This document shows positions 1 to 64,000 of a stretch of 64,000 nt of DNA, in pieces. This DNA is from Nakamurella lactea DSM 19367. Lineage in GTDB: Bacteria; Actinomycetota; Actinomycetes; Mycobacteriales; Nakamurellaceae. The notes beneath the pieces were generated by a model. That model searched no databases. It was not told where the DNA came from and saw only the letters and a program-made list of their open reading frames with translations. Each line of letters opens with the position of its first letter. The stretch's first letter is position 1. The DNA lies in contig NZ_KE384549.1 in NCBI RefSeq assembly GCF_000426645.1, positions 471,740 through 535,739 of the forward strand, given 5' to 3'. The translations under genes were made by a program, and so were the position numbers.

Positions 1-747
1 CTGGCCCTGTTGTTGGTAGCCCTGGTTCGGGTCGTAGCCGGGCTGTTGGTAGCCCTGATTGGGGTCGTAGCCGGGGCCTTGCTGACCGTAGCCGGCCTGC
101 TGCTCGTAGCCCTGGGACGGATAGCCCTGGTCGTAACCGGCCGGCTGGCCGTAGGGCTGGCCCTGCTGGCCGTACCCCTGCTGGCCGTACCCCTGCTGCT
201 GGTAGCCCTGCTGGTCGTGACCCTGTTGGCCGCCCTCGCCCTGCTCAGGCCGGTGTTGATCGGCCGGTGTCGCGCCGCCTGGCTCGCGCCGGTCCGGGTC
301 GTACTGCGGCCGGCCGGAGTCGTCGTGCTGGCTCATCTGTCCTACTCCTGTACGTCGGTGGCGCTCTCTGCGGTCGGTGTCCGGGTCGATCAATGAACTG
401 ATTCTGAACTGTCCGGTGTGCAGCGTCGATGACTCCTCGAGTGTCACCTCGATGTCGCCGAAGGTCTGCCAACCCTGCTGGTCCAGATACTCCCTGATCA
501 TGTCGGACAATGCCGTGGAAACGCGATCCTGTTCGTCCCCGATTTCGCCGGTATCGGTTCTGCCCATTCGCACCGTGTAGTGGTTGGGGGCGATGGTCCG
601 CGAGCCCTGGTGCTGCAGATGCCCCGCAGCTTCCTGTTGCAGGGCGCCCGCCACCTCGGACGGGTGCACCGAACCGCCGAACAGCCGGGCGAAGGTTCCG
701 GCGACCACACCCTGCAGCCGTCGTTCGAAATTCTGGATGACGCCCAT
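1..747 (-). CDS. fhaA: FhaA-like protein (DUF3662, Q/G/Y-rich linker), 3' end outside window
   Basis: The first 249 codons of a forkhead-associated signalling protein. Residues 1 to about 125 match the DUF3662 domain of mycobacterial FhaA (start MGVIQNFERRLQ, then ARLFGGSVHPSEV, QGWQTFGDIEV and LHTGQFR). A long Gln/Gly/Tyr linker follows, with repeats such as GYGQQ and GYDPNQGYQQ. The phosphothreonine-binding FHA domain expected at the C-terminus lies beyond base 1. The start is fixed by GGGAGGTG just upstream of the ATG at 747. The frame is open from 747 to 1, so the ATG at 336 is internal. In actinobacteria fhaA heads the fhaB-pstP-rodA-pbpA-pknAB cell-wall signalling locus, which would continue to the left. 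Confidence 0.93.
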   Translation of the reverse strand, partial: MGVIQNFERRLQGVVAGTFARLFGGSVHPSEVAGALQQEAAGHLQHQGSRTIAPNHYTVRMGRTDTGEIGDEQDRVSTALSDMIREYLDQQGWQTFGDIEVTLEESSTLHTGQFRISSLIDPDTDRRERHRRTGVGQMSQHDDSGRPQYDPDRREPGGATPADQHRPEQGEGGQQGHDQQGYQQQGYGQQGYGQQGQPYGQPAGYDQGYPSQGYEQQAGYGQQGPGYDPNQGYQQPGYDPNQGYQQQGQ

Positions 748-843
748 GGTCACCTCCCGTGTCCGCGTTGGTTGCGTTTCCAACGCTCGATGGTAGTGGT
801 GACGTCTGGGCGGCCCTTCCGGTTCGGTGCACCAACGGGTGAT

Positions 844-1425
844 TCAGCCCTCAGCACAGCCGGGTGCCGCGGCGCCGGGCTTGGTCCTGACATCGAGCCG
901 ATCGCGTTCATCGATACCGGCGCTCCCGCTGAACTCCAGCCGGAACAACCGGAACTCGCGGCGCCCGGATTCTTCGTACTCCATCCAATAGCCGGGCCAG
1001 TAGGCCAACGCCGCCGCCCAGGCGGCGGCCCGCTCGTCCCCGGTCAGCAGCCGCACCGACATGGTGGCTCGGCCGGCACCGGTACTGACGAGCGCCGAGC
1101 TCACCGCGAGCAGGTTCGCCGACCAGGACGGATGCTCGGCCCGTCCCCAGTTCGAGCCGACCAGCAGGAAGCCATCCGGCTCAGGAATCGTCAGCAGTGA
1201 GACGGTTCTCGGAGTGCCGGTGCGACGGCCGGGGACGGTCAGTTGCAAGGAGGCCAGCCCGGCGACGCCGATCAGGTTGAGGCGATTACCGCTGCGCCGA
1301 CGCAGCCAGTTCTCCAGCCGGACCAGCGGCGGTGCGACTCGCAACAGCCAGCGGCGGGTTCCGATCCACCGGATGGGCGCCGTCAATGGATTGCGCGTGG
1401 CCGGCGGACGACCGCGCGGCGTCAT
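844..1425 (-). CDS. DUF385 / deazaflavin-dependent nitroreductase-family protein
   Basis: 193 residues. The core carries the Ddn-like split-barrel pattern: LTVPGRRTGTPRTVSLLTI, then LLVGSNWGRAEHPSWSANLLA. In this family the GSxxG..HPxW segment lines the F420 pocket, so an F420-dependent reductase or quinone reductase is likely; the substrate is unknown. The ATG at 1425 was chosen because GAGGGAT lies 7 nt upstream. An open extension runs further 5' but its composition is not that of the family. The gene is separate from fhaA (97-bp gap). A second member of the family lies at 13893-14315. Confidence 0.85.
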   Translation of the reverse strand: MTPRGRPPATRNPLTAPIRWIGTRRWLLRVAPPLVRLENWLRRRSGNRLNLIGVAGLASLQLTVPGRRTGTPRTVSLLTIPEPDGFLLVGSNWGRAEHPSWSANLLAVSSALVSTGAGRATMSVRLLTGDERAAAWAAALAYWPGYWMEYEESGRREFRLFRLEFSGSAGIDERDRLDVRTKPGAAAPGCAEG

Positions 1426-1631
1426 CCGAGATCCCTCATGCCTGCACCCTTCCAGCCGACGTGTGCCCGCAGCGCGGGTGGGTTCCGCGGGTTGTGGGTT
1501 TCGCGGCGAGACCGCTACTGTTGCACCATGACTGCCGGGTCGGCTTCGCGCCGTGAGCGGAACGGGTACCCGGCCGCGTCCTGATCGCCGAGCGGGCCAG
1601 GGGTCCGCCGCCTCCACTGCACACCGAATTC

Positions 1632-1656
1632 ACAACATGTTGTCCAGCAACATGTT
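1632..1656. promoter_or_regulatory. Paired AACATGTT palindromes upstream of the S1-domain gene
   Basis: The perfect 12-bp palindrome ACAACATGTTGT (1632-1643) is followed by a second AACATGTT (1649-1656), with centres 15 bp apart. They end 36 bp before the S1-domain start codon. A dimeric repressor site is the simplest reading; the protein is unknown. The rest of the 265-bp gap back to 1426 shows only a possible leaderless 18-codon reading frame at 1528-1584. Confidence 0.45.
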
Positions 1657-1691
1657 TGTCCTACGTGTGCGCGGAAGGGAGGTGAGTGCGC

Positions 1692-1883
1692 ATGCAACCA
1701 GAAGTTGGCGAGGTGTTCGACGGTGTCGTTACCCAGGTGGTGCCGTTCGGCTCGTTCGTCGAGCGGCCGGGCGGGATGACGGGACTGCTGCACGGCGAGT
1801 CGGCCGAGCTCGGTTCGACCGTCACGGTCAAGGTTCTCGAGGTCGACCTCGAACATCAGCGGTTCAGTCTGGCAAGGGTCTGA
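1692..1883 (+). CDS. Small S1 RNA-binding-domain protein
   Basis: 63 residues, essentially one S1/OB-fold domain: GEVFDGVVTQVVPFGSFVE, GMTGLLHGES and VKVLEVDLEHQRFSLA, ending just after the last strand. S1 domains bind single-stranded RNA. Stand-alone versions of this size are often translation- or RNA-associated but have no fixed role. The ATG at 1692 has GGGAGGTGA six nt upstream; the GTG at 1686 would be too close to that site. A strong hairpin follows the stop, and an unusual pair of palindromes precedes the gene. Confidence 0.8.
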   Translation: MQPEVGEVFDGVVTQVVPFGSFVERPGGMTGLLHGESAELGSTVTVKVLEVDLEHQRFSLARV

Positions 1884-1890
1884 CGCGGTG

Positions 1891-1924
1891 ACGGCGGGCG
1901 GGTACTGCAGGACCCGCCCGCCGT
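1891..1924 (+). terminator. 13-bp GC-rich hairpin after the S1-domain gene
   Basis: A perfect 13-bp inverted repeat (1891-1903 with 1912-1924, 8-nt loop) begins 8 nt after the S1-domain stop. It has no T-tract, which is usual for high-GC actinobacterial terminators. Confidence 0.75.
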
Positions 1925-1951
1925 TGTCCGCCGACGGGCTAGCGTCTGTCC

Positions 1952-3391
1952 GTGGACCTGCATGTCAACCTGGTCGGACGGGGCAGACTCGCCGAGCAGA
2001 TCTACCGGCAGATCCGGGCCCGGATCCGCGACCGGCGAATCCTGCCGGGTAGCAGGTTGCCCTCGACCCGGGAACTGGCGGCGCGGCTGTCGGTCGCCCG
2101 CAACACCGTCGCGGCGGCATACGACAGGCTGACAGCGGACGGACTGATCGAGGGCCGGCCAGGACTGGGAATGTTCATCTGTGAGACGGCGGCGGTCGAT
2201 ACCCACCCGGCGGGCACACCAGCGGTGGTGGGTCGTCCGAGGCCACAGCCCGTCTGGGACCAGATCGCCGAGCCGACCGACATGTCGGCGACCGATGCGC
2301 TCTTCGACCTGCGTCCGGGATTGCCGTCGCTGCAACACTTTCCGTACCATAGTTGGCGGGCGCTGGTATCCCGTCAGCTCCGGCTGAGCGCTCCGCGCAG
2401 CGACCTGTATTCGGAGCCGGCTGGCAGCGCGGTGCTCCGCGCGGCGATCGCCCGGCACATCGGGGTGTCCCGCGGGGTATCGGCAGAGGCGTCGGACATT
2501 GTCGTCACCAACGGGTTTCAGCAATCGATCGACCTGATCTCGCGGGTATTGCTGGCGCCCGGCGATCGGGTCGCGGTCGAGGACCCCGGGTACCCGCCGC
2601 CGGCCATGCTGCTGCGGTCGCTGCGGACCCGGGTGACCGGTGTTCCGCTGGACGACCAGGGTCTGGTGGTCTCGGCGATCCCGGCCGGCACGAGACTGGT
2701 GTACGTCACCCCTGCCCATCAATTCCCGACCGGCATGAGCATGTCTCCCGGACGGCGTCGAGAGCTGCTCGAGTGGGCGGAGCGGTCGGATGCGGTGATC
2801 GTCGAGGACGACTACGACAGCGAGTTCCGTTACGCCGGCAGGCCTCTCGAGCCGCTGCGCGGCATGGGCCCGTCGTGGCGGGTGCTCTACGTCGGGTCGT
2901 TCTCCAAGACGATGCTGCCCAGTCTGCGGCTCGGCTTCGTGGTCGCGCCGCCGTCGTTGCTGCCCGCGATGCGCAAGGCGAAACTGGTGGCCGATTGGCA
3001 GACGGCCGGACCGATGCAGGACGCGCTGGCAGAGTTCATCGACGACGGCCGGTACGCGAAACACCTGCGTCGGATGCGTCGGATCTATCAGGATCGGCAC
3101 CAGCTGATCGCGGCGGCGCTGGACTCCGACTTCGCGCACGTCCTGGAACGGGTGCCGTCGATGGCCGGCCTGCACGTCGCCGCGACCCTTCGGCCCGGTC
3201 TGCCCATCGACGACCGCGAGCTGGTCCGTCGGGCACGCCGGCGCGGTGTCGAGCTCGGGCTGCCGTTGTCCCATTTCGCGATCACCGGGCCGAGCCGGCC
3301 CGGGCTGGTCTTCGGCTACGGGGCCATCGCCACTGAAAGGATCGCCGAGGCCTTTGATCGGTTACGCGAGTGCTTCGACGGACCCGAGTGA
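1952..3391 (+). CDS. MocR-family GntR/aminotransferase regulator
   Basis: 479 residues. N-terminal GntR winged helix (about 1-75: LAEQIYRQIRARI, SRLPSTRELAARLSVARNTV) fused to a class-I aminotransferase fold. PLP-fold signatures are YSEPAGSAVLRAAIARH, VEDPGYPPP, VTPAHQFPTG and VEDDYDSEFRY. The Schiff-base lysine is in YVGSFSKTMLPSLRLG. MocR proteins use PLP-bound ligands to sense amines or vitamin B6 (for example PdxR, GabR). No pdx or gab gene adjoins, so the target is unknown. The GTG start sits 6 nt after TAGCGT with no Shine-Dalgarno, as expected for a leaderless mRNA. Confidence 0.9.
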   Translation: MDLHVNLVGRGRLAEQIYRQIRARIRDRRILPGSRLPSTRELAARLSVARNTVAAAYDRLTADGLIEGRPGLGMFICETAAVDTHPAGTPAVVGRPRPQPVWDQIAEPTDMSATDALFDLRPGLPSLQHFPYHSWRALVSRQLRLSAPRSDLYSEPAGSAVLRAAIARHIGVSRGVSAEASDIVVTNGFQQSIDLISRVLLAPGDRVAVEDPGYPPPAMLLRSLRTRVTGVPLDDQGLVVSAIPAGTRLVYVTPAHQFPTGMSMSPGRRRELLEWAERSDAVIVEDDYDSEFRYAGRPLEPLRGMGPSWRVLYVGSFSKTMLPSLRLGFVVAPPSLLPAMRKAKLVADWQTAGPMQDALAEFIDDGRYAKHLRRMRRIYQDRHQLIAAALDSDFAHVLERVPSMAGLHVAATLRPGLPIDDRELVRRARRRGVELGLPLSHFAITGPSRPGLVFGYGAIATERIAEAFDRLRECFDGPE

Positions 3392-3558
3392 CCGGGAGGA
3401 GCCGGCTGCTCGAGACCGGTCGGTGAACGTCACTCCGCTGTGACTGGCCCGGCCCAGATGGCGCCGAACTGGACCTACCGGCTGCGGCCGGCGTCGGTCA
3501 GCGTGGGGGTGCGCGGGCGGCGCATTCGCCGCCGGCGGACCGGACGGAGGAACACGAC

Positions 3559-4074
3559 ATGACCAACAAACTGGGAATGACGGTGGTCGGGATGATCGCC
3601 GCGGCCCTGATCGCGGTACCCGGCGCGGCGGCGGCGACCACCTCGGCGGTCCCGCCGGCGGCATCGCCTGCGGTCGCCGCCCACGGCGGCCACGGCTGCG
3701 CGGCGAAGTTCGACGAGGCCCAGCGGGCCGACATGGAATCGTTCCGTGACTTCGACGCCAAGACCTGGAAGGCGGGACACGACCGGAATGCCGTGAGCAT
3801 CTATCCCAGCGGCGCACGATTCGCCGGCATCGACGCGATCATGGCAGCACAGAAGTCGCACTTCGCGAACAAGGAAGCGGTGTGGTCCTGGACCGAGATC
3901 AACCGCCGCGTCGACGGCTGTCGGACCGCGTTCATCGAATATGAGGCGATCTATCAGATTCCGCGGATCGGTTTCTACCAACGGGCTCTCACCGTCGTGA
4001 CGTACATCTACGAGCGCGGCGCCTGGAAGAGCATCATGGACCAGGGGACGATGCTCGAGCTCCGCACCGGCTGA
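3559..4074 (+). CDS. Secreted NTF2-like (SnoaL/DUF4440) protein
   Basis: 171 residues with a Sec signal peptide (residues 1 to about 26: charged start, hydrophobic VVGMIAAALIAV, cleavage near AAAA). An Ala/Pro-rich stretch follows, then a cystatin-like NTF2 domain from about 55 (MESFRDFDAKTWKAG, ISIYPSGARFAG-type strands, WSWTEINRR). There are no obvious catalytic residues. Two cysteines, in GHGCAAK and VDGCRTA, could form a disulfide outside the cell. GGAGG lies 9 nt upstream of the ATG. The gap before it (3392-3558) shows nothing clear. Function unknown. Confidence 0.75.
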   Translation: MTNKLGMTVVGMIAAALIAVPGAAAATTSAVPPAASPAVAAHGGHGCAAKFDEAQRADMESFRDFDAKTWKAGHDRNAVSIYPSGARFAGIDAIMAAQKSHFANKEAVWSWTEINRRVDGCRTAFIEYEAIYQIPRIGFYQRALTVVTYIYERGAWKSIMDQGTMLELRTG

Positions 4075-4117
4075 TCGTTCGCTGCCCGAGAACCCGGATG
4101 CTGATAGGGCTGTCGAC

Positions 4118-4139
4118 GCCGCTGCTGCCGCGCAGCGGC
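4118..4139. terminator. Hairpin between convergent genes
   Basis: GCCGCTGC (4118-4125) pairs with GCAGCGGC (4132-4139) across a 6-nt loop. It lies between the secreted NTF2-like gene and the end of the sigma gene, so it could serve both strands. Confidence 0.5.
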
Positions 4140-4184
4140 CCGGCGAAGCCGGCGGCCATTGCGGGCCGGAACTCATCGGTGCGG

Positions 4185-5102
4185 TCAGTTCAACACGGTC
4201 AGGTCCAGCCGACCCAGGTGGTCCGGATCGCCGATCACCTCGATACCGGTGATCCGGTCGCCGCTGATGACGAACCGGAAGGCCGCCTTCGGCACACCAC
4301 CCGGAGCGAACGTCGATCCGATCGATCCGTCGATCAGCGCCGCCTGGTTGCCTCTGGCCCGGCCGACGAAGGCTGCGGTAACTGCCTCGGCGCCGCGGAT
4401 CTCGGCGGCCAGCAACGGCGCACCGGCACCGGCACCGCCGGCGTCGCGGGCGCCGAGTACCACGAACTCGTCGGCACGCAGCACCACGTCCGGGTCGAGA
4501 ACCGCGAGCAGGCCCTGGAAATCGCCGTTGCGGGAGGCGGCCAGAAAGGCATCGACCACTCGTCGCTGCCTGACCAGGTCTGCTTCCGGCGACAGCTCGG
4601 CGCCCTGGATGCGCCGCCGTGCCCGGCTGGCCAGCTGCCGGGTGGCCGCCGGCGACTTGTCGACGATCGGCGCGATCTCGTCGAACGAGACGGCGAACAT
4701 GTCGTGCAACACGAAGGCCAGCCGCTCGGTCGGCGCCAACGTCTCCAGCACCAGCAGCAGGGCCGGGCCGATGGAGTCCGCCAGCAGCGCCTGCCGCTCG
4801 GGGTCGGTGGCCGGATCCGGATCTGCCAGTGGCGCGTCGAGTTCGAACGCCGTCGGGTCCTCCCGCCTGCTCTTGCGCGAGCGCAGAATGTCCAGACAGA
4901 TCCGCGAAGTCGTTGTGGTGAGCCAACCTTCGAGATTGTCGATGGCGGTGGCGTTCGTCCGGTCGAGCCGCAGCCAGGCCTCCTGGACGGCGTCGTCGGC
5001 TTCGTTCTCGGAGCCGAGCATCCGATAGGCGACCGCACGGAGCCGGTCGCGGTTGCCTTCGAACCGCTCGGCCAGGGCGGTCGTATCGCTCATCGTGCTC
5101 AT
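4185..5102 (-). CDS. sigJ: ECF41-type RNA polymerase sigma factor with C-terminal SnoaL-like domain
   Basis: 305 residues. Sigma-2 (about 8-75: RFEGNRDRLRAVAYRMLGS, EADDAVQEAWLRL) and sigma-4 (about 110-165: TERLAFVLHDMFAVSFDEIA, SPAATRQLASRAR) are followed by a SnoaL-like domain to the C-terminus. That layout is the ECF41 group (SigJ-like), in which the extra domain controls activity in place of an anti-sigma factor. The ATG at 5102 or 5093 is likely; an upstream in-frame start at 5165 would overlap the shared promoter. It is divergent from a carboxymuconolactone-decarboxylase-like gene, the classic ECF41 partner. The symbol is by group resemblance only. Confidence 0.9.
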   Translation of the reverse strand: MSTMSDTTALAERFEGNRDRLRAVAYRMLGSENEADDAVQEAWLRLDRTNATAIDNLEGWLTTTTSRICLDILRSRKSRREDPTAFELDAPLADPDPATDPERQALLADSIGPALLLVLETLAPTERLAFVLHDMFAVSFDEIAPIVDKSPAATRQLASRARRRIQGAELSPEADLVRQRRVVDAFLAASRNGDFQGLLAVLDPDVVLRADEFVVLGARDAGGAGAGAPLLAAEIRGAEAVTAAFVGRARGNQAALIDGSIGSTFAPGGVPKAAFRFVISGDRITGIEVIGDPDHLGRLDLTVLN

Positions 5103-5123
5103 GTTGCCTGTCCCGTTCTTCGG

Positions 5124-5150
5124 TGTCACATCGTTGGCGGTTGGCCCGTC
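5124..5150 (+). promoter_or_regulatory. ECF41-type promoter of the AhpD-like gene
   Basis: TGTCACA (5124-5130), exactly 16 bp, then CGTC (5147-5150). This is the consensus described for ECF41 targets. It lies between the sigma gene and the divergent CMD gene and reads toward the latter. Confidence 0.85.
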
Positions 5151-5209
5151 AGAGAGTTGACGCACCGAACCGCGGTGCTGTGACAGAACTGCAGGAGATG
5201 GACAGCGAG

Positions 5210-5695
5210 ATGACCAGCACAGTGACCCAAGACCACACGTTGCAGGCCCGGATCGACAACATGATGTCGATCAACGGGCCCGCGGTGAAGGCCCTGATCG
5301 GCTTCGCCCGGAGCGCCGAGGGACAGGGAGTACCGCAACAGACGCTGCAGTTGGCGGTGCTGCGGGCCAGCCAGATCAACGGTTGCAGCGTATGTGTCGA
5401 CATGCACACCAAAGAGTCGCTGGCGGCGGGTGAGACGACCGAGCGGTTGTTCGCGGTCTCCGCCTGGCGCGATGCGCCCTATTTCACCGAGGCGGAACGG
5501 GCCGCGCTGGCGTTGGCCGAGGCGGTGACCAGGATCGGTGACCAATCGGACCCGGTGCCCGATGCGGTGTGGCAGGCGGCGGCCGCGCACTACGACGACA
5601 AGCAGCTGACCGCGCTGGTCGTCGCGATCTCCGCCATCAATTCCTTCAACCGGATCAATGTCGCGACCCGCCAGGTGGCCGGCTGGAGCGGTTGA
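5210..5695 (+). CDS. Carboxymuconolactone-decarboxylase / AhpD-like protein
   Basis: 161 residues with the CMD core NGPAVKALIGFARSAEGQG, ILRASQINGCSVCVDMHT-type helix and later INSFNRINVATR. The CSVC pair plus DMH is the CxxCxxxH redox motif of AhpD-like alkylhydroperoxidase relatives. Start chosen at ATG 5210, with AGGAG at 5193-5197; ATG 5198 is the alternative but too close to that site. It is driven by the ECF41-type promoter at 5124-5150, so its role is probably tied to the signal sensed by the adjacent sigma factor, likely oxidative or electrophile stress. Confidence 0.88.
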   Translation: MTSTVTQDHTLQARIDNMMSINGPAVKALIGFARSAEGQGVPQQTLQLAVLRASQINGCSVCVDMHTKESLAAGETTERLFAVSAWRDAPYFTEAERAALALAEAVTRIGDQSDPVPDAVWQAAAAHYDDKQLTALVVAISAINSFNRINVATRQVAGWSG

Positions 5696-5765
5696 CGGGC
5701 CGACGTCGCCCCAGGTGGCTTGTCGGTAGGCGGCGATACGGTTCCTTTGAATCTATGGAGGAACG

Positions 5766-6209
5766 ATGGCAACCACCTGGGCATTGACGATCGACTGCGA
5801 GCGGCCGGTCGAGCTGGCGAAGTTCTGGTCGCTCGCGCTGGGCTATCAGGAACCTTCCCCGCCAACGGGTTTCGCCAGCTGGCCGGAGTGGCTCACCCAC
5901 TATGAAGTGCCCGAGGAGGAATGGGACGATGGTGCGTACCTGGCGGATCCCGACGGCGTCGGCCCGCGGATCTCGCTGCTGAAGGTGCCGGAGGGCAAGG
6001 TGGTGAAGAACCGCCTGCACATCGACATCCCGATCGGCGGCGGCCGGGATACCGTGCCCTGGGAGGAACGATGGCCGAAGGTGCTGGCCTTCGCCGACCG
6101 GTTGACGGCGGCCGGGGCGAGCGTGGTCTTCGAAGGCATCGGACCGGACGGCCGGCCCGATCACCTGGTGATGGCTGACCCGGAGGGCAACGAGTTCTGC
6201 GTGCTGTGA
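5766..6209 (+). CDS. VOC-superfamily (glyoxalase-like) protein
   Basis: 147 residues, one VOC module pair: FWSLALGYQEPSPPTGF, ISLLKVPEGKVVKNRLHID and DPEGNEFCVL at the C-terminus. This matches the glyoxalase_6 subgroup, whose members are mostly uncharacterised. GGAGG lies 5 nt before the ATG. It is clearly related to the protein at 11095-11538, which shares VPEGKxxKNRxHxD and DPEGNEFC. Metal ligands cannot be assigned with confidence. Confidence 0.85.
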   Translation: MATTWALTIDCERPVELAKFWSLALGYQEPSPPTGFASWPEWLTHYEVPEEEWDDGAYLADPDGVGPRISLLKVPEGKVVKNRLHIDIPIGGGRDTVPWEERWPKVLAFADRLTAAGASVVFEGIGPDGRPDHLVMADPEGNEFCVL

Positions 6210-6260
6210 CCGTCCCGGTCGTCCGGTCGTCGGTGCTGCTGCCGAGCCGGCGGTGCGCAG

Positions 6261-7463
6261 CTAGCGGGGTGGCCGGCAGGACTGCCACACCTGGGCGCCC
6301 GCGTCCGTCCCGGTGATCGCGGTGAGCTGTCCGTTCGACACCGCGACGGCGCGTACCTCCGGTGCCGGCGAGGCGACCTCCGACCAATCGGTTCCAATGC
6401 CGCGCTGCAGTATCCGGCCGGCCGAACCGACCGCTGCGACCAGCGACTCGCCGTCGGTGGCCACCACCGCCGTGTCGTCCCCGGGTGCCAACGGCACCGA
6501 CGGCAGGTCGGCCACCCGCGAGATCGACTCGCCGTCATCCCCGTCATTGCCCGGAGTGCCGACCGAGCCGGCGGCCGTCGACGGCGCGCCGTCGACCTGC
6601 CACAGGGCGAGCCGGTTGCCGATCCGGCCGACCACCCAACACCCGTCGGCCGCGCACGCGAGACCAGTGGCAACCCCGTCAGCCCCGCCGTCGGGTAACG
6701 CGCGTCGCTGCCAGCCGCCTGCCCGGTCGCCGATCCACAGGGTCGGTTCGAGGCCTGTGCCGGATTCCGTCTGGGTCACGGTGAAGCCGGAGACCAGGAT
6801 CCGGTTGCCGACGGCACCGATGCCGGTCGGCAGGAACCGTCCGGCCGGCGTGCCGGCCAGCGGGAGGGCGGACGCGGTGCGGCGCCAGTCCGAGTCGTGT
6901 TGCGTCCACATCGCCCCGCCGATGCCGCCGCCGTCGGCGGTCCAGCTGCCGACCAGCAGCGGCCCGGAGTCGTCGAACGCCACCGCGTTCAGTGACCCTG
7001 CATTCCACCCGCCGAAGACCTCGACCGGTTGTGGCTGCTCGATCAGTCCGCCCGTCGTGCCGGACCAGATGCTCCAGCGCGGATTCAGATGGGCGCCGCC
7101 GGTGGCGGTGCCGACACCGGCGATCCGGCTGCCGTCGGTGCCGAGGAACTCGAACTGGGCCAGCCGTCCGTAGGGGCTCTGCGGCGTCAGCCGTACCGGC
7201 TCGGCGGCATCGTCCGTGAGTTGCAGCAGCATCGGCTTCCGCTCGTCCGGGCCCCCGCCGGGCGCCGGCACGCCGCCGCCGACCAGCACCAGTGGGCCGG
7301 CGGCGGCCAGGCTCAGTGTCGTCATCCCGGCCGGAAGGGTGCGGGTCTGCCAGTCCGGGAACGTGCATCCGGTCGTCGGCGTTGAGGTAGTACAGCCGGT
7401 CAGACCGAGCGCGCTGGTCAGCGCCAGGGCGAGAAGTCGCCGGCCGGCCCGGTGTGGAGCCAT
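6261..7463 (-). CDS. Putative lipoprotein, probable beta-propeller
   Basis: 400 residues. A lipoprotein signal peptide with lipobox LTGC (Cys near residue 24) leads into repeated blade-like segments (for example GPLLVGSWTADGGG, NRILVSGFTVTQ, DGCWVVGRIGNRLALWQVDG). They suggest a WD/Kelch-like propeller exposed on the membrane's outer face. Function unknown. The ATG at 7463 lies 6 nt downstream of TACGGT, so the mRNA is probably leaderless. It converges with the VOC gene and is divergent from padR. Confidence 0.75.
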   Translation of the reverse strand: MAPHRAGRRLLALALTSALGLTGCTTSTPTTGCTFPDWQTRTLPAGMTTLSLAAAGPLVLVGGGVPAPGGGPDERKPMLLQLTDDAAEPVRLTPQSPYGRLAQFEFLGTDGSRIAGVGTATGGAHLNPRWSIWSGTTGGLIEQPQPVEVFGGWNAGSLNAVAFDDSGPLLVGSWTADGGGIGGAMWTQHDSDWRRTASALPLAGTPAGRFLPTGIGAVGNRILVSGFTVTQTESGTGLEPTLWIGDRAGGWQRRALPDGGADGVATGLACAADGCWVVGRIGNRLALWQVDGAPSTAAGSVGTPGNDGDDGESISRVADLPSVPLAPGDDTAVVATDGESLVAAVGSAGRILQRGIGTDWSEVASPAPEVRAVAVSNGQLTAITGTDAGAQVWQSCRPPR

Positions 7464-7544
7464 CCGTCAACCGTACGACGAGCTCGGGGTGACCCTGACT
7501 CTCCCCTGATTCCTCCCTCTCGCCCTTGAAATCCGCGCTGAACG

Positions 7545-7559
7545 ACATATCGTTGATGT
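7545..7559. promoter_or_regulatory. Possible PadR operator
   Basis: ACAT-N7-ATGT inverted repeat (7545-7548, 7556-7559) about 86 bp before the padR start. PadR proteins commonly bind ATGT/ACAT dyads and repress themselves. The rest of the 181-bp gap contains further GTCGTCGAC-type dyads but no clear promoter. Confidence 0.4.
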
Positions 7560-7644
7560 ATCGCTACCGGACGAACGACAGTCGTCGACTCGTCGGGTAG
7601 CGGATGGACGACAAGTGATCGACGACAGATATGGGAGTTTCGAC

Positions 7645-8559
7645 ATGACTGCATGGGCATCGAGCGCCGGCGGCGACTGGGACCTTTCGGGTCTCCTGCG
7701 CGGGTTGTTCGGCGAGCAGGACAGCGAGCGCGGCGGACGCCGCCCGGGCGAGCGCGGCGGCCCGTGCGGCGCGGGTAGTCACCGTTCGGAGAGCAAGCAC
7801 GGCGGTCCGTGGGGCGACGCCTCGTTCGGCGACGAGCAGGCGGACATTCCCTTCCGCGGGGCTCCGTTCGACCAGCCGTGGGGCCGGCGCGGCGACTGGG
7901 GTCGGGACTTCGGTAAGGAGTTCGGCCGGATGTTCAGCGGTTTCGGCAGCTGGGGCGGGCCGCCGTGGGTGCGGGAGAAGAGGCGGGCTCGCGGCGACGT
8001 GCGGTCCGCGGTGCTCGCCCTGCTGGCCGAGGAGCCAATGCACGGCTACCAGATGATCCAGGAGATCGGCCGGCGCAGCGGCGGCAGCTGGAAGGCCAGC
8101 CCCGGCTCGGTCTATCCGACGCTGCAGCAGCTGGAGGACGAGGGCCTGGTCCGCGCCGACGAGCAGGAAGGGCGGCGGGTGTACCGGCTGACCGACGCCG
8201 GTCGGCAGGAGGCCACCGAACGGGCGGCGGAGTTCGCCGACCTGTGGCAGGGGGTCGCGCCGAAGCGGGACGACTCGCAGCTGGCCGAGCTGGTGTTCGG
8301 CGTAGGCGCGGCGTTCGTGCATGTGGCCAAGGCCGGCAACGCCGAGCAGATGGCGCAGGCCAGGGAAGTACTGGCCCGAACCAGGGCCGACCTGTACCGG
8401 ATTCTCGGGGAGAACCCCGATGGCAGCACCGCGTCCGACGCCGAAGATGGAACAGACAACAAGACCGCGGACAGCGACACCGCGAACGACGACAACTCCG
8501 ACAACGGGGCTGACGACAACCCGAGCAGTTTCGACGACGTGAAGGAGCAAGACCGATGA
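7645..8559 (+). CDS. PadR-family transcriptional regulator
   Basis: 304 residues. A Gly/Arg/Asp-rich N-terminal stretch (1 to about 110) precedes the PadR winged helix (ARGDVRSAVLALLAEEPMHG, YQMIQEIGRRSGG, PGSVYPTLQQLEDEGLV, RRVYRLTDAGR). A C-terminal PadR helix follows, with an acidic Asp/Asn-rich tail after about 270. GGGAG lies 7 nt before ATG 7645; an in-frame GTG at 7615 has no ribosome site. The stop overlaps the next ATG by 4 nt, giving a coupled PadR-DUF1707 operon, a common actinobacterial arrangement. Confidence 0.9.
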   Translation: MTAWASSAGGDWDLSGLLRGLFGEQDSERGGRRPGERGGPCGAGSHRSESKHGGPWGDASFGDEQADIPFRGAPFDQPWGRRGDWGRDFGKEFGRMFSGFGSWGGPPWVREKRRARGDVRSAVLALLAEEPMHGYQMIQEIGRRSGGSWKASPGSVYPTLQQLEDEGLVRADEQEGRRVYRLTDAGRQEATERAAEFADLWQGVAPKRDDSQLAELVFGVGAAFVHVAKAGNAEQMAQAREVLARTRADLYRILGENPDGSTASDAEDGTDNKTADSDTANDDNSDNGADDNPSSFDDVKEQDR

Positions 8560-9068
8560 CGACCCCAGGGATGCGGGCCAGCGACACCGATCGGCAGATG
8601 GTGGTGGATCGACTCGCCCAGCACTTCGCCGAGGGCCGGCTCACCATGAGCGAGTACGACGAGCGGGTGTCCAAGGCCTACGGCGCGGTCTACCGCGACG
8701 ATTTCAACGTGCTGTTCGCCGACCTGCCGTCCGGCCGCGGCGGCTACGCCGGGCCGGAGGCCGACCAGCGGGAGCGGAACCCGTTCGCCGGCACCCCGTT
8801 CGACAAGATTCCGTTCGACCGGATCCCGTTCGGCGGCAGCAGCGTCGGACGCCCGTTCCGCGGCGGGCTGCGCTCCGCGGGCCGGCCGCATCCGGCGGTC
8901 GTCGTGCTGGGCGTGATCGCCACCTTCATGCTGATCGGCGTGCTGGTGCACCTGTTCTGGCCGCTGCTGGTGCTGGCCGCGGTGATCTTCTTCGTCGGTC
9001 GTGGTCGACGCGAGCGGCGCAACGCGCAGTGGTCGCGGCCCGACGATCGTGACTGGGCAGGGCGCTGA
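8556..9068 (+). CDS. DUF1707 membrane protein
   Basis: 170 residues. The DUF1707 (SHOCT-like) domain occupies residues 6-58 (MRASDTDRQMVVDRLAQHF, EGRLTMSEYDERVSKAYGA, LFADLP). A Pro/Phe/Arg linker containing FDKIPFDRIPFGG follows, then two hydrophobic segments (about 110-150) and a basic tail. It is translationally coupled to padR (ATGA overlap) and is probably its effector or regulated partner. The role of DUF1707 is not established; it is often found in envelope or antibiotic-response operons. Confidence 0.85.
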   Translation: MTTPGMRASDTDRQMVVDRLAQHFAEGRLTMSEYDERVSKAYGAVYRDDFNVLFADLPSGRGGYAGPEADQRERNPFAGTPFDKIPFDRIPFGGSSVGRPFRGGLRSAGRPHPAVVVLGVIATFMLIGVLVHLFWPLLVLAAVIFFVGRGRRERRNAQWSRPDDRDWAGR

Positions 9069-9105
9069 CCCTGTCGGTTCGCCCTGCGGGGCAGCATGTT
9101 TCGCC

Positions 9106-9140
9106 GGAACGGCCACCCACCACGTGTGGGTGGCCGTTCC
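9106..9140 (+). terminator. 15-bp perfect hairpin ending the PadR-DUF1707 operon
   Basis: The perfect inverted repeat 9106-9120 with 9126-9140, loop CACGT, starts 38 nt after the DUF1707 stop. It is long and GC-rich with no T-run. Confidence 0.8.
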
Positions 9141-9266
9141 GCGTCCGGGGTGTCTCTTGGCCCGGGCACTCGCAGCCTGACCTGACGGCCCGGTCCTGAC
9201 AGCCCGGGGCCCGATGGCCGGAGCCGGGCACGCGCGCCGGCCAGTCCGCTGGGAGAGGATGTCGGC

Positions 9267-9986
9267 ATGAATCCTCGATATCGGCGAGTACTTCTCAAAC
9301 TGAGCGGGGAGGCGCTGGCGGCGGACAGTGGACAGAGCGTCGACCCGGAGCGGCTCCAATACCTGGCGCGGGAGGTGTTGGCCGTTCACGATCTCGGCGT
9401 TCAGGTCGCCGTCGTCGTCGGCGGGGGCAACTACTTCCGGGGGCGGATGGCTGACGAGTGGGGAATCAGCCGGGCTGAGGCCGACAACATCGGGATGCTG
9501 GGCACCGTCATGAATGCATTGATGCTGCGGGGCGCGCTCACCGGGATGACGACGGCCGACGTGCGGGTGATGACGGCGATGCCGCTTCAGTCGATGGCGG
9601 AGCCGTTCATCCGCCTGCGGGCGATCAAGCACCTCGAGGCCGGCGCGATCGTCTTCTTCGCCGGCGGGATCGGGCAGCCCTATGTCACCACCGATTACCC
9701 GTCGGTGCAGCGCGCTCTCGAGGTCGACGCCGATGCACTGCTGGTGGCCAAGCGGGGTATCGACGGCATCTACAGCAGCGATCCCAATCTCGATCCGGAT
9801 GCCAGCCGCTACCACCGGCTCACCTACCAGGACGCGATTGCCCAGGGCGTCAAGGTGATGGACGCCAGCGCGTTCGTGCTCGCCGACGAGCAAGGCGTCA
9901 CCATGCACGTCTTCGACGTCTTCGCGGCCGGAGCGATGCGCAGGATCTGCCAGGGCGAGGACATCGGAACCCTGGTGCAGCGTTGA
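9267..9986 (+). CDS. pyrH: UMP kinase (PyrH) paralogue
   Basis: 239 residues, full length for UMP kinase. Matches include VLLKLSGEAL, VVVGGGNYFRG, DNIGMLGTVMNALMLRG, VTTDYPSVQRALEVDADALL and DGIYSSDP. The enzyme phosphorylates UMP to UDP. The usual TGNPFFTTDT loop reads IGQPYVTTDYPS here, and the gene is not between tsf and frr, where housekeeping pyrH lies. This looks like a diverged second copy; an essential copy elsewhere is expected but not visible. GGGAGAGG lies 8 nt before the ATG. Confidence 0.85.
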   Translation: MNPRYRRVLLKLSGEALAADSGQSVDPERLQYLAREVLAVHDLGVQVAVVVGGGNYFRGRMADEWGISRAEADNIGMLGTVMNALMLRGALTGMTTADVRVMTAMPLQSMAEPFIRLRAIKHLEAGAIVFFAGGIGQPYVTTDYPSVQRALEVDADALLVAKRGIDGIYSSDPNLDPDASRYHRLTYQDAIAQGVKVMDASAFVLADEQGVTMHVFDVFAAGAMRRICQGEDIGTLVQR

Positions 9987-10009
9987 GTGTCCCTGCTGGC
10001 CCTTACTGT

Positions 10010-10038
10010 TTGACAGAAGTACTTGTGTCTAACAGAAT
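10010..10038 (+). promoter_or_regulatory. Sigma-70 promoter with embedded operator
   Basis: TTGACA (10010-10015), 17 bp, CAGAAT (10033-10038). A near-perfect 18-bp dyad (10012-10029, core AAGTACTT, arms GACA/TGTC, 16 of 18 symmetric) fills the spacer. Occupation of the dyad would block polymerase, so repression is expected, plausibly by the ribbon-helix-helix protein encoded next. Confidence 0.7.
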
Positions 10039-10121
10039 GAGGGCGTGGTCAGGTCCACCCAGAGCGTGCAGCTCCTGGTCACCCACGTATTTCCGACTGC
10101 GTTACGAGAGAGGTGAACGTC

Positions 10122-10418
10122 ATGCGTAGCAAGCGTTACGGCAAGGTGGGTCCCGATGTTGACCTGGACCGTGAGGTTGTCAGGCTGCCGTCGGGCGAGC
10201 GGCTGACCCGCCAGCGGGCCAACGAGATCGCGGCCGAAATCACCGGCCGCCCGCTCGGCCGCCCGTCGCTGTCCGGCCACCGCAAGCCCTCGCCAGCAGT
10301 GTCGTTCCGGGTCGACCCGGACACCCTGGCCAGGGTCCAGGCAGAGGCCGAACGCGAAGGCGTGACGGTGTCCCAGCTCGCCCGTCATGCGCTGGATGAG
10401 TTCCTGGCCGCCCGCTAG
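10122..10418 (+). CDS. Ribbon-helix-helix (CopG-like) DNA-binding protein
   Basis: 98 residues. The last 45 form an RHH fold: PAVSFRVDPDTLARVQAEAE (strand plus helix), then GVTVSQLARHALDEFLA. The N-terminal half (RYGKVGPDVDLDREVVRL, ERLTRQRANEIAAE) resembles antitoxin-type extensions that would bind a partner. No toxin-like gene lies beside it. ATG 10122 has GAGAGGTGA upstream. The symmetric element in its promoter suggests autoregulation, typical of RHH antitoxins. No partner is identifiable. Confidence 0.7.
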   Translation: MRSKRYGKVGPDVDLDREVVRLPSGERLTRQRANEIAAEITGRPLGRPSLSGHRKPSPAVSFRVDPDTLARVQAEAEREGVTVSQLARHALDEFLAAR

Positions 10419-10468
10419 TCGTCACCGTTAGGCCTCGGCGCCGAGCGATTCGGGCAGGGATCGGACCC

Positions 10469-10489
10469 CGACATCGCGCCGCGATGTCG
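10469..10489 (+). terminator. Short perfect hairpin after the RHH gene
   Basis: CGACATCGC (10469-10477) pairs with GCGATGTCG (10481-10489) across a 3-nt loop. It may be a terminator for the RHH gene or an operator for the next one. Confidence 0.45.
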
Positions 10490-10556
10490 AGAACTGCGCT
10501 GCGGTTCCGTCCTGGTACCAAGATCCGGTTCCGAGCGCAGTTGAAGGAGTCGTCAG

Positions 10557-11048
10557 ATGAACACCAACCAGGTCGCCGAGGCCCTCGACAGGGCAATCAG
10601 TCAGGAGCTTCTCGGGTCGGACATCCCGGCCCGGCTGGCCTACCAGGGACTGGACGAGGAGCCGCGGGTGATCCCGATCGCGTTCCTTCGAACCGGCCGG
10701 ACGATCGAGATGTTCACGGTGCCCAGGGCAGCAAAAGTCGCGGCACTGCAAGCGAATCCGCGCGTCGCGATCACTATCGACACGCAGGGGTACCCGCCCC
10801 GGGTGCTGCTCATCCGCGGCGTCGCCGCGCTGGAGCAGGTCGACGGCGTCCCGGACGGCTACGTCCGGGCGACGAGCAAGCTCGTCCCGGCCGGGCAGAT
10901 GGCCGACTGGGAGGCCGGCGTGCGGGCGCTCTATCGGCAGATGGTCGTCATCACGGTGACACCCGACTGGGTCAAGCTGCTCGACTTCGAGACCACCATC
11001 CCGAAGGCGGTCGCCGAGCTGGTGGCCGCACACGGTGACCCTCGGTGA
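10557..11048 (+). CDS. Pyridoxamine-5'-phosphate-oxidase-fold flavin/F420 protein
   Basis: 163 residues with the split-barrel PPOX pattern: ARLAYQGLDEEPRVIPIAFL, then FTVPRAAKVAALQANPRVAIT and VLLIRGVAALE. Proteins of this type bind FMN or F420 and reduce small organics or haem products; many are uncharacterised. GAAGGAG lies 8 nt before the ATG. Substrate unknown. Confidence 0.8.
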   Translation: MNTNQVAEALDRAISQELLGSDIPARLAYQGLDEEPRVIPIAFLRTGRTIEMFTVPRAAKVAALQANPRVAITIDTQGYPPRVLLIRGVAALEQVDGVPDGYVRATSKLVPAGQMADWEAGVRALYRQMVVITVTPDWVKLLDFETTIPKAVAELVAAHGDPR

Positions 11049-11094
11049 GCGGGTCGGGCCGACGGTGTCGGTGCCTCTTGCTAGCTTCGGCGTC

Positions 11095-11538
11095 ATGACG
11101 ATTCGAGAGGTCCAGGTCACGTTCGATTGTGCCGATCCCGACGCACTGGCCGGGTTCTGGTGCGAGGTCCTCGGCTACCGGGAGCAGCCTCCGCCGCCCG
11201 GCTTCGACAGTTGGGATGCGGCCCTCGACGCCTGGGGAGTGCCGCCGGAGGAGCGCAACAGCCGCTCTGCGGCGCTGCCGCCCGAGGGCGACACCGGTCC
11301 TCGGCTGTTCTTCCAACAGGTGCCCGAGGGCAAGACGGCGAAGAACCGGGTACACCTGGACGTCCGCTCGGCTCCGGGAACGGCCGGCGACGAGCGGATG
11401 GCCGCACTGGAGGCGGAGGCCGCCCGGCTGGTCGCCCTGGGTGCCACCAAGGTCCGCCGGGTCGAGCCCGACGGCGGGATGGAAGCGGGGTTCATCGTGA
11501 TGCAGGATCCCGAGGGCAACGAGTTCTGCCTGGACTGA
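11095..11538 (+). CDS. VOC-superfamily (glyoxalase-like) protein
   Basis: 147 residues; paralogue of 5766-6209 with the same framework (FWCEVLGYREQPPPPGF, RLFFQQVPEGKTAKNRVHLD, DPEGNEFCLD). The start is ATG 11095, 7 nt after TAGCTT and without a Shine-Dalgarno, as expected for a leaderless mRNA. Function unknown beyond the fold. Confidence 0.85.
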   Translation: MTIREVQVTFDCADPDALAGFWCEVLGYREQPPPPGFDSWDAALDAWGVPPEERNSRSAALPPEGDTGPRLFFQQVPEGKTAKNRVHLDVRSAPGTAGDERMAALEAEAARLVALGATKVRRVEPDGGMEAGFIVMQDPEGNEFCLD

Positions 11539-11566
11539 CGGCGCGGGCAGAGGGCGGCAGGCAACG

Positions 11567-11819
11567 ATGACGCGGTCCGCGACGAACGACATCAAGAAGG
11601 ACCGAAAAGATCTGTACGGGTGCACACGGTCGGCCCGCTGGAAGGACTGTGGTCCGCCGACGACCGATCCTCGAGCGACTGCACACCGAATTCCTGCCCG
11701 CTCACGGACTGACGATGATCGGCCGCCATCACGAGATCTATCTTTCGGACGCCCGCAAGACCGAACCGGCCCGGCTGCGGACCATCCTGCGTCAGCCGGT
11801 CGGCCCCAGGTCCCGATAA
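11567..11819 (+). pseudogene. Decayed GyrI-like / AraC effector-binding-domain gene
   Basis: Three pieces of a roughly 200-residue GyrI-like family survive in order but in different frames. They are an N-terminal DIKKDRKDLY (from ATG 11567), an internal GPLEGLWSADD, and a C-terminal piece with LERLHTEFLPAHGL, HHEIYLSDARKTEPARLRTI and LRQPV ending at TAA 11817-11819. The middle of the protein is missing. At least two frameshifts and large internal deletions are required, so no functional product is expected. The family identification rests on remembered C-terminal motifs. Confidence 0.75.
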
Positions 11820-11877
11820 CGGCGCCAGGTCCGCGAACGGCTCTGTCCAGAAGTCCGGCGGAGTGTCACACTGATCG

Positions 11878-12702
11878 ATGGCCACGATGATGCAGTCGCT
11901 GATGTTTGGGGCAGTCGGGCAGCTCCGGGTTCAGCCCGTCGCGCAACGCGTCCGGGCAATCAGCGGTGGCGAGGTGATTGTCGATTCGAGCGCCGCGCGG
12001 CTGATCTGGGAGCCGCGTCGGGTGGTCGGCAGCTACGCCGTTCCGCGCTCCGACATCGCCGGCGAACTCGTCGCCTGGGCGGGGGACCGGGCGGACGAAC
12101 GACCGGTGCGGATCGGCGACGGCCCGCCGATGCTCGACCCCAGCTCGGCCTTCTCCGTGCACACTGCCGACGGAACCGGGTGGACCATCCGAACGGCCGG
12201 GCGCGAACTCCTCGGCGCAGCCTTCACCACCGCCGATCCGGACCTTGAGGGCTACGTGCTGCTGGACTGGACCGCCTTCGACAGCTGGTTCGACGAGGAC
12301 GAGCCGCGGCTCGCTCACCCCCGAGATCCCTTCCAGCGCATCGACTGTCTCCGCAGCAGTCGACACGTCGAGGTCCGCGTCGACGGCCAGATTCTCGCCG
12401 ACAGCAGCCGGCCTACGTTGCTGCTGGAGACCAACCTGCCGGTTCGCTACTACCTGCCCGCCGACGATGTCCGACTCGACCTGCTGGCACCGACCACCAC
12501 CCATACGGCCTGCGCGTACAAGGGCGTCGCGTCGTACTGGTCGAGCACCGGGGAGCATCCGGTGGCTGACGTCTGCTGGTCCTATCCGGAGCCGTTGCAC
12601 GACGCCCTCCCGGTCGCCGGGATGTACTGCTTCTTCGGCGAACGGGTCGAGTTGAGCGTCGACGGCGCCATTCAGTCCCGCCCCGTCACGCCCTGGTCCT
12701 GA
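11878..12702 (+). CDS. DUF427 domain protein (tandem)
   Basis: 274 residues containing two DUF427-like repeats. The second is clearest: RHVEVRVDGQILADSSRPTL, LPVRYYLPADDVRLDLL, TTTHTACAYKGVASYW and DVCWSYPEPLHDA. The first is more divergent (VRAISGGEVIVDSSAARLIWEP). DUF427 is a small beta-rich domain of unknown function, often next to oxidoreductases. The ATG at 11878 has no clear ribosome site and may be leaderless. Confidence 0.85.
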   Translation: MATMMQSLMFGAVGQLRVQPVAQRVRAISGGEVIVDSSAARLIWEPRRVVGSYAVPRSDIAGELVAWAGDRADERPVRIGDGPPMLDPSSAFSVHTADGTGWTIRTAGRELLGAAFTTADPDLEGYVLLDWTAFDSWFDEDEPRLAHPRDPFQRIDCLRSSRHVEVRVDGQILADSSRPTLLLETNLPVRYYLPADDVRLDLLAPTTTHTACAYKGVASYWSSTGEHPVADVCWSYPEPLHDALPVAGMYCFFGERVELSVDGAIQSRPVTPWS

Positions 12703-12767
12703 CCGCGCCGGCCGGTGTCCACGGCCGGTCGAGGGGCCGGGTCCCATCGCGGCGGATACTGAACCCG

Positions 12768-13820
12768 ATGGTTACCGCCGCCTCGCCCTCGAGCCCGCCG
12801 CTCGAGTACGTGCGCACCGACGACGGCGTCACCCTGGCATACGCCGCGCTCGGGGACGGCCCGACGCTGATCTGGCTGCCGTCGCTGGGCAATCTGGTTG
12901 CGCAGTGGCGGGTCCCGCTGTTGCGGAATGCGTATCAGCGGCTGGCCGAGCGATTCCGCCTGGTGCTCTACGACGGCCGGGGCACCGGATCCTCGGACCG
13001 ACGGATCGATCCGGCGGGGCTCGGCCTGGACGGACAGCTCCGTGACCTGAGTGCCGTGGTGGACGCGGTCGGCCCCGCCCCGGTGGCGCTGATCGGTTAC
13101 TACCATTCGGTGCCGGCGGCCGTCGCGTTCGCCGCCGCCCATCCCCGTCGGGTCAGCCGGCTGGCGCTGTTCGGCGGCTCGCTGCGGCTCCGCGACTCGA
13201 TGAGCCCGCAACAGACCCAGGCGCTGCTGTCGCTGATCGACCAGGACTGGGACCTGTTCGCCCAGACCGCCGCGCACACCTGGCTGGGCTGGGGCGCAGG
13301 CGAATCCAGCCGGCTGGTGGCCGACGCGTTCCGCACCGCTGCCACGCCGACGACCGCCGCCGCACTGTTCGCCGCGGCCGCCGACGTCGACGTGTCGGCC
13401 CGGGCGCCGGCGGTGCAGGCGCCGGTGCTCGTACTGCACCGGCAGAGCGAGAAGCAGATACCGGTGGAGATGTCCCGGCAGCTGGCCGACGCGCTACCGA
13501 ACGGGACCCTGCTGGTGCTGCCCGGATCGACCCCGACGCTGTTCTTCGAGAACCCGGACGAGGACCTGGACACCGTCAGCCGGTTCCTGCTCGGCGCACC
13601 GCCGGCGGCGGGCGGGCCACCGAACCCCGACGGGCTGACGGCGCGCGAGATCGAGGTACTTCGGCTGCTGGCCGGCGGCGGCTCGAATCAGCAGATCGGT
13701 TCCGGGCTGGGCATTTCCGTGCACACCGTCGAACGGCACGCCGGCAACCTGTATCGCAAGATCGGCGCCAGGGGCCGGGCCGACGCGACCGCCTACGCGG
13801 TGCGTCGCGGCCTGGTCTGA
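12768..13820 (+). CDS. Alpha/beta-hydrolase-fold LuxR-type regulator
   Basis: 350 residues. An alpha/beta hydrolase domain (about 10-275: LEYVRTDDGVTLAYAALGDG, LVLYDGRGTGSSDR) is fused to a LuxR/GerE DNA-binding helix-turn-helix (about 285-350: LTAREIEVLRLLAGG, VHTVERHAGNLYRKI). The nucleophile elbow, normally GxSxGGP, reads GYYHSVP, and the loop that normally carries the catalytic His reads PGSTPTLF. The hydrolase part is therefore probably a ligand sensor rather than an enzyme. GATACT lies 7 nt before the ATG, suggesting a leaderless mRNA. Confidence 0.88.
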   Translation: MVTAASPSSPPLEYVRTDDGVTLAYAALGDGPTLIWLPSLGNLVAQWRVPLLRNAYQRLAERFRLVLYDGRGTGSSDRRIDPAGLGLDGQLRDLSAVVDAVGPAPVALIGYYHSVPAAVAFAAAHPRRVSRLALFGGSLRLRDSMSPQQTQALLSLIDQDWDLFAQTAAHTWLGWGAGESSRLVADAFRTAATPTTAAALFAAAADVDVSARAPAVQAPVLVLHRQSEKQIPVEMSRQLADALPNGTLLVLPGSTPTLFFENPDEDLDTVSRFLLGAPPAAGGPPNPDGLTAREIEVLRLLAGGGSNQQIGSGLGISVHTVERHAGNLYRKIGARGRADATAYAVRRGLV

Positions 13821-13892
13821 CGGAGTTCCGGCACCGAGATCTGGGTGGTTTCCGGGATGCCGCGACGGGCGGCGGCCGAGCACCATGGGGTC

Positions 13893-14315
13893 ATGAGGAC
13901 ACGTCCGACCGAATCACTTGCTCTTGCCACTGCCCAGCCATCGAGTTTCGCCTGGGGGATGGCCAGCCGGACCATCGCGATGTCCAAGCCGCTGGCCGGA
14001 CGGAAGTTCTTTCCGCTCTGGGGCATCGTCGAGCACCGCGGCCGCAAATCTGGTCGGGAGCTGAGCGTCCCGGTAGTGGTGCGCGGCGTCGACGGCGGCG
14101 TGCTGATCCCACTGCCCTGGGGACCGACGACCAACTGGGTGCGCAACGTGCTGGCCGCCGGCGAGTGCGTGGTGGTCTGGAAGGGCAGCCCTCGGCGAAT
14201 GGGCCGGCCGAAGGTGGTCGGCACCGACGCGGCGGGCGAGGCGTTCAGCGGATTCCAGCGCAAGGCGGCCGAACGCTTCGGCATCACGAATTACCTGTCC
14301 CTGCAGCCGATCTGA
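13893..14315 (+). CDS. DUF385-like nitroreductase-family protein
   Basis: 140 residues. EHRGRKSGRELSVPVVVR and LIPLPWGPTTNWVRNVLAAG match the deazaflavin-dependent nitroreductase (DUF385) barrel, shorter than the 844-1425 member. F420 binding is likely from the family; the substrate is unknown. ATG 13893 is preferred over an in-frame GTG at 13845 because the family begins near here. Confidence 0.8.
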   Translation: MRTRPTESLALATAQPSSFAWGMASRTIAMSKPLAGRKFFPLWGIVEHRGRKSGRELSVPVVVRGVDGGVLIPLPWGPTTNWVRNVLAAGECVVVWKGSPRRMGRPKVVGTDAAGEAFSGFQRKAAERFGITNYLSLQPI

Positions 14316-14373
14316 CGCCCATCGAGGGCCGTCAGTCATCTCGAAAGCAGCATCGAGAGAATGGGAGTTCGGC

Positions 14374-15237
14374 ATGATCGTCGTTACCGGAGCGACCGGC
14401 ATCCTCGGCCGTCCGCTCGTTGCAGCACTGAAAGACCAGGGCGTCGCGGTGTGCGCCGTCAGCCGATCCGCCGACGCGGCGACGATGCCCGTCGGCGTTG
14501 ACGTCGTCGCAGCAGATCTGACCAGGCCGGAGCAGCTCGCACCCGCGCTGGAGGGAGCCGACGCACTCTTCGTGCATCCACGAGCCGTCGGCGAGAGCAC
14601 CGCCAAACTGGTCGCGCTGGCCGCCGAGAAGGGGGTACGGCGCGTCGTGGTGCTGTCGGCTATCAACGTCGACGACGACCTGGAGCTGCAGCCCTCGCGA
14701 CTGAACGGTGATCGCAACAAGGAGGTCGAGGACGCCGTCGTCGGCGGAGGACTGCCATGGGTGGCGGTGCGAGCCGGGTCGTTCGCCACCAATGCCATCG
14801 GCATGTTTGGTGCCCAGGTGCGCGCCGGTGATGTGGTTCGCGCCCCGTACGCCGACTTCGCCGAGGCCCCGATCCACGAGGCGGACCTGGCCGCCGTGAT
14901 CACCCGGGCGCTGCTGGACGAGAGCCTCGACGGACGCCGGATCCCGGTGACCGGTCCCCAGTCGGTGACCCACCAGGAGATGGTCGCCATCATCGGCCGG
15001 GTGATCGGACGGCCCCTGAGGTTCGAGCAGGTCCCGCCGGAGCTGGCCGTCCGCGGCATGGTCGCGAACGGTCTGACGGCGGCGTTCGTCCGGGCGCTGA
15101 TGGACAGGTACGAACGGGGTGCCGGCCGGCCCGCCGCGGTTTCTGACCAGGTGGCCCTGATTCTCGGCCGCCCGGCCCTCGGCTTCGACCGGTGGGTGGC
15201 CGATCACGCCGGCGCCTTCCGGGCTACCGCAGGATGA
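14374..15237 (+). CDS. Atypical SDR / NmrA-like NAD(P)-binding protein
   Basis: 287 residues. The Rossmann start VVTGATGILGRPLVAAL gives the TGxxGxxG motif, followed by VVAADLTRPEQL and VVVLSAINVDDD, with no SDR YxxxK. This matches NmrA/SDR_a5-type quinone reductases or redox sensors. GGGAG lies 7 nt before the ATG. Its stop overlaps the start of the next gene (ATGA), so they form a two-gene operon. Confidence 0.85.
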   Translation: MIVVTGATGILGRPLVAALKDQGVAVCAVSRSADAATMPVGVDVVAADLTRPEQLAPALEGADALFVHPRAVGESTAKLVALAAEKGVRRVVVLSAINVDDDLELQPSRLNGDRNKEVEDAVVGGGLPWVAVRAGSFATNAIGMFGAQVRAGDVVRAPYADFAEAPIHEADLAAVITRALLDESLDGRRIPVTGPQSVTHQEMVAIIGRVIGRPLRFEQVPPELAVRGMVANGLTAAFVRALMDRYERGAGRPAAVSDQVALILGRPALGFDRWVADHAGAFRATAG

Positions 15238-15806
15238 TGACGGGCGACCGGGGCCGGTCGATCCGCACGATCGTGCGGGTGGTGAGCCTGCTGTTCACCG
15301 GTGTGTTCGCCGGGTTCCTGCTCGGTGTGCTGGTCCTGGAGAACTCGCTGCGCGGCTACGACGCCGCGATCTATACGCAGGTACGGCTGGTAGAGCTCGA
15401 TTCGCTCGACACGCTGGCCACCGTCACCTTGATCCCAGCACTGGTCTGCACTGCGATCGCCGGAGTCCTGGCCGTCCGGGCCAAGAGCCGCGATCGGTGG
15501 CTGTTGGCAGCGGCGTTCGCGCTGCTGCTGGTGGTGTTCGTCACCTCGCTGGCGATCAACGTGCCGATCAACGGCGATCAGGTCGGCTGGTCGGTGCAGA
15601 CTCCGCCGTCGGATTGGGCGAGCGTGCGGGACCGCTGGCAGCTGGCCCACTTGGTCCGCACGCTCTGCGCGGTGCTGGCGTTCTGCTCGCTGACCGCCGC
15701 CACCTTCCTCCGCCTGGCCCGCGGCCCCCGGACTGGGAGCGCGAACCTTCAGATTCAATCGGAGAGTCGAGCACCGACGAGTTTGGTGAGGAACCTGTCC
15801 ACCTGA
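15234..15806 (+). CDS. DUF1772-like four-helix membrane protein
   Basis: 190 residues with four hydrophobic segments (about 9-33, 57-80, 88-110, 145-165). The loop containing NVPINGDQVGW followed by WQLAHLVRT is typical of DUF1772 (anthrone oxygenase-like) proteins, where the conserved NVPxN sits between helices. ATG 15234 overlaps the previous stop. Partnered with an NAD(P)-binding protein, it is likely redox-related. A conserved C-terminal end is not evident after about 165. Confidence 0.75.
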   Translation: MMTGDRGRSIRTIVRVVSLLFTGVFAGFLLGVLVLENSLRGYDAAIYTQVRLVELDSLDTLATVTLIPALVCTAIAGVLAVRAKSRDRWLLAAAFALLLVVFVTSLAINVPINGDQVGWSVQTPPSDWASVRDRWQLAHLVRTLCAVLAFCSLTAATFLRLARGPRTGSANLQIQSESRAPTSLVRNLST

Positions 15807-15974
15807 TCCGGCAGCGGCGGCCATCGGTAGTCGGGTTGGTTCAGCCGCATCGAGACGGCGGGTCTTCTCGTCAACCGGCGGCCACGGTCCCACTGAATGC
15901 GTTGACCGCCGACCAGGCGCTGGATCTGCTGGACCTGCCGACCGGCGCCCGGTTGTTGGTGACCGGCGCTGGGG

Positions 15975-16200
15975 GGCGGTGGTGGTGGGTGGGTGGTGGT
16001 CGGCGGGTTCGCGTTGACCGTTGCATCTGAGTGATCTTTGGTGATCAACATCAGGTTGCACCCTTTTCGGGGTTCCTTCTACCGCCTGGTGCGGTGTGGG
16101 TTCTGACCTCACTGCGCGCGGCCGTCCGTTTCCGTCGGGTCTTACGCGCACTCGCCAGGTCCTCGGTCGAGCCGTGAGGCCCGCCTTGGGTCTGGCCCGC
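15975..16200 (-). ncRNA. Probable TnpB guide (omega) RNA region
   Basis: In IS607 and IS605 elements the guide RNA derives from the tnpB 3' end and the element's right end. Here that is the minus strand from within tnpB to about 15975. The last 75 nt form a CCACC-rich stretch with a nearby GATC dyad. The guide would read into the MDR flank (below 15975). Placed by family rule, not by a recognised fold. Confidence 0.35.
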
Positions 16201-17742
16201 CGTCTTCCCCGCCACCGGGGGAACTGCTGACGTACGGGGTCGAGGCACCAACTGTGCCCCGACTGGCATGTCCGGCCAGTCGCGGAGGTTGTCGGAAGCG
16301 TTCAGGTCGCGGTCCACGACCAGCCCGGTCTCCAGGCACACCAGGTGCTTGTCGATCGGCCCTTTCACACTTTCCAGCCGGCATCCGGTGCCGTCGGGGA
16401 GGGTGTGCCCGTGGTGGAGTTGACTGCTGGGGAACCAGCGGTCGGCCACGGTCAGGGTGCTTCCGAACCGGGATGTCTTGTAGGTCAGCATCGGCCTGAT
16501 CATCCCGAGTGCGGCATCGGATACCGAGCGTCGGAATGCCCGCCGTCCCATGCTGCGTTTCATGGCGGCGATGTCGAGATCCTCGATCACGACTTCACCG
16601 AACCGCCGCGCCAGACTCGTGGCGAGTTGGTGGGCGGTCTCCCGGCGCAGGTACACGGCCCTGCGGTCCAAGCGGTGCAGCGTGGCTGTTGCTGCCCGAT
16701 GGCCGTGGGATCCGGGGATGCGCCGGGACATCTGTCGGCCCGCCTTGCGGCGGGCGGTGAGGGTGGCCCGCAACGGGGCCGGGTTCGCGTGTTCCTCGTG
16801 CACGGTCTCGCCGGTGGCGGGATCCAGGTAGGCCACGGTGGCAAGGGTTCGCAGCCCGAGGTCCACACCGGCGCGGACGCCTGGCATGACGGGGGTGCGG
16901 TGGTGCTCAGTCGGGGTGTGCAGTGCGTATCCGACGGACACGAACAACCGGCCCCACCGCTGGGTCAGGGTCATGTTCAACACCCGGGCACGGCCCGATG
17001 TCAGGTGCCGTTGGACCCGGCGGGTGTTCTCCTTCGACCGCAGACCACCGATGACGGGCAGCACGATGGTGCGCCGGTCGGCCTCCAGGCGCATCGCGCC
17101 GGTGGTGAACCTGACCCTGGACCGGTCCTTGCGGCGGGACTTGAACTCGGGGAACCCGACCTTCTTTCCCTTGCGGCGCCCGGCCTTTGACGAACCCCAG
17201 TTGTCCAGCGCCTGCACCAGATCGGTGATGCCAGAGGAGTAGCACTCTTTCGAGTTGGCTGCCCACCACGGTGCGACGGTGTCCTTCTCGGTGTTCCACC
17301 GTCTGCGCAGATCGGCCAAAGTCCACCGGGTCGAGGTATGTGTCTGGTCTTGCGTGCGGGCGTCCATGTCGTCCTTGACCGTGCCCAACGCCCAGTTGTA
17401 TGCCTTACGCCGGGCACCGAAATGCGACCGGATCAGTGATGCCCGTTCGGGGTCCTCCGGCCAGCACACCTCGAACTGTGCCCCGGTCACCGCCCACCCG
17501 GTCGGCACCCGCAACCCAGGATTCCCGGTGGCCAGGTAGGAGTCGGCGTCGCCGTCGAAGAGCAGGTACAACACCGTGACGGTGTCGATCGCCGAGCGCA
17601 CGGCCCCGAAGTCGGGGCCGATGTCCACCAGCACCGACGTGCCAGCGGTGCCGTCCTTGCGCGGCATCGCCGGGATCGGCACACCGCCGGTCGCGGCCAC
17701 GACAGCCCGCGCCTGTTTGCCGGTACGAAGTTTCACGATCAC
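16051..17742 (-). CDS. tnpB: IS607-type TnpB RNA-guided nuclease
   Basis: 563 residues. RuvC-like residues are D294 (GVDLGLRTLA), E387 (VVIEDLDI) and D478 (VDRDLNASDN). The usual CxxC...CxxC zinc ribbon between the last two is altered: the first pair lies in LHHGHT, and the second region has single Cys at 454 and 469. About 90 extra residues precede the usual TnpB N-terminal domain, and a long Arg/Lys-rich tail follows RuvC-III. The GTG at 17742 overlaps the tnpA stop by 4 nt and sets the start. TnpB cuts DNA matching its guide and helps retain the element. Confidence 0.9.
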   Translation of the reverse strand: MIVKLRTGKQARAVVAATGGVPIPAMPRKDGTAGTSVLVDIGPDFGAVRSAIDTVTVLYLLFDGDADSYLATGNPGLRVPTGWAVTGAQFEVCWPEDPERASLIRSHFGARRKAYNWALGTVKDDMDARTQDQTHTSTRWTLADLRRRWNTEKDTVAPWWAANSKECYSSGITDLVQALDNWGSSKAGRRKGKKVGFPEFKSRRKDRSRVRFTTGAMRLEADRRTIVLPVIGGLRSKENTRRVQRHLTSGRARVLNMTLTQRWGRLFVSVGYALHTPTEHHRTPVMPGVRAGVDLGLRTLATVAYLDPATGETVHEEHANPAPLRATLTARRKAGRQMSRRIPGSHGHRAATATLHRLDRRAVYLRRETAHQLATSLARRFGEVVIEDLDIAAMKRSMGRRAFRRSVSDAALGMIRPMLTYKTSRFGSTLTVADRWFPSSQLHHGHTLPDGTGCRLESVKGPIDKHLVCLETGLVVDRDLNASDNLRDWPDMPVGAQLVPRPRTSAVPPVAGKTAGQTQGGPHGSTEDLASARKTRRKRTAARSEVRTHTAPGGRRNPEKGAT

Positions 17743-18326
17743 GACTGGTCGCCGCCGGGATCTGCGACCGCGGCAGCCAGCTTCGCCGCCCGGTCCGCCG
17801 CCGCCGGCTTGCCATACAACCGGGCACACATCGAGGTCAGGATCTCGGTCATGTCCCGCACCAGATCGTCATCAACCTCGGCCGGGTCCATCACCACCAA
17901 CTCACGCCCCTGAGCTGCCAGCGCGGCTTCCACATACTCGGCGCCGAACCGGCAGAACCGGTCGCGGTGCTCCACCACAATCCGGGACACCTGCGGATCA
18001 CGCAGCAGGGAAAGAAACCTGCGACGGTGACCATTCAAAGCGGACCCGACCTCGGTGACCACCCGGTCGACGGCGATCTCCTGCCCCGTGGCCCACTCGG
18101 TCACCCGGGCCACCTGACGACCCAGGTCCGGCCGCTGATCCGACGACGACACCCGCGCGTACACCACCGTCAACCGCCGCTCGGCGGCCTCCGGCTCATC
18201 CGGGGTGTCGACCAAGATCAGCCCACCGACCTTGCGGGCAGGCACCGGCAGCTTCCCATCACGGAACCACCGGTAGGCGGTCACACGGGCAATGCCCTGC
18301 GACTCTGCCCACTCAGCCAGGTTCAT
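17739..18326 (-). CDS. tnpA: IS607 transposase TnpA (serine recombinase)
   Basis: 195 residues. A MerR-like helix-turn-helix at the N-terminus (NLAEWAESQGIARVTAYRWF, GKLPVPARKVGG) precedes the serine resolvase domain. Its motif VVYARVSSSDQRPDLGRQ holds the nucleophile, and VEHRDRFCRFG follows. This N-terminal DNA-binding order is specific to IS607. ATG 18326 fits the family start; an upstream in-frame ATG at 18347 lies in the element's left end. It catalyses insertion at GG-containing sites through a circular intermediate. Confidence 0.92.
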   Translation of the reverse strand: MNLAEWAESQGIARVTAYRWFRDGKLPVPARKVGGLILVDTPDEPEAAERRLTVVYARVSSSDQRPDLGRQVARVTEWATGQEIAVDRVVTEVGSALNGHRRRFLSLLRDPQVSRIVVEHRDRFCRFGAEYVEAALAAQGRELVVMDPAEVDDDLVRDMTEILTSMCARLYGKPAAADRAAKLAAAVADPGGDQS

Positions 18327-18668
18327 ACGACCAGCATAGTACGTCATAGCTGTCTAAAGCACGTCTGCCGTGCAGCAGTTTGCGACCCTGGCGGTTCGGC
18401 GCGGACTCCGGGTCACCGGGCTTGCCAGGGCGTCGGACGCGGAGTTCGTCAGCGGAGCCGGCGCAACGCCGATCGCCGCCCCGCCGATCGGGCACGACTT
18501 CGACGGGGTGCTGGATGCCGCGACGTTGGTTGGACTGGCCCTGGCCGCCGTCCGCGACGGCGGCCGGTACGTCGGCGTACGTGCTGCGGCCGTGACGGTC
18601 GGCCCCGGCACCGGCGGGCATGCGGTGCCGGGCCGCGGGCGGCGCCCGACGGGCCTAATCTCCCAGGG

Positions 18669-19718
18669 GTGACGGACGATCTGCGCACCCGGTTCGATAC
18701 CGCTGTCCAAGGGCTGACGCCGGGCTACTTCGCGTTGGTGATGGCCGTCGGCATCCTGTCGGTCGGGATGGAGCTGGAGGGCTTCACCGTCCTGTCGATG
18801 GTGCTGTTCGTCGGCTGTGCCGCCGGGTTCGTGGTGCTGGGCTCACTGAGCCTGTTGCGGCTCGTCCGGTATCGGCACGCGATGGCCGAGGACTTCCTGG
18901 ATCCGGCTCGGGCCTTCGGCTTCTTCACCTACGTCGCCGGCACCAACGTGCTGGGGGTGCGGATGTTCATGGCCGGCTACCACACGGTGACGGCGGTGCT
19001 GCTGGTGCTGACCAGTCTGGCCTGGCTGGTCCTGGGCTACGTGGTCCCGTGGACGGCCGTACTCGGTAAGTCCGCCCGACCTGTATTGGCCAACGCCAAC
19101 GGCACCTGGTTCATCTGGGTGGTGGCCAGCCAGTCGGTGGCGGTGGTCGCGGCGACCCTGGAACCGGTGGCCGGGCCGGCCCGCGACGGGCTGGCGGTGC
19201 TCGCGGTGATCTGCTGGTCGGTCGGAGTGTTCCTGTACGCGGCGGCCGGGGTGTTCGTCGCGGCCAGGATGCTGCTGTACGAGCTGCGGCCGGTGGACCT
19301 GAACCCGCCCTACTGGGTGGCGATGGGCGCCTGCGCGATCACCGTCTTGGCCGGCGCCCGGATCGTCGAGATGGCGGCCGCGCCGATGGTCGACGTGACC
19401 CGCGGCCTGGTGGCCGGTGCGTCGGTGATGTTCTGGGCGTTCGCCAGCTGGCTGATCCCGGTGCTGTTCATGGTCGGCTGGTGGCGACACCGCACCCACC
19501 GGGTGCCGCTGCGGTACGAGGCGACGCTGTGGAGCATGGTGTTCCCGCTGGGCATGTACGCGGTGGCCGGCATCTACCTCGGCAGGGCCGATTCGCTGCC
19601 GCTGGTCAGGTGGATCGGCCGGGTCGAACTGTGGCTGGCGTTCGCGGTCTGTCTGGTGGTGTTCGTCGCGATGTGCCGGCACCTGGTCCGAACCGTGTTC
19701 CGGGCGCGGTCAGGGTGA
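18669..19718 (+). CDS. TDT-family (tellurite-resistance/C4-dicarboxylate, SLAC1-like) transporter
   Basis: 349 residues with about ten transmembrane helices. The start LTPGYFALVMAVGILSVGME and TYVAGTNVLGVRMF match the TDT family, which includes TehA, MAE1 and plant SLAC1 anion channels. Later helices include YWVAMGACAITVLAGARI and WSMVFPLGMYAVAGIY. Substrate not deducible. The GTG start lies 7 nt after TAATCT, so it is probably leaderless; the longer open frame upstream is the antisense side of the IS. It converges with the next gene, overlapping by 9 nt. Confidence 0.88.
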   Translation: MTDDLRTRFDTAVQGLTPGYFALVMAVGILSVGMELEGFTVLSMVLFVGCAAGFVVLGSLSLLRLVRYRHAMAEDFLDPARAFGFFTYVAGTNVLGVRMFMAGYHTVTAVLLVLTSLAWLVLGYVVPWTAVLGKSARPVLANANGTWFIWVVASQSVAVVAATLEPVAGPARDGLAVLAVICWSVGVFLYAAAGVFVAARMLLYELRPVDLNPPYWVAMGACAITVLAGARIVEMAAAPMVDVTRGLVAGASVMFWAFASWLIPVLFMVGWWRHRTHRVPLRYEATLWSMVFPLGMYAVAGIYLGRADSLPLVRWIGRVELWLAFAVCLVVFVAMCRHLVRTVFRARSG

Positions 19719-20303
19719 GTCGATCGGCCGGCCGACCGTCAGCGCTGCGGTTGTCGATTCGCTGAGCCGGCCGGCGAACGCGGCGTCGGCCAGCGTTCCG
19801 GTGGCATCGAGCACGGTGCTGAAGAAGCACCGTGCGGCGGCCGCCAGCACCACGTCGAGGATCTCCGGATCGGCGAGCCCGAGCCCGCGCAGATCGTCGA
19901 AATCCGTTTCGGTGATACCGGTTGCGTCATCGGTCACCTTCTCGGCCAGGGCCACGACGGCCCGATCGAGCGGGGTCAGCCCGGCCGCGACCGGGTCGGC
20001 CATCAGGTCGCGCACCGCCGGTTCGCCGACGTGCTGCTCGGCCAGGATGGCGCCGTGCGCTAGCGCGCAGTAGCTCGATCGCAACCGCCGGGCGGCGGCC
20101 ACGGTGGCCAGCTCGTAGCGCCGCGGATCCATCGTCGCCTTGATCGCGCCGTTCAGCTGTTGCCAGCCGGCATACACGGCCGGCCGCGGCGAGAAGGTCC
20201 GGGTGAAGTTCGCGACGTAACCGAAATGCTGCCGGTCGGCGTCGTACATCCGGGCGACGTCGGTGTCGGCGGCGTTCTCGTCGACGGTCTGCAGGTATGT
20301 CAC
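19710..20303 (-). CDS. Carboxymuconolactone-decarboxylase-fold (AhpD-like) protein
   Basis: 197 residues. RPAVYAGWQQLNGAI and RRYELATVAAARRLRSSYCA with LAHG give the CMD helix with one Cys and the CxxxH spacing. The first Cys of the AhpD CxxC is missing, as in peroxidase-related CMD members. GAAGGAG lies 4 nt before the GTG start. Role unknown; perhaps a gamma-carboxymuconolactone or hydroperoxide-related enzyme. Confidence 0.8.
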   Translation of the reverse strand: MTYLQTVDENAADTDVARMYDADRQHFGYVANFTRTFSPRPAVYAGWQQLNGAIKATMDPRRYELATVAAARRLRSSYCALAHGAILAEQHVGEPAVRDLMADPVAAGLTPLDRAVVALAEKVTDDATGITETDFDDLRGLGLADPEILDVVLAAAARCFFSTVLDATGTLADAAFAGRLSESTTAALTVGRPIDSP

Positions 20304-20375
20304 GGTGCTCCTTCGGTCCGGATCCCCGCAGAACAGAGTCCGCCGGGCCGGCGACGGATACCCCGGGACCGACGA

Positions 20376-20412
20376 ACGGGCGGCGCCACCCGCGTGGGGT
20401 GACGCCGCCCGT
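20376..20412 (-). terminator. Two-part hairpin ending the S8 protease gene
   Basis: ACGGGCGGCG (20376-20385) pairs with CGCCGCCCGT (20403-20412), and inner CACCC pairs with GGGTG around a 5-nt loop. It sits about 40 nt downstream of the protease stop on the minus strand. Confidence 0.75.
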
Positions 20413-20452
20413 CAGGTCCGGATCTCCGGCGCCGAGAATCAGCGCCGGGGGA

Positions 20453-23400
20453 TCAGCGCAGGCCGAAGGCCTTGATGATTTCCTGGTGCACGGTGTTGCC
20501 GGCGTTGTCGGCGGCGGACGCCCGGATCGACACGGAGGTGGCCCCGGACTTCGGGTACCTGACCGTCGCCGACCAGTGGTTGCCGGAGCGGTGCAGCGAT
20601 GCCCGCTGCCAGCTGGCGCCGCCGTCGTAGGACAGCTCCAGCGTCGCGGACCGGACCTTGCTACCGATCCCGACCGCGTCCGGCTGTTGCCAGGTCGAGA
20701 GCCCGATGGTGGCCCGGCTGCCGGCCTTGGCGTAGCCGCCCAGGTCCACAGCGACGTCATAATTCAGCTGCAGCAGGGGCAACAGAACCTTGACGGTCGG
20801 GTCGCTCGGGGTCTGCGAATCGAACGTCCACTCGCTGTGGGTGCTTGACGACCACGCAGACAGCTCGGCCGGACGGGTGGTGTCCTGCTCGAACCGGTAG
20901 GTGGCGGGCCCGTCGACGTGCGGTACTTCGTCCTGGATGGCCTGGAACGGGGATTCCTTGATCAGCTCCCCGTTCTGGAACAGCCGGGAGACCACCGTGT
21001 CTCCGCCGGCACCCGTCACTCCCGGGCCGCCGGCCGTCGGGACGTTGACCTGCATGACGTCGCCGCCCCGGAACGGTCCCCAGTAACCCGGCCCGAGCAC
21101 CGGCCGGGTGATCGGTGCGAACCAGTCGAGCGAGGTGCGCTCACGCGGCCGGTAGTCGACCTGATCGAAGCGCTGCTCCCAGCCGTTCAGGTCCACAACG
21201 TCCTGGTACCAGGCGTTCCCGGGTTCGGTGGACACGTAGTCGACACGGTTGCGACCCAGTCCCTGTGGGGTGAAGAAGCCCAGGCACGGCGGCCACTGGT
21301 AGCTGCGGCAGTCGTAGCGGTTCTCGAAGGCCAGGCCGTCGGTCTTGCCGATGAATCGTTCGGAGACGGTGGCCAGCTCGCGGGCCGCCGGCTTCCAGGA
21401 CAGGTTCGCCGGGATCCCGTTCGGGTAGCTCTTGCTCAGGTCGTACAGGTACGGACTGAACTCGATGGCGGTGCCCCGCAAGGTGATCCGCTTCCGCTGC
21501 GCCGCCTTGACCAGCCTGGCTCCCTGGGCAGCGGTCAGCGAGACCACCGGCAGGTCGGTGAAGGTGTAGTCCACGAACTTGCCGGGCCGATCATTGACCA
21601 CGACCAGTAGGGCGGCCCCGGCGTGCTCCGCCGCGGCGACGGCATCGCTGGTACTGACCGCGTCGCTGCGGGTGATCACCGCCGCGGCGCCCTTGGCCCA
21701 GACGCCGACATAGTCGTCGGGAGTCCCGCTGCCGGCCACCGCCACCGGCAGGTTCAACTTGCCGTCCAGGTGGCGGGAACCGGTGTAGTACAACGGATCC
21801 AACTTCCCGACGCCGCCGGTCGCCGAGACCTGCAGCGGCGGAGCGGTGAGGCGGTAGCGGACGGCGAAGTCGTACTGGCCGCCGGCCACCGCCCCGGTCG
21901 GGGCGGCGAACAGATCATCGACCTCCGGCCCGGGCTGGTAGGTCGAGGCGTACGTCCGGTACTCGGAGTCCAGCCCGGAGTCGTGGAAGAACTGCAGCCG
22001 CCGACCCGTTGCCACCGTTCCGGCCTTCGGGGTCGCCACCGAGATCTTCGTGGCCTTGCGGGCATCGAGCACCAGATCGGTGTCGGCGCCGATCACCAGG
22101 TGCGGGTTGCCGAGCAGGGCGATTCCGGCGGAATCAGGTCCGTCGGTGCCGGCGACGGGCAACCAGCTGGTGACGTTGTAGATGCCCGGCTGGACCCGTT
22201 GAACCTGAGCCTTGCCGGTGGCCGGGTCGACCGGAACCAGGGTGGCGCTCCAGTCGCCGAACCGATAGAGCTCGACGAAACCGCCGGCGGGCTTGCCGTT
22301 CCGTCCGACTGCGGACAGGTCGAGGTCGTACCGCTCGTCCTCCTTGGCCAGCGCGACCGCGGTGTGCGCCGCGACCTTGCCGGTGGCGTCGGTCGCGTTG
22401 ATCTCGCCGGTGAACTGACCGGTTCCGCTGGCGTCGTCGGCATCGGCCGTGACGCTGACTTCTGCGGTGCCGTTGGCCGGGACCGTGACCGTGTCGGCCG
22501 ACAGCGTGAACAGACCGGTGAGGGCCGCGCCGTCCGGGCCGGCGGCGTCCGCTGACAGCGACAGCGTGACCGGGGCGTCGCCGGTGTTGGTGTAGGTGAC
22601 GGTCTTCGTCACCGGATCGTCGCCGTCGTGCGGCCAGGTGTAGTACCCGAAGAAGTCCGAGCCGGTGGCCCGCAGGTTGTCGATGGCATCAGGGATCCAC
22701 AGCCGGCCGCTGCCCACCTGGTAGGGAGTGGTGCCGGCTAGTTCGGTGCTGCCGGACATCAGCGCGTCCTTGACCTGCGAGGCGGTCCAGTCCGGGTGGG
22801 CCTGCAGCACAATCGCGGCGGCGCCGGCGACGTGCGGGGTGGCCATCGAGGTGCCGCTCATGGTGGTGTACATGCCCTCGCCGTAGGAGTCCTTCGACCG
22901 CGCTGCGGTGATGTCGACGCCGGGCGCCGACAGGTCGGGCTTCATCCCGCTGTCGCCGCCGCGCGGTCCCATGCTGGAGAAGTCGGCCCGGACGTCGTTG
23001 TCGTCGACGGCGCCGATGGTCAGCGCCTCGTCGGCGGTCCCCGGGCTGCTGACGGTGCCCTCGCCGTAGGCGTTTCCGGCCGCGATCACGAACAGCGCGC
23101 CGGTCTGTTCGCTGATCCGGTCGACCGCCTGGGCCATCGGGTCGTCCTTGGTGGTCATCGTCGGATCGCCGAGGCTCATCGAGACCACCTTGGCCTTGGA
23201 CGCGGCCCACTCCATGCCGGCGATGATCCAGGAGTCCTGGCCGTAGCCGTCATCGCCGAGCACCTTGCCGACCAACAGCTTCGCGCCGGGGGCGACTCCC
23301 TTGTACAGCCCGTCGGAGGCGGCGCCGGTGCCGGCGATGGTGGAGGCGACGTGGGTGCCGTGGCCGACGACGTCGGTCATCGACTCGCCGGGGACGAACG

Positions 23401-24244
23401 ACTGGGTGTCGGCAATCTGGCCCGCCAGGTCGGGATGCGAGGTGTCGATCCCGGTGTCGAGCACGGCGACCGTCGTTCCGGTGCCGGTGTAGCCCGCCGC
23501 CCAGGCCTGCGGCCCTCCCACCTGCGGAACGCTGACGTCCAGGGTCGACTTCGCCTTGCCGTCGAGCCAGATCTTGCCGATGTTGTCGGCGAGAGCGGTC
23601 GGCGCCGCCTTCGGGTCGGGGCTGGGAGCGACAGACGACCAGAATGCCGCCATGTCGGCGTTCTTCGCCTGCAGCGCGGAGGCGTTGATGCTGGGGAGGT
23701 CTCGCTTCTTGGTGGCGCCGGCCGGCACCCGCTTCACGCTGCGCGCCGCCGCTGAGCCGCGGTAACTCGCGATCACCGGAAGTGCGCCGGTCTGGTCGTC
23801 GGTGTACCCGTTGCTCACCAATTTGGTGACGTTGAACAGCTCGCGATCCAGCTTGTTCGCGGCCAGCAGCGGCCGCGCGGAATCGGGGATGACGTACAGG
23901 CTCTTACCGATGTTCTGGGTCTGCACGCCGCCGGACCCGGCCGATTGCACGGTCGCGGCGGTTCGGCCGTCCGGCGTCGTGCTGACCGAGACGACGTCGC
24001 CGGTGATCAGGGTGACCGAGTGCGTGGTCCCGGTGTCGGCGGCGGTGGCCGCGGCCGGCGTGACGGTCGTCGGGGTGTCGGGTGCGGCTTTCGCGGCGCC
24101 GGCCGGGCTGCCGGCCGAGGTGGCCCGGGCTGCGCCGGTCCGATCCGTGAGCGCCGGAACGGCGTTGGCCATCGTCGGGGCGATGGTCGCGGCCAGCGCC
24201 ACCACCGTCCCGATCGTCAGTCCGCGGAGCGATCTCGAGGTCAT
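20453..24244 (-). CDS. Secreted subtilisin-like S8 serine protease with PA insert
   Basis: 1,263 residues. Sec signal peptide (1 to about 28, ending TMANA), an I9-like propeptide region, then the S8 domain. Catalytic residues are D263 (AVLDTGIDTSHPDL), H295 (GHGTHVAS), oxyanion N391 (AAGNAYG) and S466 (SGTSMATPHVAG). Beta-sandwich and protease-associated segments (VVVNDRPG, LPVVSLTAAQGARLV) follow. AGGAGGT lies 8 nt before the ATG. It is an exported degradative protease. It is divergent from a TrmB/LuxR-like regulator, which probably controls it through the 143-bp shared gap. Confidence 0.93.
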   Translation of the reverse strand: MTSRSLRGLTIGTVVALAATIAPTMANAVPALTDRTGAARATSAGSPAGAAKAAPDTPTTVTPAAATAADTGTTHSVTLITGDVVSVSTTPDGRTAATVQSAGSGGVQTQNIGKSLYVIPDSARPLLAANKLDRELFNVTKLVSNGYTDDQTGALPVIASYRGSAAARSVKRVPAGATKKRDLPSINASALQAKNADMAAFWSSVAPSPDPKAAPTALADNIGKIWLDGKAKSTLDVSVPQVGGPQAWAAGYTGTGTTVAVLDTGIDTSHPDLAGQIADTQSFVPGESMTDVVGHGTHVASTIAGTGAASDGLYKGVAPGAKLLVGKVLGDDGYGQDSWIIAGMEWAASKAKVVSMSLGDPTMTTKDDPMAQAVDRISEQTGALFVIAAGNAYGEGTVSSPGTADEALTIGAVDDNDVRADFSSMGPRGGDSGMKPDLSAPGVDITAARSKDSYGEGMYTTMSGTSMATPHVAGAAAIVLQAHPDWTASQVKDALMSGSTELAGTTPYQVGSGRLWIPDAIDNLRATGSDFFGYYTWPHDGDDPVTKTVTYTNTGDAPVTLSLSADAAGPDGAALTGLFTLSADTVTVPANGTAEVSVTADADDASGTGQFTGEINATDATGKVAAHTAVALAKEDERYDLDLSAVGRNGKPAGGFVELYRFGDWSATLVPVDPATGKAQVQRVQPGIYNVTSWLPVAGTDGPDSAGIALLGNPHLVIGADTDLVLDARKATKISVATPKAGTVATGRRLQFFHDSGLDSEYRTYASTYQPGPEVDDLFAAPTGAVAGGQYDFAVRYRLTAPPLQVSATGGVGKLDPLYYTGSRHLDGKLNLPVAVAGSGTPDDYVGVWAKGAAAVITRSDAVSTSDAVAAAEHAGAALLVVVNDRPGKFVDYTFTDLPVVSLTAAQGARLVKAAQRKRITLRGTAIEFSPYLYDLSKSYPNGIPANLSWKPAARELATVSERFIGKTDGLAFENRYDCRSYQWPPCLGFFTPQGLGRNRVDYVSTEPGNAWYQDVVDLNGWEQRFDQVDYRPRERTSLDWFAPITRPVLGPGYWGPFRGGDVMQVNVPTAGGPGVTGAGGDTVVSRLFQNGELIKESPFQAIQDEVPHVDGPATYRFEQDTTRPAELSAWSSSTHSEWTFDSQTPSDPTVKVLLPLLQLNYDVAVDLGGYAKAGSRATIGLSTWQQPDAVGIGSKVRSATLELSYDGGASWQRASLHRSGNHWSATVRYPKSGATSVSIRASAADNAGNTVHQEIIKAFGLR

Positions 24245-24387
24245 CGTGAAGTACCTCCTGCTGGGGTGGTTGACCAGCAGATGATGGCAGCGCAAACCAG
24301 CCAGCAACAAGAATCCTCCGTTGGCGGGTTTACGACCTGGCACATCCTCGCCATAGACTCGGTCCACCCTGCTGACGGAGGAATGCC

Positions 24388-25368
24388 ATGCTGCACGACG
24401 TGTTGGGACTGACGTCGGACCAGGCTGCGGCCTACCGCGAGCTGGTGGCCGTGCCGTCCGCGTCGGCCGAGGAACTGGCGGCCCGGCTGCAGCGCACGGC
24501 GGTCGAGACCGCGGGCGTGCTGACCGTGCTGGAGAAGGCCGGGCTTGCGGCCAGGAGCAGCGGCGACCGGGGCCGGTTCGTGGCCGCCCCGCCGGCCATC
24601 GCGATGGGTGCGCTGTTGGTCAAGCGGCAGAACGAGATGAGGCTGGCCGAGCTGGAACTCGGCGCGCTCGAGGACACCTATCGGATGTCGGCGGCGGGTC
24701 GCGGCGCCGCCGATGTGGTCGACGTGGTGTACGGCGCCGAGGCGGTCGGCCGACGCTTCGAAATGCTGCAGCTGGGCGCCAGACGCGAGGTGATGGCGTT
24801 CGTCAAGCCCCCGACCATCGCGGTGCCCGCCGACGAGAACACGGCCGAGGACCAGGCGGTCGCCCGGGGCGTGGCCTACCGGGTGGTGACCGAACGGCGG
24901 ACGCTCGACGATCCGGCCTATCTGGCGGCGACCGAGCGGGCCATCGAGGACGGCGAGCAGGTGCGGATCACCGAGAACCTGCCGCAGAAGCTGGTGATCA
25001 TCGATCGGGCGGCGGCGTTCCTGCCGATGGCGTCAGCGGCCGGCCCGACCGGCATCGGCGCCCTGGTGGTACGGGAGAGCGGCCTGCTGGACGCGCTGCT
25101 GGCGCTGTTCGAAACGATCTGGGACCGGTCGATTCCGGTGACGGTCAAGGCCGGCGCCGTCGGCGAATCGGCGGGCGGGACGATCGACGAGCTCGACGCC
25201 AAGATCGTCCGACTGCTGCTGGCCGGATTCACCGACGTGGCCGTGTCCAAGTCGGTGGGCACCTCGCTGCGTTCGGTGCAGCGCCGGGTGCACCGGCTGA
25301 TGGAGGTGGCCGGGGTGCAGACCCGGATGCAACTGGGGTGGCAGGCGAAAGCCCAGGGTTGGGCCTGA
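24388..25368 (+). CDS. TrmB-like N-terminal / LuxR-like C-terminal regulator
   Basis: 326 residues. N-terminal winged helix (LGLTSDQAAAYRELV, ASAEELAARLQRTAVETAGV) of the TrmB type, a central sensor region, and a C-terminal helix-turn-helix (IVRLLLAGFTDVAVSKSVGT, SVQRRVHRLMEVAGV). This two-headed architecture is widespread in actinobacteria beside secreted proteases. GGAGG is 5 nt from the ATG. It is divergent from the S8 protease gene, so control of that gene is inferred. Confidence 0.82.
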   Translation: MLHDVLGLTSDQAAAYRELVAVPSASAEELAARLQRTAVETAGVLTVLEKAGLAARSSGDRGRFVAAPPAIAMGALLVKRQNEMRLAELELGALEDTYRMSAAGRGAADVVDVVYGAEAVGRRFEMLQLGARREVMAFVKPPTIAVPADENTAEDQAVARGVAYRVVTERRTLDDPAYLAATERAIEDGEQVRITENLPQKLVIIDRAAAFLPMASAAGPTGIGALVVRESGLLDALLALFETIWDRSIPVTVKAGAVGESAGGTIDELDAKIVRLLLAGFTDVAVSKSVGTSLRSVQRRVHRLMEVAGVQTRMQLGWQAKAQGWA

Positions 25369-25396
25369 GTCCGCCGGTCCTGGCCGCTCGGAGGGA

Positions 25397-26101
25397 TCAG
25401 CCGGGATTGAGCATCCGCAGTGATCCGACAGTCAACCCGGAGCGGCCGCAGATGTCCAGGATTCCGGGTAGCGCGGCCGCCGTGGTACGCCAGGACCCGG
25501 GTGTGCCGTAGCTGTCGGAATCGTGCAGCAGGACCACTTCGCCGTCGCGCAGGCCGTTGGTCGACCGGTGGATGATGCTCTCCGGGGTGGCCGCCGTCGA
25601 CCAGTCGCGAGCCCACCTGTTCCACCAGATCGGCTGCAGGTCAAGCGATCTCGCGGCCAGCAAAGCCGACCCTGTTGCCACGCCGTAGGGAGGACGGAAC
25701 CAGCGCGGCGTCACCTGGCAGATGTCGCTGATCAACTCGACCGCCTGGCTCAGCCGGCGACGGGTGGAAACCGGACCCTGCCGGCAGAGGACAGCGTGGT
25801 TCCAGCCGTGCACTGCTACCTCGTGTCCGTCGTCGACGATCCGTCGGCCGATGTCGGGGAAGCGACGTAGTTGCTCGGCGATCAGGAAGAACGTTGCGGT
25901 CACCCGGTATTCGGCAAGAACGTCCAGAACTGCTGCGGTTCCCTGCGGGTGCGGTCCGTCATCGAAAGTCAGCCCGATCCCGGATCCCGACCTCTGGCCG
26001 GCCGGCGGGAGCCGGGCGGAGATCCCGGGTATCCCGGTCACCGCCGGTCCGAAGTGGGCGATCGCGGCTCCCGTGGCGACCGTCGTCATTGCCCGGATCA
26101 T
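25397..26101 (-). CDS. Polysaccharide deacetylase (NodB fold)
   Basis: 234 residues. NodB motifs are complete: GLTFDDGPH (metal Asp), HEVAVHGWNH (HxxxH), RPPYG, and DGEVVLLHDS. A short hydrophobic N-terminus (TTVATGAAIAHFG) may be a weak signal anchor. The enzyme would remove N-acetyl groups from peptidoglycan or another envelope glycan. ATG 26101 overlaps the stop of the upstream glycosyltransferase (ATGA), so the two genes are coupled. A longer in-frame start at 26173 would overlap that gene by 75 nt and is less likely. Confidence 0.88.
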   Translation of the reverse strand: MIRAMTTVATGAAIAHFGPAVTGIPGISARLPPAGQRSGSGIGLTFDDGPHPQGTAAVLDVLAEYRVTATFFLIAEQLRRFPDIGRRIVDDGHEVAVHGWNHAVLCRQGPVSTRRRLSQAVELISDICQVTPRWFRPPYGVATGSALLAARSLDLQPIWWNRWARDWSTAATPESIIHRSTNGLRDGEVVLLHDSDSYGTPGSWRTTAAALPGILDICGRSGLTVGSLRMLNPG

Positions 26102-27279
26102 GCGACGCCGTCCCGCTGGGAAGGTGAACACTGGGAAGGCCGACGCCGGGATGGCCAACGCTGGGAAGGCCAAGGCCGCGGCGGCGAATGACGGGCCATC
26201 GCCAGGATCTCGTCGATCGGATCGGCGACCGGTAGGCGGGAGTGGGAGTCGGTACGGGCCAACGTGATCGCCGCAGCCAGTTCGCCGGCAGTGCGCGGCC
26301 AGCCGGCCTGCCCGGTGCGCTCACAGAACGAGGCGTTGGCCGCGCCCTGACCCGGAAGGGGCAGATAGTGCACGACCGGCAGACCCGAGGCGACGCATTC
26401 GGCCAGCGTCAGGCCGCCCGAATTCAGCACCGCGACATCACAGCACCGCATCAAGGCGGCCATGTCTTCCACCCAACCGAGGGTGACGATGCCGGGAGTA
26501 CCGGCCAGCCGCTTGAGTAGCCGATCGTTCCGACCGCAGACCACTACCGGCGTCATTCCGCAGGTGGCCAGTAGATCGATGGCTGCCCGCTCGACGTCGC
26601 CGACACCCCAGGAACCCGAGCACAACAGCGCCAACGGTCCGGCCGGAAGGCCGAGGGCCAACCGGCTCCGCGGTCGATCGCCCGGTCCGGCCGACACCCG
26701 GAACTCGGGTCGGATCGCGGGTGCCACGTCTGTTGCGCGCGCGGAGGTGTGGCAGCCCACCTGATCGGCGCCACCGTCCCAGGTGGTCAAGTACAGGTCG
26801 GTGCCCTCGGCGATCCACAGCCGATGAACGGCCGGATCTGTCACGTAGACGACCGCGGGCACAGTCGGCCCTTCGCGACGACCGGCGGCCAGCACATGGC
26901 CGGCGAGCGGGAAGGTGCCGACCACCACGTCGGCCGGCCGAATCACCGCGTCGCCGGACAGGATCCGGTTCACCCGGCGCCACACGGTGGCCACAAGTTG
27001 GCGGGCGATCCAAGGCAGGGCGTCGGCCTGCTGCAGGTTCGTGAACAGCGCACCCCAACTGCCCGGAACCCAGTTCAGCTGGGCGTGGAACAGCGATCGG
27101 AAGGCCCGCCCGATCCGCAGCGGGGCAACCTCGACAAGGTCAAGGATCTCTGCGGCGTGGCCGGCATCGGTCAGCCGGCGGGCCAACTCATTGGCCGGGC
27201 CGAGATGGCCCGCACCGATGCTGGCGGTGAGGATCACCACTCGAAGTGCGGGAGCGGACTGCGGTGTCTGGGTGATCAT
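26098..27279 (-). CDS. Glycosyltransferase of the MurG/MGDG-synthase type (GT28-like)
   Basis: 393 residues. N-terminal VVILTASIGAGHLGPANELA and a C-terminal nucleotide-sugar site (GWVEDMAALMRCCDVAVLNS, GGLTLAECVASGLPVV) match the GT28 fold. It probably glycosylates a lipid or envelope carrier. GGGAGA lies 5 nt before the ATG. The last 25 residues come from a 15-bp repeat and look dispensable. It is an operon with the deacetylase and faces the blaI gene across a repeated-box promoter region. Confidence 0.85.
   Translation of the reverse strand: MITQTPQSAPALRVVILTASIGAGHLGPANELARRLTDAGHAAEILDLVEVAPLRIGRAFRSLFHAQLNWVPGSWGALFTNLQQADALPWIARQLVATVWRRVNRILSGDAVIRPADVVVGTFPLAGHVLAAGRREGPTVPAVVYVTDPAVHRLWIAEGTDLYLTTWDGGADQVGCHTSARATDVAPAIRPEFRVSAGPGDRPRSRLALGLPAGPLALLCSGSWGVGDVERAAIDLLATCGMTPVVVCGRNDRLLKRLAGTPGIVTLGWVEDMAALMRCCDVAVLNSGGLTLAECVASGLPVVHYLPLPGQGAANASFCERTGQAGWPRTAGELAAAITLARTDSHSRLPVADPIDEILAMARHSPPRPWPSQRWPSRRRPSQCSPSQRDGVA
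26116..26175. repeat. Four tandem 15-bp units at the glycosyltransferase 3' end
   Basis: Units begin at 26116, 26131, 26146 and 26161, with the core CTGGGAAGG (third copy CCGGGATGG). As 15 is a multiple of 3 they encode a repeating Pro-Ser-Gln-Arg-like tail in the minus-strand protein. Confidence 0.75.
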
Positions 27280-27322
27280 GAGTCTCCCGCTGCGGACGTG
27301 TCACACTGGATAACGACTCGAC

Positions 27323-27384
27323 ACGTAGTACTACGTCACCCCTAGTACTACGATGGTATTAGTACTACATTCGCGATAGTAGCA
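27323..27384. promoter_or_regulatory. Four regularly spaced TAGTACTA boxes (probable BlaI operators)
   Basis: TAGTACTA occurs at 27326, 27343 and 27360, with a degenerate TAGTAGCA at 27377, all exactly 17 bp apart. The first lies in the 14-bp palindrome ACGTAGTACTACGT (27323-27336). They occupy the gap between the divergent glycosyltransferase and blaI genes. BlaI/MecI repressors bind TAC/GTA dyads of this kind, so joint repression of both transcripts is expected. Confidence 0.75.
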
Positions 27385-27393
27385 AGGAGTTCG

Positions 27394-27807
27394 ATGAGCG
27401 AGCGGCGCGCACCCGGACCGCTGGAAACCGCGGTGTTGGCGGCGGTCACGGCGGCCGACGAGCCGGTGGCAGTGGCGGACGTGCAGGCCCGGCTACCTGG
27501 CAGTCCTGCCTACACAACGGTGATGACGACCTTGTCCCGGCTGGCCGCCAAGGGCGCACTCACCCAGATTCGCGAGGGTCGGGCCTTCCGCTACGCGCTG
27601 GCCGCACCGCCGGAGGACGTGGACGACGCGGTGACGGCGCGGCGGATGCGACGGTTGCTGTCCGACGGTTCCGACCGGGCAGGCGTGCTGGCCAGATTCG
27701 TCGCCGAGCTGGATCCGGATGAGGAGCGGCTGCTCTCGGAGCTGTTGGAGCGCTCGGAGGTCGACAGTGGTGGCGCGGACGGAACCTCGGGAACGGCGAC
27801 GGCCTGA
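27394..27807 (+). CDS. blaI: BlaI/MecI/CopY-family repressor
   Basis: 137 residues. The winged helix GPLETAVLAAVTAADEPVAV, YTTVMTTLSRLAAKGALTQI and GRAFRYALAAP is followed by a C-terminal dimerisation region (RFVAELDPDEERLLSELLE), as in BlaI/MecI. Such repressors are inactivated by proteolysis through a partner M56 metalloprotease, encoded 4 bp downstream here. AAGGAG lies 4 nt before the ATG. No beta-lactamase gene is nearby; the targets may be envelope genes. Confidence 0.9.
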   Translation: MSERRAPGPLETAVLAAVTAADEPVAVADVQARLPGSPAYTTVMTTLSRLAAKGALTQIREGRAFRYALAAPPEDVDDAVTARRMRRLLSDGSDRAGVLARFVAELDPDEERLLSELLERSEVDSGGADGTSGTATA

Positions 27808-27810
27808 GCC

Positions 27811-28803
27811 ATGAGCTTCCCGCTGATCGCCCTGCTGCTGGCCCTGTTGGCCTGCTTCGTCGTCGGCCGGTCGGCCAACCCACTGATGCGGAAAGTGCCT
27901 CCGGCCCAGGCCGTTCCACTGGTGACCGTTGCCGCGCTGGCTGTCTCACTGGCCGCCGGCGTTGCGCTCACGGCCATCGCGATCGCGGTGATCGCCGGGC
28001 TGTCGTCGGTGGCGGCTGACGGGCGTTGGTCCGCGGCCGAGCTTCGGACCGAGGTGCCCATCCCGTGGTGGCTCGGTGCGCTGGCAGCGGCTGTCGTGCT
28101 GGCGTTGCTGGCCAGGGCCGCCGTCCGGACAGCGCGGATCGTCGTCGCTCTGGTACGAGCAGATCGGTTGTGCCGCATCATGAGGGCCGGCGGCGGTCCG
28201 ATCGTGATGGTGGACGATGACTCTGCCGATGCGTTCACCGTCGCGGGGCTGCGCGGCTGCGTGGTGATCAGCCGACGGCTGTTCGCCGGGTTGCGCGCCG
28301 ACGAGCGACGCGTACTGACCGCCCACGAGCTGTCCCACCTGACCCGTCGACACCACCTGTTCGTGCACCTGGCGGACATCGCATCGGCGGCAAATCCGTT
28401 GCTGACGACCGTTTCCGGCGCGGTTCGGTTCGGGGTCGAGCGGTGGGCCGACGAGGATGCTGCTGTCGGGATCGGTGATCGGCGGCGGACCGGCCGGGCG
28501 CTGGCCAGGGTGGCACTGCTGCGCTCGTCGCTGGCCGCCGCGCGACCGACGCTACCGTCCAGTTCGATGCCGAACGGTTCATCGCGGTCCGCCGGCATTC
28601 CGGCACTCGGTGTCGCCACCCAGCAGGTGATGCCGCGGGTGCAGGCCCTGCTGAATCCGGCTCCGCGTCGCCGTACCGTCCGGCTGTTGGCTGCCGGCGC
28701 TGTCGCGTTCGGGGTGTTGATCGTCGGCATGGCCAGTCTGGATCACATCCACGAAGCGATCGAAACCGCGACGCCGTACGTCCACCACGTGATCCACCGC
28801 TGA
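27811..28803 (+). CDS. M56-family (BlaR1-like) membrane metalloprotease
   Basis: 330 residues. Hydrophobic helices at about 3-20, 33-60 and 80-100 precede the zinc motif LTAHELSHLTRRHH (HExxH). A single C-terminal helix (about 290-310) follows. There is no penicillin-binding sensor domain, so it is an M56 peptidase of the kind paired with BlaI in actinobacteria rather than true BlaR1. Its likely job is to cleave BlaI on an envelope signal. Only 3 nt separate it from blaI. Confidence 0.88.
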   Translation: MSFPLIALLLALLACFVVGRSANPLMRKVPPAQAVPLVTVAALAVSLAAGVALTAIAIAVIAGLSSVAADGRWSAAELRTEVPIPWWLGALAAAVVLALLARAAVRTARIVVALVRADRLCRIMRAGGGPIVMVDDDSADAFTVAGLRGCVVISRRLFAGLRADERRVLTAHELSHLTRRHHLFVHLADIASAANPLLTTVSGAVRFGVERWADEDAAVGIGDRRRTGRALARVALLRSSLAAARPTLPSSSMPNGSSRSAGIPALGVATQQVMPRVQALLNPAPRRRTVRLLAAGAVAFGVLIVGMASLDHIHEAIETATPYVHHVIHR

Positions 28804-28859
28804 TCGGTCCGCGGGATCGCCAGTCTGCCGACGGCGCCACCGTCGCCTAGCCTGACCTC

Positions 28860-29711
28860 GTGCACACCTGGCTGCCGGCACTGCTGGCCATCGGCGCCGC
28901 GACCCTGATTGCGCTCGGCACCGTGCTGCGGCATCGGGCCTCGACCGATGGGCACACCGCGGGCGGATTGTGGTGGTTGGGAGCGCTGGTTGCGTTCGCC
29001 GGATTTGCGTTGCAGGTGGCGGCACTGAGCACCGGTTCGCTGCTGGTGGTGCAACCGCTGATCGTGTTGTCGGTGCTGTTCGCACTGCCGTTCGACCAGT
29101 GGATCAACCATCAGATTCCTACTGCGCGGCAATGGCTCTGGGGAATATTGTTGGCGCTGGGCGTCGGCGTATTCGTCAGTTTCACCGATACCGAGCCGGC
29201 CAGAATGGGCCGCCAGTTGTGGGTGCTGGTGCTGGTCGTCTGCGTGGTGCTCGCCGCGTTGCTGGCCATGGTGGTCTACGCGGAACGGTCGGCCCGGGCG
29301 CCGAAGGCGTTGCTCTACGGCGTCGTTTCCGGCGCGCTGTTCGGCATCGCCGCGGTGCTGGTCAATACGGTCGGCCACCAACTGGATCAGCCGCTGCTGG
29401 CCCTGCAACGTCCGCCGCTGTACCTGTTCCTGCTGGTGGCCGGCGCCGCTGTGCTCTGCCAGCAGCGATCGTTCATCGCGGGGAACCTGCAGGCGTCGTT
29501 CCCGGCGATGACGGTTTCCGAGCCGATCGTCTCGATGGCCCTGGCGATGGCGCTGGTCGGCGACAAGCTCAACCGGCACAGCTGGGCGACCGCGGTGAGT
29601 CTGTGCGGCCTGGCGTTGATGGTCGTCGGGGTGATCCGGCTGGCCCGACTGACGGCGGCCAGGGAGGACGAGCAGCGGGTGCGGATGTCCCCGTCCGGCG
29701 TCACGGGCTGA
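28860..29711 (+). CDS. DMT-superfamily membrane transporter
   Basis: 283 residues with about nine transmembrane helices in the EamA/DMT pattern (GAATLIALGTVLRHRAS, LWWLGALVAFAGFALQVAAL, SLLVVQPLIVLSVLFALP, FPAMTVSEPIVSMALAMALV). Substrate unknown. The GTG start is 6 nt after TAGCCT without a ribosome site, so it is probably leaderless and independent of the blaI operon. Confidence 0.82.
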   Translation: MHTWLPALLAIGAATLIALGTVLRHRASTDGHTAGGLWWLGALVAFAGFALQVAALSTGSLLVVQPLIVLSVLFALPFDQWINHQIPTARQWLWGILLALGVGVFVSFTDTEPARMGRQLWVLVLVVCVVLAALLAMVVYAERSARAPKALLYGVVSGALFGIAAVLVNTVGHQLDQPLLALQRPPLYLFLLVAGAAVLCQQRSFIAGNLQASFPAMTVSEPIVSMALAMALVGDKLNRHSWATAVSLCGLALMVVGVIRLARLTAAREDEQRVRMSPSGVTG

Positions 29712-29716
29712 CCTAT

Positions 29717-29737
29717 CTACTACTTGTCAAGTAGTAG
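29717..29737. promoter_or_regulatory. CTACTACTT-N3-AAGTAGTAG operator
   Basis: Perfect 9-bp arms with a 3-bp centre, 18 bp before the deacetylase-like start and just upstream of TAGCGT (29744-29749). It resembles the blaI boxes (CTAC/GTAG) and would place this gene under BlaI control. Confidence 0.65.
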
Positions 29738-29755
29738 TTCAGGTAGCGTGGAGCC

Positions 29756-30691
29756 ATGCAGAGCTTTTCGCGGCGGGCGCTGATCGTGTCCGGTCTCGCC
29801 GCCGCCGCGTCCGGCGTCGTCGGTTGCACCACCGGACTCCGGTCGGGATCGCCGCCGCCGGTGCCGCCGTCAGCCGGACCAGTGGGGATGACGGCGAAGA
29901 GCTCGACGCCGACGTCGTCGGGCGCGGCCGGAACCAGACCGGCGAGTGTGGCCACCCCGAGCCCTTCGGGAGCCGATTCGTCCTCCAGTACTGCGTCTTC
30001 GTCGGGGTCCCGGTCGGCCTCGGATCCTTCTCGGGCGTCTGCGGGAGCACGCTCGTCTGCCGCGACCACCACGGCGGTCAGGCCGCTCGGTTCGGCCACC
30101 CAGGTCGCCACCGGACCGACCGGAAGCTCAGCGGTTGCACTCACGTTCCATGGCCAGGGCGACATCGCGATCGCCCGGCAGGTCCTCAAGATCGTCGCCG
30201 CGAAGAAGGCGCGCATCACCGTGATGGTGGTCGGGACATGGCTCAACCAGTACCCGGGGGTCGCCAGAGAGATCCTGGCCGGCGGTCATGAGTTGGGCAA
30301 TCACACCTGGTCGCACACGAACTTCCAGGCGCTGCCGGAGGACCAGATGCTGCAAGAGGTCGTCAAGTGCCGGGACGCGTTGCTGCGGCACGCCGGGACT
30401 CCCGGCGACTACTTCCGCCCGTCGAAGACCCAGTACGCCACGGACCAGACCCTGCGGGTCGCCGGCCGGGCCGGCTATCGGACCGTGCTGTCGTACGACG
30501 TCGACTCGCTGGACTTCACCGAACCCGGCGGGCCCGCAGTGCGGGCGAATGTTCGGCCGGCGAAAGCCGGCTCGATCGTCAGCATGCATCTGGGCTATCG
30601 CAGCACCGTCGAGGCGCTTCCGGGCATCCTGGACGACCTTGCTGCTCGCGGACTGCGGGCCGTCACCGCAGGCACCCTGCTGGGTTCCTGA
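29756..30691 (+). CDS. NodB-fold lipoprotein with altered metal site
   Basis: 311 residues. The N-terminal RRALIVSGLAAAA leads to lipobox VVGC, followed by a 90-residue Ser/Ala/Thr/Pro linker and a NodB domain (about 120-305). The metal motif TFDDG reads TFHGQGD here, and RPPYG reads RPSKTQYA, while HTWSH and ISMHLG-type elements remain. Activity may be lost or changed. The leaderless start lies 6 nt after TAGCGT and the inverted repeat at 29717-29737 suggests BlaI-type control. It is anchored outside the membrane. Confidence 0.82.
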   Translation: MQSFSRRALIVSGLAAAASGVVGCTTGLRSGSPPPVPPSAGPVGMTAKSSTPTSSGAAGTRPASVATPSPSGADSSSSTASSSGSRSASDPSRASAGARSSAATTTAVRPLGSATQVATGPTGSSAVALTFHGQGDIAIARQVLKIVAAKKARITVMVVGTWLNQYPGVAREILAGGHELGNHTWSHTNFQALPEDQMLQEVVKCRDALLRHAGTPGDYFRPSKTQYATDQTLRVAGRAGYRTVLSYDVDSLDFTEPGGPAVRANVRPAKAGSIVSMHLGYRSTVEALPGILDDLAARGLRAVTAGTLLGS

Positions 30692-30721
30692 GCAGTCCTT
30701 GGTCCCACCGCAGGTCGGTGT

Positions 30722-32062
30722 TCAACGGGTGATTCCGGTGTGCCCCAGGCTGTATCGGCCAGGGATCGGCATCAGGGCCATGCCGTGCGGACCGTTTCCG
30801 ACGGGGATCTTCGCCAGTAGTCTGCCGTCTCTGGTGGACAGGACGTACACGACGTTGTCGTAGCGACCGGACACCCATAGCTGGCTGCCGTCCGCGCTCA
30901 CATTGCCCATGTCGGGGCTGCCGCCGCCGGGAATGCGCCACTTTGTCTCGACCGCACCGGTGATCGAGTTGAGCACGCTGATGCTGCCCTCCAGACGGTT
31001 GGTGACGAACAGTCGTCGGGAATCGCGACTCAGGTACAGGCCGTGTGCGCCGTGTCCGGTGGGGATGAACTTCAGCACCTTGGTGGCCGCACCGTTAAGC
31101 ACCCAGAGCCCGTTGGCGTCCGAGTCGGCGATGTAATAGGCATGACCGTCGGGTGCCAACTTGATGTCCTGCGGACCCATCATGGTGTGTCGCACCGGCA
31201 TGTCGACCAGCCGTAACACCTTGTGGCTCAGCACATCGACCACGGCCACCCGACCGGCGAACTCGCAGGTGAAGACGGCGGTGCGGCCGTCGACGCTGAA
31301 ATCGGCGTGATCGACCCCGGCGCAGCCGGGGACCCGGGTGGTGTCGTGCCGGCGCCAGGTCTTCGGGTCGTACCAGACCAGTTGCTTGTTCTCCTCGGCG
31401 ACGGAGATGGCGTACTTCCCGTCCGGGGTGAAGTACATGTTGTAGGGATCGATGACCGGAATCGTCCGCCCGCAGGTGCCGGTGGCCGGGTTGATCTCCA
31501 GGATCTTGTTGCCCCGGTCGCTGGTCGCGTACAGCATGCGCAGGTTGTACGAGGGCACCACGTGCTGAAGCTCGCTGCCGACAGGACACTTGCGGACCAC
31601 CCGGTGGCTGCGCTGGTCGATCACCCACACGTCGCCGGACTTGTTGTGCGGCACGTAGGCGTAGGTGGGATCCCGCTTGACGTTGGGAGACAACATGTTC
31701 GCGCCGGCGTCCGCATAGATGTCCTTCGGGTCGGGCACCGCGGGCATCCCGGCCAAGGGGTGGTGGTGGCCGGCGATCGGGTCGGATCCGTCCGCATCTG
31801 ATGGACTCGTCGGAGTCGTACCCGACGGCATCGCACCCGACGGCATCGCACCGTCTGGCATTTCACTTGCGGGCATCGAGCCCGGCGGCAACGAGCCCGG
31901 TGTTGATGGGTGCTCCGCCCTGGTAGCGACAGCGGACGGTGGTGTTGACGGATGGTGATCGGGTGTCGTCGGCCGGGCGACGGTACAGCCGGCGAGAACG
32001 GCGATGAGCACCAGAGTGAGTGTCGCGAGTAGTCGGACGGAGCGAGGCACTGCTACCCCCAT
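30722..32062 (-). CDS. YncE-like (YVTN) beta-propeller lipoprotein
   Basis: 446 residues. Signal peptide with lipobox VLAGC (Cys near 27), a low-complexity linker with MPSGAMPSG repeats and GHHHPLAGMP, then a seven-bladed propeller of YVTN type (DVWVIDQRSHRVVRK, GRVAVVDVLSHKVLRLVDMP, GSISVLNSITGAVETKW, NVVYVLSTRDGRLLAKI). Surface-exposed; may bind a metal or polymer, but function is unknown. ATG 32062 preferred, since a possible -10 (TAGACT, 32125-32120) places the transcript start inside the alternative GTG 32119. It converges with the deacetylase-like gene. Confidence 0.82.
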   Translation of the reverse strand: MGVAVPRSVRLLATLTLVLIAVLAGCTVARPTTPDHHPSTPPSAVATRAEHPSTPGSLPPGSMPASEMPDGAMPSGAMPSGTTPTSPSDADGSDPIAGHHHPLAGMPAVPDPKDIYADAGANMLSPNVKRDPTYAYVPHNKSGDVWVIDQRSHRVVRKCPVGSELQHVVPSYNLRMLYATSDRGNKILEINPATGTCGRTIPVIDPYNMYFTPDGKYAISVAEENKQLVWYDPKTWRRHDTTRVPGCAGVDHADFSVDGRTAVFTCEFAGRVAVVDVLSHKVLRLVDMPVRHTMMGPQDIKLAPDGHAYYIADSDANGLWVLNGAATKVLKFIPTGHGAHGLYLSRDSRRLFVTNRLEGSISVLNSITGAVETKWRIPGGGSPDMGNVSADGSQLWVSGRYDNVVYVLSTRDGRLLAKIPVGNGPHGMALMPIPGRYSLGHTGITR

Positions 32063-32122
32063 CGGTCGGTAGCGGGACCGGTAGGCGGACTGGCCGGCCT
32101 TCGGTACGAGTACGACCACAGT

Positions 32123-32140
32123 CTACTATCGAATTTGTAG
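32123..32140. promoter_or_regulatory. Weak CTAC-N10-GTAG dyad upstream of the propeller gene
   Basis: CTAC (32123-32126) and GTAG (32137-32140), overlapping the presumed -10 of the minus-strand propeller gene. It resembles the boxes at 27323-27384 and 29717-29737 but is imperfect. Confidence 0.35.
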
Positions 32141-32295
32141 TTGATGAGGTCTTTGTTCTTCTTGGCGTTCCGCTGCCTGCTGGTCCACGGTGGGTGCCTC
32201 GACTGATCCGCGCTCGGGCGGCCCTGGTAACCCGAGCGACTCAGGCCGATGAGAAGGCTGCCCGGCCGCAGTCAACAGGTCCGAGGAGGCAGGAA

Positions 32296-32895
32296 ATGTC
32301 GAAAACGGTGTTGTACATGTCGATGTCGCTCGACGGCTTCATCACCGGCCCGAATGACTCGCCGGACAACGGACTCGGTGACGACGGCCATCGGCTGCAC
32401 GAATGGTTCTTGATCGACCAGGATGGCGATCCCCGTGCTGTCGAACGGCTTTCGGGTCCGAACCGGGAGGTGATGGATCAGGTGATGTCGGCCGGCGCCG
32501 TGGTGGTCGGACGCAGGACCTTCGAGGCGGCGGGCGGCTGGGGCGGCGATCACCACGACGGGGTGCCGGTGTTCGTGCTGAGCCGCCGCGCACCCGATCC
32601 CGCCCTGCAATGGCCGGGCGTCAGCTATCTGTCCGACGTGGGGCAGGCAATGCAAACGGCGAAGAACGCCGCCGGTGGACGGGACGTGCTGGTACACGGA
32701 GCCCGCACCGCTCAGCTGGCCATGGCAGCTGGGGTACTCGACGAGATCCAGGTGCACCTGATCCCGGTGCTGCTCGGCGCCGGGCGTCGCCTGTTCGGCG
32801 GCCCGCCGGCAGACCAACAGGAACTGGAACTGCTCCGCGCCGACCCCGCCCCAGGTGTCCTGCACCTGCGTTACCGGATTCGAAAGCAGGGCTGA
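32296..32895 (+). CDS. RibD C-terminal (dihydrofolate-reductase-like) reductase
   Basis: 199 residues. DHFR-like fold: LYMSMSLDGFITGPND, VVVGRRTFEAAGGW, VLVHGARTAQLAMAAGVLDE and VHLIPVLLGAGRRLFGG. Members bind NADPH and are seldom characterised. GGAGG lies 9 nt before the ATG. It is immediately followed (3-bp gap) by a paralogue. Confidence 0.88.
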   Translation: MSKTVLYMSMSLDGFITGPNDSPDNGLGDDGHRLHEWFLIDQDGDPRAVERLSGPNREVMDQVMSAGAVVVGRRTFEAAGGWGGDHHDGVPVFVLSRRAPDPALQWPGVSYLSDVGQAMQTAKNAAGGRDVLVHGARTAQLAMAAGVLDEIQVHLIPVLLGAGRRLFGGPPADQQELELLRADPAPGVLHLRYRIRKQG

Positions 32896-32898
32896 CGA

Positions 32899-33486
32899 AT
32901 GGGATCGATCAGGCTCGACATGACGATGTCCCTTGACGGCTTCATCGCCGGACCCGACGACAACCGACAGGCGCCGCTGGGCGACGGAGGCTTCCGGCTG
33001 TTCAACTGGCTCGACCGTCGCAACGACCCTGGCCCGAACGGGCAGATGTACGCCGAGGCGATGGCCACCGGTGCGCTGCTCTCCGGTCGGCGGACCTACG
33101 AGCTGGCCGACCATTGGCAGGGCGATCATCACAACGGGGTGCCGATCGTCGTGCTGACCCACGACGTGCCGGAGGGTCCACAGCCGGGCAGTGTCCGGTT
33201 CGCCACCGATCCGCAGGCCGCCGCCGATCAGGCCAGGGTCGTCGCCGGCGACCTGGACGTGATGGTGCACGGCGCCGCCGCCGGACAGGCGCTGCTACGG
33301 ATCGGACAGCTCGACCAGCTGGAACTGCACGTGGTTCCGGTGCTGCTGGGCAAGGGGCGCCGATTGTTCGACGGGTTGCCCGCAGCGCAGATCGAACTCG
33401 ATCTGGTCCGACAGCTGACGGGTCCGCCCACGGACCCGCCCGAGCAGCAGGTGATGCACCTGCGATACCTGGTGCACCGCAGCTGA
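32899..33486 (+). CDS. RibD C-terminal (dihydrofolate-reductase-like) reductase, paralogue
   Basis: 195 residues with the same framework as the preceding gene (MTMSLDGFIAGPDDN, LLSGRRTYELADHWQG, LELHVVPVLLGKGRRLFDG). The tandem pair probably arose by duplication and is co-transcribed; the proteins may form a heterodimer. Substrate unknown. Confidence 0.87.
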   Translation: MGSIRLDMTMSLDGFIAGPDDNRQAPLGDGGFRLFNWLDRRNDPGPNGQMYAEAMATGALLSGRRTYELADHWQGDHHNGVPIVVLTHDVPEGPQPGSVRFATDPQAAADQARVVAGDLDVMVHGAAAGQALLRIGQLDQLELHVVPVLLGKGRRLFDGLPAAQIELDLVRQLTGPPTDPPEQQVMHLRYLVHRS

Positions 33487-33609
33487 TTCCCCTGCCCGTA
33501 GCGTGGTTGTCCCGCGGGTCCCGCGGGTCCCGCCGTCGGCCGGTGCCCGCGCTCAGTTGCTCATCCCGAACCCGGGCCGACGGCAGTTGGTGCTGGGAAG
33601 GGGGCCAGG

Positions 33610-34227
33610 GTGGCACCATCTGTGAGCGTGACCGCAACCCCGCCGTATCGCAGATCCACCGGTTCGGCCCGAGGCGAGGCCCGCCGTGAGCAGCTGCTGG
33701 AATCGGTGACCGAGGATCTCGCGCGCAACGGGCTGGCCGATTTCTCCCTGCGGCGGGCCGCCAGGGCGGCCGGCACCACCCACAAGGTGCTGCTGTACCA
33801 CTTCGCCGGCCCGGAAGATCTGCTCGGCCAGGCGATGCGACTGTTGCGGGCCCGGCGGTTGGCCAACGTTCTCGCGGTTGCCGTTCCCGGCGACACCCTG
33901 GCGGCCAAGGTCCGCTCGATGTGGCCGGTGCTGAAGGACGACGCGTCCGGCCTGCGGGTGATCGACCAGGCGATCGGTCTGGCGATGCACGATCCGCAGC
34001 GCTACGCGCACCTGGCGAAGGACGCCTCCGACCAGTACCGCGGGCCGCTGTTGGCGATGTGTCCGGGCCGCTGGACCGACGGTCGCAAACGCGAGGTGGC
34101 CGAGATGATCCTGGCCACCATGCGCGGGTTCCTGATGGAGTGGCGCACCGCCGGCGACAACGCCCGGATCCAGGACGGCCTGGCGGCGCTGGTCCGCGCG
34201 GTGCAACGCGAGGAGGACGCCGACTGA
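33610..34227 (+). CDS. TetR-family repressor
   Basis: 205 residues. N-terminal HTH (RREQLLESVTEDLARNGLAD, FSLRRAARAAGTTHKVLLYH) and an all-helical ligand domain. AAGGGGG lies 5 nt before GTG 33610; in-frame GTG codons at 33622 and 33628 are alternatives. The palindrome at 34268-34285, between this gene and the hydrolase, is a likely target. The 123-bp gap upstream shows no clear signal. Confidence 0.88.
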   Translation: MAPSVSVTATPPYRRSTGSARGEARREQLLESVTEDLARNGLADFSLRRAARAAGTTHKVLLYHFAGPEDLLGQAMRLLRARRLANVLAVAVPGDTLAAKVRSMWPVLKDDASGLRVIDQAIGLAMHDPQRYAHLAKDASDQYRGPLLAMCPGRWTDGRKREVAEMILATMRGFLMEWRTAGDNARIQDGLAALVRAVQREEDAD

Positions 34228-34267
34228 TCCGCGGCGAATTCTCTGGACACAATTCTCTGGACTCCAT

Positions 34268-34285
34268 GTGAACCACGTGGTTCAC
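34268..34285. promoter_or_regulatory. 18-bp perfect palindrome at the hydrolase promoter
   Basis: GTGAACCACGTGGTTCAC, ending 7 nt before the hydrolase ATG. Size and symmetry fit a TetR operator, and a tetR gene is directly upstream. Direct repeats of ATTCTCTGGAC flank it at 34239-34263. Confidence 0.7.
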
Positions 34286-34292
34286 TTCAATC

Positions 34293-35198
34293 ATGAAGAC
34301 GGCGCAACGGTCCAGGGTGTCCTTCGTCAGCGGCGGTGTCGAGTGCGTCGCCTGGCACTACCCCGGCAGCAACGGTGCCTGCGTGATCATGGCCGCCGGC
34401 AGCGCGGTCACCAAGGAGCCAGGGACCGACCCGTTCGCGGCCAGGTTCCATGCCGCCGGCTACAGCGTGCTGGCCTTCGACTACCGCTACCTCGGCGAGA
34501 GTGGCGGCCGGCCGCGCCAGGTGGTGCGGGCCCGCGATCAGCTGGCCGACTGGGATGCCGCGCTCGCCTTTGCCGCGACCTTGCCGGAGGTGGATGCCGG
34601 GCGCATCGTTGTCTGGGGTTTTTCGCTGTCCGGTGGACACGTGTTCCGGGTGGCGGCCCGTCATCCGGTGGCGGCGGCGATCGCCCAGACCCCGCTCGCC
34701 GACGGTGCGGTGGCGATGCGAAACGCGTTGCGGTACGAGACGATCGGGGTGATGCTGCGCTTCCCGCTGCTGGCGATGGGGGACCTGGTGCGGGGGCTGG
34801 CCGGGCGCGATCCGCTGCTGGTGCCGCTGGCCGGGCCGCGGGGCACCGTCGCCATGCTCAGCACCCCGGATGCCCAGGACGGCAACCGGGCCCTGAATCC
34901 TGGCAACAGCTACCCGGGTTGGCAACAGGCCATCGCCGCGCGGTCCGTCATTCCGACGGCGTGGTACCGACCTGGGCGGGCGGCGGCGGACGTCCGCTGT
35001 CCGCTGCTGGTCGTGGTGTGCGACAGCGACACCTCCGCACCGCCGGCCCCCGCGGTCCGTGCCGCCCGTCGGGCACCGGCCGGCGAGCTCGTCGAGCTGG
35101 TCGGCGGTCACTACGCACCGTTCCTGGACGAACACGACCGGGCCATTGACGCCGAACTCGCCTTCCTGGAGCGGGTCCTGTCCGGCCGAACGGACTGA
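34293..35198 (+). CDS. Alpha/beta hydrolase
   Basis: 301 residues. The nucleophile elbow GFSLSGGH carries the Ser, and GGHYAPFL near the C-terminus carries the His. The fold also shows VLAFDYRYLGESGG (oxyanion region). This resembles acetyl-xylan-esterase-like or lipase-like hydrolases of actinobacteria. Substrate unknown. Likely repressed by the adjacent TetR through the palindrome covering its start. Confidence 0.88.
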   Translation: MKTAQRSRVSFVSGGVECVAWHYPGSNGACVIMAAGSAVTKEPGTDPFAARFHAAGYSVLAFDYRYLGESGGRPRQVVRARDQLADWDAALAFAATLPEVDAGRIVVWGFSLSGGHVFRVAARHPVAAAIAQTPLADGAVAMRNALRYETIGVMLRFPLLAMGDLVRGLAGRDPLLVPLAGPRGTVAMLSTPDAQDGNRALNPGNSYPGWQQAIAARSVIPTAWYRPGRAAADVRCPLLVVVCDSDTSAPPAPAVRAARRAPAGELVELVGGHYAPFLDEHDRAIDAELAFLERVLSGRTD

Positions 35199-35279
35199 CG
35201 CGGGGCTCGATTGTTCGTGGCCTGGAAGGCATCCCGGCCCGGGCCGGCGACGAACAGGCCGGCCTCGACCGCGCCTGCC

Positions 35280-37151
35280 CTACGCGGCGTCCTGGCCGGC
35301 GAACTGCGTGGTGAACAACTCGGCGTACCGACCGCCGGCCGCGAGCAGCTCGTGGTGGGTGCCCTGCTCGGCGATCCGGCCGTTCTCGATCACCAGGATC
35401 TTGTCGGCTGTTCGCACCGTCGACAGTCGGTGGGCGATCACCAGCGAGGTACGGCCGGCCAGCGCCCCGGCCAACGCCTGCTGCACCGCCGCCTCCGACG
35501 ACGAATCGAGATGCGCCGTGGCCTCGTCCAGGATCACCACTCGCGGCGAGGCGAGCAACAGTCTGGCGATCGTCAGCCGCTGCCGCTCGCCGCCGGACAG
35601 TCGGTAGCCGCGCTCGCCGACCACCGTGTCCAAGCCGTCCGGCAGCTCGGCCAGCAAGGCCGTCAACCTGGCCTGTCGCAGGGCATCCGCCATCTGCGCA
35701 TCGGTGGCGCCTGGCCGGGCCAGCTGCAGGTTCGCCCGAATGGTGTCGTGGAACAGGTGCCCGTCCTGGGTCACCATCCCGACAGTGCGGCGGACCGACT
35801 CGGCCGTCAGATCCTTCACGTCTACTCCGGACAACAGCACCTGGCCGGAGTCGACGTCGTACAGCCGGGGAAGCAACTGGGCGATGGTCGACTTACCGGC
35901 CCCGGACGAGCCGACCAGCGCCACCAGTTCGCCCGGTTCCGCGCGGAACGAGATCCCGTGCAGCACCTCGACGCCGCCGCGGTCGTCGAGCTGGGTCACT
36001 TCCTCGAGCGAGGCGAGCGACACCTTGTCGGCCGACGGGTAGCCGAACCTGACGTCCCGGAACTCGACGGCGACGCCGCCGGCCGGAACCGCGGTGGCTC
36101 CGGGCTTCTCGACGATCAGCGGCGGCAGGTCCAGGACCTCGAAGACCCGTTCGAAGCTCACCAGAGCACTCATCACCGCCACCCGGGCGCCGGCCAGCGA
36201 GGTGAGCGGGGCGTACAACCGGGTGAGCAGCATCGCCAACGCCACCACCGACCCGGCCTGCAGGGTGCCGTCCAGCGACAGCACGCCGCCAAGGCCGTAG
36301 ACCAGCGCCAGCGCGAGGGCCGACACCAGGGTCAGTGCGGTCACGAACGTGGTCTGGAGCATCGCGGTCCGTACGCCGATATCGCGGACCCGGCCCGCCC
36401 TGACGGCGAACTCGGCGGACTCGGCGTCCGGTCGGCCGAACAGCTTGACCAGGGTCGCGCCCGGTGCCGAGAACCGTTCCGTCATCTGGTTTCCCATGGT
36501 GGCATTGTGGTCCGCGGCCTCCCGGCTCATGGTGGCCAGCCGGCGGCCGATCCGGCCGGCCGGGATCACGAAGACCGGCAGCAGAACCAGCGACAACACG
36601 GTGATCTGCCAAGAGATCGACAGCATCACGCCGAGGGTGAGGATCAGCATCACCAGGTTGCCGACCACCCCGGACAGGGTGGAACTGAAGGCGCGCTGCG
36701 CGCCGATCACGTCGTTGTTCAGCCGGCTGACCAGCGCGCCGGTGCGGGTCCGGGTGAAGAACGCGATCGGCATGGACTGCACGTGGGTGAACACCGCGGT
36801 CCGCAGATCGAAGATCAATCCCTCACCCAGCGCGGCCGACAGCCAGCGGGTGGCGATGCCGAGCCCGGCGTCGGCTACTGCGATCGCGGCGATCAACAGC
36901 GCCAATCGGACCACCGTCGAGGCAGGTTCGCCGCCGACGATCGCGTCCACCACCCGGCCGGCCAGCACCGGAGTGGCGACCGCCAGGGCGGCCCCGGCGA
37001 CGCTCAGCGCCACGAAGCCGGCCCATCGACGGGTGTGCGGCCGGGCGAAGGCAAAGATCCGCCGGATGGTTCCCGGCGCGAACGACCGGCGCCCACCGGT
37101 GTCGGACATGCTTCGGCGCAATGAGTCCCAGGCGGTCATCTCCATGCTCAT
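35280..37151 (-). CDS. ABC exporter half-transporter (fused permease and ATPase)
   Basis: 623 residues. Six-helix permease domain (about 30-300, with SRLNNDVIGAQRAFSSTLSG) and a C-terminal ATPase with Walker A GSSGAGKST, Q-loop VTQDGHLF, signature LSGGERQRL, Walker B VVILDEATAHLDS and H-loop IAHRLST. It works as a dimer to export lipids or drugs. ATG 37151 lies 6 nt after TACCGT in an unusual MerR-type promoter, so it is probably leaderless; ATG codons at 37145 and 37139 are alternatives. Confidence 0.92.
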   Translation of the reverse strand: MSMEMTAWDSLRRSMSDTGGRRSFAPGTIRRIFAFARPHTRRWAGFVALSVAGAALAVATPVLAGRVVDAIVGGEPASTVVRLALLIAAIAVADAGLGIATRWLSAALGEGLIFDLRTAVFTHVQSMPIAFFTRTRTGALVSRLNNDVIGAQRAFSSTLSGVVGNLVMLILTLGVMLSISWQITVLSLVLLPVFVIPAGRIGRRLATMSREAADHNATMGNQMTERFSAPGATLVKLFGRPDAESAEFAVRAGRVRDIGVRTAMLQTTFVTALTLVSALALALVYGLGGVLSLDGTLQAGSVVALAMLLTRLYAPLTSLAGARVAVMSALVSFERVFEVLDLPPLIVEKPGATAVPAGGVAVEFRDVRFGYPSADKVSLASLEEVTQLDDRGGVEVLHGISFRAEPGELVALVGSSGAGKSTIAQLLPRLYDVDSGQVLLSGVDVKDLTAESVRRTVGMVTQDGHLFHDTIRANLQLARPGATDAQMADALRQARLTALLAELPDGLDTVVGERGYRLSGGERQRLTIARLLLASPRVVILDEATAHLDSSSEAAVQQALAGALAGRTSLVIAHRLSTVRTADKILVIENGRIAEQGTHHELLAAGGRYAELFTTQFAGQDAA

Positions 37152-37157
37152 CGAAGC

Positions 37158-37188
37158 ACGGTAGAACTTCAAGTCAACTTGAAGGCAA
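37158..37188 (-). promoter_or_regulatory. MerR-type 19-bp-spacer promoter
   Basis: On the minus strand TTGCCT (37188-37183), a 19-bp spacer, then TACCGT (37163-37158). The dyad CTTCAAGT-N2-ACTTGAAG (37167-37184) fills the spacer. An overlong spacer with a central dyad is the mark of MerR-family activation by DNA untwisting. No merR gene is in the window. Confidence 0.75.
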
Positions 37189-37280
37189 TCTCGGAGCCGG
37201 CCGGCTACGGGCGGTCAGCCCCTGGCAGCGCTCGAAATGCATCGAAAGCCCTGCCCGCGTGCACCGGTGGTGCATCCCGC

Positions 37281-37814
37281 TTACAGCTGTCTGGATCGAT
37301 GGCGCCGGACGGCGGATCGGTTGGCGCAGCGGACGGAGCAGTATTGCTGACGGCCGTTGCGGGTGACGTCGACGACCACGGCCCGGCAGCTGTCGTTCGG
37401 GGACTGTCCCGCGGCGCATCGGTGCAGCCGGTGCATGCCACGGGTGGTGAGGTGCAACGCGGTTCCGACGCTGATCACCGCGGCGAGCACCTGCGGCAGC
37501 AGCTGGTTCTCGTCGCGATAGTGAAGATGCCAGCCCTCGTCGTGATGATCGGTCAGCCGGGGATAGGCGGCGACGGTGGCCATCTGCCGATTCAGAACTG
37601 CTGCCCGGCCGCGGGGTTCGTCGGCATCGACGACCGTCAGCCACTCGTCGATGACGGCCCTGGTACCGGCGTAATCGTCCGGCGCCGTGGGGAAGTCCAT
37701 CGTCATCCCGGCGTCCCGCACCCGGGCAATGATCCCGGCCCGGGCGTCCGGCCAGTCGTTGGCCAGCGAAGCGGCCAGCAGCACCGCGTATTCACCGTAA
37801 GGGTTGAGATGCAT
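37281..37814 (-). CDS. CGNR zinc-finger transcriptional regulator
   Basis: 177 residues. N-terminal ABATE-like domain and C-terminal zf-CGNR with HRCAAGQSPNDSCRAVVVD, QQYCSVRCANR (four Cys; CGNR reads CANR). DNA binding is inferred from the family. It is divergent from the small zinc-ribbon-like gene at 37841. Confidence 0.82.
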   Translation of the reverse strand: MHLNPYGEYAVLLAASLANDWPDARAGIIARVRDAGMTMDFPTAPDDYAGTRAVIDEWLTVVDADEPRGRAAVLNRQMATVAAYPRLTDHHDEGWHLHYRDENQLLPQVLAAVISVGTALHLTTRGMHRLHRCAAGQSPNDSCRAVVVDVTRNGRQQYCSVRCANRSAVRRHRSRQL

Positions 37815-37840
37815 AAGGCCATTACAGCATGGTGGTGGGC

Positions 37841-38062
37841 ATGACGACGACTGAGGTGAGCAGCAACCGCCGGCCCACCGATCCGGCGCCGACCCACGAA
37901 CACGGTTGGCAGGTCGAGTCCAGCCACCCCAGCACGCTGGGCCTGGTCTGCTACGTGCGCTGCCCGGGCTGCGGCACCCGCCGGGTCGACCTGCGGGACC
38001 AACTCGATACTCCGCCGGCGGCGCTGAGTGTCGCGGTTGGCCGGCCGCCGGTGCCGGGATAG
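37841..38062 (+). CDS. Small conserved protein with CPGCG motif
   Basis: 73 residues. HEHGWQVESSHPSTLGLVCYV and RCPGCGTRRVDLR suggest a single treble-clef-like or half zinc ribbon. A similar short family is seen in actinobacteria. ATG 37841 preferred to 37829. It converges with the ECF42 gene, leaving only one base between them. Function unknown. Confidence 0.65.
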   Translation: MTTTEVSSNRRPTDPAPTHEHGWQVESSHPSTLGLVCYVRCPGCGTRRVDLRDQLDTPPAALSVAVGRPPVPG

Positions 38063-38063
38063 C

Positions 38064-39227
38064 TCAGCCGATGAGTTGCTGGCGCAGCCGGGCGGCCTGC
38101 AGGGTCAGGTGGTCACGCTCGGCCAGGTTGGTGGCGGCCGCTGCCGCTTCGGCGTACAGCCGGGTCGCGCTCGACAGGTCGCCGGCCTTCTCCTGTAGGT
38201 GCGCCGACGCGGCGGCGAACCGGGGAGTCCCCGGATCGACGGCCGACAGGGCCGCGAGTCCGGCCTGGGCGCCGTCAGCCTCGCCCACTGCTACCGCGCG
38301 ATTGAGTCGGACGACGGGGCTGTCGGTGAGCCGCAGCAGTTCGTCATACCAGTCGACGATCTGCGGCCAGTCCGTCTGCGCGGTGTCCGGCGCGTCCGCG
38401 TGCAGGGCGGCAATCGCCGCCTGGGCCTGGTATTCGCCGATCCGGTCCCGGGCCAGGGCCGCCTGCAGGATGTCGACGCCCTCGGCGATCAGGGCGACGT
38501 TCCACAGCCGACGATCCTGGTCGGCGAGGGTGACCAGGCTGCCGTCCGGCCGGGTTCGGGCGGTCCGGCGCGCGTGGTGCAGCAGCATCAGCGCGAGCAG
38601 CCCGTGCACCTCGGGTTCGTCGGTGCCGGCGGCCAGCCGACGGGTCAACCGGATCGCCTCGGCGACCAGGTCGACGTCCCCGGAGTAGCCCTCGTTGAAG
38701 ACCAGATACAGCACCCGCAGCACCACCGACAGGTCACCCGGCCGGTCCAGCCGATGTTCGGCGATGGTGCGCTTGGCCCGGCTGATCCGTTGCGCCATCG
38801 TCGTTTCCGGCACCAGGTAGGCCGCGGCGATCTGCCGGGTGGTGAGGCCGCCGACCGCCCGCAGGGTGAGGGCGACCGCCGACGTCGGGGTCAGCGACGG
38901 ATGTGCACACAGGAAGTACAGCGACAGGGTGTCGTCCTCGTCGGCCACCGGACCGAGCTCGCGTTCCACGTAGCTGCGCAGTTCCCGGCCCCGCCGGGCC
39001 GACTCCGACCGGGCGGCGTCGACGAACTTGCGCCAGGCCACCGTCACCAGCCAGCCCCGGGGATCCCGGGGTTCCCCGGATGGCCAGCCGGTCAACGCTT
39101 CCACCATGGCCTCCTGCACGGCATCCTCGGCCGACGCGAAATCCGCGCCGCGGCGGAGCAGGACGCCGATCACCCCGGGAGTCAGCGCACGCAGGACCTC
39201 GGCGCCGGTCTGGGTCCGATCGGTCAT
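38064..39227 (-). CDS. ECF42-type RNA polymerase sigma factor with TPR-like C-terminus
   Basis: 387 residues. Sigma-2/4 regions (about 1-170: ASAEDAVQEAMVEALTGW, LTTRQIAAAYLVPETTMAQR) precede a long helical, TPR-like domain (FNEGYSGDVDLVAEAIRLTR, LLALMLLHHARRTAR, WYDELLRLTDSPVVRLNRAV, AGDLSSATRLYAEAAAAATN). That layout is ECF42, which pairs with DGPF proteins. ATG 39227 overlaps the upstream DGPF stop (ATGA). The C-terminal domain, not an anti-sigma factor, is thought to control ECF42 activity. Confidence 0.92.
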   Translation of the reverse strand: MTDRTQTGAEVLRALTPGVIGVLLRRGADFASAEDAVQEAMVEALTGWPSGEPRDPRGWLVTVAWRKFVDAARSESARRGRELRSYVERELGPVADEDDTLSLYFLCAHPSLTPTSAVALTLRAVGGLTTRQIAAAYLVPETTMAQRISRAKRTIAEHRLDRPGDLSVVLRVLYLVFNEGYSGDVDLVAEAIRLTRRLAAGTDEPEVHGLLALMLLHHARRTARTRPDGSLVTLADQDRRLWNVALIAEGVDILQAALARDRIGEYQAQAAIAALHADAPDTAQTDWPQIVDWYDELLRLTDSPVVRLNRAVAVGEADGAQAGLAALSAVDPGTPRFAAASAHLQEKAGDLSSATRLYAEAAAAATNLAERDHLTLQAARLRQQLIG

Positions 39228-39631
39228 TCGGTGACGGTAGGCGCCTCGCCCAGGAAGGGGCGCAGCTCGAGCCACTCGTGCAGCGGCTCGCCCCCCACAC
39301 CGGGCGCGGCGGAGAGCTCGCCGGCCAGCTCGACGGCCCGGTCGTAGGAGTCGACGTCGATCACCATCCAGCCGGCGATCAGGTCCTTCGTCTCGGCGAA
39401 CGGCCCGTCGGTGACCGGCGGGCGTCCCTCGCCGTCGTACCGGACGAAGGTGCCGTCGGGCGACAGTGCCTGACCCTCGACGTACTCGCCGCTGGCCTCC
39501 AGTCGCGTCGCGAAGTCGTCCATGTATTGAATGTGGTTGTGCACCTCGTCCGGCGTCCACTGATCCATCGGGACGTCCCTGATCGGGGTCGGGCCACCGC
39601 GGTAGTGCTTGAGCAACAGGTACTTGGCCAT
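39224..39631 (-). CDS. DGPF-domain (YCII-related) protein
   Basis: 135 residues. YLLLKHYRGG, the family hallmark DGPFAETKD, and GWMVIDVDSYDRAVELA give the DGPF/YCII fold. GGAGGACC lies just before the ATG. It is translationally coupled to the ECF42 gene and driven by an ECF42-type promoter, so the pair is autoregulated. The biochemical role of DGPF proteins is unknown. Confidence 0.92.
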   Translation of the reverse strand: MAKYLLLKHYRGGPTPIRDVPMDQWTPDEVHNHIQYMDDFATRLEASGEYVEGQALSPDGTFVRYDGEGRPPVTDGPFAETKDLIAGWMVIDVDSYDRAVELAGELSAAPGVGGEPLHEWLELRPFLGEAPTVTE

Positions 39632-39680
39632 CGGGTCCTCCGGGTATCGATGCGGCCTGGTGGCCGCGACTCGCAGCAGA

Positions 39681-39707
39681 GACGGAGCGGTCGACCGGTT
39701 CTCGACA
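39681..39707 (-). promoter_or_regulatory. ECF42-type promoter of the DGPF-ECF42 operon
   Basis: Minus strand TGTCGA (39707-39702), 17 bp, CGTC (39684-39681). This matches the reported ECF42 consensus of TGTCGA at -35 with CGTC-like -10. It lies 50 bp upstream of the DGPF start. Confidence 0.78.
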
Positions 39708-39798
39708 TGATCGGCCGAAGAAAGTATGGCCGCATCGCCTCGCGGTGCAGGATGGCAGGTGCGACCGGGCAGCAAAGCACGGATGGAGGCGGTGGTCG

Positions 39799-41100
39799 AT
39801 GACGTCGGGGCGAACGGCCAAGCGGCGGATGGTCCGCAGAAGGAGCAGCGCGGAACGCCTGCTGAGCCTGGTGGCGTTGCTGACGGGCACCGAACCTCCG
39901 GTGCGGGTGCGCGCCTGGGACGGCTCGGAGGCGGGCTCGCCCGGTGCCCCGTTGCTGATCGTCCACTCCCGCAGCGCCGTCCGGCGGCTGCTGCACCAGC
40001 GCGGCGAACTTGGTCTGGCCCGGGCCTACGTGGCCGGCGAACTGGATGTCGAGGGGGACTTGTACGACGCGCTGGCCCGGCTCGCCGACACGGGCAGGGC
40101 CATCGGCCGCAACCCGAGGCTGACGCCGTCCCGAGCCGCACAGGTACTGCGCGATGCGGTGGCGCTGGGCGCGCTGGGACCGGCCCCGGCACCGCCCGCC
40201 GAAGAGGTCCTGCTGTCCGGCGTCCGGCACTCCCGCCTCCGGGACCGGGCCGCGATCACCCACCACTACGACGTCGGCAACGACTTCTACCAGCTCGTTC
40301 TCGGACCGTCGATGGTGTACTCCTGCGCGTACTTCGTTGATGACGAAGACTCGCTGGCCGCGGCGCAGGCGGCCAAGCTCGATCTGGTCTGCCGCAAACT
40401 GGGTCTGCGTGCGGGGATGCGCGTCCTGGACGTCGGATGCGGTTGGGGATCGTTCGCGCTGCACGCCGCCCGGGAGTACGGGGTCGAGGTGGTCGGCATC
40501 ACGCTGTCGGAGCAGCAGGTGCGGCTGGCGAGCCAACGCGGCGCCGAGCAGGGATTGTCCGATCGGGTCGAGTTCCGACTGCAGGACTGGCGCGAGCTGG
40601 ACGATGGCCCGTTCGACGCGATCTCCTCGATCGGGATGGCCGAGCACGTCGGCGAGCAGCGCTTCGGCGAGTACACGGCCGCGCTGCGGGATCTGCTGCG
40701 GCCGGGCGGGAGGTTGCTCAACCATCAGATCAACCGGGCGCCGGGCGACCTGGTGACCAGCAGGACGTTCATCGACGCCTACGTGTTTCCCGACGGGGCG
40801 CTGTTGCCGCTGTCGACCGTGGTCACCCGGTTGGAGGACAGCGGCCTCGAGGTCCGCGACGTGCAGAACCTGCGTGAGCACTACGTCCGCACGCTGCGCG
40901 GCTGGGTCGCCAACCTGGACGCCAACTGGGACGAATGCGTGGCGCTGACGTCGCCGGGCCGGGCCAGGGTGTGGCGGCTCTACATGACCGCGTCAGCCCT
41001 CGGCTTCGCCCGCGGCTGGCTGCGGGTCAACCAGACATTGGTGGTGCGACCGCATGGCGATGGCGCCAGCGGCGTCCCGCCGGTTCGGGCGGATTGGTAG
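39799..41100 (+). CDS. Cyclopropane-fatty-acyl-phospholipid synthase family methyltransferase
   Basis: 433 residues. N-terminal lipid-binding region (about 20-120) and class-I SAM fold with HHYDVGNDFYQLVLGP, YSCAYF, VLDVGCGWGSFALHAA and SIGMAEHVGE. It converts membrane-lipid double bonds to cyclopropane or methyl-branched groups. GGAGG lies 9 nt before ATG 39799. It is divergent from the ECF42 operon but has no visible ECF42 box of its own. Confidence 0.9.
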   Translation: MTSGRTAKRRMVRRRSSAERLLSLVALLTGTEPPVRVRAWDGSEAGSPGAPLLIVHSRSAVRRLLHQRGELGLARAYVAGELDVEGDLYDALARLADTGRAIGRNPRLTPSRAAQVLRDAVALGALGPAPAPPAEEVLLSGVRHSRLRDRAAITHHYDVGNDFYQLVLGPSMVYSCAYFVDDEDSLAAAQAAKLDLVCRKLGLRAGMRVLDVGCGWGSFALHAAREYGVEVVGITLSEQQVRLASQRGAEQGLSDRVEFRLQDWRELDDGPFDAISSIGMAEHVGEQRFGEYTAALRDLLRPGGRLLNHQINRAPGDLVTSRTFIDAYVFPDGALLPLSTVVTRLEDSGLEVRDVQNLREHYVRTLRGWVANLDANWDECVALTSPGRARVWRLYMTASALGFARGWLRVNQTLVVRPHGDGASGVPPVRADW

Positions 41101-41135
41101 CGCCGACCGAGCGCCGGCCGTCCCCGCGAAGGGTG

Positions 41136-42887
41136 TCACTCGGCGGTCAGTAGCGACTCGTCGGGGAGCCAGTCGGTGCCGAGCAGGGCGGCCACCTGAC
41201 GCAGCGCCGCGCTGTCGGCGCCGGCCAGGTCCGCGGTGGCGGCGAACCGCTCCATCATCACCTGGGCGATGCCGGCCTCAACGGTGCCGGACGCATAGGC
41301 GAGCAGCCAGCGCGCGACCTGATGGTCCCGGTGGATGCGGCCGATGACCTGCCGGCCGGCGATGCCGGAGTAGCGGACGTTGTGCATGATGCCAACCCGC
41401 GGGGCCGCGGTCGCGAAGGTTCCGTCGGCGAGATGTTCGTTGGCGTGCAACGACAACGACGTGGTCGGGGTGAACACCACCGCCGCAGCCTGACCGGTCT
41501 GGAAGCGCATCCTCTCGGTCTCGGCCGGCCGGTCGTTGCTGCGGCCGCCGTAGATTCGGGCGACCGGGATTCCCTTTCGATCGAGCGACGCGGCGATCGG
41601 TTCGGCGGCGGCACCGACGAATTCGCAGGAGATCGCGACCTGGTGCCCGGTGTCGATCTGGGCGGCGGCCCAGTCGACCGTGGCATCGATCCGCAGCAGC
41701 GAGGCCTTCTGCCGGAACCGCAGGACGGCAGCCCGGCCGGCGGCCACCCGGCCCCGGGCCGCCGGGCGGCTGCCGGCGGCCTGCAGATCGGCCGAGAACT
41801 GTGCCCACTCGGTGTCGTAGGCGATGTGCTGCTGGTAGGTCAGCTCGACCTCGGCGACGTCGAGCGGGGCCGGCCCCCAGGCCGCGGCCCGGTGCGCCGT
41901 CAGCGGTGGCGCGGCATCGGTCAACCAGCGCCGCAGCTGCCCGGTGGCAGCGGCCTGAGCCTTCGGGTCGGCTTCGGCCCGGTCGTTCCAGGTCCATCTG
42001 CCGAACCTGGGCTCGATCGGCAGTCCGGCCGCAGCCAGTCGTGGGCCGAGCGGCAGCCAGGCAGCCGTCGGTTCGTGGTGGAGTTGGGCCAGCAGCGGCG
42101 CCAGGTAGGTCAGCTCGGCGGGGAACTGACCCGGAGTGGCGCTGGCGTAGATGACGAACGGCGCCTGGTCGTGTTCGGCGGTGAACCGGGCGATCCGCTG
42201 GAAGACCTGCACCCGGCGGGTGTCGACGTGCCGGTACAGGTGCGCCTCATCGGCGATGATCACCGACCAGCGCCCGAAGCCGGGACGGCCGTTGCCGGAC
42301 AACAGGTTCGGCAGTTGGTCGGGTGAGGAGATCAGGATCCGGTGGCCGCCGTCTCCGACCGCGGCGATGGTGGAGCGCCAGTGCGGGATGGTGATAGCGC
42401 TGGGCCGGTCGACCAGGATCAGGACGGATCCGTCGCCGAATGCCCGATCGTCGGCGATCTCCCGGGCAGCCAGCCAAGCGGTAATCGTCTTGCCGTTGCC
42501 GGCATCGTCGGTGAGCAGGAATCCACGCGCACCCGCCCGGGCGGCGTCGGTGATCAGCTTGGCGCCCTCCAGCTGCACCCCTCGGGGTGACTTGGCGGCG
42601 ATGTCCGGCAGACCGGGGCCGGCAGCACCGTTCGCGTCGTCCTCCAGCCAGCGCAGCCGGCTGTAGGGGGTCGAGGCGAATGGCCGCAGCCAGTCCGGCA
42701 GGGTCGGCCCGGCATGCACCCATGCCTTCCGGGCGCGGTCGTAAACAGCGCCGGAAGGCCTTACCCCGTACGGGATGTCCAACATCCACAGGCGGTGGCC
42801 GTCGCCGGCAGCGACCGGCGCCGGAGCGGCCCTACGAGTGCGGCGGGTCGGTCTCTTCCGGGCGCGACGGCCACTGGTGCTGGGCAT
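41136..42887 (-). CDS. SNF2-like superfamily 2 helicase, orphan
   Basis: 583 residues. Helicase motifs in order are I (TDDAGNGKTITAWLAA), II (IIADEAHLYR), III (YASATPGQ) and VI (QVIGRIHRDH). The N-terminal segment (MLDIPYGVRPSGAVYDRARK) resembles phage-type SNF2 helicases. No nuclease, methylase or primase adjoins it. ATG 42887 lies 7 nt after TACCCT and is probably leaderless. Role unknown; DNA repair or defence are possible. Confidence 0.8.
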   Translation of the reverse strand: MPSTSGRRARKRPTRRTRRAAPAPVAAGDGHRLWMLDIPYGVRPSGAVYDRARKAWVHAGPTLPDWLRPFASTPYSRLRWLEDDANGAAGPGLPDIAAKSPRGVQLEGAKLITDAARAGARGFLLTDDAGNGKTITAWLAAREIADDRAFGDGSVLILVDRPSAITIPHWRSTIAAVGDGGHRILISSPDQLPNLLSGNGRPGFGRWSVIIADEAHLYRHVDTRRVQVFQRIARFTAEHDQAPFVIYASATPGQFPAELTYLAPLLAQLHHEPTAAWLPLGPRLAAAGLPIEPRFGRWTWNDRAEADPKAQAAATGQLRRWLTDAAPPLTAHRAAAWGPAPLDVAEVELTYQQHIAYDTEWAQFSADLQAAGSRPAARGRVAAGRAAVLRFRQKASLLRIDATVDWAAAQIDTGHQVAISCEFVGAAAEPIAASLDRKGIPVARIYGGRSNDRPAETERMRFQTGQAAAVVFTPTTSLSLHANEHLADGTFATAAPRVGIMHNVRYSGIAGRQVIGRIHRDHQVARWLLAYASGTVEAGIAQVMMERFAATADLAGADSAALRQVAALLGTDWLPDESLLTAE

Positions 42888-42911
42888 AGTTGGCAGGGTA
42901 GAGGTCGTCGA

Positions 42912-44279
42912 TCATCGAGCGATCCGGCAACCGAGGATGACGGCCGCGACCGCGGCGGCAGCAAGTAGCGCCCAGCCGGTCCCGTCGGCGGGTCCCCAGG
43001 CCCGGACGAACGATCCCAGCGCTGCCACGCCCAGCGCACCGCCGAGTTGCCGGGAGGCGTTGAACAGCCCGCCGGCCACGCCGCCGGCACCGTTCGGTGC
43101 ACCGCCGACCACCTGGGAGGTCAGTGGCACCAGGGTCAACGGCAGGCCCGGCCCGGCGATCAGCAGCCCGACCAACAGCAGCCAGAGAGGTACGTTGAGC
43201 AGCACCGCCAGGCCGGCAATCGTCATTCCCCCCGCGGTGGCGACCAGGCCGGCCAGCAGCGGCAGTCGGGAGCCGCGGGTGGCGACCAGTCGGCTCACCA
43301 GCGGACCGAACAGCGGTCCGACCAGGTACGGCAGCAACGCGACACCGGCGACGGCCGGCGTCATCCCGCGGTGATCGATCAGCTGCAGCCCGAGGACGAA
43401 CAGCGCGCCGGACATCACCAACTGGATCCCGAAACCGGACAGCACCGCCTGGCGCACCTCCGGTACCCGCAGCACCGGCCGGGGCAGCGCTGGCGCGCTC
43501 GACCGTCGCTCGGTGAGCACGACCAGGGCCAACCCCGCCAGGGCGGGCAGCGTCCACCACCAGTGCCGGGCATCGGACCCGAGCTGGATCACCGCGTTGA
43601 TCACCAATCCGCCGGCGAGCACCGCCGCGCATTGGGTGCCCGGATCCAGCCGTCCGCTCCCGCGGGGTGTGGCCGGCAGCGAGCGGCACCAGAGCACGGC
43701 GACCAGCGCGGCCGGCACGTTCACCGCGAACACCAGGTGCCAGGGCCCGATCGACAGCAACAGGCCACCGATCAGTGGGCCGGCGGCGAAGCCCATCCCG
43801 GTGATCAGCGCCCAGCTGCCGATCGCGCGATGCCGGGCTCCCGGATCCGGGAACAGCCCCCCGATCAGCGACAGCGTCGATGACGGGATCATCGCCGCGG
43901 CCGCCCCTTGCAGGGCGCGGAACAGGATGAGCAGCAACAGATTCGGCGCCACCGCGCACAGCAGCGAGGTCACACCGAAAAGTGCCGTGCCGAGCAGGAA
44001 GACCCGCCGGGCGCCGAACCGGTCGGCCACCGCACCGGCGGACAGCAGCAGAGCGCCGAACGTCACCAGATATCCGCTGACGGTCCACTGCTGCCCGGTG
44101 ACGGAGCCGCCGAGATCGACGGCGATCGCCGGCAGGGCGACGTTGAGAATGGTGCTGTCCAGCAACACCATGAAGTAGCCGAGCGAGATGCCGACCATCA
44201 GCCGGCGGGCCGACCGCCCGGCGATCGCCGGGCGGTCGGTCGAGGTCGCAATGGTCGGGACTGCTGTCGTTTCTGGCAC
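42912..44279 (-). CDS. MFS transporter of the DHA2 (EmrB/QacA) type
   Basis: 455 residues with about 14 helices. The signature FMVLLDSTILNVALPAI followed by LVTFGALLLSAGAVADRFGARRVF is typical of DHA2 drug exporters. The GTG start at 44279 is just across from the LysR gene, which probably controls it. Substrate unknown. Confidence 0.88.
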   Translation of the reverse strand: MPETTAVPTIATSTDRPAIAGRSARRLMVGISLGYFMVLLDSTILNVALPAIAVDLGGSVTGQQWTVSGYLVTFGALLLSAGAVADRFGARRVFLLGTALFGVTSLLCAVAPNLLLLILFRALQGAAAAMIPSSTLSLIGGLFPDPGARHRAIGSWALITGMGFAAGPLIGGLLLSIGPWHLVFAVNVPAALVAVLWCRSLPATPRGSGRLDPGTQCAAVLAGGLVINAVIQLGSDARHWWWTLPALAGLALVVLTERRSSAPALPRPVLRVPEVRQAVLSGFGIQLVMSGALFVLGLQLIDHRGMTPAVAGVALLPYLVGPLFGPLVSRLVATRGSRLPLLAGLVATAGGMTIAGLAVLLNVPLWLLLVGLLIAGPGLPLTLVPLTSQVVGGAPNGAGGVAGGLFNASRQLGGALGVAALGSFVRAWGPADGTGWALLAAAAVAAVILGCRIAR

Positions 44280-44303
44280 CCGACCACCATGTCGCTAGCG
44301 GTT

Positions 44304-44352
44304 GTGCGGTCTCCACCGGAATGTCCGAACGCCGCGTGCGGTTTCACCGCAC
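44304..44352. promoter_or_regulatory. LysR-type operator pair between divergent MFS and lysR
   Basis: GTGCGGT-TTC-ACCGCAC (44336-44352) abuts the lysR start, and a second, partly degenerate GTGCGGT...ACCG copy begins at 44304, 32 bp or about three turns away. Two aligned sites fit LysR tetramer binding and control of both genes. Confidence 0.6.
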
Positions 44353-45255
44353 ATGGAACCTCGTCATCTGCGCTCTTTCCTGGCAGTGGTGCAGCACCGG
44401 ACGGTGACCGACGCGGCCATCGCCGTACGCCTGGCCCCGTCGTCGCTGTCCGCGCACATCCGAGCGTTGGAGGCGGGCCTGGGGGTGTCGCTGTTCATCA
44501 GGGGGCCGGCCGGGATGACGTTGACCGGTGCCGGCAGCCGGCTGGCGGCGCGCGCGCCGGGTCTGCTCGCCGACTGGGAAACGGCCCGCCGTGAGGTGGT
44601 CGAAGAGCGCCGACGGATGCGGATCGTCGGTACCGAACACGTTGTGGCCTCCCAGTTCCCGCAGCTGCTGGAGGAGTTGCGGCGGCGCCGCCCCGATCTC
44701 GAGGTCGATGTCGGCAGCCTGCCCACCCGGGGCGATGTGCTCGACCAGGTGCGCACCGGGTGCGCCGATGCCGGGATGATCCTGGATGTCCGGCAAACGG
44801 GCGGCGACTGGGTGCTGGCCGGGGTCGACGACCAGCAACTCGAGTTCGCGGAGCTGGCCGGCGCGGCGATGGTGCTCGCGGTGGCACCCAGCCATCCGCT
44901 GGCCGCGACGTCCGGGCTGAGCCTGGCAGAGTTGGCTGGGCATCGGGTGGCGATCGGTCCCAAGGTGTGCGCGGTGCATGTGGGAATCGAGCGGGTCTTC
45001 CCGCAGCTGAGCCTGGAACGGCTGCCGAGCCTGGTGATCGCCCGCAGCTGGGCGGTCCACGGCCTGGCGGCGGTGATGCTGCCGAAGTTCGCGGTGGCCA
45101 GCGAGTTCGCGGCGGGCACCCTGGTTCCGGTGCCGGTCGACACCCGCCCACTGGACGCGTGGCTACGGGTCGCCTGGCGGCCCGGAGCCGCCATGACGGC
45201 CGACCTGCGTGACGTGCTCTACGCGGCCGGGGCCGCGGCGACCGCGGCGGCCTGA
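44353..45255 (+). CDS. LysR-family regulator
   Basis: 300 residues. N-terminal HTH RHLRSFLAVVQHRTVTDAAI, RLAPSSLSAHIRALEAGLGV and a periplasmic-binding-like sensor domain. ATG 44353 sits right after the inverted repeat. It probably represses or activates the divergent MFS exporter. Confidence 0.9.
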   Translation: MEPRHLRSFLAVVQHRTVTDAAIAVRLAPSSLSAHIRALEAGLGVSLFIRGPAGMTLTGAGSRLAARAPGLLADWETARREVVEERRRMRIVGTEHVVASQFPQLLEELRRRRPDLEVDVGSLPTRGDVLDQVRTGCADAGMILDVRQTGGDWVLAGVDDQQLEFAELAGAAMVLAVAPSHPLAATSGLSLAELAGHRVAIGPKVCAVHVGIERVFPQLSLERLPSLVIARSWAVHGLAAVMLPKFAVASEFAAGTLVPVPVDTRPLDAWLRVAWRPGAAMTADLRDVLYAAGAAATAAA

Positions 45256-45276
45256 GCCGCGGATAGGCTGGGGCGG

Positions 45277-45897
45277 ATGTATCTACCGCACTTCAACGCC
45301 ATCAGCGACCCAGCAGCGACCGCCGAGTTCGTCCGGCGAGTCGCCGCCGGGACACTGATCACCCCCGGCCCCGACGGACTCGTCGATGCGACGCTGCTGC
45401 CGATCCTGTGGGACGGCGAGCAGCGGCTGGTGGCACACCTGGCGCGGGCCAACGAGCAGTGGCGGCGGATCGGCGACGGCGGGCAGGGCCTGGTCGTCGT
45501 TCAGGGTCCGGACGCCTACGTCTCGCCGGCCTGGTATGCCAGCAAGGCCGAACACGGCCGGGTGGTACCCACCTGGAACTACTCGGCGGTGCACCTGCGG
45601 GGCGCCGTCACCGTGCACGACGACCCGGACTGGCTCCGGCAGGTCGTCACCGATCTCACCGACTTCCACGAGGCCGGCCGGGAGCATCCGTGGCAGGTCG
45701 CGGACGCGCCGCCGCGGTACGTCGACGGTCAGCTCCGGGCGATCGTTGGCGTCGAGCTGACGGTGACAAGAGTTGAGGCCAAGGCGAAGTGGAGTCAGAA
45801 CCGGTCCGAGGCGGACCGGGCCGGCGTGCACGCCGGCTACCTCGCCGACGGTGATGACGATGCCGCCCAGCGGATCAGCAGCGGCGGACTCGACTGA
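45277..45897 (+). CDS. PaiB-like FMN-binding protein
   Basis: 206 residues. YLPHFNAISDPAATAEFVRR at the start and SPAWYASKAEHGRVVPTWNY identify the PaiB (FMN-binding split barrel) family. Bacillus PaiB is a negative regulator of proteases; in actinobacteria the role is untested. TAGGCT lies 7 nt before the ATG, so it is probably leaderless. Confidence 0.9.
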   Translation: MYLPHFNAISDPAATAEFVRRVAAGTLITPGPDGLVDATLLPILWDGEQRLVAHLARANEQWRRIGDGGQGLVVVQGPDAYVSPAWYASKAEHGRVVPTWNYSAVHLRGAVTVHDDPDWLRQVVTDLTDFHEAGREHPWQVADAPPRYVDGQLRAIVGVELTVTRVEAKAKWSQNRSEADRAGVHAGYLADGDDDAAQRISSGGLD

Positions 45898-45945
45898 CCC
45901 GTCCCAGCTGGCTACTCGTGGTTGCCGTCTTCATTACCGCTGGCT

Positions 45946-45968
45946 ATACGCCCGTATGATACGCGCGT
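45946..45968. promoter_or_regulatory. Overlapping dyads upstream of a tetR gene
   Basis: ATACG-N2-CGTAT-type dyad (ATACGCCCGTAT, 45946-45957), GTATGATAC (45954-45962) and ACGCGCGT (45961-45968) lie 39-61 bp before the TetR start, near its -35. An autoregulatory operator is plausible. Confidence 0.4.
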
Positions 45969-46006
45969 CTGGTTCGTTTGTATGAATGGCCGGCTAGAGT
46001 GCGGAC

Positions 46007-46588
46007 ATGGCCGGCACCGATACGCGGGAACGACTGCTCGCTGCGCTCCTCGAGATCATCTCCGAGCGTGGCCTCGACCAGGTGAGCATCCGCGAGGTCG
46101 CCGGCGCCGCGGGCGTGTCGATCGGCACCGTGCAGTACTACTGCCGCAGCAAGGACGAGATGCTGGTGATGGCCTTCGAGCGGGTTGTCGACGATCTGGT
46201 CAACCGGGCCAAGGGCATGCCGAAGGTCGGCGCCGTCGGATCGGTGTTGCGGGCCGCGCTGCTGGACTCGCTGCCGCGGGACCGGGTCCGGCGCGCCGAG
46301 GCTCGCGTCTACCTGGCGTTCACCGCCCGGGCCGCCGTTTCACCCGACCTGGCGGCGGTGCTGCACAGGGCCGCCGCCCGGATGCGGTCGATACTGGCGG
46401 ACGCGCTGCGGCTCGCGCAGCAGCGAGGGGAGGCGGACCAGGACGTCGATGCGAAGAAGTGGGCCGCGGCCACCCTCGCACTGGTCGACGGGTTGGTGAT
46501 GCACATGATCAGCGATCCCACCGGGATGACTGCAGCGGTGGCCACCGCCGCGGTGGACGCGCACCTGCGATCGACCTTCGCAGGCTGA
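46007..46588 (+). CDS. TetR-family regulator (BetI-like)
   Basis: 193 residues. HTH RERLLAALLEIISERGLDQV, IREVAGAAGVSIGTVQYYCR and a BetI-like ligand domain. TAGAGT lies 6 nt before the ATG, so it is leaderless. It faces no divergent partner, so likely autoregulates or acts in trans. Confidence 0.88.
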   Translation: MAGTDTRERLLAALLEIISERGLDQVSIREVAGAAGVSIGTVQYYCRSKDEMLVMAFERVVDDLVNRAKGMPKVGAVGSVLRAALLDSLPRDRVRRAEARVYLAFTARAAVSPDLAAVLHRAAARMRSILADALRLAQQRGEADQDVDAKKWAAATLALVDGLVMHMISDPTGMTAAVATAAVDAHLRSTFAG

Positions 46589-46691
46589 CGAAGCGGCCCG
46601 CGGCACGCTGGTCAACACGTCGGCGCGGCCACAGCGGCGGGCCGGCCGGCGGTGACGGCTCGCGCGGTCCGGTGCCGGCAAGGCCCCGCCC

Positions 46692-46731
46692 GGAAAAAGT
46701 GTTGAGCCGACGGGTGTTCCGTGAGTATCGT
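46692..46731 (+). promoter_or_regulatory. WhiB7-like promoter of the leader-GNAT-IF-1 operon
   Basis: -35 TTGAGC (46702-46707), 18-bp spacer, -10 TATCGT (46726-46731), with GGAAAAA (46692-46698) three nt upstream of the -35. An A-rich block just ahead of the -35 is the feature WhiB7 uses in mycobacterial and streptomycete drug-resistance promoters. Transcription would start near 46739, 30 nt before the leader peptide. Confidence 0.7.
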
Positions 46732-46769
46732 CGTGCCGGACCGCGACATACCCCGAGGAGGTGAGACCC

Positions 46770-46823
46770 ATGAACGCTGCATCTGCATGGGTGCTCCCCC
46801 TCGTCGTCGCGGTCGGCGACTGA
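46770..46823 (+). CDS. 17-residue leader peptide
   Basis: AGGAGGTGA (46756-46764) lies 5 nt before an ATG that opens an 18-codon frame encoding MNAASAWVLPLVVAVGD. The strong ribosome site on a tiny ORF, followed by competing hairpins and a gene with a weak ribosome site, is the layout of ribosome-sensing attenuators. It contains one Trp and one Pro and is otherwise small or hydrophobic. No sequence homology is claimed. Confidence 0.72.
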   Translation: MNAASAWVLPLVVAVGD

Positions 46824-46872
46824 CGTAGCTGTCGCCGGGAGCGCCTCGACCAGGCACTCCCGAAAGGCGACA
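46815..46872 (+). promoter_or_regulatory. Attenuator with mutually exclusive hairpins
   Basis: GTCGCC (46831-46836) can pair with GGCGAC inside the leader ORF (46815-46820) or with GGCGACA downstream (46866-46872). The second pairing is continuous with GGGAGCGCC (46837-46845) and GGCACTCCC (46853-46861, one mismatch). The downstream arm contains the only purine-rich ribosome site for the GNAT gene (AGGCGA), so that hairpin would hide it. Ribosome position on the leader would decide which fold forms. Confidence 0.6.
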
Positions 46873-46876
46873 ACCG

Positions 46877-47731
46877 ATGAACTCTCTGCATCCATCTACA
46901 CCGCATCCAGCTACACCGCATCCCGCCACGTCCCGCTCTGCTGCGCCCCGTTCCTCCCCGCCGAGCGAGCCCGAGCGACCCGTGACCATCAACCGTGTCG
47001 CGCAGCGACACTGGCATGCCCTGGACGACGATCGGGTCGTCGGCCGCGGCGAAGCCTTCCGCAGGCCCGACCGCCGGATCTTCCTCAGCATCGATGCCTG
47101 GCACGGGGCGGTCTTCGACCAACTCGCCACCGTGATGCTGCCCGACCTGCCCCGGCCGCTGTTCACCGTGGTCGATGAGGCAGACCACGAACTCACCTCG
47201 CACTGGCGGCGAGCGGGATTCCAGATCCGGGGGCGCGAATACGAGTACCGGGTTCCGACCGATCCACGGCTGACGGGTCTGAGCGCCGCGCCGCTACCGC
47301 CGGGGCTGACGACTCTCGGCTTCGGCGCGGCGGCGCCCGAGCCGCTGGGCGCCCTTGATCGTGTGATCCGCGCTGAGATCGAGGCCGGTGTCGGATGGCA
47401 GCAGATGCCGGCCGAGGTGATGCACCGCCCGGACGGAACCGCCTTGGACCCGTCCAGGTTTGCCGTCGCAGTGCACCGCGGCGATTACGTTGCGCTACTC
47501 CGACTTACGCCGGTGCGACAGCCACGGATCGGACTCATCGCGGTGACGGCCGACCTGCGCCGGCGGGGCATTGCCCGGGCGCTGTTGGCCTCCGTGCTCG
47601 GCTCGCTGCACCGCTCCGGGATCCCGATCGCATCGGCGGACGTGAACGAGTCGAACACGGCCGCAGTAGCGCTTTTCGACGGCATCGGGGCCGTTCCCCA
47701 GAGCAGCAATCTCGAGTTGGTACTCCGCTGA
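46877..47731 (+). CDS. GNAT-family N-acetyltransferase (leader-controlled)
   Basis: 284 residues. A low-complexity [14 protein letters not shown] stretch at the N-terminus, a middle region with [20 protein letters not shown] and [16 protein letters not shown], and a C-terminal GNAT acetyl-CoA loop [20 protein letters not shown] with [18 protein letters not shown]. The substrate is unknown: a drug, tRNA or peptide are possible. It sits 4 nt past the attenuator hairpin and 38 nt before an IF-1 paralogue, which implies a joint role around the ribosome. Confidence 0.85.
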
Positions 47732-47769
47732 TGCCCGAGCGCGGCGATCAGCACGAGAAAGGAAAGACC

Positions 47770-47994
47770 ATGGCACACACAACAAATGGTATCGAGGTCG
47801 AGGGAAGGGTGGTCGAGTGCCTGCGCAACGCCACCTTCCGGGTGGAGCTGCCGAACGGGCACCTGGTTTTGGCGCACATCAGCGGGAAGATCCGTCGGAA
47901 CTACATCAAGATCGTGCTGCAGGACCGGGTGCTGGTGGAGCTCAGCCCGTACGACCTGACCCGGGGCCGGATCCTGTTCCGCTATCGCACGTGA
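47770..47994 (+). CDS. infA: Translation initiation factor IF-1 paralogue
   Basis: 74 residues, full length. It follows the IF-1 pattern: [40 protein letters not shown] and [18 protein letters not shown]. Differences from housekeeping IF-1 include the start MAHTTNG rather than the usual MAKKDG-like one and several changed surface residues. The essential infA normally lies beside rpmJ-rpsM, which are absent here, so this is a second copy. AAGGAAAG lies 4-5 nt before the ATG. It is co-transcribed with the GNAT gene. Confidence 0.9.
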
Positions 47995-48093
47995 TGCGAG
48001 TTGTTCCGGCCCCACCTGCACTCCGGACCGAAGGGTCGGCGCCATGGGTCGGGTTTCCGCATCCTGGAGCGGGAGCATCTCCGGCCGATGCGA

Positions 48094-48543
48094 TCAGGAG
48101 GCCGCGGCCTTGACCAGCTCGGCGATCTTCTTGCCCAGGGCCGGGTTCCATTTCGTCAGCGCGTACGAGACCGGCCACATGTCCCCGTCATCGAGGTTCG
48201 CCGCTTCTTGGAATCCCAAGGTCGAGTAGCGGTACCTGAACTTTCCGGAGTCCTGGAAGAAGACGACCACCTGGCCGTCGGCGTTCGCGTAGGCGGGCAT
48301 GCCGTACCAGGTCTTCGGCGACAGCTCGGGAGCGACCTCGGTGACCGTCACGTGCACGCGCTCGGCGAGTGCACGATCGTCCGGGGCCATTTCCGCGATC
48401 CGGTCGAGGACCGCCTGCAGGCCGTCGGCCCGTTTGGCGCCCCTCTTGCCTTCTGCGCGCAGCTCGGCCGCTCGCTCCTTCATCGCCGCACGCTCGTCCG
48501 CGCTGAAGCCGTCGGACACTGGGTTCGCGGATTTCGTGGACAC
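48094..48543 (-). CDS. DUF1801-family protein
   Basis: 149 residues. RVHVTVTEVAPELSPKTWYG, MPAYANADGQVVVFF and the C-terminal PVSYALTKWNPALGKKIAEL match DUF1801 (YdhG-like, often called iron chaperone) proteins. GTG 48543 has AGGAGG 8 nt upstream, better than the longer ATG start at 48603. Function unproven. Confidence 0.85.
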   Translation of the reverse strand: MSTKSANPVSDGFSADERAAMKERAAELRAEGKRGAKRADGLQAVLDRIAEMAPDDRALAERVHVTVTEVAPELSPKTWYGMPAYANADGQVVVFFQDSGKFRYRYSTLGFQEAANLDDGDMWPVSYALTKWNPALGKKIAELVKAAAS

Positions 48544-48674
48544 TGGGGAATCCTCCTCATCTGCCGGCGGGGCGCCGGCCATAGTTGAAAGACTAGGCGG
48601 CATCTCGCCATCCGCACTTCTCGATTCCTGACCGGATCGCGATCCGATGAGTTTCGGTGACGGGCGAAGTCCTC

Positions 48675-49094
48675 ATGGGTATGACGATGACGACGAGGGT
48701 GCTGAGCGTATCGGTTCCGGTGTCCGACCAGGATGCGGCGTTGACGTTCTACACCGAGGTATTGGGATGCGAACTCCGCGCCGATGTCGAGGTCTGGCCG
48801 GGTGCTCGGCTGATCGAGGTGGTGCCACCTGGCTCGAGTGTCGGCCTGATGCTGCTGCCGCCCGACAGCCAGATCCCGGTGGCGATCCGACTGGGAACCA
48901 GCGACGCGCAACAAGCCCTCGACACGATCAGGGGCGCCGGCGTGACCCTGCACAACGAGGACCTGATCCGGATGGAGGGGGTACCGGCGATGTTCTCCTT
49001 CACCGACCCGGACGGCAACGGGCTGGTTTACCTGGAGGACGTCGACCGGCCCAATTCTGCCAGTAACGGCGATGTCCGATCGCCGCCAGCGTGA
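48675..49094 (+). CDS. VOC-superfamily (glyoxalase/bleomycin-resistance-like) protein
   Basis: 139 residues. VLSVSVPVSDQDAALTFYTE, VLGCELRADVEVWPG and FSFTDPDGNGLVYLED give the VOC fold. Start uncertain among ATG 48675, 48681 and 48687. The protein is unlike the two glyoxalase_6-type members elsewhere in the window. Substrate unknown. Confidence 0.82.
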   Translation: MGMTMTTRVLSVSVPVSDQDAALTFYTEVLGCELRADVEVWPGARLIEVVPPGSSVGLMLLPPDSQIPVAIRLGTSDAQQALDTIRGAGVTLHNEDLIRMEGVPAMFSFTDPDGNGLVYLEDVDRPNSASNGDVRSPPA

Positions 49095-49123
49095 GGGCGT
49101 GACGACACCTACTGTCCTGCAGT

Positions 49124-50317
49124 GTGAATACCGCCCTGGAAGTCCGGTCCGGCTCGCCGGTGCCGCTGCGCCCGTCCGTCGTCTGGTTCATGTCGTTGGC
49201 GGCGGCATGGGGGACATCGACGATCTATCCGCTACAACCCGCGATCGCCGACGTTGCGGCGTCGTTGGGATCGAGCGTCACCGCGGTCGGGGTGGCGCTG
49301 GCGTGCGGCCCGGTGGGCTACCTGGTCGGGCTCGCCCTGCTGGTTCCGCTGGTCGACCGACTGTCCCCGAGGGCTGTTGTCGGTGCTCTGTTCGGGGTCA
49401 TGGCGGCAGCGTTGGCGCTCAACGCTGTGGTGAGCGGCGTCGCGGTGCTGGCAGCGGTGATGGTCGTGATCGGGGCCTGCTCGGCGGTCGGTGCAGCGCT
49501 CAGCTCGGTGGCCGGACGGCTCGCCGCCGCCCGGCGGCGGGCAACGGCGTTGGGCATCGTCACCTCCGGGATAGCCGCCGGAATCCTTGCCGGCCGGGTC
49601 GTCGGGGGCTGGTTGGCCGACCAGATCGGCTGGCGCGCGATGATTCTGGTGTTCGCCGGGGCTTGCGGGCTGATCGCCTCAGGTTCGCTGTTGCTACTGC
49701 CGTCCACGCGCGGGACGGCCGAGCGGGGTTATCTCGCCACCCTCCGCTCGCTGCCAGTGCTGCTCGTCCGGCACCCGGCGATGCGCGTGGCGGCCATCCG
49801 CGGTGGGCTGTGGTTCTTCGCCTTCTGCGCGGTGTGGGCGGCCCTGGCGGTGACCCTGTCCGAGCCTCCCTACTCGTATTCTGCCGACCAGATCGGCCTG
49901 TTCGCGGTGGCGGGGCTGTCGGGCATTGCGGCGACCCGCGTCGCCGGTAGTTGGACGGACCGGGTCGGGGCGCGCACGGTGATCCTGGTCGGTCTCGTCG
50001 TGGCCGGCGCCGCCGCGGCAGTCGCTGGGTTCACGGTTGGGCACACCGTCGTCACCCTGATCTGCCTGGCGCTGTTCGACGCCGGTCTGTTCGCCGCGCA
50101 GGTGGCCAATCAGAGCACCGTCCTGGCAATCGACCCGGCCGGCCCGGCCCGATACAACAGTGCTTACATGCTGGTCTACTTCGTCGGCGGGAGCCTCGGA
50201 GCCGCTTTTGGCGCAACCGCAGCCGACGGGCTCGGCTGGTCGACGGCCGTCGTCACCGCGGCAATTCTCGTCGCGATCGCCGCCATCGTCACGCTGGTCG
50301 CCGGCCGCGACCGATGA
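49124..50317 (+). CDS. MFS transporter
   Basis: 397 residues with 12 helices. PLRPSVVWFMSLAAAWGTST, then the MFS loop LVDRLSPRAVVGALFG and GRVVGGWLADQIGWRAMILV. Probably an exporter; no substrate hint. TACTGT lies 8 nt before GTG 49124, so it is leaderless. The gene just before it is a separate VOC gene. Confidence 0.86.
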   Translation: MNTALEVRSGSPVPLRPSVVWFMSLAAAWGTSTIYPLQPAIADVAASLGSSVTAVGVALACGPVGYLVGLALLVPLVDRLSPRAVVGALFGVMAAALALNAVVSGVAVLAAVMVVIGACSAVGAALSSVAGRLAAARRRATALGIVTSGIAAGILAGRVVGGWLADQIGWRAMILVFAGACGLIASGSLLLLPSTRGTAERGYLATLRSLPVLLVRHPAMRVAAIRGGLWFFAFCAVWAALAVTLSEPPYSYSADQIGLFAVAGLSGIAATRVAGSWTDRVGARTVILVGLVVAGAAAAVAGFTVGHTVVTLICLALFDAGLFAAQVANQSTVLAIDPAGPARYNSAYMLVYFVGGSLGAAFGATAADGLGWSTAVVTAAILVAIAAIVTLVAGRDR

Positions 50318-50487
50318 GGTCACCTTACCGGTCAGAGCACCGGGTCGCGCTCCATAGCACACCGAGTTGTGAGACCGACATTGATCCAAACGGGTGCTGT
50401 GGCAGGGAGTTTGCTTGGCTCAGAGGCCGAGGTGGTGGTACGAATGCCGCGCGGTCCGTTCGGCCCGCCTTGACGCATTGGAGAGCA

Positions 50488-50868
50488 ATGAGCGAGGTTT
50501 CCGAGGTCACCAGCGACTACGAACGGGTCGGCGGTGGCAGGGCAGTGACGACGGTGGTCGCCCGGTTCTACGAGTTGGTGCAGGCGGACCGACGGCTCGC
50601 CCCGTTCTTCGCGGATGTCGACATGGTCAGGTTGAAGCGGCACCAGGCCGCGCTGGTGATCCAGGTCCTCGGCGGACCGGCGGGCTACGAGGGCCGGGAG
50701 CTGGCTGCCGCTCACCGTGACCTGGGCATCGGCCAGGCGGATTTCGACCGGGTGGTCGGGCATCTGGTCACCGCCCTGCAGGAGGCCGACGTGCCGGACG
50801 ACATCATCGGTCGGGTCGGTGAGGCGTTGTCGGCCAGCCGGAGCGAGATCGTCACGGCCTGCGCCTGA
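50488..50868 (+). CDS. Group I truncated haemoglobin
   Basis: 126 residues. YERVGGGRAVTTVVARFYEL at the start, FFADVDMVRLKRHQAALVIQ and ELAAAHRDLGIGQADFDRVV (proximal His in AAAHR). Truncated haemoglobins bind oxygen and NO. GAGAG lies just before ATG 50488. Its stop overlaps the next start by one base (TGATG), so it is coupled to the flavohaemoglobin. Confidence 0.9.
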   Translation: MSEVSEVTSDYERVGGGRAVTTVVARFYELVQADRRLAPFFADVDMVRLKRHQAALVIQVLGGPAGYEGRELAAAHRDLGIGQADFDRVVGHLVTALQEADVPDDIIGRVGEALSASRSEIVTACA

Positions 50869-52031
50869 TGGATGTCGCCGCGCTGAAGCGCACCTGGGCG
50901 GCCGCCGGCGCGCTCGGAGATCAGGTGCCGCTGTACTTCTACTCGCACCTGTTCCTGTCCCATCCCGAGCTACGGGAGTTGTTCCCGATTTCGATGGCCG
51001 CGCAACGGGACCGCCTGGTCGGAGCGCTGGGGCGGATCGTCTCCAGCGTTGACGAGCTCGACCACGAGATCGGATTCATCGAGCAGCTGGGTCGTGACCA
51101 TCGACGCTTCGCCGTTGTCGCCCAGCACTACGATGCCGTCGGTGCCTCGTTGCTGGCCACGCTGGAACGATTCCTCGGCCCGGAGTGGACCCCGCAACTG
51201 GCCGCCGACTGGGCCCAGGCGTACGGCATCATCGCCAGAACGATGGTGATCGCTGCAGAGGAATCCGAAGAGACGTCACCGGCCTGGTGGGATGCCGAGG
51301 TGATCTCCAAGGAGCGGCGGACGTTGGATCTCGCGGTCCTGCAGGTCCTGCCGGACCCGCCGCTCGACTACCTACCCGGCCAGTCGCTCGCGGTGGAAAT
51401 CCCTCAGCGCCAACGTCAATGGCGATACCTGAGCCCGGCCAATGCGCCGCGACCGGACAACACCATCGAGCTGCATGCCCAGATCGTCCCCGGTGGCCAG
51501 GTCAGCGGGGCGCTGGTGCGCGCGGTCAAGCCCGGCGACACGGTCAAGGTCGGCGCCCCGATCGGCGAGCAACTCGTGCTACCGGACACCGAACCGAGGG
51601 ACTTGGTAATGATCGCCGGTGGCACCGGCCTGGCGCCGATGCTGTCGCTGGTGGACGGTCTGTGGCAACGCCGGCGGGAGCAAGGTGGCGGCCCGTCGGT
51701 GCAGTTGTTCCACGGTGCCCGCTACCCGTGGAACCTTTACGAGCACAACCGGCTGACGGCGCTGGCCGAGCACCCGTGGTTCGACTACACCCCCGTGGTG
51801 TCCGACGACCCGACGTACCACGGGCATCGGGGAATGGTGGGCGAGGTGGCAGCGGATCCTCGATGGGTCGGTCGCCTGGCGATGGTCTGTGGATCCCCAC
51901 CGATGGTCGGTTCCACCGCCGCGGCACTGCGATCGGCGGGGTTCGACGAATCAGACATCCGGTACGAGCAGTTCGGCGCCGTCGATGAGACCAGCCATTC
52001 ACCACACCCGCAGATCCAGGAGCACCAGTGA
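50868..52031 (+). CDS. Flavohaemoglobin-like protein (globin + FAD/NAD reductase)
   Basis: 387 residues. A globin domain (about 1-135; proximal His in GRDHRRFAVVAQHY) is followed by an FAD-binding barrel (RYLSPANAP in place of the usual RxYS) and NAD site GGTGLAPMLSLVDG. The altered flavin motif suggests the type II flavohaemoglobin group rather than classical Hmp. It may detoxify NO or reduce another ligand. Overlaps trHb upstream by 1 nt and a DivIVA-like gene downstream by 4 nt. Confidence 0.88.
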   Translation: MDVAALKRTWAAAGALGDQVPLYFYSHLFLSHPELRELFPISMAAQRDRLVGALGRIVSSVDELDHEIGFIEQLGRDHRRFAVVAQHYDAVGASLLATLERFLGPEWTPQLAADWAQAYGIIARTMVIAAEESEETSPAWWDAEVISKERRTLDLAVLQVLPDPPLDYLPGQSLAVEIPQRQRQWRYLSPANAPRPDNTIELHAQIVPGGQVSGALVRAVKPGDTVKVGAPIGEQLVLPDTEPRDLVMIAGGTGLAPMLSLVDGLWQRRREQGGGPSVQLFHGARYPWNLYEHNRLTALAEHPWFDYTPVVSDDPTYHGHRGMVGEVAADPRWVGRLAMVCGSPPMVGSTAAALRSAGFDESDIRYEQFGAVDETSHSPHPQIQEHQ

Positions 52032-52669
52032 ATCCAGACCCGCCTGACCGCGTGACACCGCCAAGGATCAGCGCCGCGATGATCCGCAGGGTGAGCTTCA
52101 CCCAGCAACCGGGCGGCGGCGTCAACGAGAACGAGGTCCGCGAGATCCTGGCCGTTCTCGCCGACGACATCGAGGCCGACGAGGCCGAAATTGCCCGGCT
52201 CCGCGGCCAGCTGGCGAATGCCGGTGGGGCAGGGAGCGGGCCGGTCAGCATCGTCCCGGACTCGGTGAACCTGCTCAGCCAGGCACAATTGGTCGCCGAT
52301 CAGACCATCGCGGAGGCGGAGCAGTATTCCCGGGACCTGGTCGAAACCGCGCGCGACCAGTACCACGAGATACTCAAGCGAGCCGAGCAGATGGTGGCCG
52401 GGAAGCCGGCCGACGGCGGTGGCGCACCCAGGACAGCGGTGTCCGCGGATCGGTACCCGGTCGGGAGCAGCACTTCGGTGCCGCAGGTCGAGTACGTGCG
52501 GACGTATGCCAAGGTCGCCGAGGCGCAGTTGCGGGCGGTCCTCGAGGCGCTGACCGCCGAGGTGGACAAGCTCGGGCGGCTTCCCGAGCTCGGTGCCGGG
52601 ATGGCCGGACTGCCCGCCCCACGCGGATCGGAGTTCGACGGTCCGACCGTGCTCGACCCGGCCTGGTAG
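52028..52669 (+). CDS. DivIVA-like coiled-coil protein
   Basis: 213 residues. Residues 20-45 (RRVSFTQQPGGGVNENEVRE) have the DivIVA N-terminal look, then two helical, heptad-like stretches (about 40-65; 85-125 with LVADQTIAEAEQYSRDLVE; 150-195). The GTG start overlaps the flavohaemoglobin stop (GTGA). DivIVA proteins mark curved membrane or poles; why one follows globins is not clear, though the arrangement recurs in actinobacteria. Confidence 0.72.
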   Translation: MNPDPPDRVTPPRISAAMIRRVSFTQQPGGGVNENEVREILAVLADDIEADEAEIARLRGQLANAGGAGSGPVSIVPDSVNLLSQAQLVADQTIAEAEQYSRDLVETARDQYHEILKRAEQMVAGKPADGGGAPRTAVSADRYPVGSSTSVPQVEYVRTYAKVAEAQLRAVLEALTAEVDKLGRLPELGAGMAGLPAPRGSEFDGPTVLDPAW

Positions 52670-52730
52670 GGCCGGGCGCAGCCGGCGCCGGATCCGGTCG
52701 GTTGCTGTTGCGGCGCGACAGCTTCCGGGC

Positions 52731-53372
52731 TCAGCGGTCGCGAAGGCCACCGTGCAGGAGCCGAGACCGCCTGCGCGGGCGCTTCGGCTCGGAGCGCATC
52801 GAGGCGTCGCCGAACAACGAGACGGCCACCAGGCGGATCCGCGGTGTGCCCGGCACCCGCGGTACCGGCGCCACCTCGATCTTGCGGTCGCCGAACAGGC
52901 ACACTCCGGTCAGTTCCACCTCGACGCCCTCCGGCACCAGCACGTCGATGTCGCCGAAGACGCCCCAGTACTTGATCACCACCTCGTCGGTGTCGGTGTA
53001 GGCGCCGCGCAGGTCCAGCACGGTGTCGCCGAACACGTTCACCGCCGTCACCACCGAGTCCGCCCGCCAAGCGCCGGAACGGGTTTCGTCACCGACGACG
53101 TTGACCACCCACTTCGTGCGGTTGCCGGTGCCGACCGCCGGAGCCGTCGGCAGCCCGTCGATCGCGGTCGCCAGTTCGGTCCTGCTCCGGGAGGCGTACA
53201 CCACGTCGATCCGCTCGATGTACTCCTGCAGCGTCAGCGCGCCGAGCCCGACGGCCTGCTGCAACCGGTCGGCGACCAGCTGGCGTTCGCCGTCCGGCAG
53301 GGCCGGCTCGTTGTGTGGGTGAGCCGGCCTGTTGTCGTCGCTGTCGTCATCCGGGAGTTTTGCCAAGTTCAT
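52731..53372 (-). CDS. DUF1707 protein with LiaF-like C-terminal domain
   Basis: 213 residues. DUF1707 at about 30-78 (PDGERQLVADRLQQAV, LTLQEYIERIDVVYASRSRT) and a C-terminal beta-helix-like part (SVVTAVNVFGDTVLDLRGA, VFGDIDVLVPEGVEVELTGV) typical of LiaF-type envelope-stress proteins. A basic tail ends it. No transmembrane helix is seen. ATG 53372 is 6 nt after TACCGT, so leaderless. Compare the DUF1707 protein at 8556-9068. Confidence 0.85.
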   Translation of the reverse strand: MNLAKLPDDDSDDNRPAHPHNEPALPDGERQLVADRLQQAVGLGALTLQEYIERIDVVYASRSRTELATAIDGLPTAPAVGTGNRTKWVVNVVGDETRSGAWRADSVVTAVNVFGDTVLDLRGAYTDTDEVVIKYWGVFGDIDVLVPEGVEVELTGVCLFGDRKIEVAPVPRVPGTPRIRLVAVSLFGDASMRSEPKRPRRRSRLLHGGLRDR

Positions 53373-53403
53373 CGACCCACGGTAGCCAGCGCCGGCCGTG
53401 CGG

Positions 53404-53620
53404 TCAGGTCAATTTCCGGGTTTCCGGTGGTGCGGCCGCCGATCCGCCGCGAAGTCCCGGTACCGGCATCCGGCTCGCGTCGATGCCCGAGTAGCCGGGA
53501 TGGCGCCGCCTCCTGGCACAGGTGTTGGTAGTGCCGGTGCCGTACCAACCGTCGACAGTGGTGCTGTATCCCTTGGCTGTCAACCCTTTCTGCACCCGCA
53601 CCGTCGGGGCGGTGGGCCGG
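53404..53620 (-). pseudogene. Remnant of a peptidoglycan-binding domain
   Basis: Minus-strand translation gives VRVQKGLTAKGYSTTVDGWY, GTGTTNTC and HPGYSGIDAS, which resemble the repeats of PG_binding_1 domains; one frameshift is needed between the last two pieces to recover a plausible family tail. No start, signal or catalytic domain is nearby, so it looks like debris from a cell-wall protein. This is the whole 263-bp gap before ridA. Confidence 0.45.
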
Positions 53621-53635
53621 AGCAGTTGGCACCCG

Positions 53636-54025
53636 TCAGTCCATCGCCGTTGCTTCCAGAGCGACCATGAGATCGGGTCCGGCCAGCGAAGGGACCCCGA
53701 GCACCGTTGTGGCAAAGCGTGACCCGTTGAACCGGTCCGTGATCGCCGAGAAATGCCGGAACAAGGTGCTGAGTTCGGTGGTGAAGATGTTGAGCCGCAC
53801 GACATCCGACAGTGCCATCTGCGCTTCGGCCAGCACCGCCTCGAGGTTGTCCAACGACTTCGCGAGCTGCGCGGCCAGGTCTCCCGGATGCACCGGGGTT
53901 CCGGTTTCGTCGACGGAATCCTGTGCGCTGCAGATCAGTTCACGTCGGCGCCCGGTGATCAAGAGCGCCTGGTCGAACCCCAGGCCGACCGAGAATGACG
54001 TGGGATTGATCGCGATCCGTTCCAT
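53636..54025 (-). CDS. RidA-family (YjgF/UK114) protein
   Basis: 129 residues. ICSAQDSVDETGTPVHPGDL, SLDNLEAVLAEAQMALSDVV, RLNIFTTELS and GSRFATTVLGVPSLAGPDLM give the RidA fold with Arg in SRFATTV. Members hydrolyse reactive enamines/imines. AAGGAG lies 5 nt before ATG 54025; an in-frame ATG at 54130 has no site. Precise subgroup not assigned. Confidence 0.88.
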   Translation of the reverse strand: MERIAINPTSFSVGLGFDQALLITGRRRELICSAQDSVDETGTPVHPGDLAAQLAKSLDNLEAVLAEAQMALSDVVRLNIFTTELSTLFRHFSAITDRFNGSRFATTVLGVPSLAGPDLMVALEATAMD

Positions 54026-54126
54026 GGCTACTCCTTGAGTGTTGGTGTCGAAGGCGAAGGGTGTCCCGTCGGCTCTCGGCAGCACGGACGCCGTCAGCGC
54101 GGCACCGCCGGCGGCCGACGGGTCCG

Positions 54127-54558
54127 TCAAGGGTTCCTCGTGACCCTGGCCGTCGCGGTGGCGGTGGCCAGGATGCCCGCGACGTCTGCCAAAGTCGCGT
54201 CCAGGAACGCGAGTTGACCGTCGCGGTGGACGACGCGGCCGTGCCCGATCAGGCGGCCCGGCCGGGCCGGACGCAGGAAACTGCTCTTGAACTCCAGAGT
54301 GGTCTGGAACTCGTCCGGGTCCAGGGTGGCGAGCAGGGCCGGCCCGACGGTGTCGAACAGCATCGCGGCGAGGAATCCGCCGAGCACCTCACCCATCGGA
54401 TTGGTGAAGGCGTCGGTCGCCGCGAACGCGACCTCGATCCAGCCGGCGTCCGGATCGGCGTCAAGGAATTCGAAGCCCAGCGTGGCAGCGGCGGGCGGCA
54501 TCGGCGCGCGTCCCGTCACGCCGTCCCAGAACGGGCCCGTTCTCCGCTGGATACGCAT
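54127..54558 (-). CDS. Hot-dog-fold thioesterase (PaaI-like)
   Basis: 143 residues. IEVAFAATDAFTNPMGEVLG followed by GGFLAAMLFDTVGPALLATL has the GG and D of the PaaI-type hot-dog active-site helix; GRVVHRDGQLAFLDATLAD follows. It would hydrolyse an acyl-CoA thioester. The ATG is 6 nt after TACCGT, so leaderless. Confidence 0.83.
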   Translation of the reverse strand: MRIQRRTGPFWDGVTGRAPMPPAAATLGFEFLDADPDAGWIEVAFAATDAFTNPMGEVLGGFLAAMLFDTVGPALLATLDPDEFQTTLEFKSSFLRPARPGRLIGHGRVVHRDGQLAFLDATLADVAGILATATATARVTRNP

Positions 54559-54603
54559 CGGCCGACGGTAACGGGAGGGAGATCCCGCCCGATTGAACAG
54601 AAT

Positions 54604-55383
54604 TCACCTCCACGCACGGCCGGTGGCCGCAGCCGGCGTGGTGCCGGCGAACTCGGCGAAGTCACGGATCAGATGCGCCTGGTCCGCGTAGCCGCACTCG
54701 GCCGCCAGCCGCGCCCAGTCCGGTCGCGGTGCCTCGTCCAACCGGCGGAGCACCCGCTCGAAGCGGATCACCCGGGCCGCGCGTTTCGGGGTGAGCCCGA
54801 TCTGCTCGCGGAACCGGGTGATGAGGTGCTTGTGGCTCCAGCCGACCTGCCGGCAGATGACCTGGATCGGCACAGCGCCGCCGCTGCGCTCGAGTTCCCG
54901 CCAGGCGAACGCAACGTCACCGGTGATGGCCGGAGCCGACTCCACCCGGCCCAGCAGGAATCGGTCGACCGCGCCGAACCGGCCGCGCCAGGTCGCCGCG
55001 TCCCGTACCGCGTCACCCAGCCGGCGGCCCGCCGGGCCGAGCACCTCGCCGAGATCGACCAACTGCCCCGCGAGGTGGTGCATGGGCACACCCAACACCC
55101 GATAGGCACCCAGCGGAGTCAGATCCACCTGCAGGTAGCGCGGCGCGCAACCGCCTTCGAGGGGGGTGGGCCGGTCGGCCGTACCGTGCAGGAACTCCGG
55201 TGGGCGCACCGCCGAGTCCTCGACCTTGATCACCAGCTGCACCGACGCATGCGCGGGCACCACGAACCGCGCAGTCCGATCCGGTCGCATCGCCCATCCG
55301 ACATAGCCGCCGCCTGCCACCATCGAGCGGAGCCGCGGGCTCGGCGGCCAGCGCACCGGAGCGAGGTGACGCATTCCCGTCAT
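54604..55383 (-). CDS. AraC-family transcriptional regulator
   Basis: 259 residues. C-terminal double HTH: VICRQVGWSHKHLITRFREQ, GLTPKRAARVIRFERVLRRL and ECGYADQAHLIRDFAEFAGT. N-terminal half is a cupin-like sensor (VVPAHASVQLVIKVEDS). It lies 8 nt downstream of the oleate hydratase gene on the same strand, so it is probably co-transcribed and may control that operon by lipid or fatty-acid ligand. Start 55383 or 55374. Confidence 0.85.
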   Translation of the reverse strand: MTGMRHLAPVRWPPSPRLRSMVAGGGYVGWAMRPDRTARFVVPAHASVQLVIKVEDSAVRPPEFLHGTADRPTPLEGGCAPRYLQVDLTPLGAYRVLGVPMHHLAGQLVDLGEVLGPAGRRLGDAVRDAATWRGRFGAVDRFLLGRVESAPAITGDVAFAWRELERSGGAVPIQVICRQVGWSHKHLITRFREQIGLTPKRAARVIRFERVLRRLDEAPRPDWARLAAECGYADQAHLIRDFAEFAGTTPAAATGRAWR

Positions 55384-55391
55384 GTCATGTC

Positions 55392-57194
55392 TCAGGCGTT
55401 GGCGTCGTCGGCTCGATCGCGTCCGATGTTGTCGATGTCGTGGATCAGGCCGAAATCGGTGAGGAGCTGCCCGATCTGGGTGTGGTCGAGCTTCCTGATG
55501 ATGCGATTGCCGATGAACTTCGGTCCTGGCAGTTCGACCTCGGCTCCGTCGCGGAGGCGGGTGGTCGCCTTCAGCAGGAAACGCAGGTCGTAGGTGGAAT
55601 TGAAGACCTCGGGGATGCCGCGGTCGATTCCGAGGAGTTGGTAGGCGGCCTCCATGCCCGTGCGCACCGAGTACTCGGTGGTGAAGATGGTGTCACGCGT
55701 CGTCTCGGCGAACTGACCGATGAACGCGAAGTTCACCGCACCCTCGGGCACGACATCGGGTCGGTCGCCGGCCGTCCGGGGCATGAAGAACGAGGTGACA
55801 TAGGGCATCATGACCGGCACGGTCTTCGCGCCGTCCGCTGCCAGCCGTTGGATGTCTTCGGTCGGCACCCCGAGGTGGTAGAGCCACTCCTGGGTGATCT
55901 CCTCTCCGGTGCACTCGGACATGGTCTTCTTGACGTGGTCGCCGGGGGTGTCGACGAACAAACCGTAGACCCAGACGACGATCTCGTCGGGCGACTGGGC
56001 CTTGAAGTGTGGCTGCCGGTTGACCGTCCAGCTCATCAGCCAGGCGGAGTCCTTGGCGGTGACGATGCCGCCGGTGACGACCCTTCCGGCGAACGGGTCG
56101 CGCCCGGCGATCTTCTCGATGTAGGCCGGGATGTCCGGTCCGATGGTGGTGACGGTGGCGGACTCCCACTTCGTCTTCGCGATGTCGCCGGCGAACACGT
56201 CGGGACGGCCGAACGTCGGGTGCTTGGCGGCGATGCGCCGCCAGAGGTCCCAGGCCGGTGCGGGTCCCTCGTCGAGCTTCGCCGGTCGATGGTGGTTGCC
56301 GTCGTCGGAGTTCTCCGTCAGCGAACCGATGGTGGCGAGCACGAGGTCGTCCGGACCGAGCTGGACGCCACCGGCCACCCCGCCGGCAACCCAGTGGAGG
56401 TACGTCGCCTGCTTCCGGTCGCCGTCGAAGGCGAAGTCGATGTCGGTGACCTCGGTGGAGAACGCGAAGGTGACGCCCTGGTCGAGCAGCCACTGGTACA
56501 TCGGCAGAACGAGCGACTCGTACTGGTTGTACTTGGTGAACTTCAACGCCGACAGGTCGGGCAGACCCCCGATGTGGTGCACGAACCTGTGCAGGTACAG
56601 CTTCATCTCCAGCGCGGAGTGCCATTCCTCGAACGCGAACATGGTGCGCCAGTACAGCCAGAAGTTGCTGTTCAGAAAGTCTTCGCCGAAGACCTCGTCG
56701 ATGCGCTTGTCCTGCATCTCCTCGCGGGAGGCGAGGAACACCTTGACCATTTCCTGCTGAGCCTTGTCGCTCAGTCCGAACTCGTTGTTGGTCTTCGCGT
56801 CCTGACCCTGCTTCTCGGTGACCCGGCAGAGCGAGAAGTTCGGATCGTCCTTGTTCAGCCAGTAGAACTCGTCCAACACCGACCCGTCGACCTCCAGCGA
56901 CGGGATGGTGCGGAACAGGTCCCACAGGCATTCCATGTGGTCCTCCATCTCGCGGCCGCCGCGAATGACGAAGCCCTTCTCGGGCTTACGGATGCCGTCC
57001 AGCGCTCCGCCGGGAAGGTCGAGGCGCTCGAGGATGGTGATCCGGTCACCCGGCAGCTGTCCGTCGCGGATCATGAACACGGCCGATGCCATCGACGTCA
57101 GACCGGCGCCGACGAACCAGGCGGTCTTGTTCTCGACGCCCTCGGGCTTGCGGGGACGGGCGAACGCCTCGTAGTTGCCGCTGCTGTAGTACAT
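55392..57194 (-). CDS. ohyA: Oleate hydratase
   Basis: 600 residues, full length. N-terminal FAD fold WFVGAGLTSMASAVFMIRDG, then hallmark stretches FWLYWRTMFAFEEWHSALEM, PMYQWLLDQGVTFAFSTEV, IPAYIEKIAGRDPF and IFTTEYSVRTGMEAAYQLLG. It hydrates unsaturated fatty acids to 10-hydroxy acids (EC 4.2.1.53), detoxifying host or soil lipids. ATG 57194 has AGGGG 9 nt upstream. An AraC gene follows. Confidence 0.95.
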   Translation of the reverse strand: MYYSSGNYEAFARPRKPEGVENKTAWFVGAGLTSMASAVFMIRDGQLPGDRITILERLDLPGGALDGIRKPEKGFVIRGGREMEDHMECLWDLFRTIPSLEVDGSVLDEFYWLNKDDPNFSLCRVTEKQGQDAKTNNEFGLSDKAQQEMVKVFLASREEMQDKRIDEVFGEDFLNSNFWLYWRTMFAFEEWHSALEMKLYLHRFVHHIGGLPDLSALKFTKYNQYESLVLPMYQWLLDQGVTFAFSTEVTDIDFAFDGDRKQATYLHWVAGGVAGGVQLGPDDLVLATIGSLTENSDDGNHHRPAKLDEGPAPAWDLWRRIAAKHPTFGRPDVFAGDIAKTKWESATVTTIGPDIPAYIEKIAGRDPFAGRVVTGGIVTAKDSAWLMSWTVNRQPHFKAQSPDEIVVWVYGLFVDTPGDHVKKTMSECTGEEITQEWLYHLGVPTEDIQRLAADGAKTVPVMMPYVTSFFMPRTAGDRPDVVPEGAVNFAFIGQFAETTRDTIFTTEYSVRTGMEAAYQLLGIDRGIPEVFNSTYDLRFLLKATTRLRDGAEVELPGPKFIGNRIIRKLDHTQIGQLLTDFGLIHDIDNIGRDRADDANA

Positions 57195-57327
57195 GATCAC
57201 GCGCCCCTCTGTCGACAATCGGCAGGCGAACGATCAGGCGATCAGGTCGACCGCCACCGCGGGCCGCTCGCTCCGGTCAGCCTGCCATCACCGGCGATCA
57301 GCGGCACCTCGAGGCGTTCGGCCACGC

Positions 57328-58803
57328 TCACCTACGCGGCGTCGTCGGCGGATCCGCCGCATCGTCACCTGCGACGAGGTCGAGCACGCACGGCGGGTCG
57401 GACCAGATCTGGGCCGACACCTGCTCGGGATAGGCGGCGACCGTCGGCTCGACGTCGAACAGCCGGGTAGCGCCCGTGTCGAAGGTGGGCCAGCCGGGGT
57501 CACCGACCGTCGCGAAGGCGATCCAAGCGGTGCGTAGCTGTGCCGACATCGCCGCAGCTTCCGGGGTGGGATCGCCGATCAATGTCGCCGGCTGGCCGGC
57601 GGTGAGATTGCCGAAGACCAGCGGCACGTCCAGCCCGTGACAGGCGCCGAACAGGCCGCCCATGCCAGGGGCGGGCCAGCTCAGCTCATAGAGGTGCGCG
57701 CGACCGCCGGCCCTGATTTGAGCTTTCGCCAGGTGCAGGGACGGCATCCGGAACAGCCAGTCGGAGCGGACCACCTCGTAGAGCTCGTCGGGATCCGGGA
57801 AGCTCTCCAGGTATCGCCGGGAATCGGGCGCGAAAACCGCGGCCGTTTCGGCGGCCTGCGCCCGGGTGATGTCCCCGAGCATTCCGCTCAGCGCGGTGAG
57901 CAAACGCTGTTCGTCACGGGTGTGCCCGACCATCAATCCGACCCGGCCGGTCACCCCGGACCACGGCGTGGTGGGCAGCACGTCGCCGTCGACGACCGGT
58001 GCGAAAGGTATCCGCGCGTGCGCCGCCTGACCCCAGCGATCCGCGAACTGCCCCATCTTCGCCATGACGGCGTCACCAGCGGCCGGCAGTAGCCGTGGAT
58101 CCACGGTGGACAGCTCGGCGGGTGCGCGGCCGAGTACCGCAGCGCACTCCCGGGTGATGTCAGCTGACAGCTCCGGCGTGAAGTAGGTGCCCGGCACGCT
58201 TTGCGCGATCGCGCGGTGGAACAGCCCGGCTGCCCGCGGCATGGCCAGCAGCGCAGCCACCGATCCGCCACCGGCGGACTGGCCGAACACGGTGACCCGG
58301 TCCGGATCGCCGCCGAAGGCGATGATGTTGTCCTGCACCCATTTCAGCGCCGCAACCTGGTCCAGCAGACCACGGTTGGCCGGCGTCCCGGGCACATACC
58401 CGAAGCCTTCCAGCCCCACCCGGTAGTTGAACGTCACCAGAACTACGCCGCCGTGTGCGAGGTTGCCGCCGTCGTACTCGGGCAGACCGGACGTGCCGAA
58501 CGCATAGGCGCCGCCCTGGATCCACACCATCACCGGCAGGCTGCCGCCGAGCTCCGATGACCAGATGTTGACGGTCAGCCAGTCGTCGCCTTCTTCGCCC
58601 ACCCGGTCCATTCCGAAGTATCCGGACTGCGGAGGTGGTGGCCCGAAATCGGTTGCCGGGCGCACGCCGTCCCAGGCCCGGACCGGCTGCGGCGCACCGA
58701 AACGTACGGGTGCCGCCGCGTAGGGGATGCCGCGAAAGACCGTCAGATCCGTCGCCGCTTCGCCGCGGACAACGCCACCGGTGACCCTGACATCGGTTTT
58801 CAC
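57328..58803 (-). CDS. Type-B carboxylesterase
   Basis: 491 residues. Ser in FGQSAGGGSVAALLA, oxyanion WIQGGAYAFGTSG, catalytic His in GACHGLDVPLVFG; Glu between. FRGIPYAAAPVRFGAP opens the fold. Substrate unknown. No signal peptide: the GTG start at 58803 lies 6 nt after GACAAT (58810-58815 region, minus strand), so it is probably leaderless. The 133 bp before ohyA show nothing else. Confidence 0.9.
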   Translation of the reverse strand: MKTDVRVTGGVVRGEAATDLTVFRGIPYAAAPVRFGAPQPVRAWDGVRPATDFGPPPPQSGYFGMDRVGEEGDDWLTVNIWSSELGGSLPVMVWIQGGAYAFGTSGLPEYDGGNLAHGGVVLVTFNYRVGLEGFGYVPGTPANRGLLDQVAALKWVQDNIIAFGGDPDRVTVFGQSAGGGSVAALLAMPRAAGLFHRAIAQSVPGTYFTPELSADITRECAAVLGRAPAELSTVDPRLLPAAGDAVMAKMGQFADRWGQAAHARIPFAPVVDGDVLPTTPWSGVTGRVGLMVGHTRDEQRLLTALSGMLGDITRAQAAETAAVFAPDSRRYLESFPDPDELYEVVRSDWLFRMPSLHLAKAQIRAGGRAHLYELSWPAPGMGGLFGACHGLDVPLVFGNLTAGQPATLIGDPTPEAAAMSAQLRTAWIAFATVGDPGWPTFDTGATRLFDVEPTVAAYPEQVSAQIWSDPPCVLDLVAGDDAADPPTTPRR

Positions 58804-58905
58804 CTCAGGATTGTCGCCAGCGCAGCGACGGGCGCGCCACCCATTTGTGCCGGCAGCGTCGGATGTTCTGCTGACCACGCCCACGGGCCGTGACGACCTG
58901 GCCGG

Positions 58906-60312
58906 TCAGGTGGAGGGGACGATGTTCTGGTTGAGCCGGAACAGGTTGGTGGGGTCGTATTCGTTCTTCAACTCCACGAGCCGGCGGTAGGTGTCGGGGG
59001 GATAGGAGGCCCGGACCAGTGCCTGATTCGATTCGCCGGTGAAGTTCACGTAGGTGCCGGCGTCCTGACCCAGGCCCGAGGTGACGGCCCTGGCCCAGTC
59101 GACGGCCGCGGCGAACCCGTCGGCGGTGGGCGTCCTCGCGACGATATTGACGATGAACTCCTGATCCCGCAAGGCGAATGCGGTCGCGTCGGCCGGCACC
59201 CGGCCCACCGCTCCGCCGAGGTGCTGCAGGTGGATCTCGGTGAGTGTGTTGGGCAGTGTGGCGAACGAATCCTGCAGCACCCGCAGGGATGTGGCGTCGG
59301 CGCTGCGCAGGAACGCCGAACGGAAGTAGTTGTAGATGCCCCGCGGGTACAGCGGATCCAGCGCCTGCTGCCATCCGGCGTACGGATGGACGGCGAAGAT
59401 ATCGGCGATGACGGTGCCAAGGGATCGGAACGGGGCGGTCGCGGCCTCGCCGTCATCGGGATCACCCGACCAACAACCGCCGACGCCGATAATCGGTGTG
59501 CCGTGGACGGATTCGGGCAGGAAGGGCACCGGTGGGGCGGTGGTCATGTTGACCAGCGTGGTCAGTTCATCCGGGGCCGCGGCGCAGGCCTGCCGGTAGC
59601 CGGCCAACACCTGCTCGGCCTCGTCAGCGGGGTAGAAGACCAGCCCGGACAACACCGCCGGGCCGACGTCGTGCAGCCGGTACTCGAAGGAGGTCACCAC
59701 GCCGAAGTTGCCGCCGCCACCGCGCAATCCCCAGAACAGGTCGGGGTTCTCGTCAGCGCTGGCGTGCACGAACTGGCCGTCCGCGGTGACGACGTCGGCC
59801 CCGATCAGGTTGTCACTGGCCAGCCCGTACTTGCGCATCAGCCAGCCGATGCCGCCGCCGGTGGTGAACCCCGCGATGCCGGTCGAGGAGACCAAACCGC
59901 CGGTCACCGCCAGGGCGAACTGCTGGCTCTCGGCATCCAGGTCCTTCCAGGTGCAGCCGGCCTGCGCGATTGCGACGCGGCGGTCCGGGTCGACCTGGAT
60001 CCCTCGCATCGGCGACAGGTCCAACACGATCCCGCCGTCGACGGTGGAGAACCCGGGGATCGAATGGCCCCCGCCGCGGACCGCCAACGGCAGCCCCTCG
60101 CTGCGGGCCAGATCGACCGTGCGGATCACGTCGGCCACGCCGGCGCAGCGGGCGATCAGCGCCGGATGCCGGTCGTGAGCGCCGTTCCAGATCGCGCGGT
60201 CGGGGTCGTAGCTGTCGTCGCCGGGCGTGATCGCGGTGCCCCGCAGGCCCGCGGCGAATTCGGCGACGGTGGCCTCTCCGAGGCGCAAAGGCGAGCTTTC
60301 GGTGGTGGTCAT
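58906..60312 (-). CDS. FAD-binding oxidoreductase of the berberine-bridge-enzyme type
   Basis: 468 residues. FAD motif VRGGGHSIPGFST supplies the His that usually binds FAD covalently; the usual partner Cys (GxC..vGVAG) reads GLVSSTGIAG, so attachment is by His only. C-terminal BBE segment ends RLVELKNEYDPTNLFRLNQN. It oxidises sugars or alcohols, substrate unknown. AGGAGG lies 5 nt before ATG 60312. Confidence 0.9.
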   Translation of the reverse strand: MTTTESSPLRLGEATVAEFAAGLRGTAITPGDDSYDPDRAIWNGAHDRHPALIARCAGVADVIRTVDLARSEGLPLAVRGGGHSIPGFSTVDGGIVLDLSPMRGIQVDPDRRVAIAQAGCTWKDLDAESQQFALAVTGGLVSSTGIAGFTTGGGIGWLMRKYGLASDNLIGADVVTADGQFVHASADENPDLFWGLRGGGGNFGVVTSFEYRLHDVGPAVLSGLVFYPADEAEQVLAGYRQACAAAPDELTTLVNMTTAPPVPFLPESVHGTPIIGVGGCWSGDPDDGEAATAPFRSLGTVIADIFAVHPYAGWQQALDPLYPRGIYNYFRSAFLRSADATSLRVLQDSFATLPNTLTEIHLQHLGGAVGRVPADATAFALRDQEFIVNIVARTPTADGFAAAVDWARAVTSGLGQDAGTYVNFTGESNQALVRASYPPDTYRRLVELKNEYDPTNLFRLNQNIVPST

Positions 60313-60386
60313 CTGTTCCTCCTGGTGGTCTTCGAGCTTCTTCGACAACGCTAGGAAGGCCACCTCAACGGGAAATCAACGCTGAC

Positions 60387-63300
60387 TCAATCAGCGGTGC
60401 CGCGGGTCTGCCGGCGCAGGAGATCGAGCCGCCGACCGGCGATCACGCACCGCATCGGGTCGAAGATCGCTGCGGTGCTGTCGATCTCGCGGGCGGTGCG
60501 GCGCGGATCGTCCAGTTCGGCCGACAACTCGGCGACCATCAGCCGTAGCCACCCCGCGAATCGCCGCCAGGGCGCGACCGTTTCCGCCGCCTGCGAGTAG
60601 AGCTCGCGCGCCGCCCGGGTCTCGTCGGACAGCAGCGCGATGGCCGCCAGGGCAGTGAGACTCGCGCCGACGCCGACCGGGTCGCCGACGGAATCGAAGC
60701 CCGACAAGGATTTTCGCGCGTCCGCCAGACCCCGGGTGCGGTCGCCGCCGAGCGCATGCAGCAGGGCCAGGTTCAGCTCGGTCAGCAACAGCCCCCGACG
60801 ATCTCCCAGCTCCAGGCGGAGCTCGCGTGCCTGGGACAGCGCCTCTTCGGCCGCCCGGTAGTCCCCGTCGTCGCGGTGCAGGCAGCCGACCTGATTCAGC
60901 ACCTGAGCCCTGGCCAGGTCGTCTCCGAGGTCGGCAAAACGTCGCGCCGCCTCGCCGGCCACCACGATCGCCGACGGCAGATCGCCGGACATCCGGCGCG
61001 CGTCGCCGACGGCGGACAACGCGTATCCGATGGCCTGCGCGACCCCGACCCGGCGCCCTAACAACATGGTCTCTCCGACGTACGGGACAAGACGTCCGGA
61101 GATCGGGGCCAGCTGCAGACACGATGTGACCACCGGCAGAAACGGTCGCGCGGCACCGTCGGAGCACGCGAGCTCGTCCAGCGCGGACTCGAAGTGCCGC
61201 ACCGCCAGTGCGCCGTCTTCACGGAACATCGCGCACTGGCCGAGCAGCCAGCTGCCGGCGGCGGCGTATTCGCTTCGACCGCCGTCGATCGCGGCCACCC
61301 GGAGGTCGGTGGCCAGCAGTTCGGCCTCGTCCAGATCGAAGGTGCTCCAGGCAAGTGTTGCCTCGATGATCCGGGCCATCATCACCTCGTCCGGGTCGCC
61401 GAGCTGCCGGACGATGGTCAACGCCTCGGCGCCCAGCCGACGGTGCCGGTCCGCCCGCCCCTGGCGGCTGTCCAATCCGGTGAGACCGATCAGCGCGGCC
61501 GCCCGGGCGCGGGTCGGCTCGGGCGCAGCCGCCAGCGCAGACTCCAGCCAACGGGCACCCTCGACCGCGTGACCGCGGACGAACCAGAACCGCCACAGAC
61601 TTGCCGCCAGGCGCAGCGCCGTCACCGGGTCGTGGGCGCCGGCCCACCGCAACGCCGCGCGCAGGTTGTCGTGTTCCAGGTCGAGAACCTTCGGCTGTTC
61701 GATCACCAGCCCTTGGGCCCGCTCGGGGTTGTGCGCGACCGCGACGCCCAGAAAGAACCCGGCGTGGGCGGCCGCCAGGTCGCCGACCTCGCCGGCCCGT
61801 TCCAATTGCTCGCTGCCGAACTGCCGGACGGTCTCCAGCTGTCGATACCGGGTCCCGGAGCCGGCCCTTTCCGGTGTCACCAAAGACTTGTCCACCAGGG
61901 CCGTCAGCAGGTCGAGTACGTCGCCGCGGGCCAGCGCCGAGTCGGCGCACACGGTTTCCGCCGCCTCGAGGGTGAACCCGCCGGAGAACACCGAGAGCCT
62001 GCGTAGCAGGATTCGCTGCGGTCCGCTGAGCAGATCGTGACTCCACTCGAGCGCGCCGCGAAGCGTCTGTTGCCGGGTGATCCCGGCTGTCGGGTGGCCG
62101 CCCATCGACAGGACGTCGCCCAGCCGTGCCACGATCTCCGCCGGTTCCAGCGCGGCGGTCCTGGCCGCGGCGATCTCCAGGGCCAGCGGTATCCCGTCGA
62201 GTCGTCGACACAGCTCGAGCACGTCCCGCGCGTTGGCGGCGTCGAGCACGAAATCTGGCCGAACCTGGGTGGCCCGTTCGACGAACAGGCGCACGCTCGG
62301 CAGCCGGCCCAGCCGGACGAGATCTGTCGGGTCGGTGCCGGGCGGCGCCAGGGCCAACGACGGAACCCGGAGCGTGTACTCGCCGTGGGTGTGCAGCGGC
62401 TCCCGGCTGGTGGCCAGCACGTCAATGCGCCGCTCTCCGGCCAGCAGCGCCGCGACCAGCCGGGCGCAGCCGGCGAGCAGGTGCTCGCAGTTGTCCAGTA
62501 CCAGCAGCAGACGCCGCGCCTGCAGCCGATCGGCCAGGGCACGTTCCCGGCTGGGCACCGCCAGACCCGGATCCAGCCCGAGTGCCGCCGCCACCGCGTC
62601 GGCCACCGACCGCGGGTCACGGACGGCCGCCAGGTCGACGAACCACACGCCGTCCGGGTAGCGCGATCGAGCCCTCCGGGCGGCCTCCACGGCCAACCGC
62701 GTCTTACCGCAGCCTCCGGTTCCGGTCAGCGTGAGCAGGCGAGCATGACCGATCAACCGCTCGACGTCGCCGAGCTCGCGCTCCCGGCCGACGAAGCTCG
62801 TCACCGCGGTCGGTAGCGAACCGACGGTGTCGTCCGGGCCGCCGGGAACGGCGGCCGCCGGCGGGCGTGCGTTGTCCTGGGCAGCCGTCAGCAGCTCGCG
62901 GAACAGGGCGGCCGTGCGCGGATCCGGGTCGGTTCCGAACTCCTCCAGCAGTCCCTCGGCCAGGTGCTCGTAACGGCTCAGGGCCTCCGACCGCCGGCCA
63001 AGGCCGGTCAACACTCCCATCACGGCCCGGACGGCACCCTCATGCAGCGGTTCGGAGTCGAGCATTTTGGTCAGCACCAGCAGCGCCTGCTCGGGGGCGT
63101 GCGGGCGCAGCGAGTCGGCCAGTTTCAGCAGGATTTCGCTCCGGGTCTGCTGCAAGGCGTGCCGCCGGGCCGTGAGCCATTCGGAATCGGGCCACTCGGG
63201 TAGCAGGTCCCCGGTGTACAGATCGGCCGCCGCCAGCAATCGCTCCTCGGTCGGGGCCGTCAACGCATCGCGGGCCGCGGCCTCGAACCTCAGCGCATCG

Positions 63301-63659
63301 ACATCCACCGGTCCGCCGTCGTCCAGCATGACCTGATCGTCGCGGATCAGGATCAGGCCGGTGGCCGCGGCACCGGCGTCGGCGAGGGCGCGGCGGGCCA
63401 CATACAACGTCTGGTGCAGGTTCTTCGCCGCCGCACCCGGCTCCAGATCGGGCCACAACCGATCAACGACCCGATCACGGTGGCAGCGCTGACCCGGTTC
63501 CAGCGCGATCATCGCCACCAGAGACTTCGCCTTCCGCAGGCGCCACCGCTCGGCCGGCATCGCCACCTCGCCGACGCTCACCGCGAACGATCCGAGCAAC
63601 TGCAGGCCCCAACCTCGTCGCTGGTCGGACGCCGTCCCGACACCCAGGGCGGAAGCCAT
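60387..63659 (-). CDS. AfsR/SARP-type transcriptional regulator
   Basis: 1,090 residues. N-terminal winged helix (LQLLGSFAVSVG, WRLRKAKSLVAMIA), BTAD (about 110-260), NB-ARC ATPase with Walker A GTGGCGKTRL near 313-320 and LVLDNCEHLLAGC, then TPR repeats to the C-terminus (ALSQARELRLELGDRRGLLL, RGLADARKSLSGF). SARPs turn on secondary-metabolite or oxidase operons. Start 63659 is preferred; an in-frame GTG at 63761 adds 34 residues. It is adjacent to an FAD oxidase it may control. Confidence 0.88.
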   Translation of the reverse strand: MASALGVGTASDQRRGWGLQLLGSFAVSVGEVAMPAERWRLRKAKSLVAMIALEPGQRCHRDRVVDRLWPDLEPGAAAKNLHQTLYVARRALADAGAAATGLILIRDDQVMLDDGGPVDVDALRFEAAARDALTAPTEERLLAAADLYTGDLLPEWPDSEWLTARRHALQQTRSEILLKLADSLRPHAPEQALLVLTKMLDSEPLHEGAVRAVMGVLTGLGRRSEALSRYEHLAEGLLEEFGTDPDPRTAALFRELLTAAQDNARPPAAAVPGGPDDTVGSLPTAVTSFVGRERELGDVERLIGHARLLTLTGTGGCGKTRLAVEAARRARSRYPDGVWFVDLAAVRDPRSVADAVAAALGLDPGLAVPSRERALADRLQARRLLLVLDNCEHLLAGCARLVAALLAGERRIDVLATSREPLHTHGEYTLRVPSLALAPPGTDPTDLVRLGRLPSVRLFVERATQVRPDFVLDAANARDVLELCRRLDGIPLALEIAAARTAALEPAEIVARLGDVLSMGGHPTAGITRQQTLRGALEWSHDLLSGPQRILLRRLSVFSGGFTLEAAETVCADSALARGDVLDLLTALVDKSLVTPERAGSGTRYRQLETVRQFGSEQLERAGEVGDLAAAHAGFFLGVAVAHNPERAQGLVIEQPKVLDLEHDNLRAALRWAGAHDPVTALRLAASLWRFWFVRGHAVEGARWLESALAAAPEPTRARAAALIGLTGLDSRQGRADRHRRLGAEALTIVRQLGDPDEVMMARIIEATLAWSTFDLDEAELLATDLRVAAIDGGRSEYAAAGSWLLGQCAMFREDGALAVRHFESALDELACSDGAARPFLPVVTSCLQLAPISGRLVPYVGETMLLGRRVGVAQAIGYALSAVGDARRMSGDLPSAIVVAGEAARRFADLGDDLARAQVLNQVGCLHRDDGDYRAAEEALSQARELRLELGDRRGLLLTELNLALLHALGGDRTRGLADARKSLSGFDSVGDPVGVGASLTALAAIALLSDETRAARELYSQAAETVAPWRRFAGWLRLMVAELSAELDDPRRTAREIDSTAAIFDPMRCVIAGRRLDLLRRQTRGTAD

Positions 63660-63782
63660 CACGTCGTCGATCCGGTGATCGACCGGCCGAGCTGCTGTGG
63701 GTCGGGGATCCGACGTCCGACGCGGATGGCCATGCTGCGTCTCATTTCTGGCGTCGCCCACTACTGCGGACGAACCGGGCGG

Positions 63783-63866
63783 TCAGGGCAGGGCGAGGAG
63801 CATGCCGATCGCGAAGCAGGCCGCGATCAGCCAGAACAGGGTTGCCAGGCGGCCGGCGACTCTCAT
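63783..63866 (-). CDS. 27-residue single-helix membrane peptide
   Basis: MRVAGRLATLFWLIAACFAIG and a short LLALP tail: one hydrophobic helix with basic N-terminus. The ATG overlaps the Rieske gene stop (ATGA), so it is translated by coupling. It may be a subunit or anchor for the Rieske protein. The gap 63660-63782 shows nothing else. Confidence 0.55.
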   Translation of the reverse strand: MRVAGRLATLFWLIAACFAIGMLLALP

Positions 63867-64000
63867 CGGTGGTCCTCGGTCGATCGGCGGATGACGCCGC
63901 CGCTGACCATCACCTGAACGGCGGGCAGCGCAACGGTGGCCGGCCCCTGGGTCACCGCGCCGGTGACGGCGTCGAAGCGGCTGCCGTGGCAGGGACAGCG
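63863..64000 (-). CDS. Rieske [2Fe-2S] protein, C-terminal end only
   Basis: Last 45 residues of an ORF entering from the right edge: CPCHGSRFD supplies the second Cys-x2-His ligand pair, then TGAVTQGPATVALP, typical for a Rieske fold. The first ligand pair is outside the window. Stop TGA 63865-63863 is coupled to the 27-residue peptide. Confidence 0.82.
   Translation of the reverse strand, partial: RCPCHGSRFDAVTGAVTQGPATVALPAVQVMVSGGVIRRSTEDHR

Follow-up and report, generated by a model that had tools for sequence, protein, structure and literature searches.

A predicted compound BlaI operator of overlapping TACTA-N9-TAGTA dyads between divergent genes of Nakamurella lactea

BlaI-type repressors are widespread in Actinobacteria, and to our knowledge the targets of only a few of them are known. 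In Nakamurella lactea, equally spaced boxes occupy positions 27323-27384 of the window (the whole stretch of 64,000 nucleotides that was analysed), between a blaI gene and a divergent glycosyltransferase gene, which raises the question of what the repressor would read there, the boxes themselves or a pattern that runs from one box to the next.

Boxes, dyads and genes at the blaI locus

Three exact copies of TAGTACTA, each a perfect palindrome, were read directly at 27326..27333, 27343..27350 and 27360..27367, and a fourth box, TAGTAGCA at 27377..27384, has kept only the left half TAGTA. The steps are 17, 17 and 17 bp, and thus the positions, the 17-bp period and the degenerate fourth box given in the first-pass annotation agree with the sequence. 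A repeat search returned three 22-nt copies at spacings of 17 and 17, and no other exact TAGTACTA occurs in the 64-kb window. For a genome of this size (5.82 Mb in 27 contigs) at the base composition of the window (69.3% GC), about 9 single TAGTACTA boxes, 1.4e-5 N9 pairs and 2e-11 N9 triples are expected, so the box array is far above random expectation; the TAGTACTA-N9-TAGTACTA pair has no second occurrence in the genome, and about 0.2 TACTA-N9-TAGTA dyads are expected at the same size and composition. That the array arose by chance or as a tandem repeat from replication slippage, without function, is hardly credible, since the likeness of the 22-nt units to the first is no higher than 68 and 73% and comes mostly from the half-sites, and the dyad recurs at other promoters, even if no other genome in the sets searched has this array.

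Judged by comparison of the sites, the conserved unit is the 19-bp dyad TACTA-N9-TAGTA spanning box to box and not the TAGTACTA box that the first-pass annotation had taken as the unit, because 11 of the 13 single N9 sites, from four genomes, are without TAGTACTA and yet have TACTA-N9-TAGTA. Three predicted BlaI dyads with exact N9 follow each other: dyad 1 (TACTACGTCACCCCTAGTA, 27329..27347), dyad 2 (TACTACGATGGTATTAGTA, 27346..27364), which has a TA in common with dyads 1 and 3, and dyad 3 (TACTACATTCGCGATAGTA, 27363..27381), the nearest to blaI. As each dyad overlaps its neighbour by these 2 bp, the pitch is 19 - 2 = 17 bp. The consensus is roughly TACTAY-N7-RTAGTA, with dyads 1 and 2 of the window lacking the right-hand R. 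The earlier reading, in which each palindrome is a dimer site and four of them at 17 bp make an ordered dimer array, could appeal to the perfect symmetry of each box and to the three exact copies at equal steps, but it is improbable in view of the single sites above, of the lack of any exact box pair in the 16 congeners and of the pitch in arrays elsewhere, which shifts with the half-site gap.

Dyad 3 ends at most 4 bp from AGGAG (27385-27389), which directly follows box 4 and is separated by 4 nt from the ATG of blaI at 27394. On the other side lies a degenerate fourth dyad in register (AACGACTCGACACGTAGTA, 27312..27330), which has 2 mismatches and a matching TCGTT at equal offset in L134 and L137, two of the other promoters compared. 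Dyad 1 and this degenerate dyad extend into a conserved element, TCGTTATCCAGTGTGACA (27299..27316, minus strand), which is equally far from the outer box in three of the five promoters compared, namely those of the window, L134 and L137 (shortened in L137), and not in L136 and L130. The element may be part of the core promoter for the divergent glycosyltransferase operon. A sigma-70 scan of 27200-27450 gave a single weak minus-strand match, which overlaps the glycosyltransferase start and was not used; an Rfam search of 26800-30200 gave no match and a tRNA search of the whole window found none.

The blaI gene (27394..27807, plus strand) encodes a BlaI/MecI-family repressor of 137 aa, in which 4 residues are inserted after the wing, and belongs to the Pfam family Penicillinase_R (PF03965, 65.9 bits against a cut-off of 22.6, E 5e-18). 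It is followed by genes for a metalloprotease of the M48/M56 type (27811..28803, plus strand, 330 aa) and for a DMT family transporter (28860..29711, plus strand; NF038012, 149.3 bits), the latter probably the third gene of the blaI operon, judging from the spacing. The protease, predicted by eye from its sequence to lie in the membrane, matches PF01435 over the cut-off (30.2 bits) and PF05569 (M56) under it (23.1 bits, cut-off 31), and has the zinc metalloprotease domain with HExxH of BlaR1/MecR1, here as HELSH. Only protease families match its 330 residues at E 0.001, and no C-terminal penicillin-binding sensor domain was found among them. Divergently are located the glycosyltransferase gene (26098..27279, minus strand), whose product resembles diglucosyl diacylglycerol synthase and MurG (PF13692 over the cut-off; NF010135 under it, E 5e-29), and a polysaccharide deacetylase gene (25397..26173, minus strand; PF01522, 107.7 bits), in whose ORF the glycosyltransferase gene ends. 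The profile scan of the immediate neighbours showed no beta-lactamase and no PBP. Moreover, a single predicted BlaI dyad with N9 (TACTACTTGTCAAGTAGTA, 29718..29736) lies 19 bp before a second polysaccharide deacetylase gene (29756..30691, plus strand; PF01522, 79.2 bits), which is a predicted target. A candidate weak dyad with 1 mismatch (32124..32142), 4 bp 5' of a YNCE-like ORF (30722-32119, minus strand), may be a chance match, since 1-mismatch matches in this genome are not above the control (8 against 6 for the reversed pattern). Dyads with 1 mismatch were not added to the regulon; the scan for them gave only two new sites, this one and one within a coding ORF (L148).

Distribution of the dyad and pitch of the arrays

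Among 17 Nakamurella genomes including N. lactea, 5 carry the BlaI orthologue (picked by eye from the PF03965 matches and their sequences) and 12 are without it, one of these being 88% complete. A scan for TACTA-N(0-30)-TAGTA, with full half-sites demanded, gave 60 matches in total, and N9 made up 18 of 30 spacings where this BlaI is encoded (five genomes) versus 1 of 30 where it is not (twelve genomes; Fisher p 2.6e-6, the matches being not fully independent). The other spacings served as control because the reversed pattern is built from commoner strings (20-72 matches per genome, against 0-11 for the pattern). In the genus, half-sites at N9 are therefore found nearly only in genomes with this BlaI, with the one exception of G009, where the match lies at a different PF03965 blaI gene. 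Furthermore, 12 of the 18 N9 dyads are away from any blaI start. The recurrent 30-bp N20 match TACTACCTG...GACTAGTA in several congeners resembles 23S rRNA and is presumably not an operator. Clusters of N7 dyads were seen at G012:C13:180255-222273 and G014:C8:7568-7609, both in congeners without the BlaI of the window, and the region of the G012 cluster also holds other PF03965 genes of that genome (L005, L019).

At the orthologous blaI genes, TACTAC-N8-TAGTA, that is an N9 dyad of the same kind as dyad 3, is present just 5' of the start in three of the four other genomes (L024, L025 and L027). In N. endophytica (L028, L140) the orthologue is present and the 7 kb examined contained no N9 dyad, whether exact or with 1 mismatch. 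Absence of the array from relatives would have spoken against the first-pass annotation, and the outcome was divided: the N9 dyad recurs at blaI as given above, whereas 0 of 16 congeners have two exact TAGTACTA boxes within 30 bp of each other. In a phylum sample such pairs occurred in 4 other genomes of 396 (N4, N4, N17 and N25), none at N9. Since the same half-sites and spacing stand before blaI orthologues and also at further promoters, the proposal that the adjacent BlaI uses these sites as operators, from a position where both divergent transcripts would be affected, is very probably right as a prediction. A different regulator, whose sites would merely adjoin blaI, is very improbable given that the N9 dyads co-occur with this BlaI in the genus and stand at its gene in four of the five genomes.

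The 17-bp step had been put forward as the property of an ordered array of BlaI dimers. When 394 genomes of the class were scanned for TACTA-N(4-12)-TAGTACTA-N(4-12)-TAGTA, three had matches, namely N. lactea, G427 and G615. In N. lactea a second 17-bp array lies at C5:224415-224450 (L130 3416-3451), before PAP2 and DedA/UptA-like genes. The array of G427 (L149) has N8,N8 and pitch 16, and is located about 0.9 kb downstream of a PF03965 gene in the order PF03965 gene, M56-type gene, array and then methyltransferase gene. That of G615 (L151) has N7,N7 and pitch 15, directly beside a PF03965 gene, with the gene for cytochrome bd subunit I on the side opposite blaI (divergent pair at L151 1035-2890); L151 carries a further TAGTACTA box besides the abutting N7 dyads. 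These two arrays from other Actinomycetes thus share with N. lactea the abutting TAGTACTA half-sites near a PF03965 gene, and differ in the gap (N8 or N7) and in the next genes. For abutting half-sites a pitch of N+8 is simple arithmetic, but the equality of the gaps is not given in advance, and the two gaps, allowed to vary from 4 to 12 independently, were equal in all 5 array matches. Hence 17 bp is what abutting N9 dyads give and not a general BlaI array step, and helical phasing was dropped as its cause, as the pitch tracks the half-site gap. In a survey that displayed the upstream regions of 62 of the 80 named loci, Jiangella-type blaI loci (L043, L044, L046, L047, L060 and L061) had box arrays of their own with about 19-bp pitch by eye, and blaI there is divergent to a gene resembling cydA by eye (a 485-aa ORF in L044).

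The BlaI protein and half-site spacing

Among named records, the BlaI of N. lactea is closest to those of N. endophytica (72%) and N. aerolata (64%), and its sequence matches in the PDB were Rv1846c and MecI. In the AlphaFold2 monomer (mean pLDDT 90.8, pTM 0.74) a winged helix is followed by a C-terminal helical dimerisation part, and the best Foldseek matches were again Rv1846c and MecI (TM 0.44-0.54, rmsd 7.5-10, whole chain); the low whole-chain TM with the high rmsd indicates that the domain orientation differs from that in Rv1846c and MecI. In this confident model the 4-residue insertion is located where the long helix 73-91 starts. It is common to the Nakamurella orthologues and absent from the N6, N7, N8 and N10 rows of an alignment of 41 out of 107 BlaI-family genes. 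Two N9 rows, L022 and L063, are also without the insertion, so its tie to the N9 spacing is only suggestive; together with L028, which has the insertion and no site, they rule it out as the sole cause of N9.

The 107 genes (80 named and 27 from Nakamurella, L025/L035 and L028/L034 being duplicate genes) had upstream sites of strict spacing N6 in 7, N7 in 9, N9 in 7 and N10 in 4 cases, and N4, N8 and N13 in 1 each, with some loci counted twice, and with relaxed half-sites (T[AT]CTA/TAG[AT]A, label suffix r) N7 was the commonest, at 24 loci. A single further BlaI-family gene was found in the N. lactea genome, and its site is of the N7 type (TTCTA/TAGAA). On a tree of 52 of the 107 genes the spacing labels, which were assigned after viewing the sites, cluster, with 16 changes against 32.2 when shuffled and 0 of 200 shuffles as low. 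N9 takes 4 changes, at least 3 of them forced by well-supported branches, and therefore N9 is not one unbroken clade. In addition, in four Actinomadura-type genomes (4 of 12, among the matches listed) N6, N7 and N9 accounted for 13, 20 and 3 of 51 matches, with the reversed control at 42-92 and the pattern at 2-17; all three N9 matches were in G774, and at least one N9 dyad was also among the matches listed for a fifth such genome, G773. We know of no insertion-bearing BlaI in these at least two Actinomadura-type genomes with N9 dyads.

The spacing itself could be read differently. BlaI might recognise the inner TAC of TACTAC (TAC-N10-GTA) and so keep the 11-bp half-site distance of N6 sites, the 14-bp distance then being only apparent. 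TACTAC stands on the left of all three window dyads and of those in L024, L025 and L027, L025 also has a perfect N6 dyad, and in 15 of 19 N9 sites at least one side has the inner TAC or GTA. We nevertheless regard this as rather unlikely, since the other 4 of the 19, which like all of them were found by searches for full TACTA and TAGTA, have it on neither side and still keep the outer half-sites at N9. Taking the N9 distance as real, we tentatively propose, with somewhat less than even confidence in the whole, that BlaI lineages read a spacing code, with TACTA-type half-sites at N6, N7, N9 or N10 according to lineage; that the Nakamurella lineage gained both the 4 residues inserted between the wing and the dimerisation helix and a spacing about 3 bp wider than that of its Actinomadura-type relatives; that abutting dyads are compound operators whose pitch is set by the spacing; and that the repressor, no longer tied to beta-lactam sensing, in Nakamurella controls a scattered regulon for undecaprenyl-phosphate recycling and the envelope. 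The linker insertion would then be a testable protein-DNA correspondence, and a pitch that tracks the dyad spacing would make such arrays readable.

The predicted switch and its regulon

Taken together, we consider it probable that the three overlapping TACTA-N9-TAGTA dyads form a compound operator for the adjacent BlaI, by which BlaI represses both divergent transcripts until the protease relieves the repression, and that the same dyad marks a scattered envelope regulon. BlaI dimers on the array would block the promoter of the blaI-M56-DMT transcript, and that of the glycosyltransferase-deacetylase transcript on the other side; a single array could shut both sides because dyad 3 lies near AGGAG while dyad 1 and the degenerate dyad reach the putative divergent core promoter. 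The number of dimers bound is another matter: half-sites of neighbouring dyads start only 3 bp apart, so that adjacent dyads may compete, and the ordered array of bound dimers proposed earlier does not follow. Alternate occupancy (dyads 1 and 3, or dyad 2) or tight packing would be expected. BlaR1 and MecR1 are the basis for inferring release of a repressor by a protease, and by analogy with them the membrane protease may inactivate BlaI under envelope stress. Unlike BlaR1/MecR1, it has no match to a penicillin-sensing family, and its lack of a penicillin-binding domain makes envelope or lipid-carrier stress the more likely inducer. We thus predict an envelope-maintenance switch. The BlaI family is known and the operator geometry is a new variant; among the matches listed from open-licence literature, none concerned this geometry or BlaI control of undecaprenyl recycling.

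According to an excerpt of PMC5341023, the staphylococcal and Macrococcus MecI/BlaI operators have the consensus [A/G]NATTACA[A/T]NTGTA[A/G][T/G]NT. So far as this excerpt goes, the locus of N. lactea is like these in the BlaI/MecI-family repressor, in the inverted TAC/GTA half-sites near the blaI start and in the one operator for divergent promoters, and unlike them in its wider half-sites, with TACTA and TAGTA 14 bp apart. The TACANNTGTA core was rejected as operator, because the window does not contain it exactly and a search around 27323-27384 with 1 mismatch allowed did not find it either. Both sequence and fold place M. tuberculosis BlaI (Rv1846c, PDB 2g9w), also an actinobacterial BlaI, nearest among solved structures; the targets named for it in the available part of PMC12565901 are ftsQ and Rv1303, unlike the envelope targets predicted here. 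CopY/CopR repressors are of the same superfamily, and the extract of PMC7253601 gives their operator as RNYKACANNTGTMRNY, often two per promoter and mostly 24-39 bp apart, with no cooperativity reported for pneumococcal CopY, whereas the N. lactea dyads overlap. The same extract states that the 10-base CopY core alone does not predict binding, a warning that applies equally to the dyads of N. lactea, for which binding is a prediction.

The dyad is rare enough to be detected by pattern only, which makes a regulon prediction readily available. The 18 N9 dyads of the five genomes represent 14 promoter loci, 12 of which have envelope, lipid-carrier or DMT genes, as a raw count, and this agreement of target families points to undecaprenyl-phosphate and envelope upkeep as the role of the predicted regulon. 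By locus, where one locus may count in several families, there are 3 for BacA/UppP (one as second gene), 4 for DedA/VTT, 1 for PAP2, 2 for polysaccharide deacetylase (one as second gene), 3 for glycosyltransferase, 2 for phosphodiesterase and 2 for DMT besides the blaI operon; the names are given by resemblance, as the UptA and undecaprenyl-diphosphatase NCBIfam models scored below their cut-offs. Two of the 14 loci (L132 2963 and L137 4914) have no assigned target. We placed the ORF starts near the dyads ourselves, and those of the L130 PAP2, L131 DMT and L135 GT2 genes were taken further in because the longest ORF would start within the dyad itself. Such a regulon would link the BlaI-protease pair to the lipid-carrier cycle, which is attacked by bacitracin-type drugs. 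Finally, large S8 subtilase genes were observed near both 17-bp arrays of N. lactea, at 20453-24367 in the window and at L130 84-3146.
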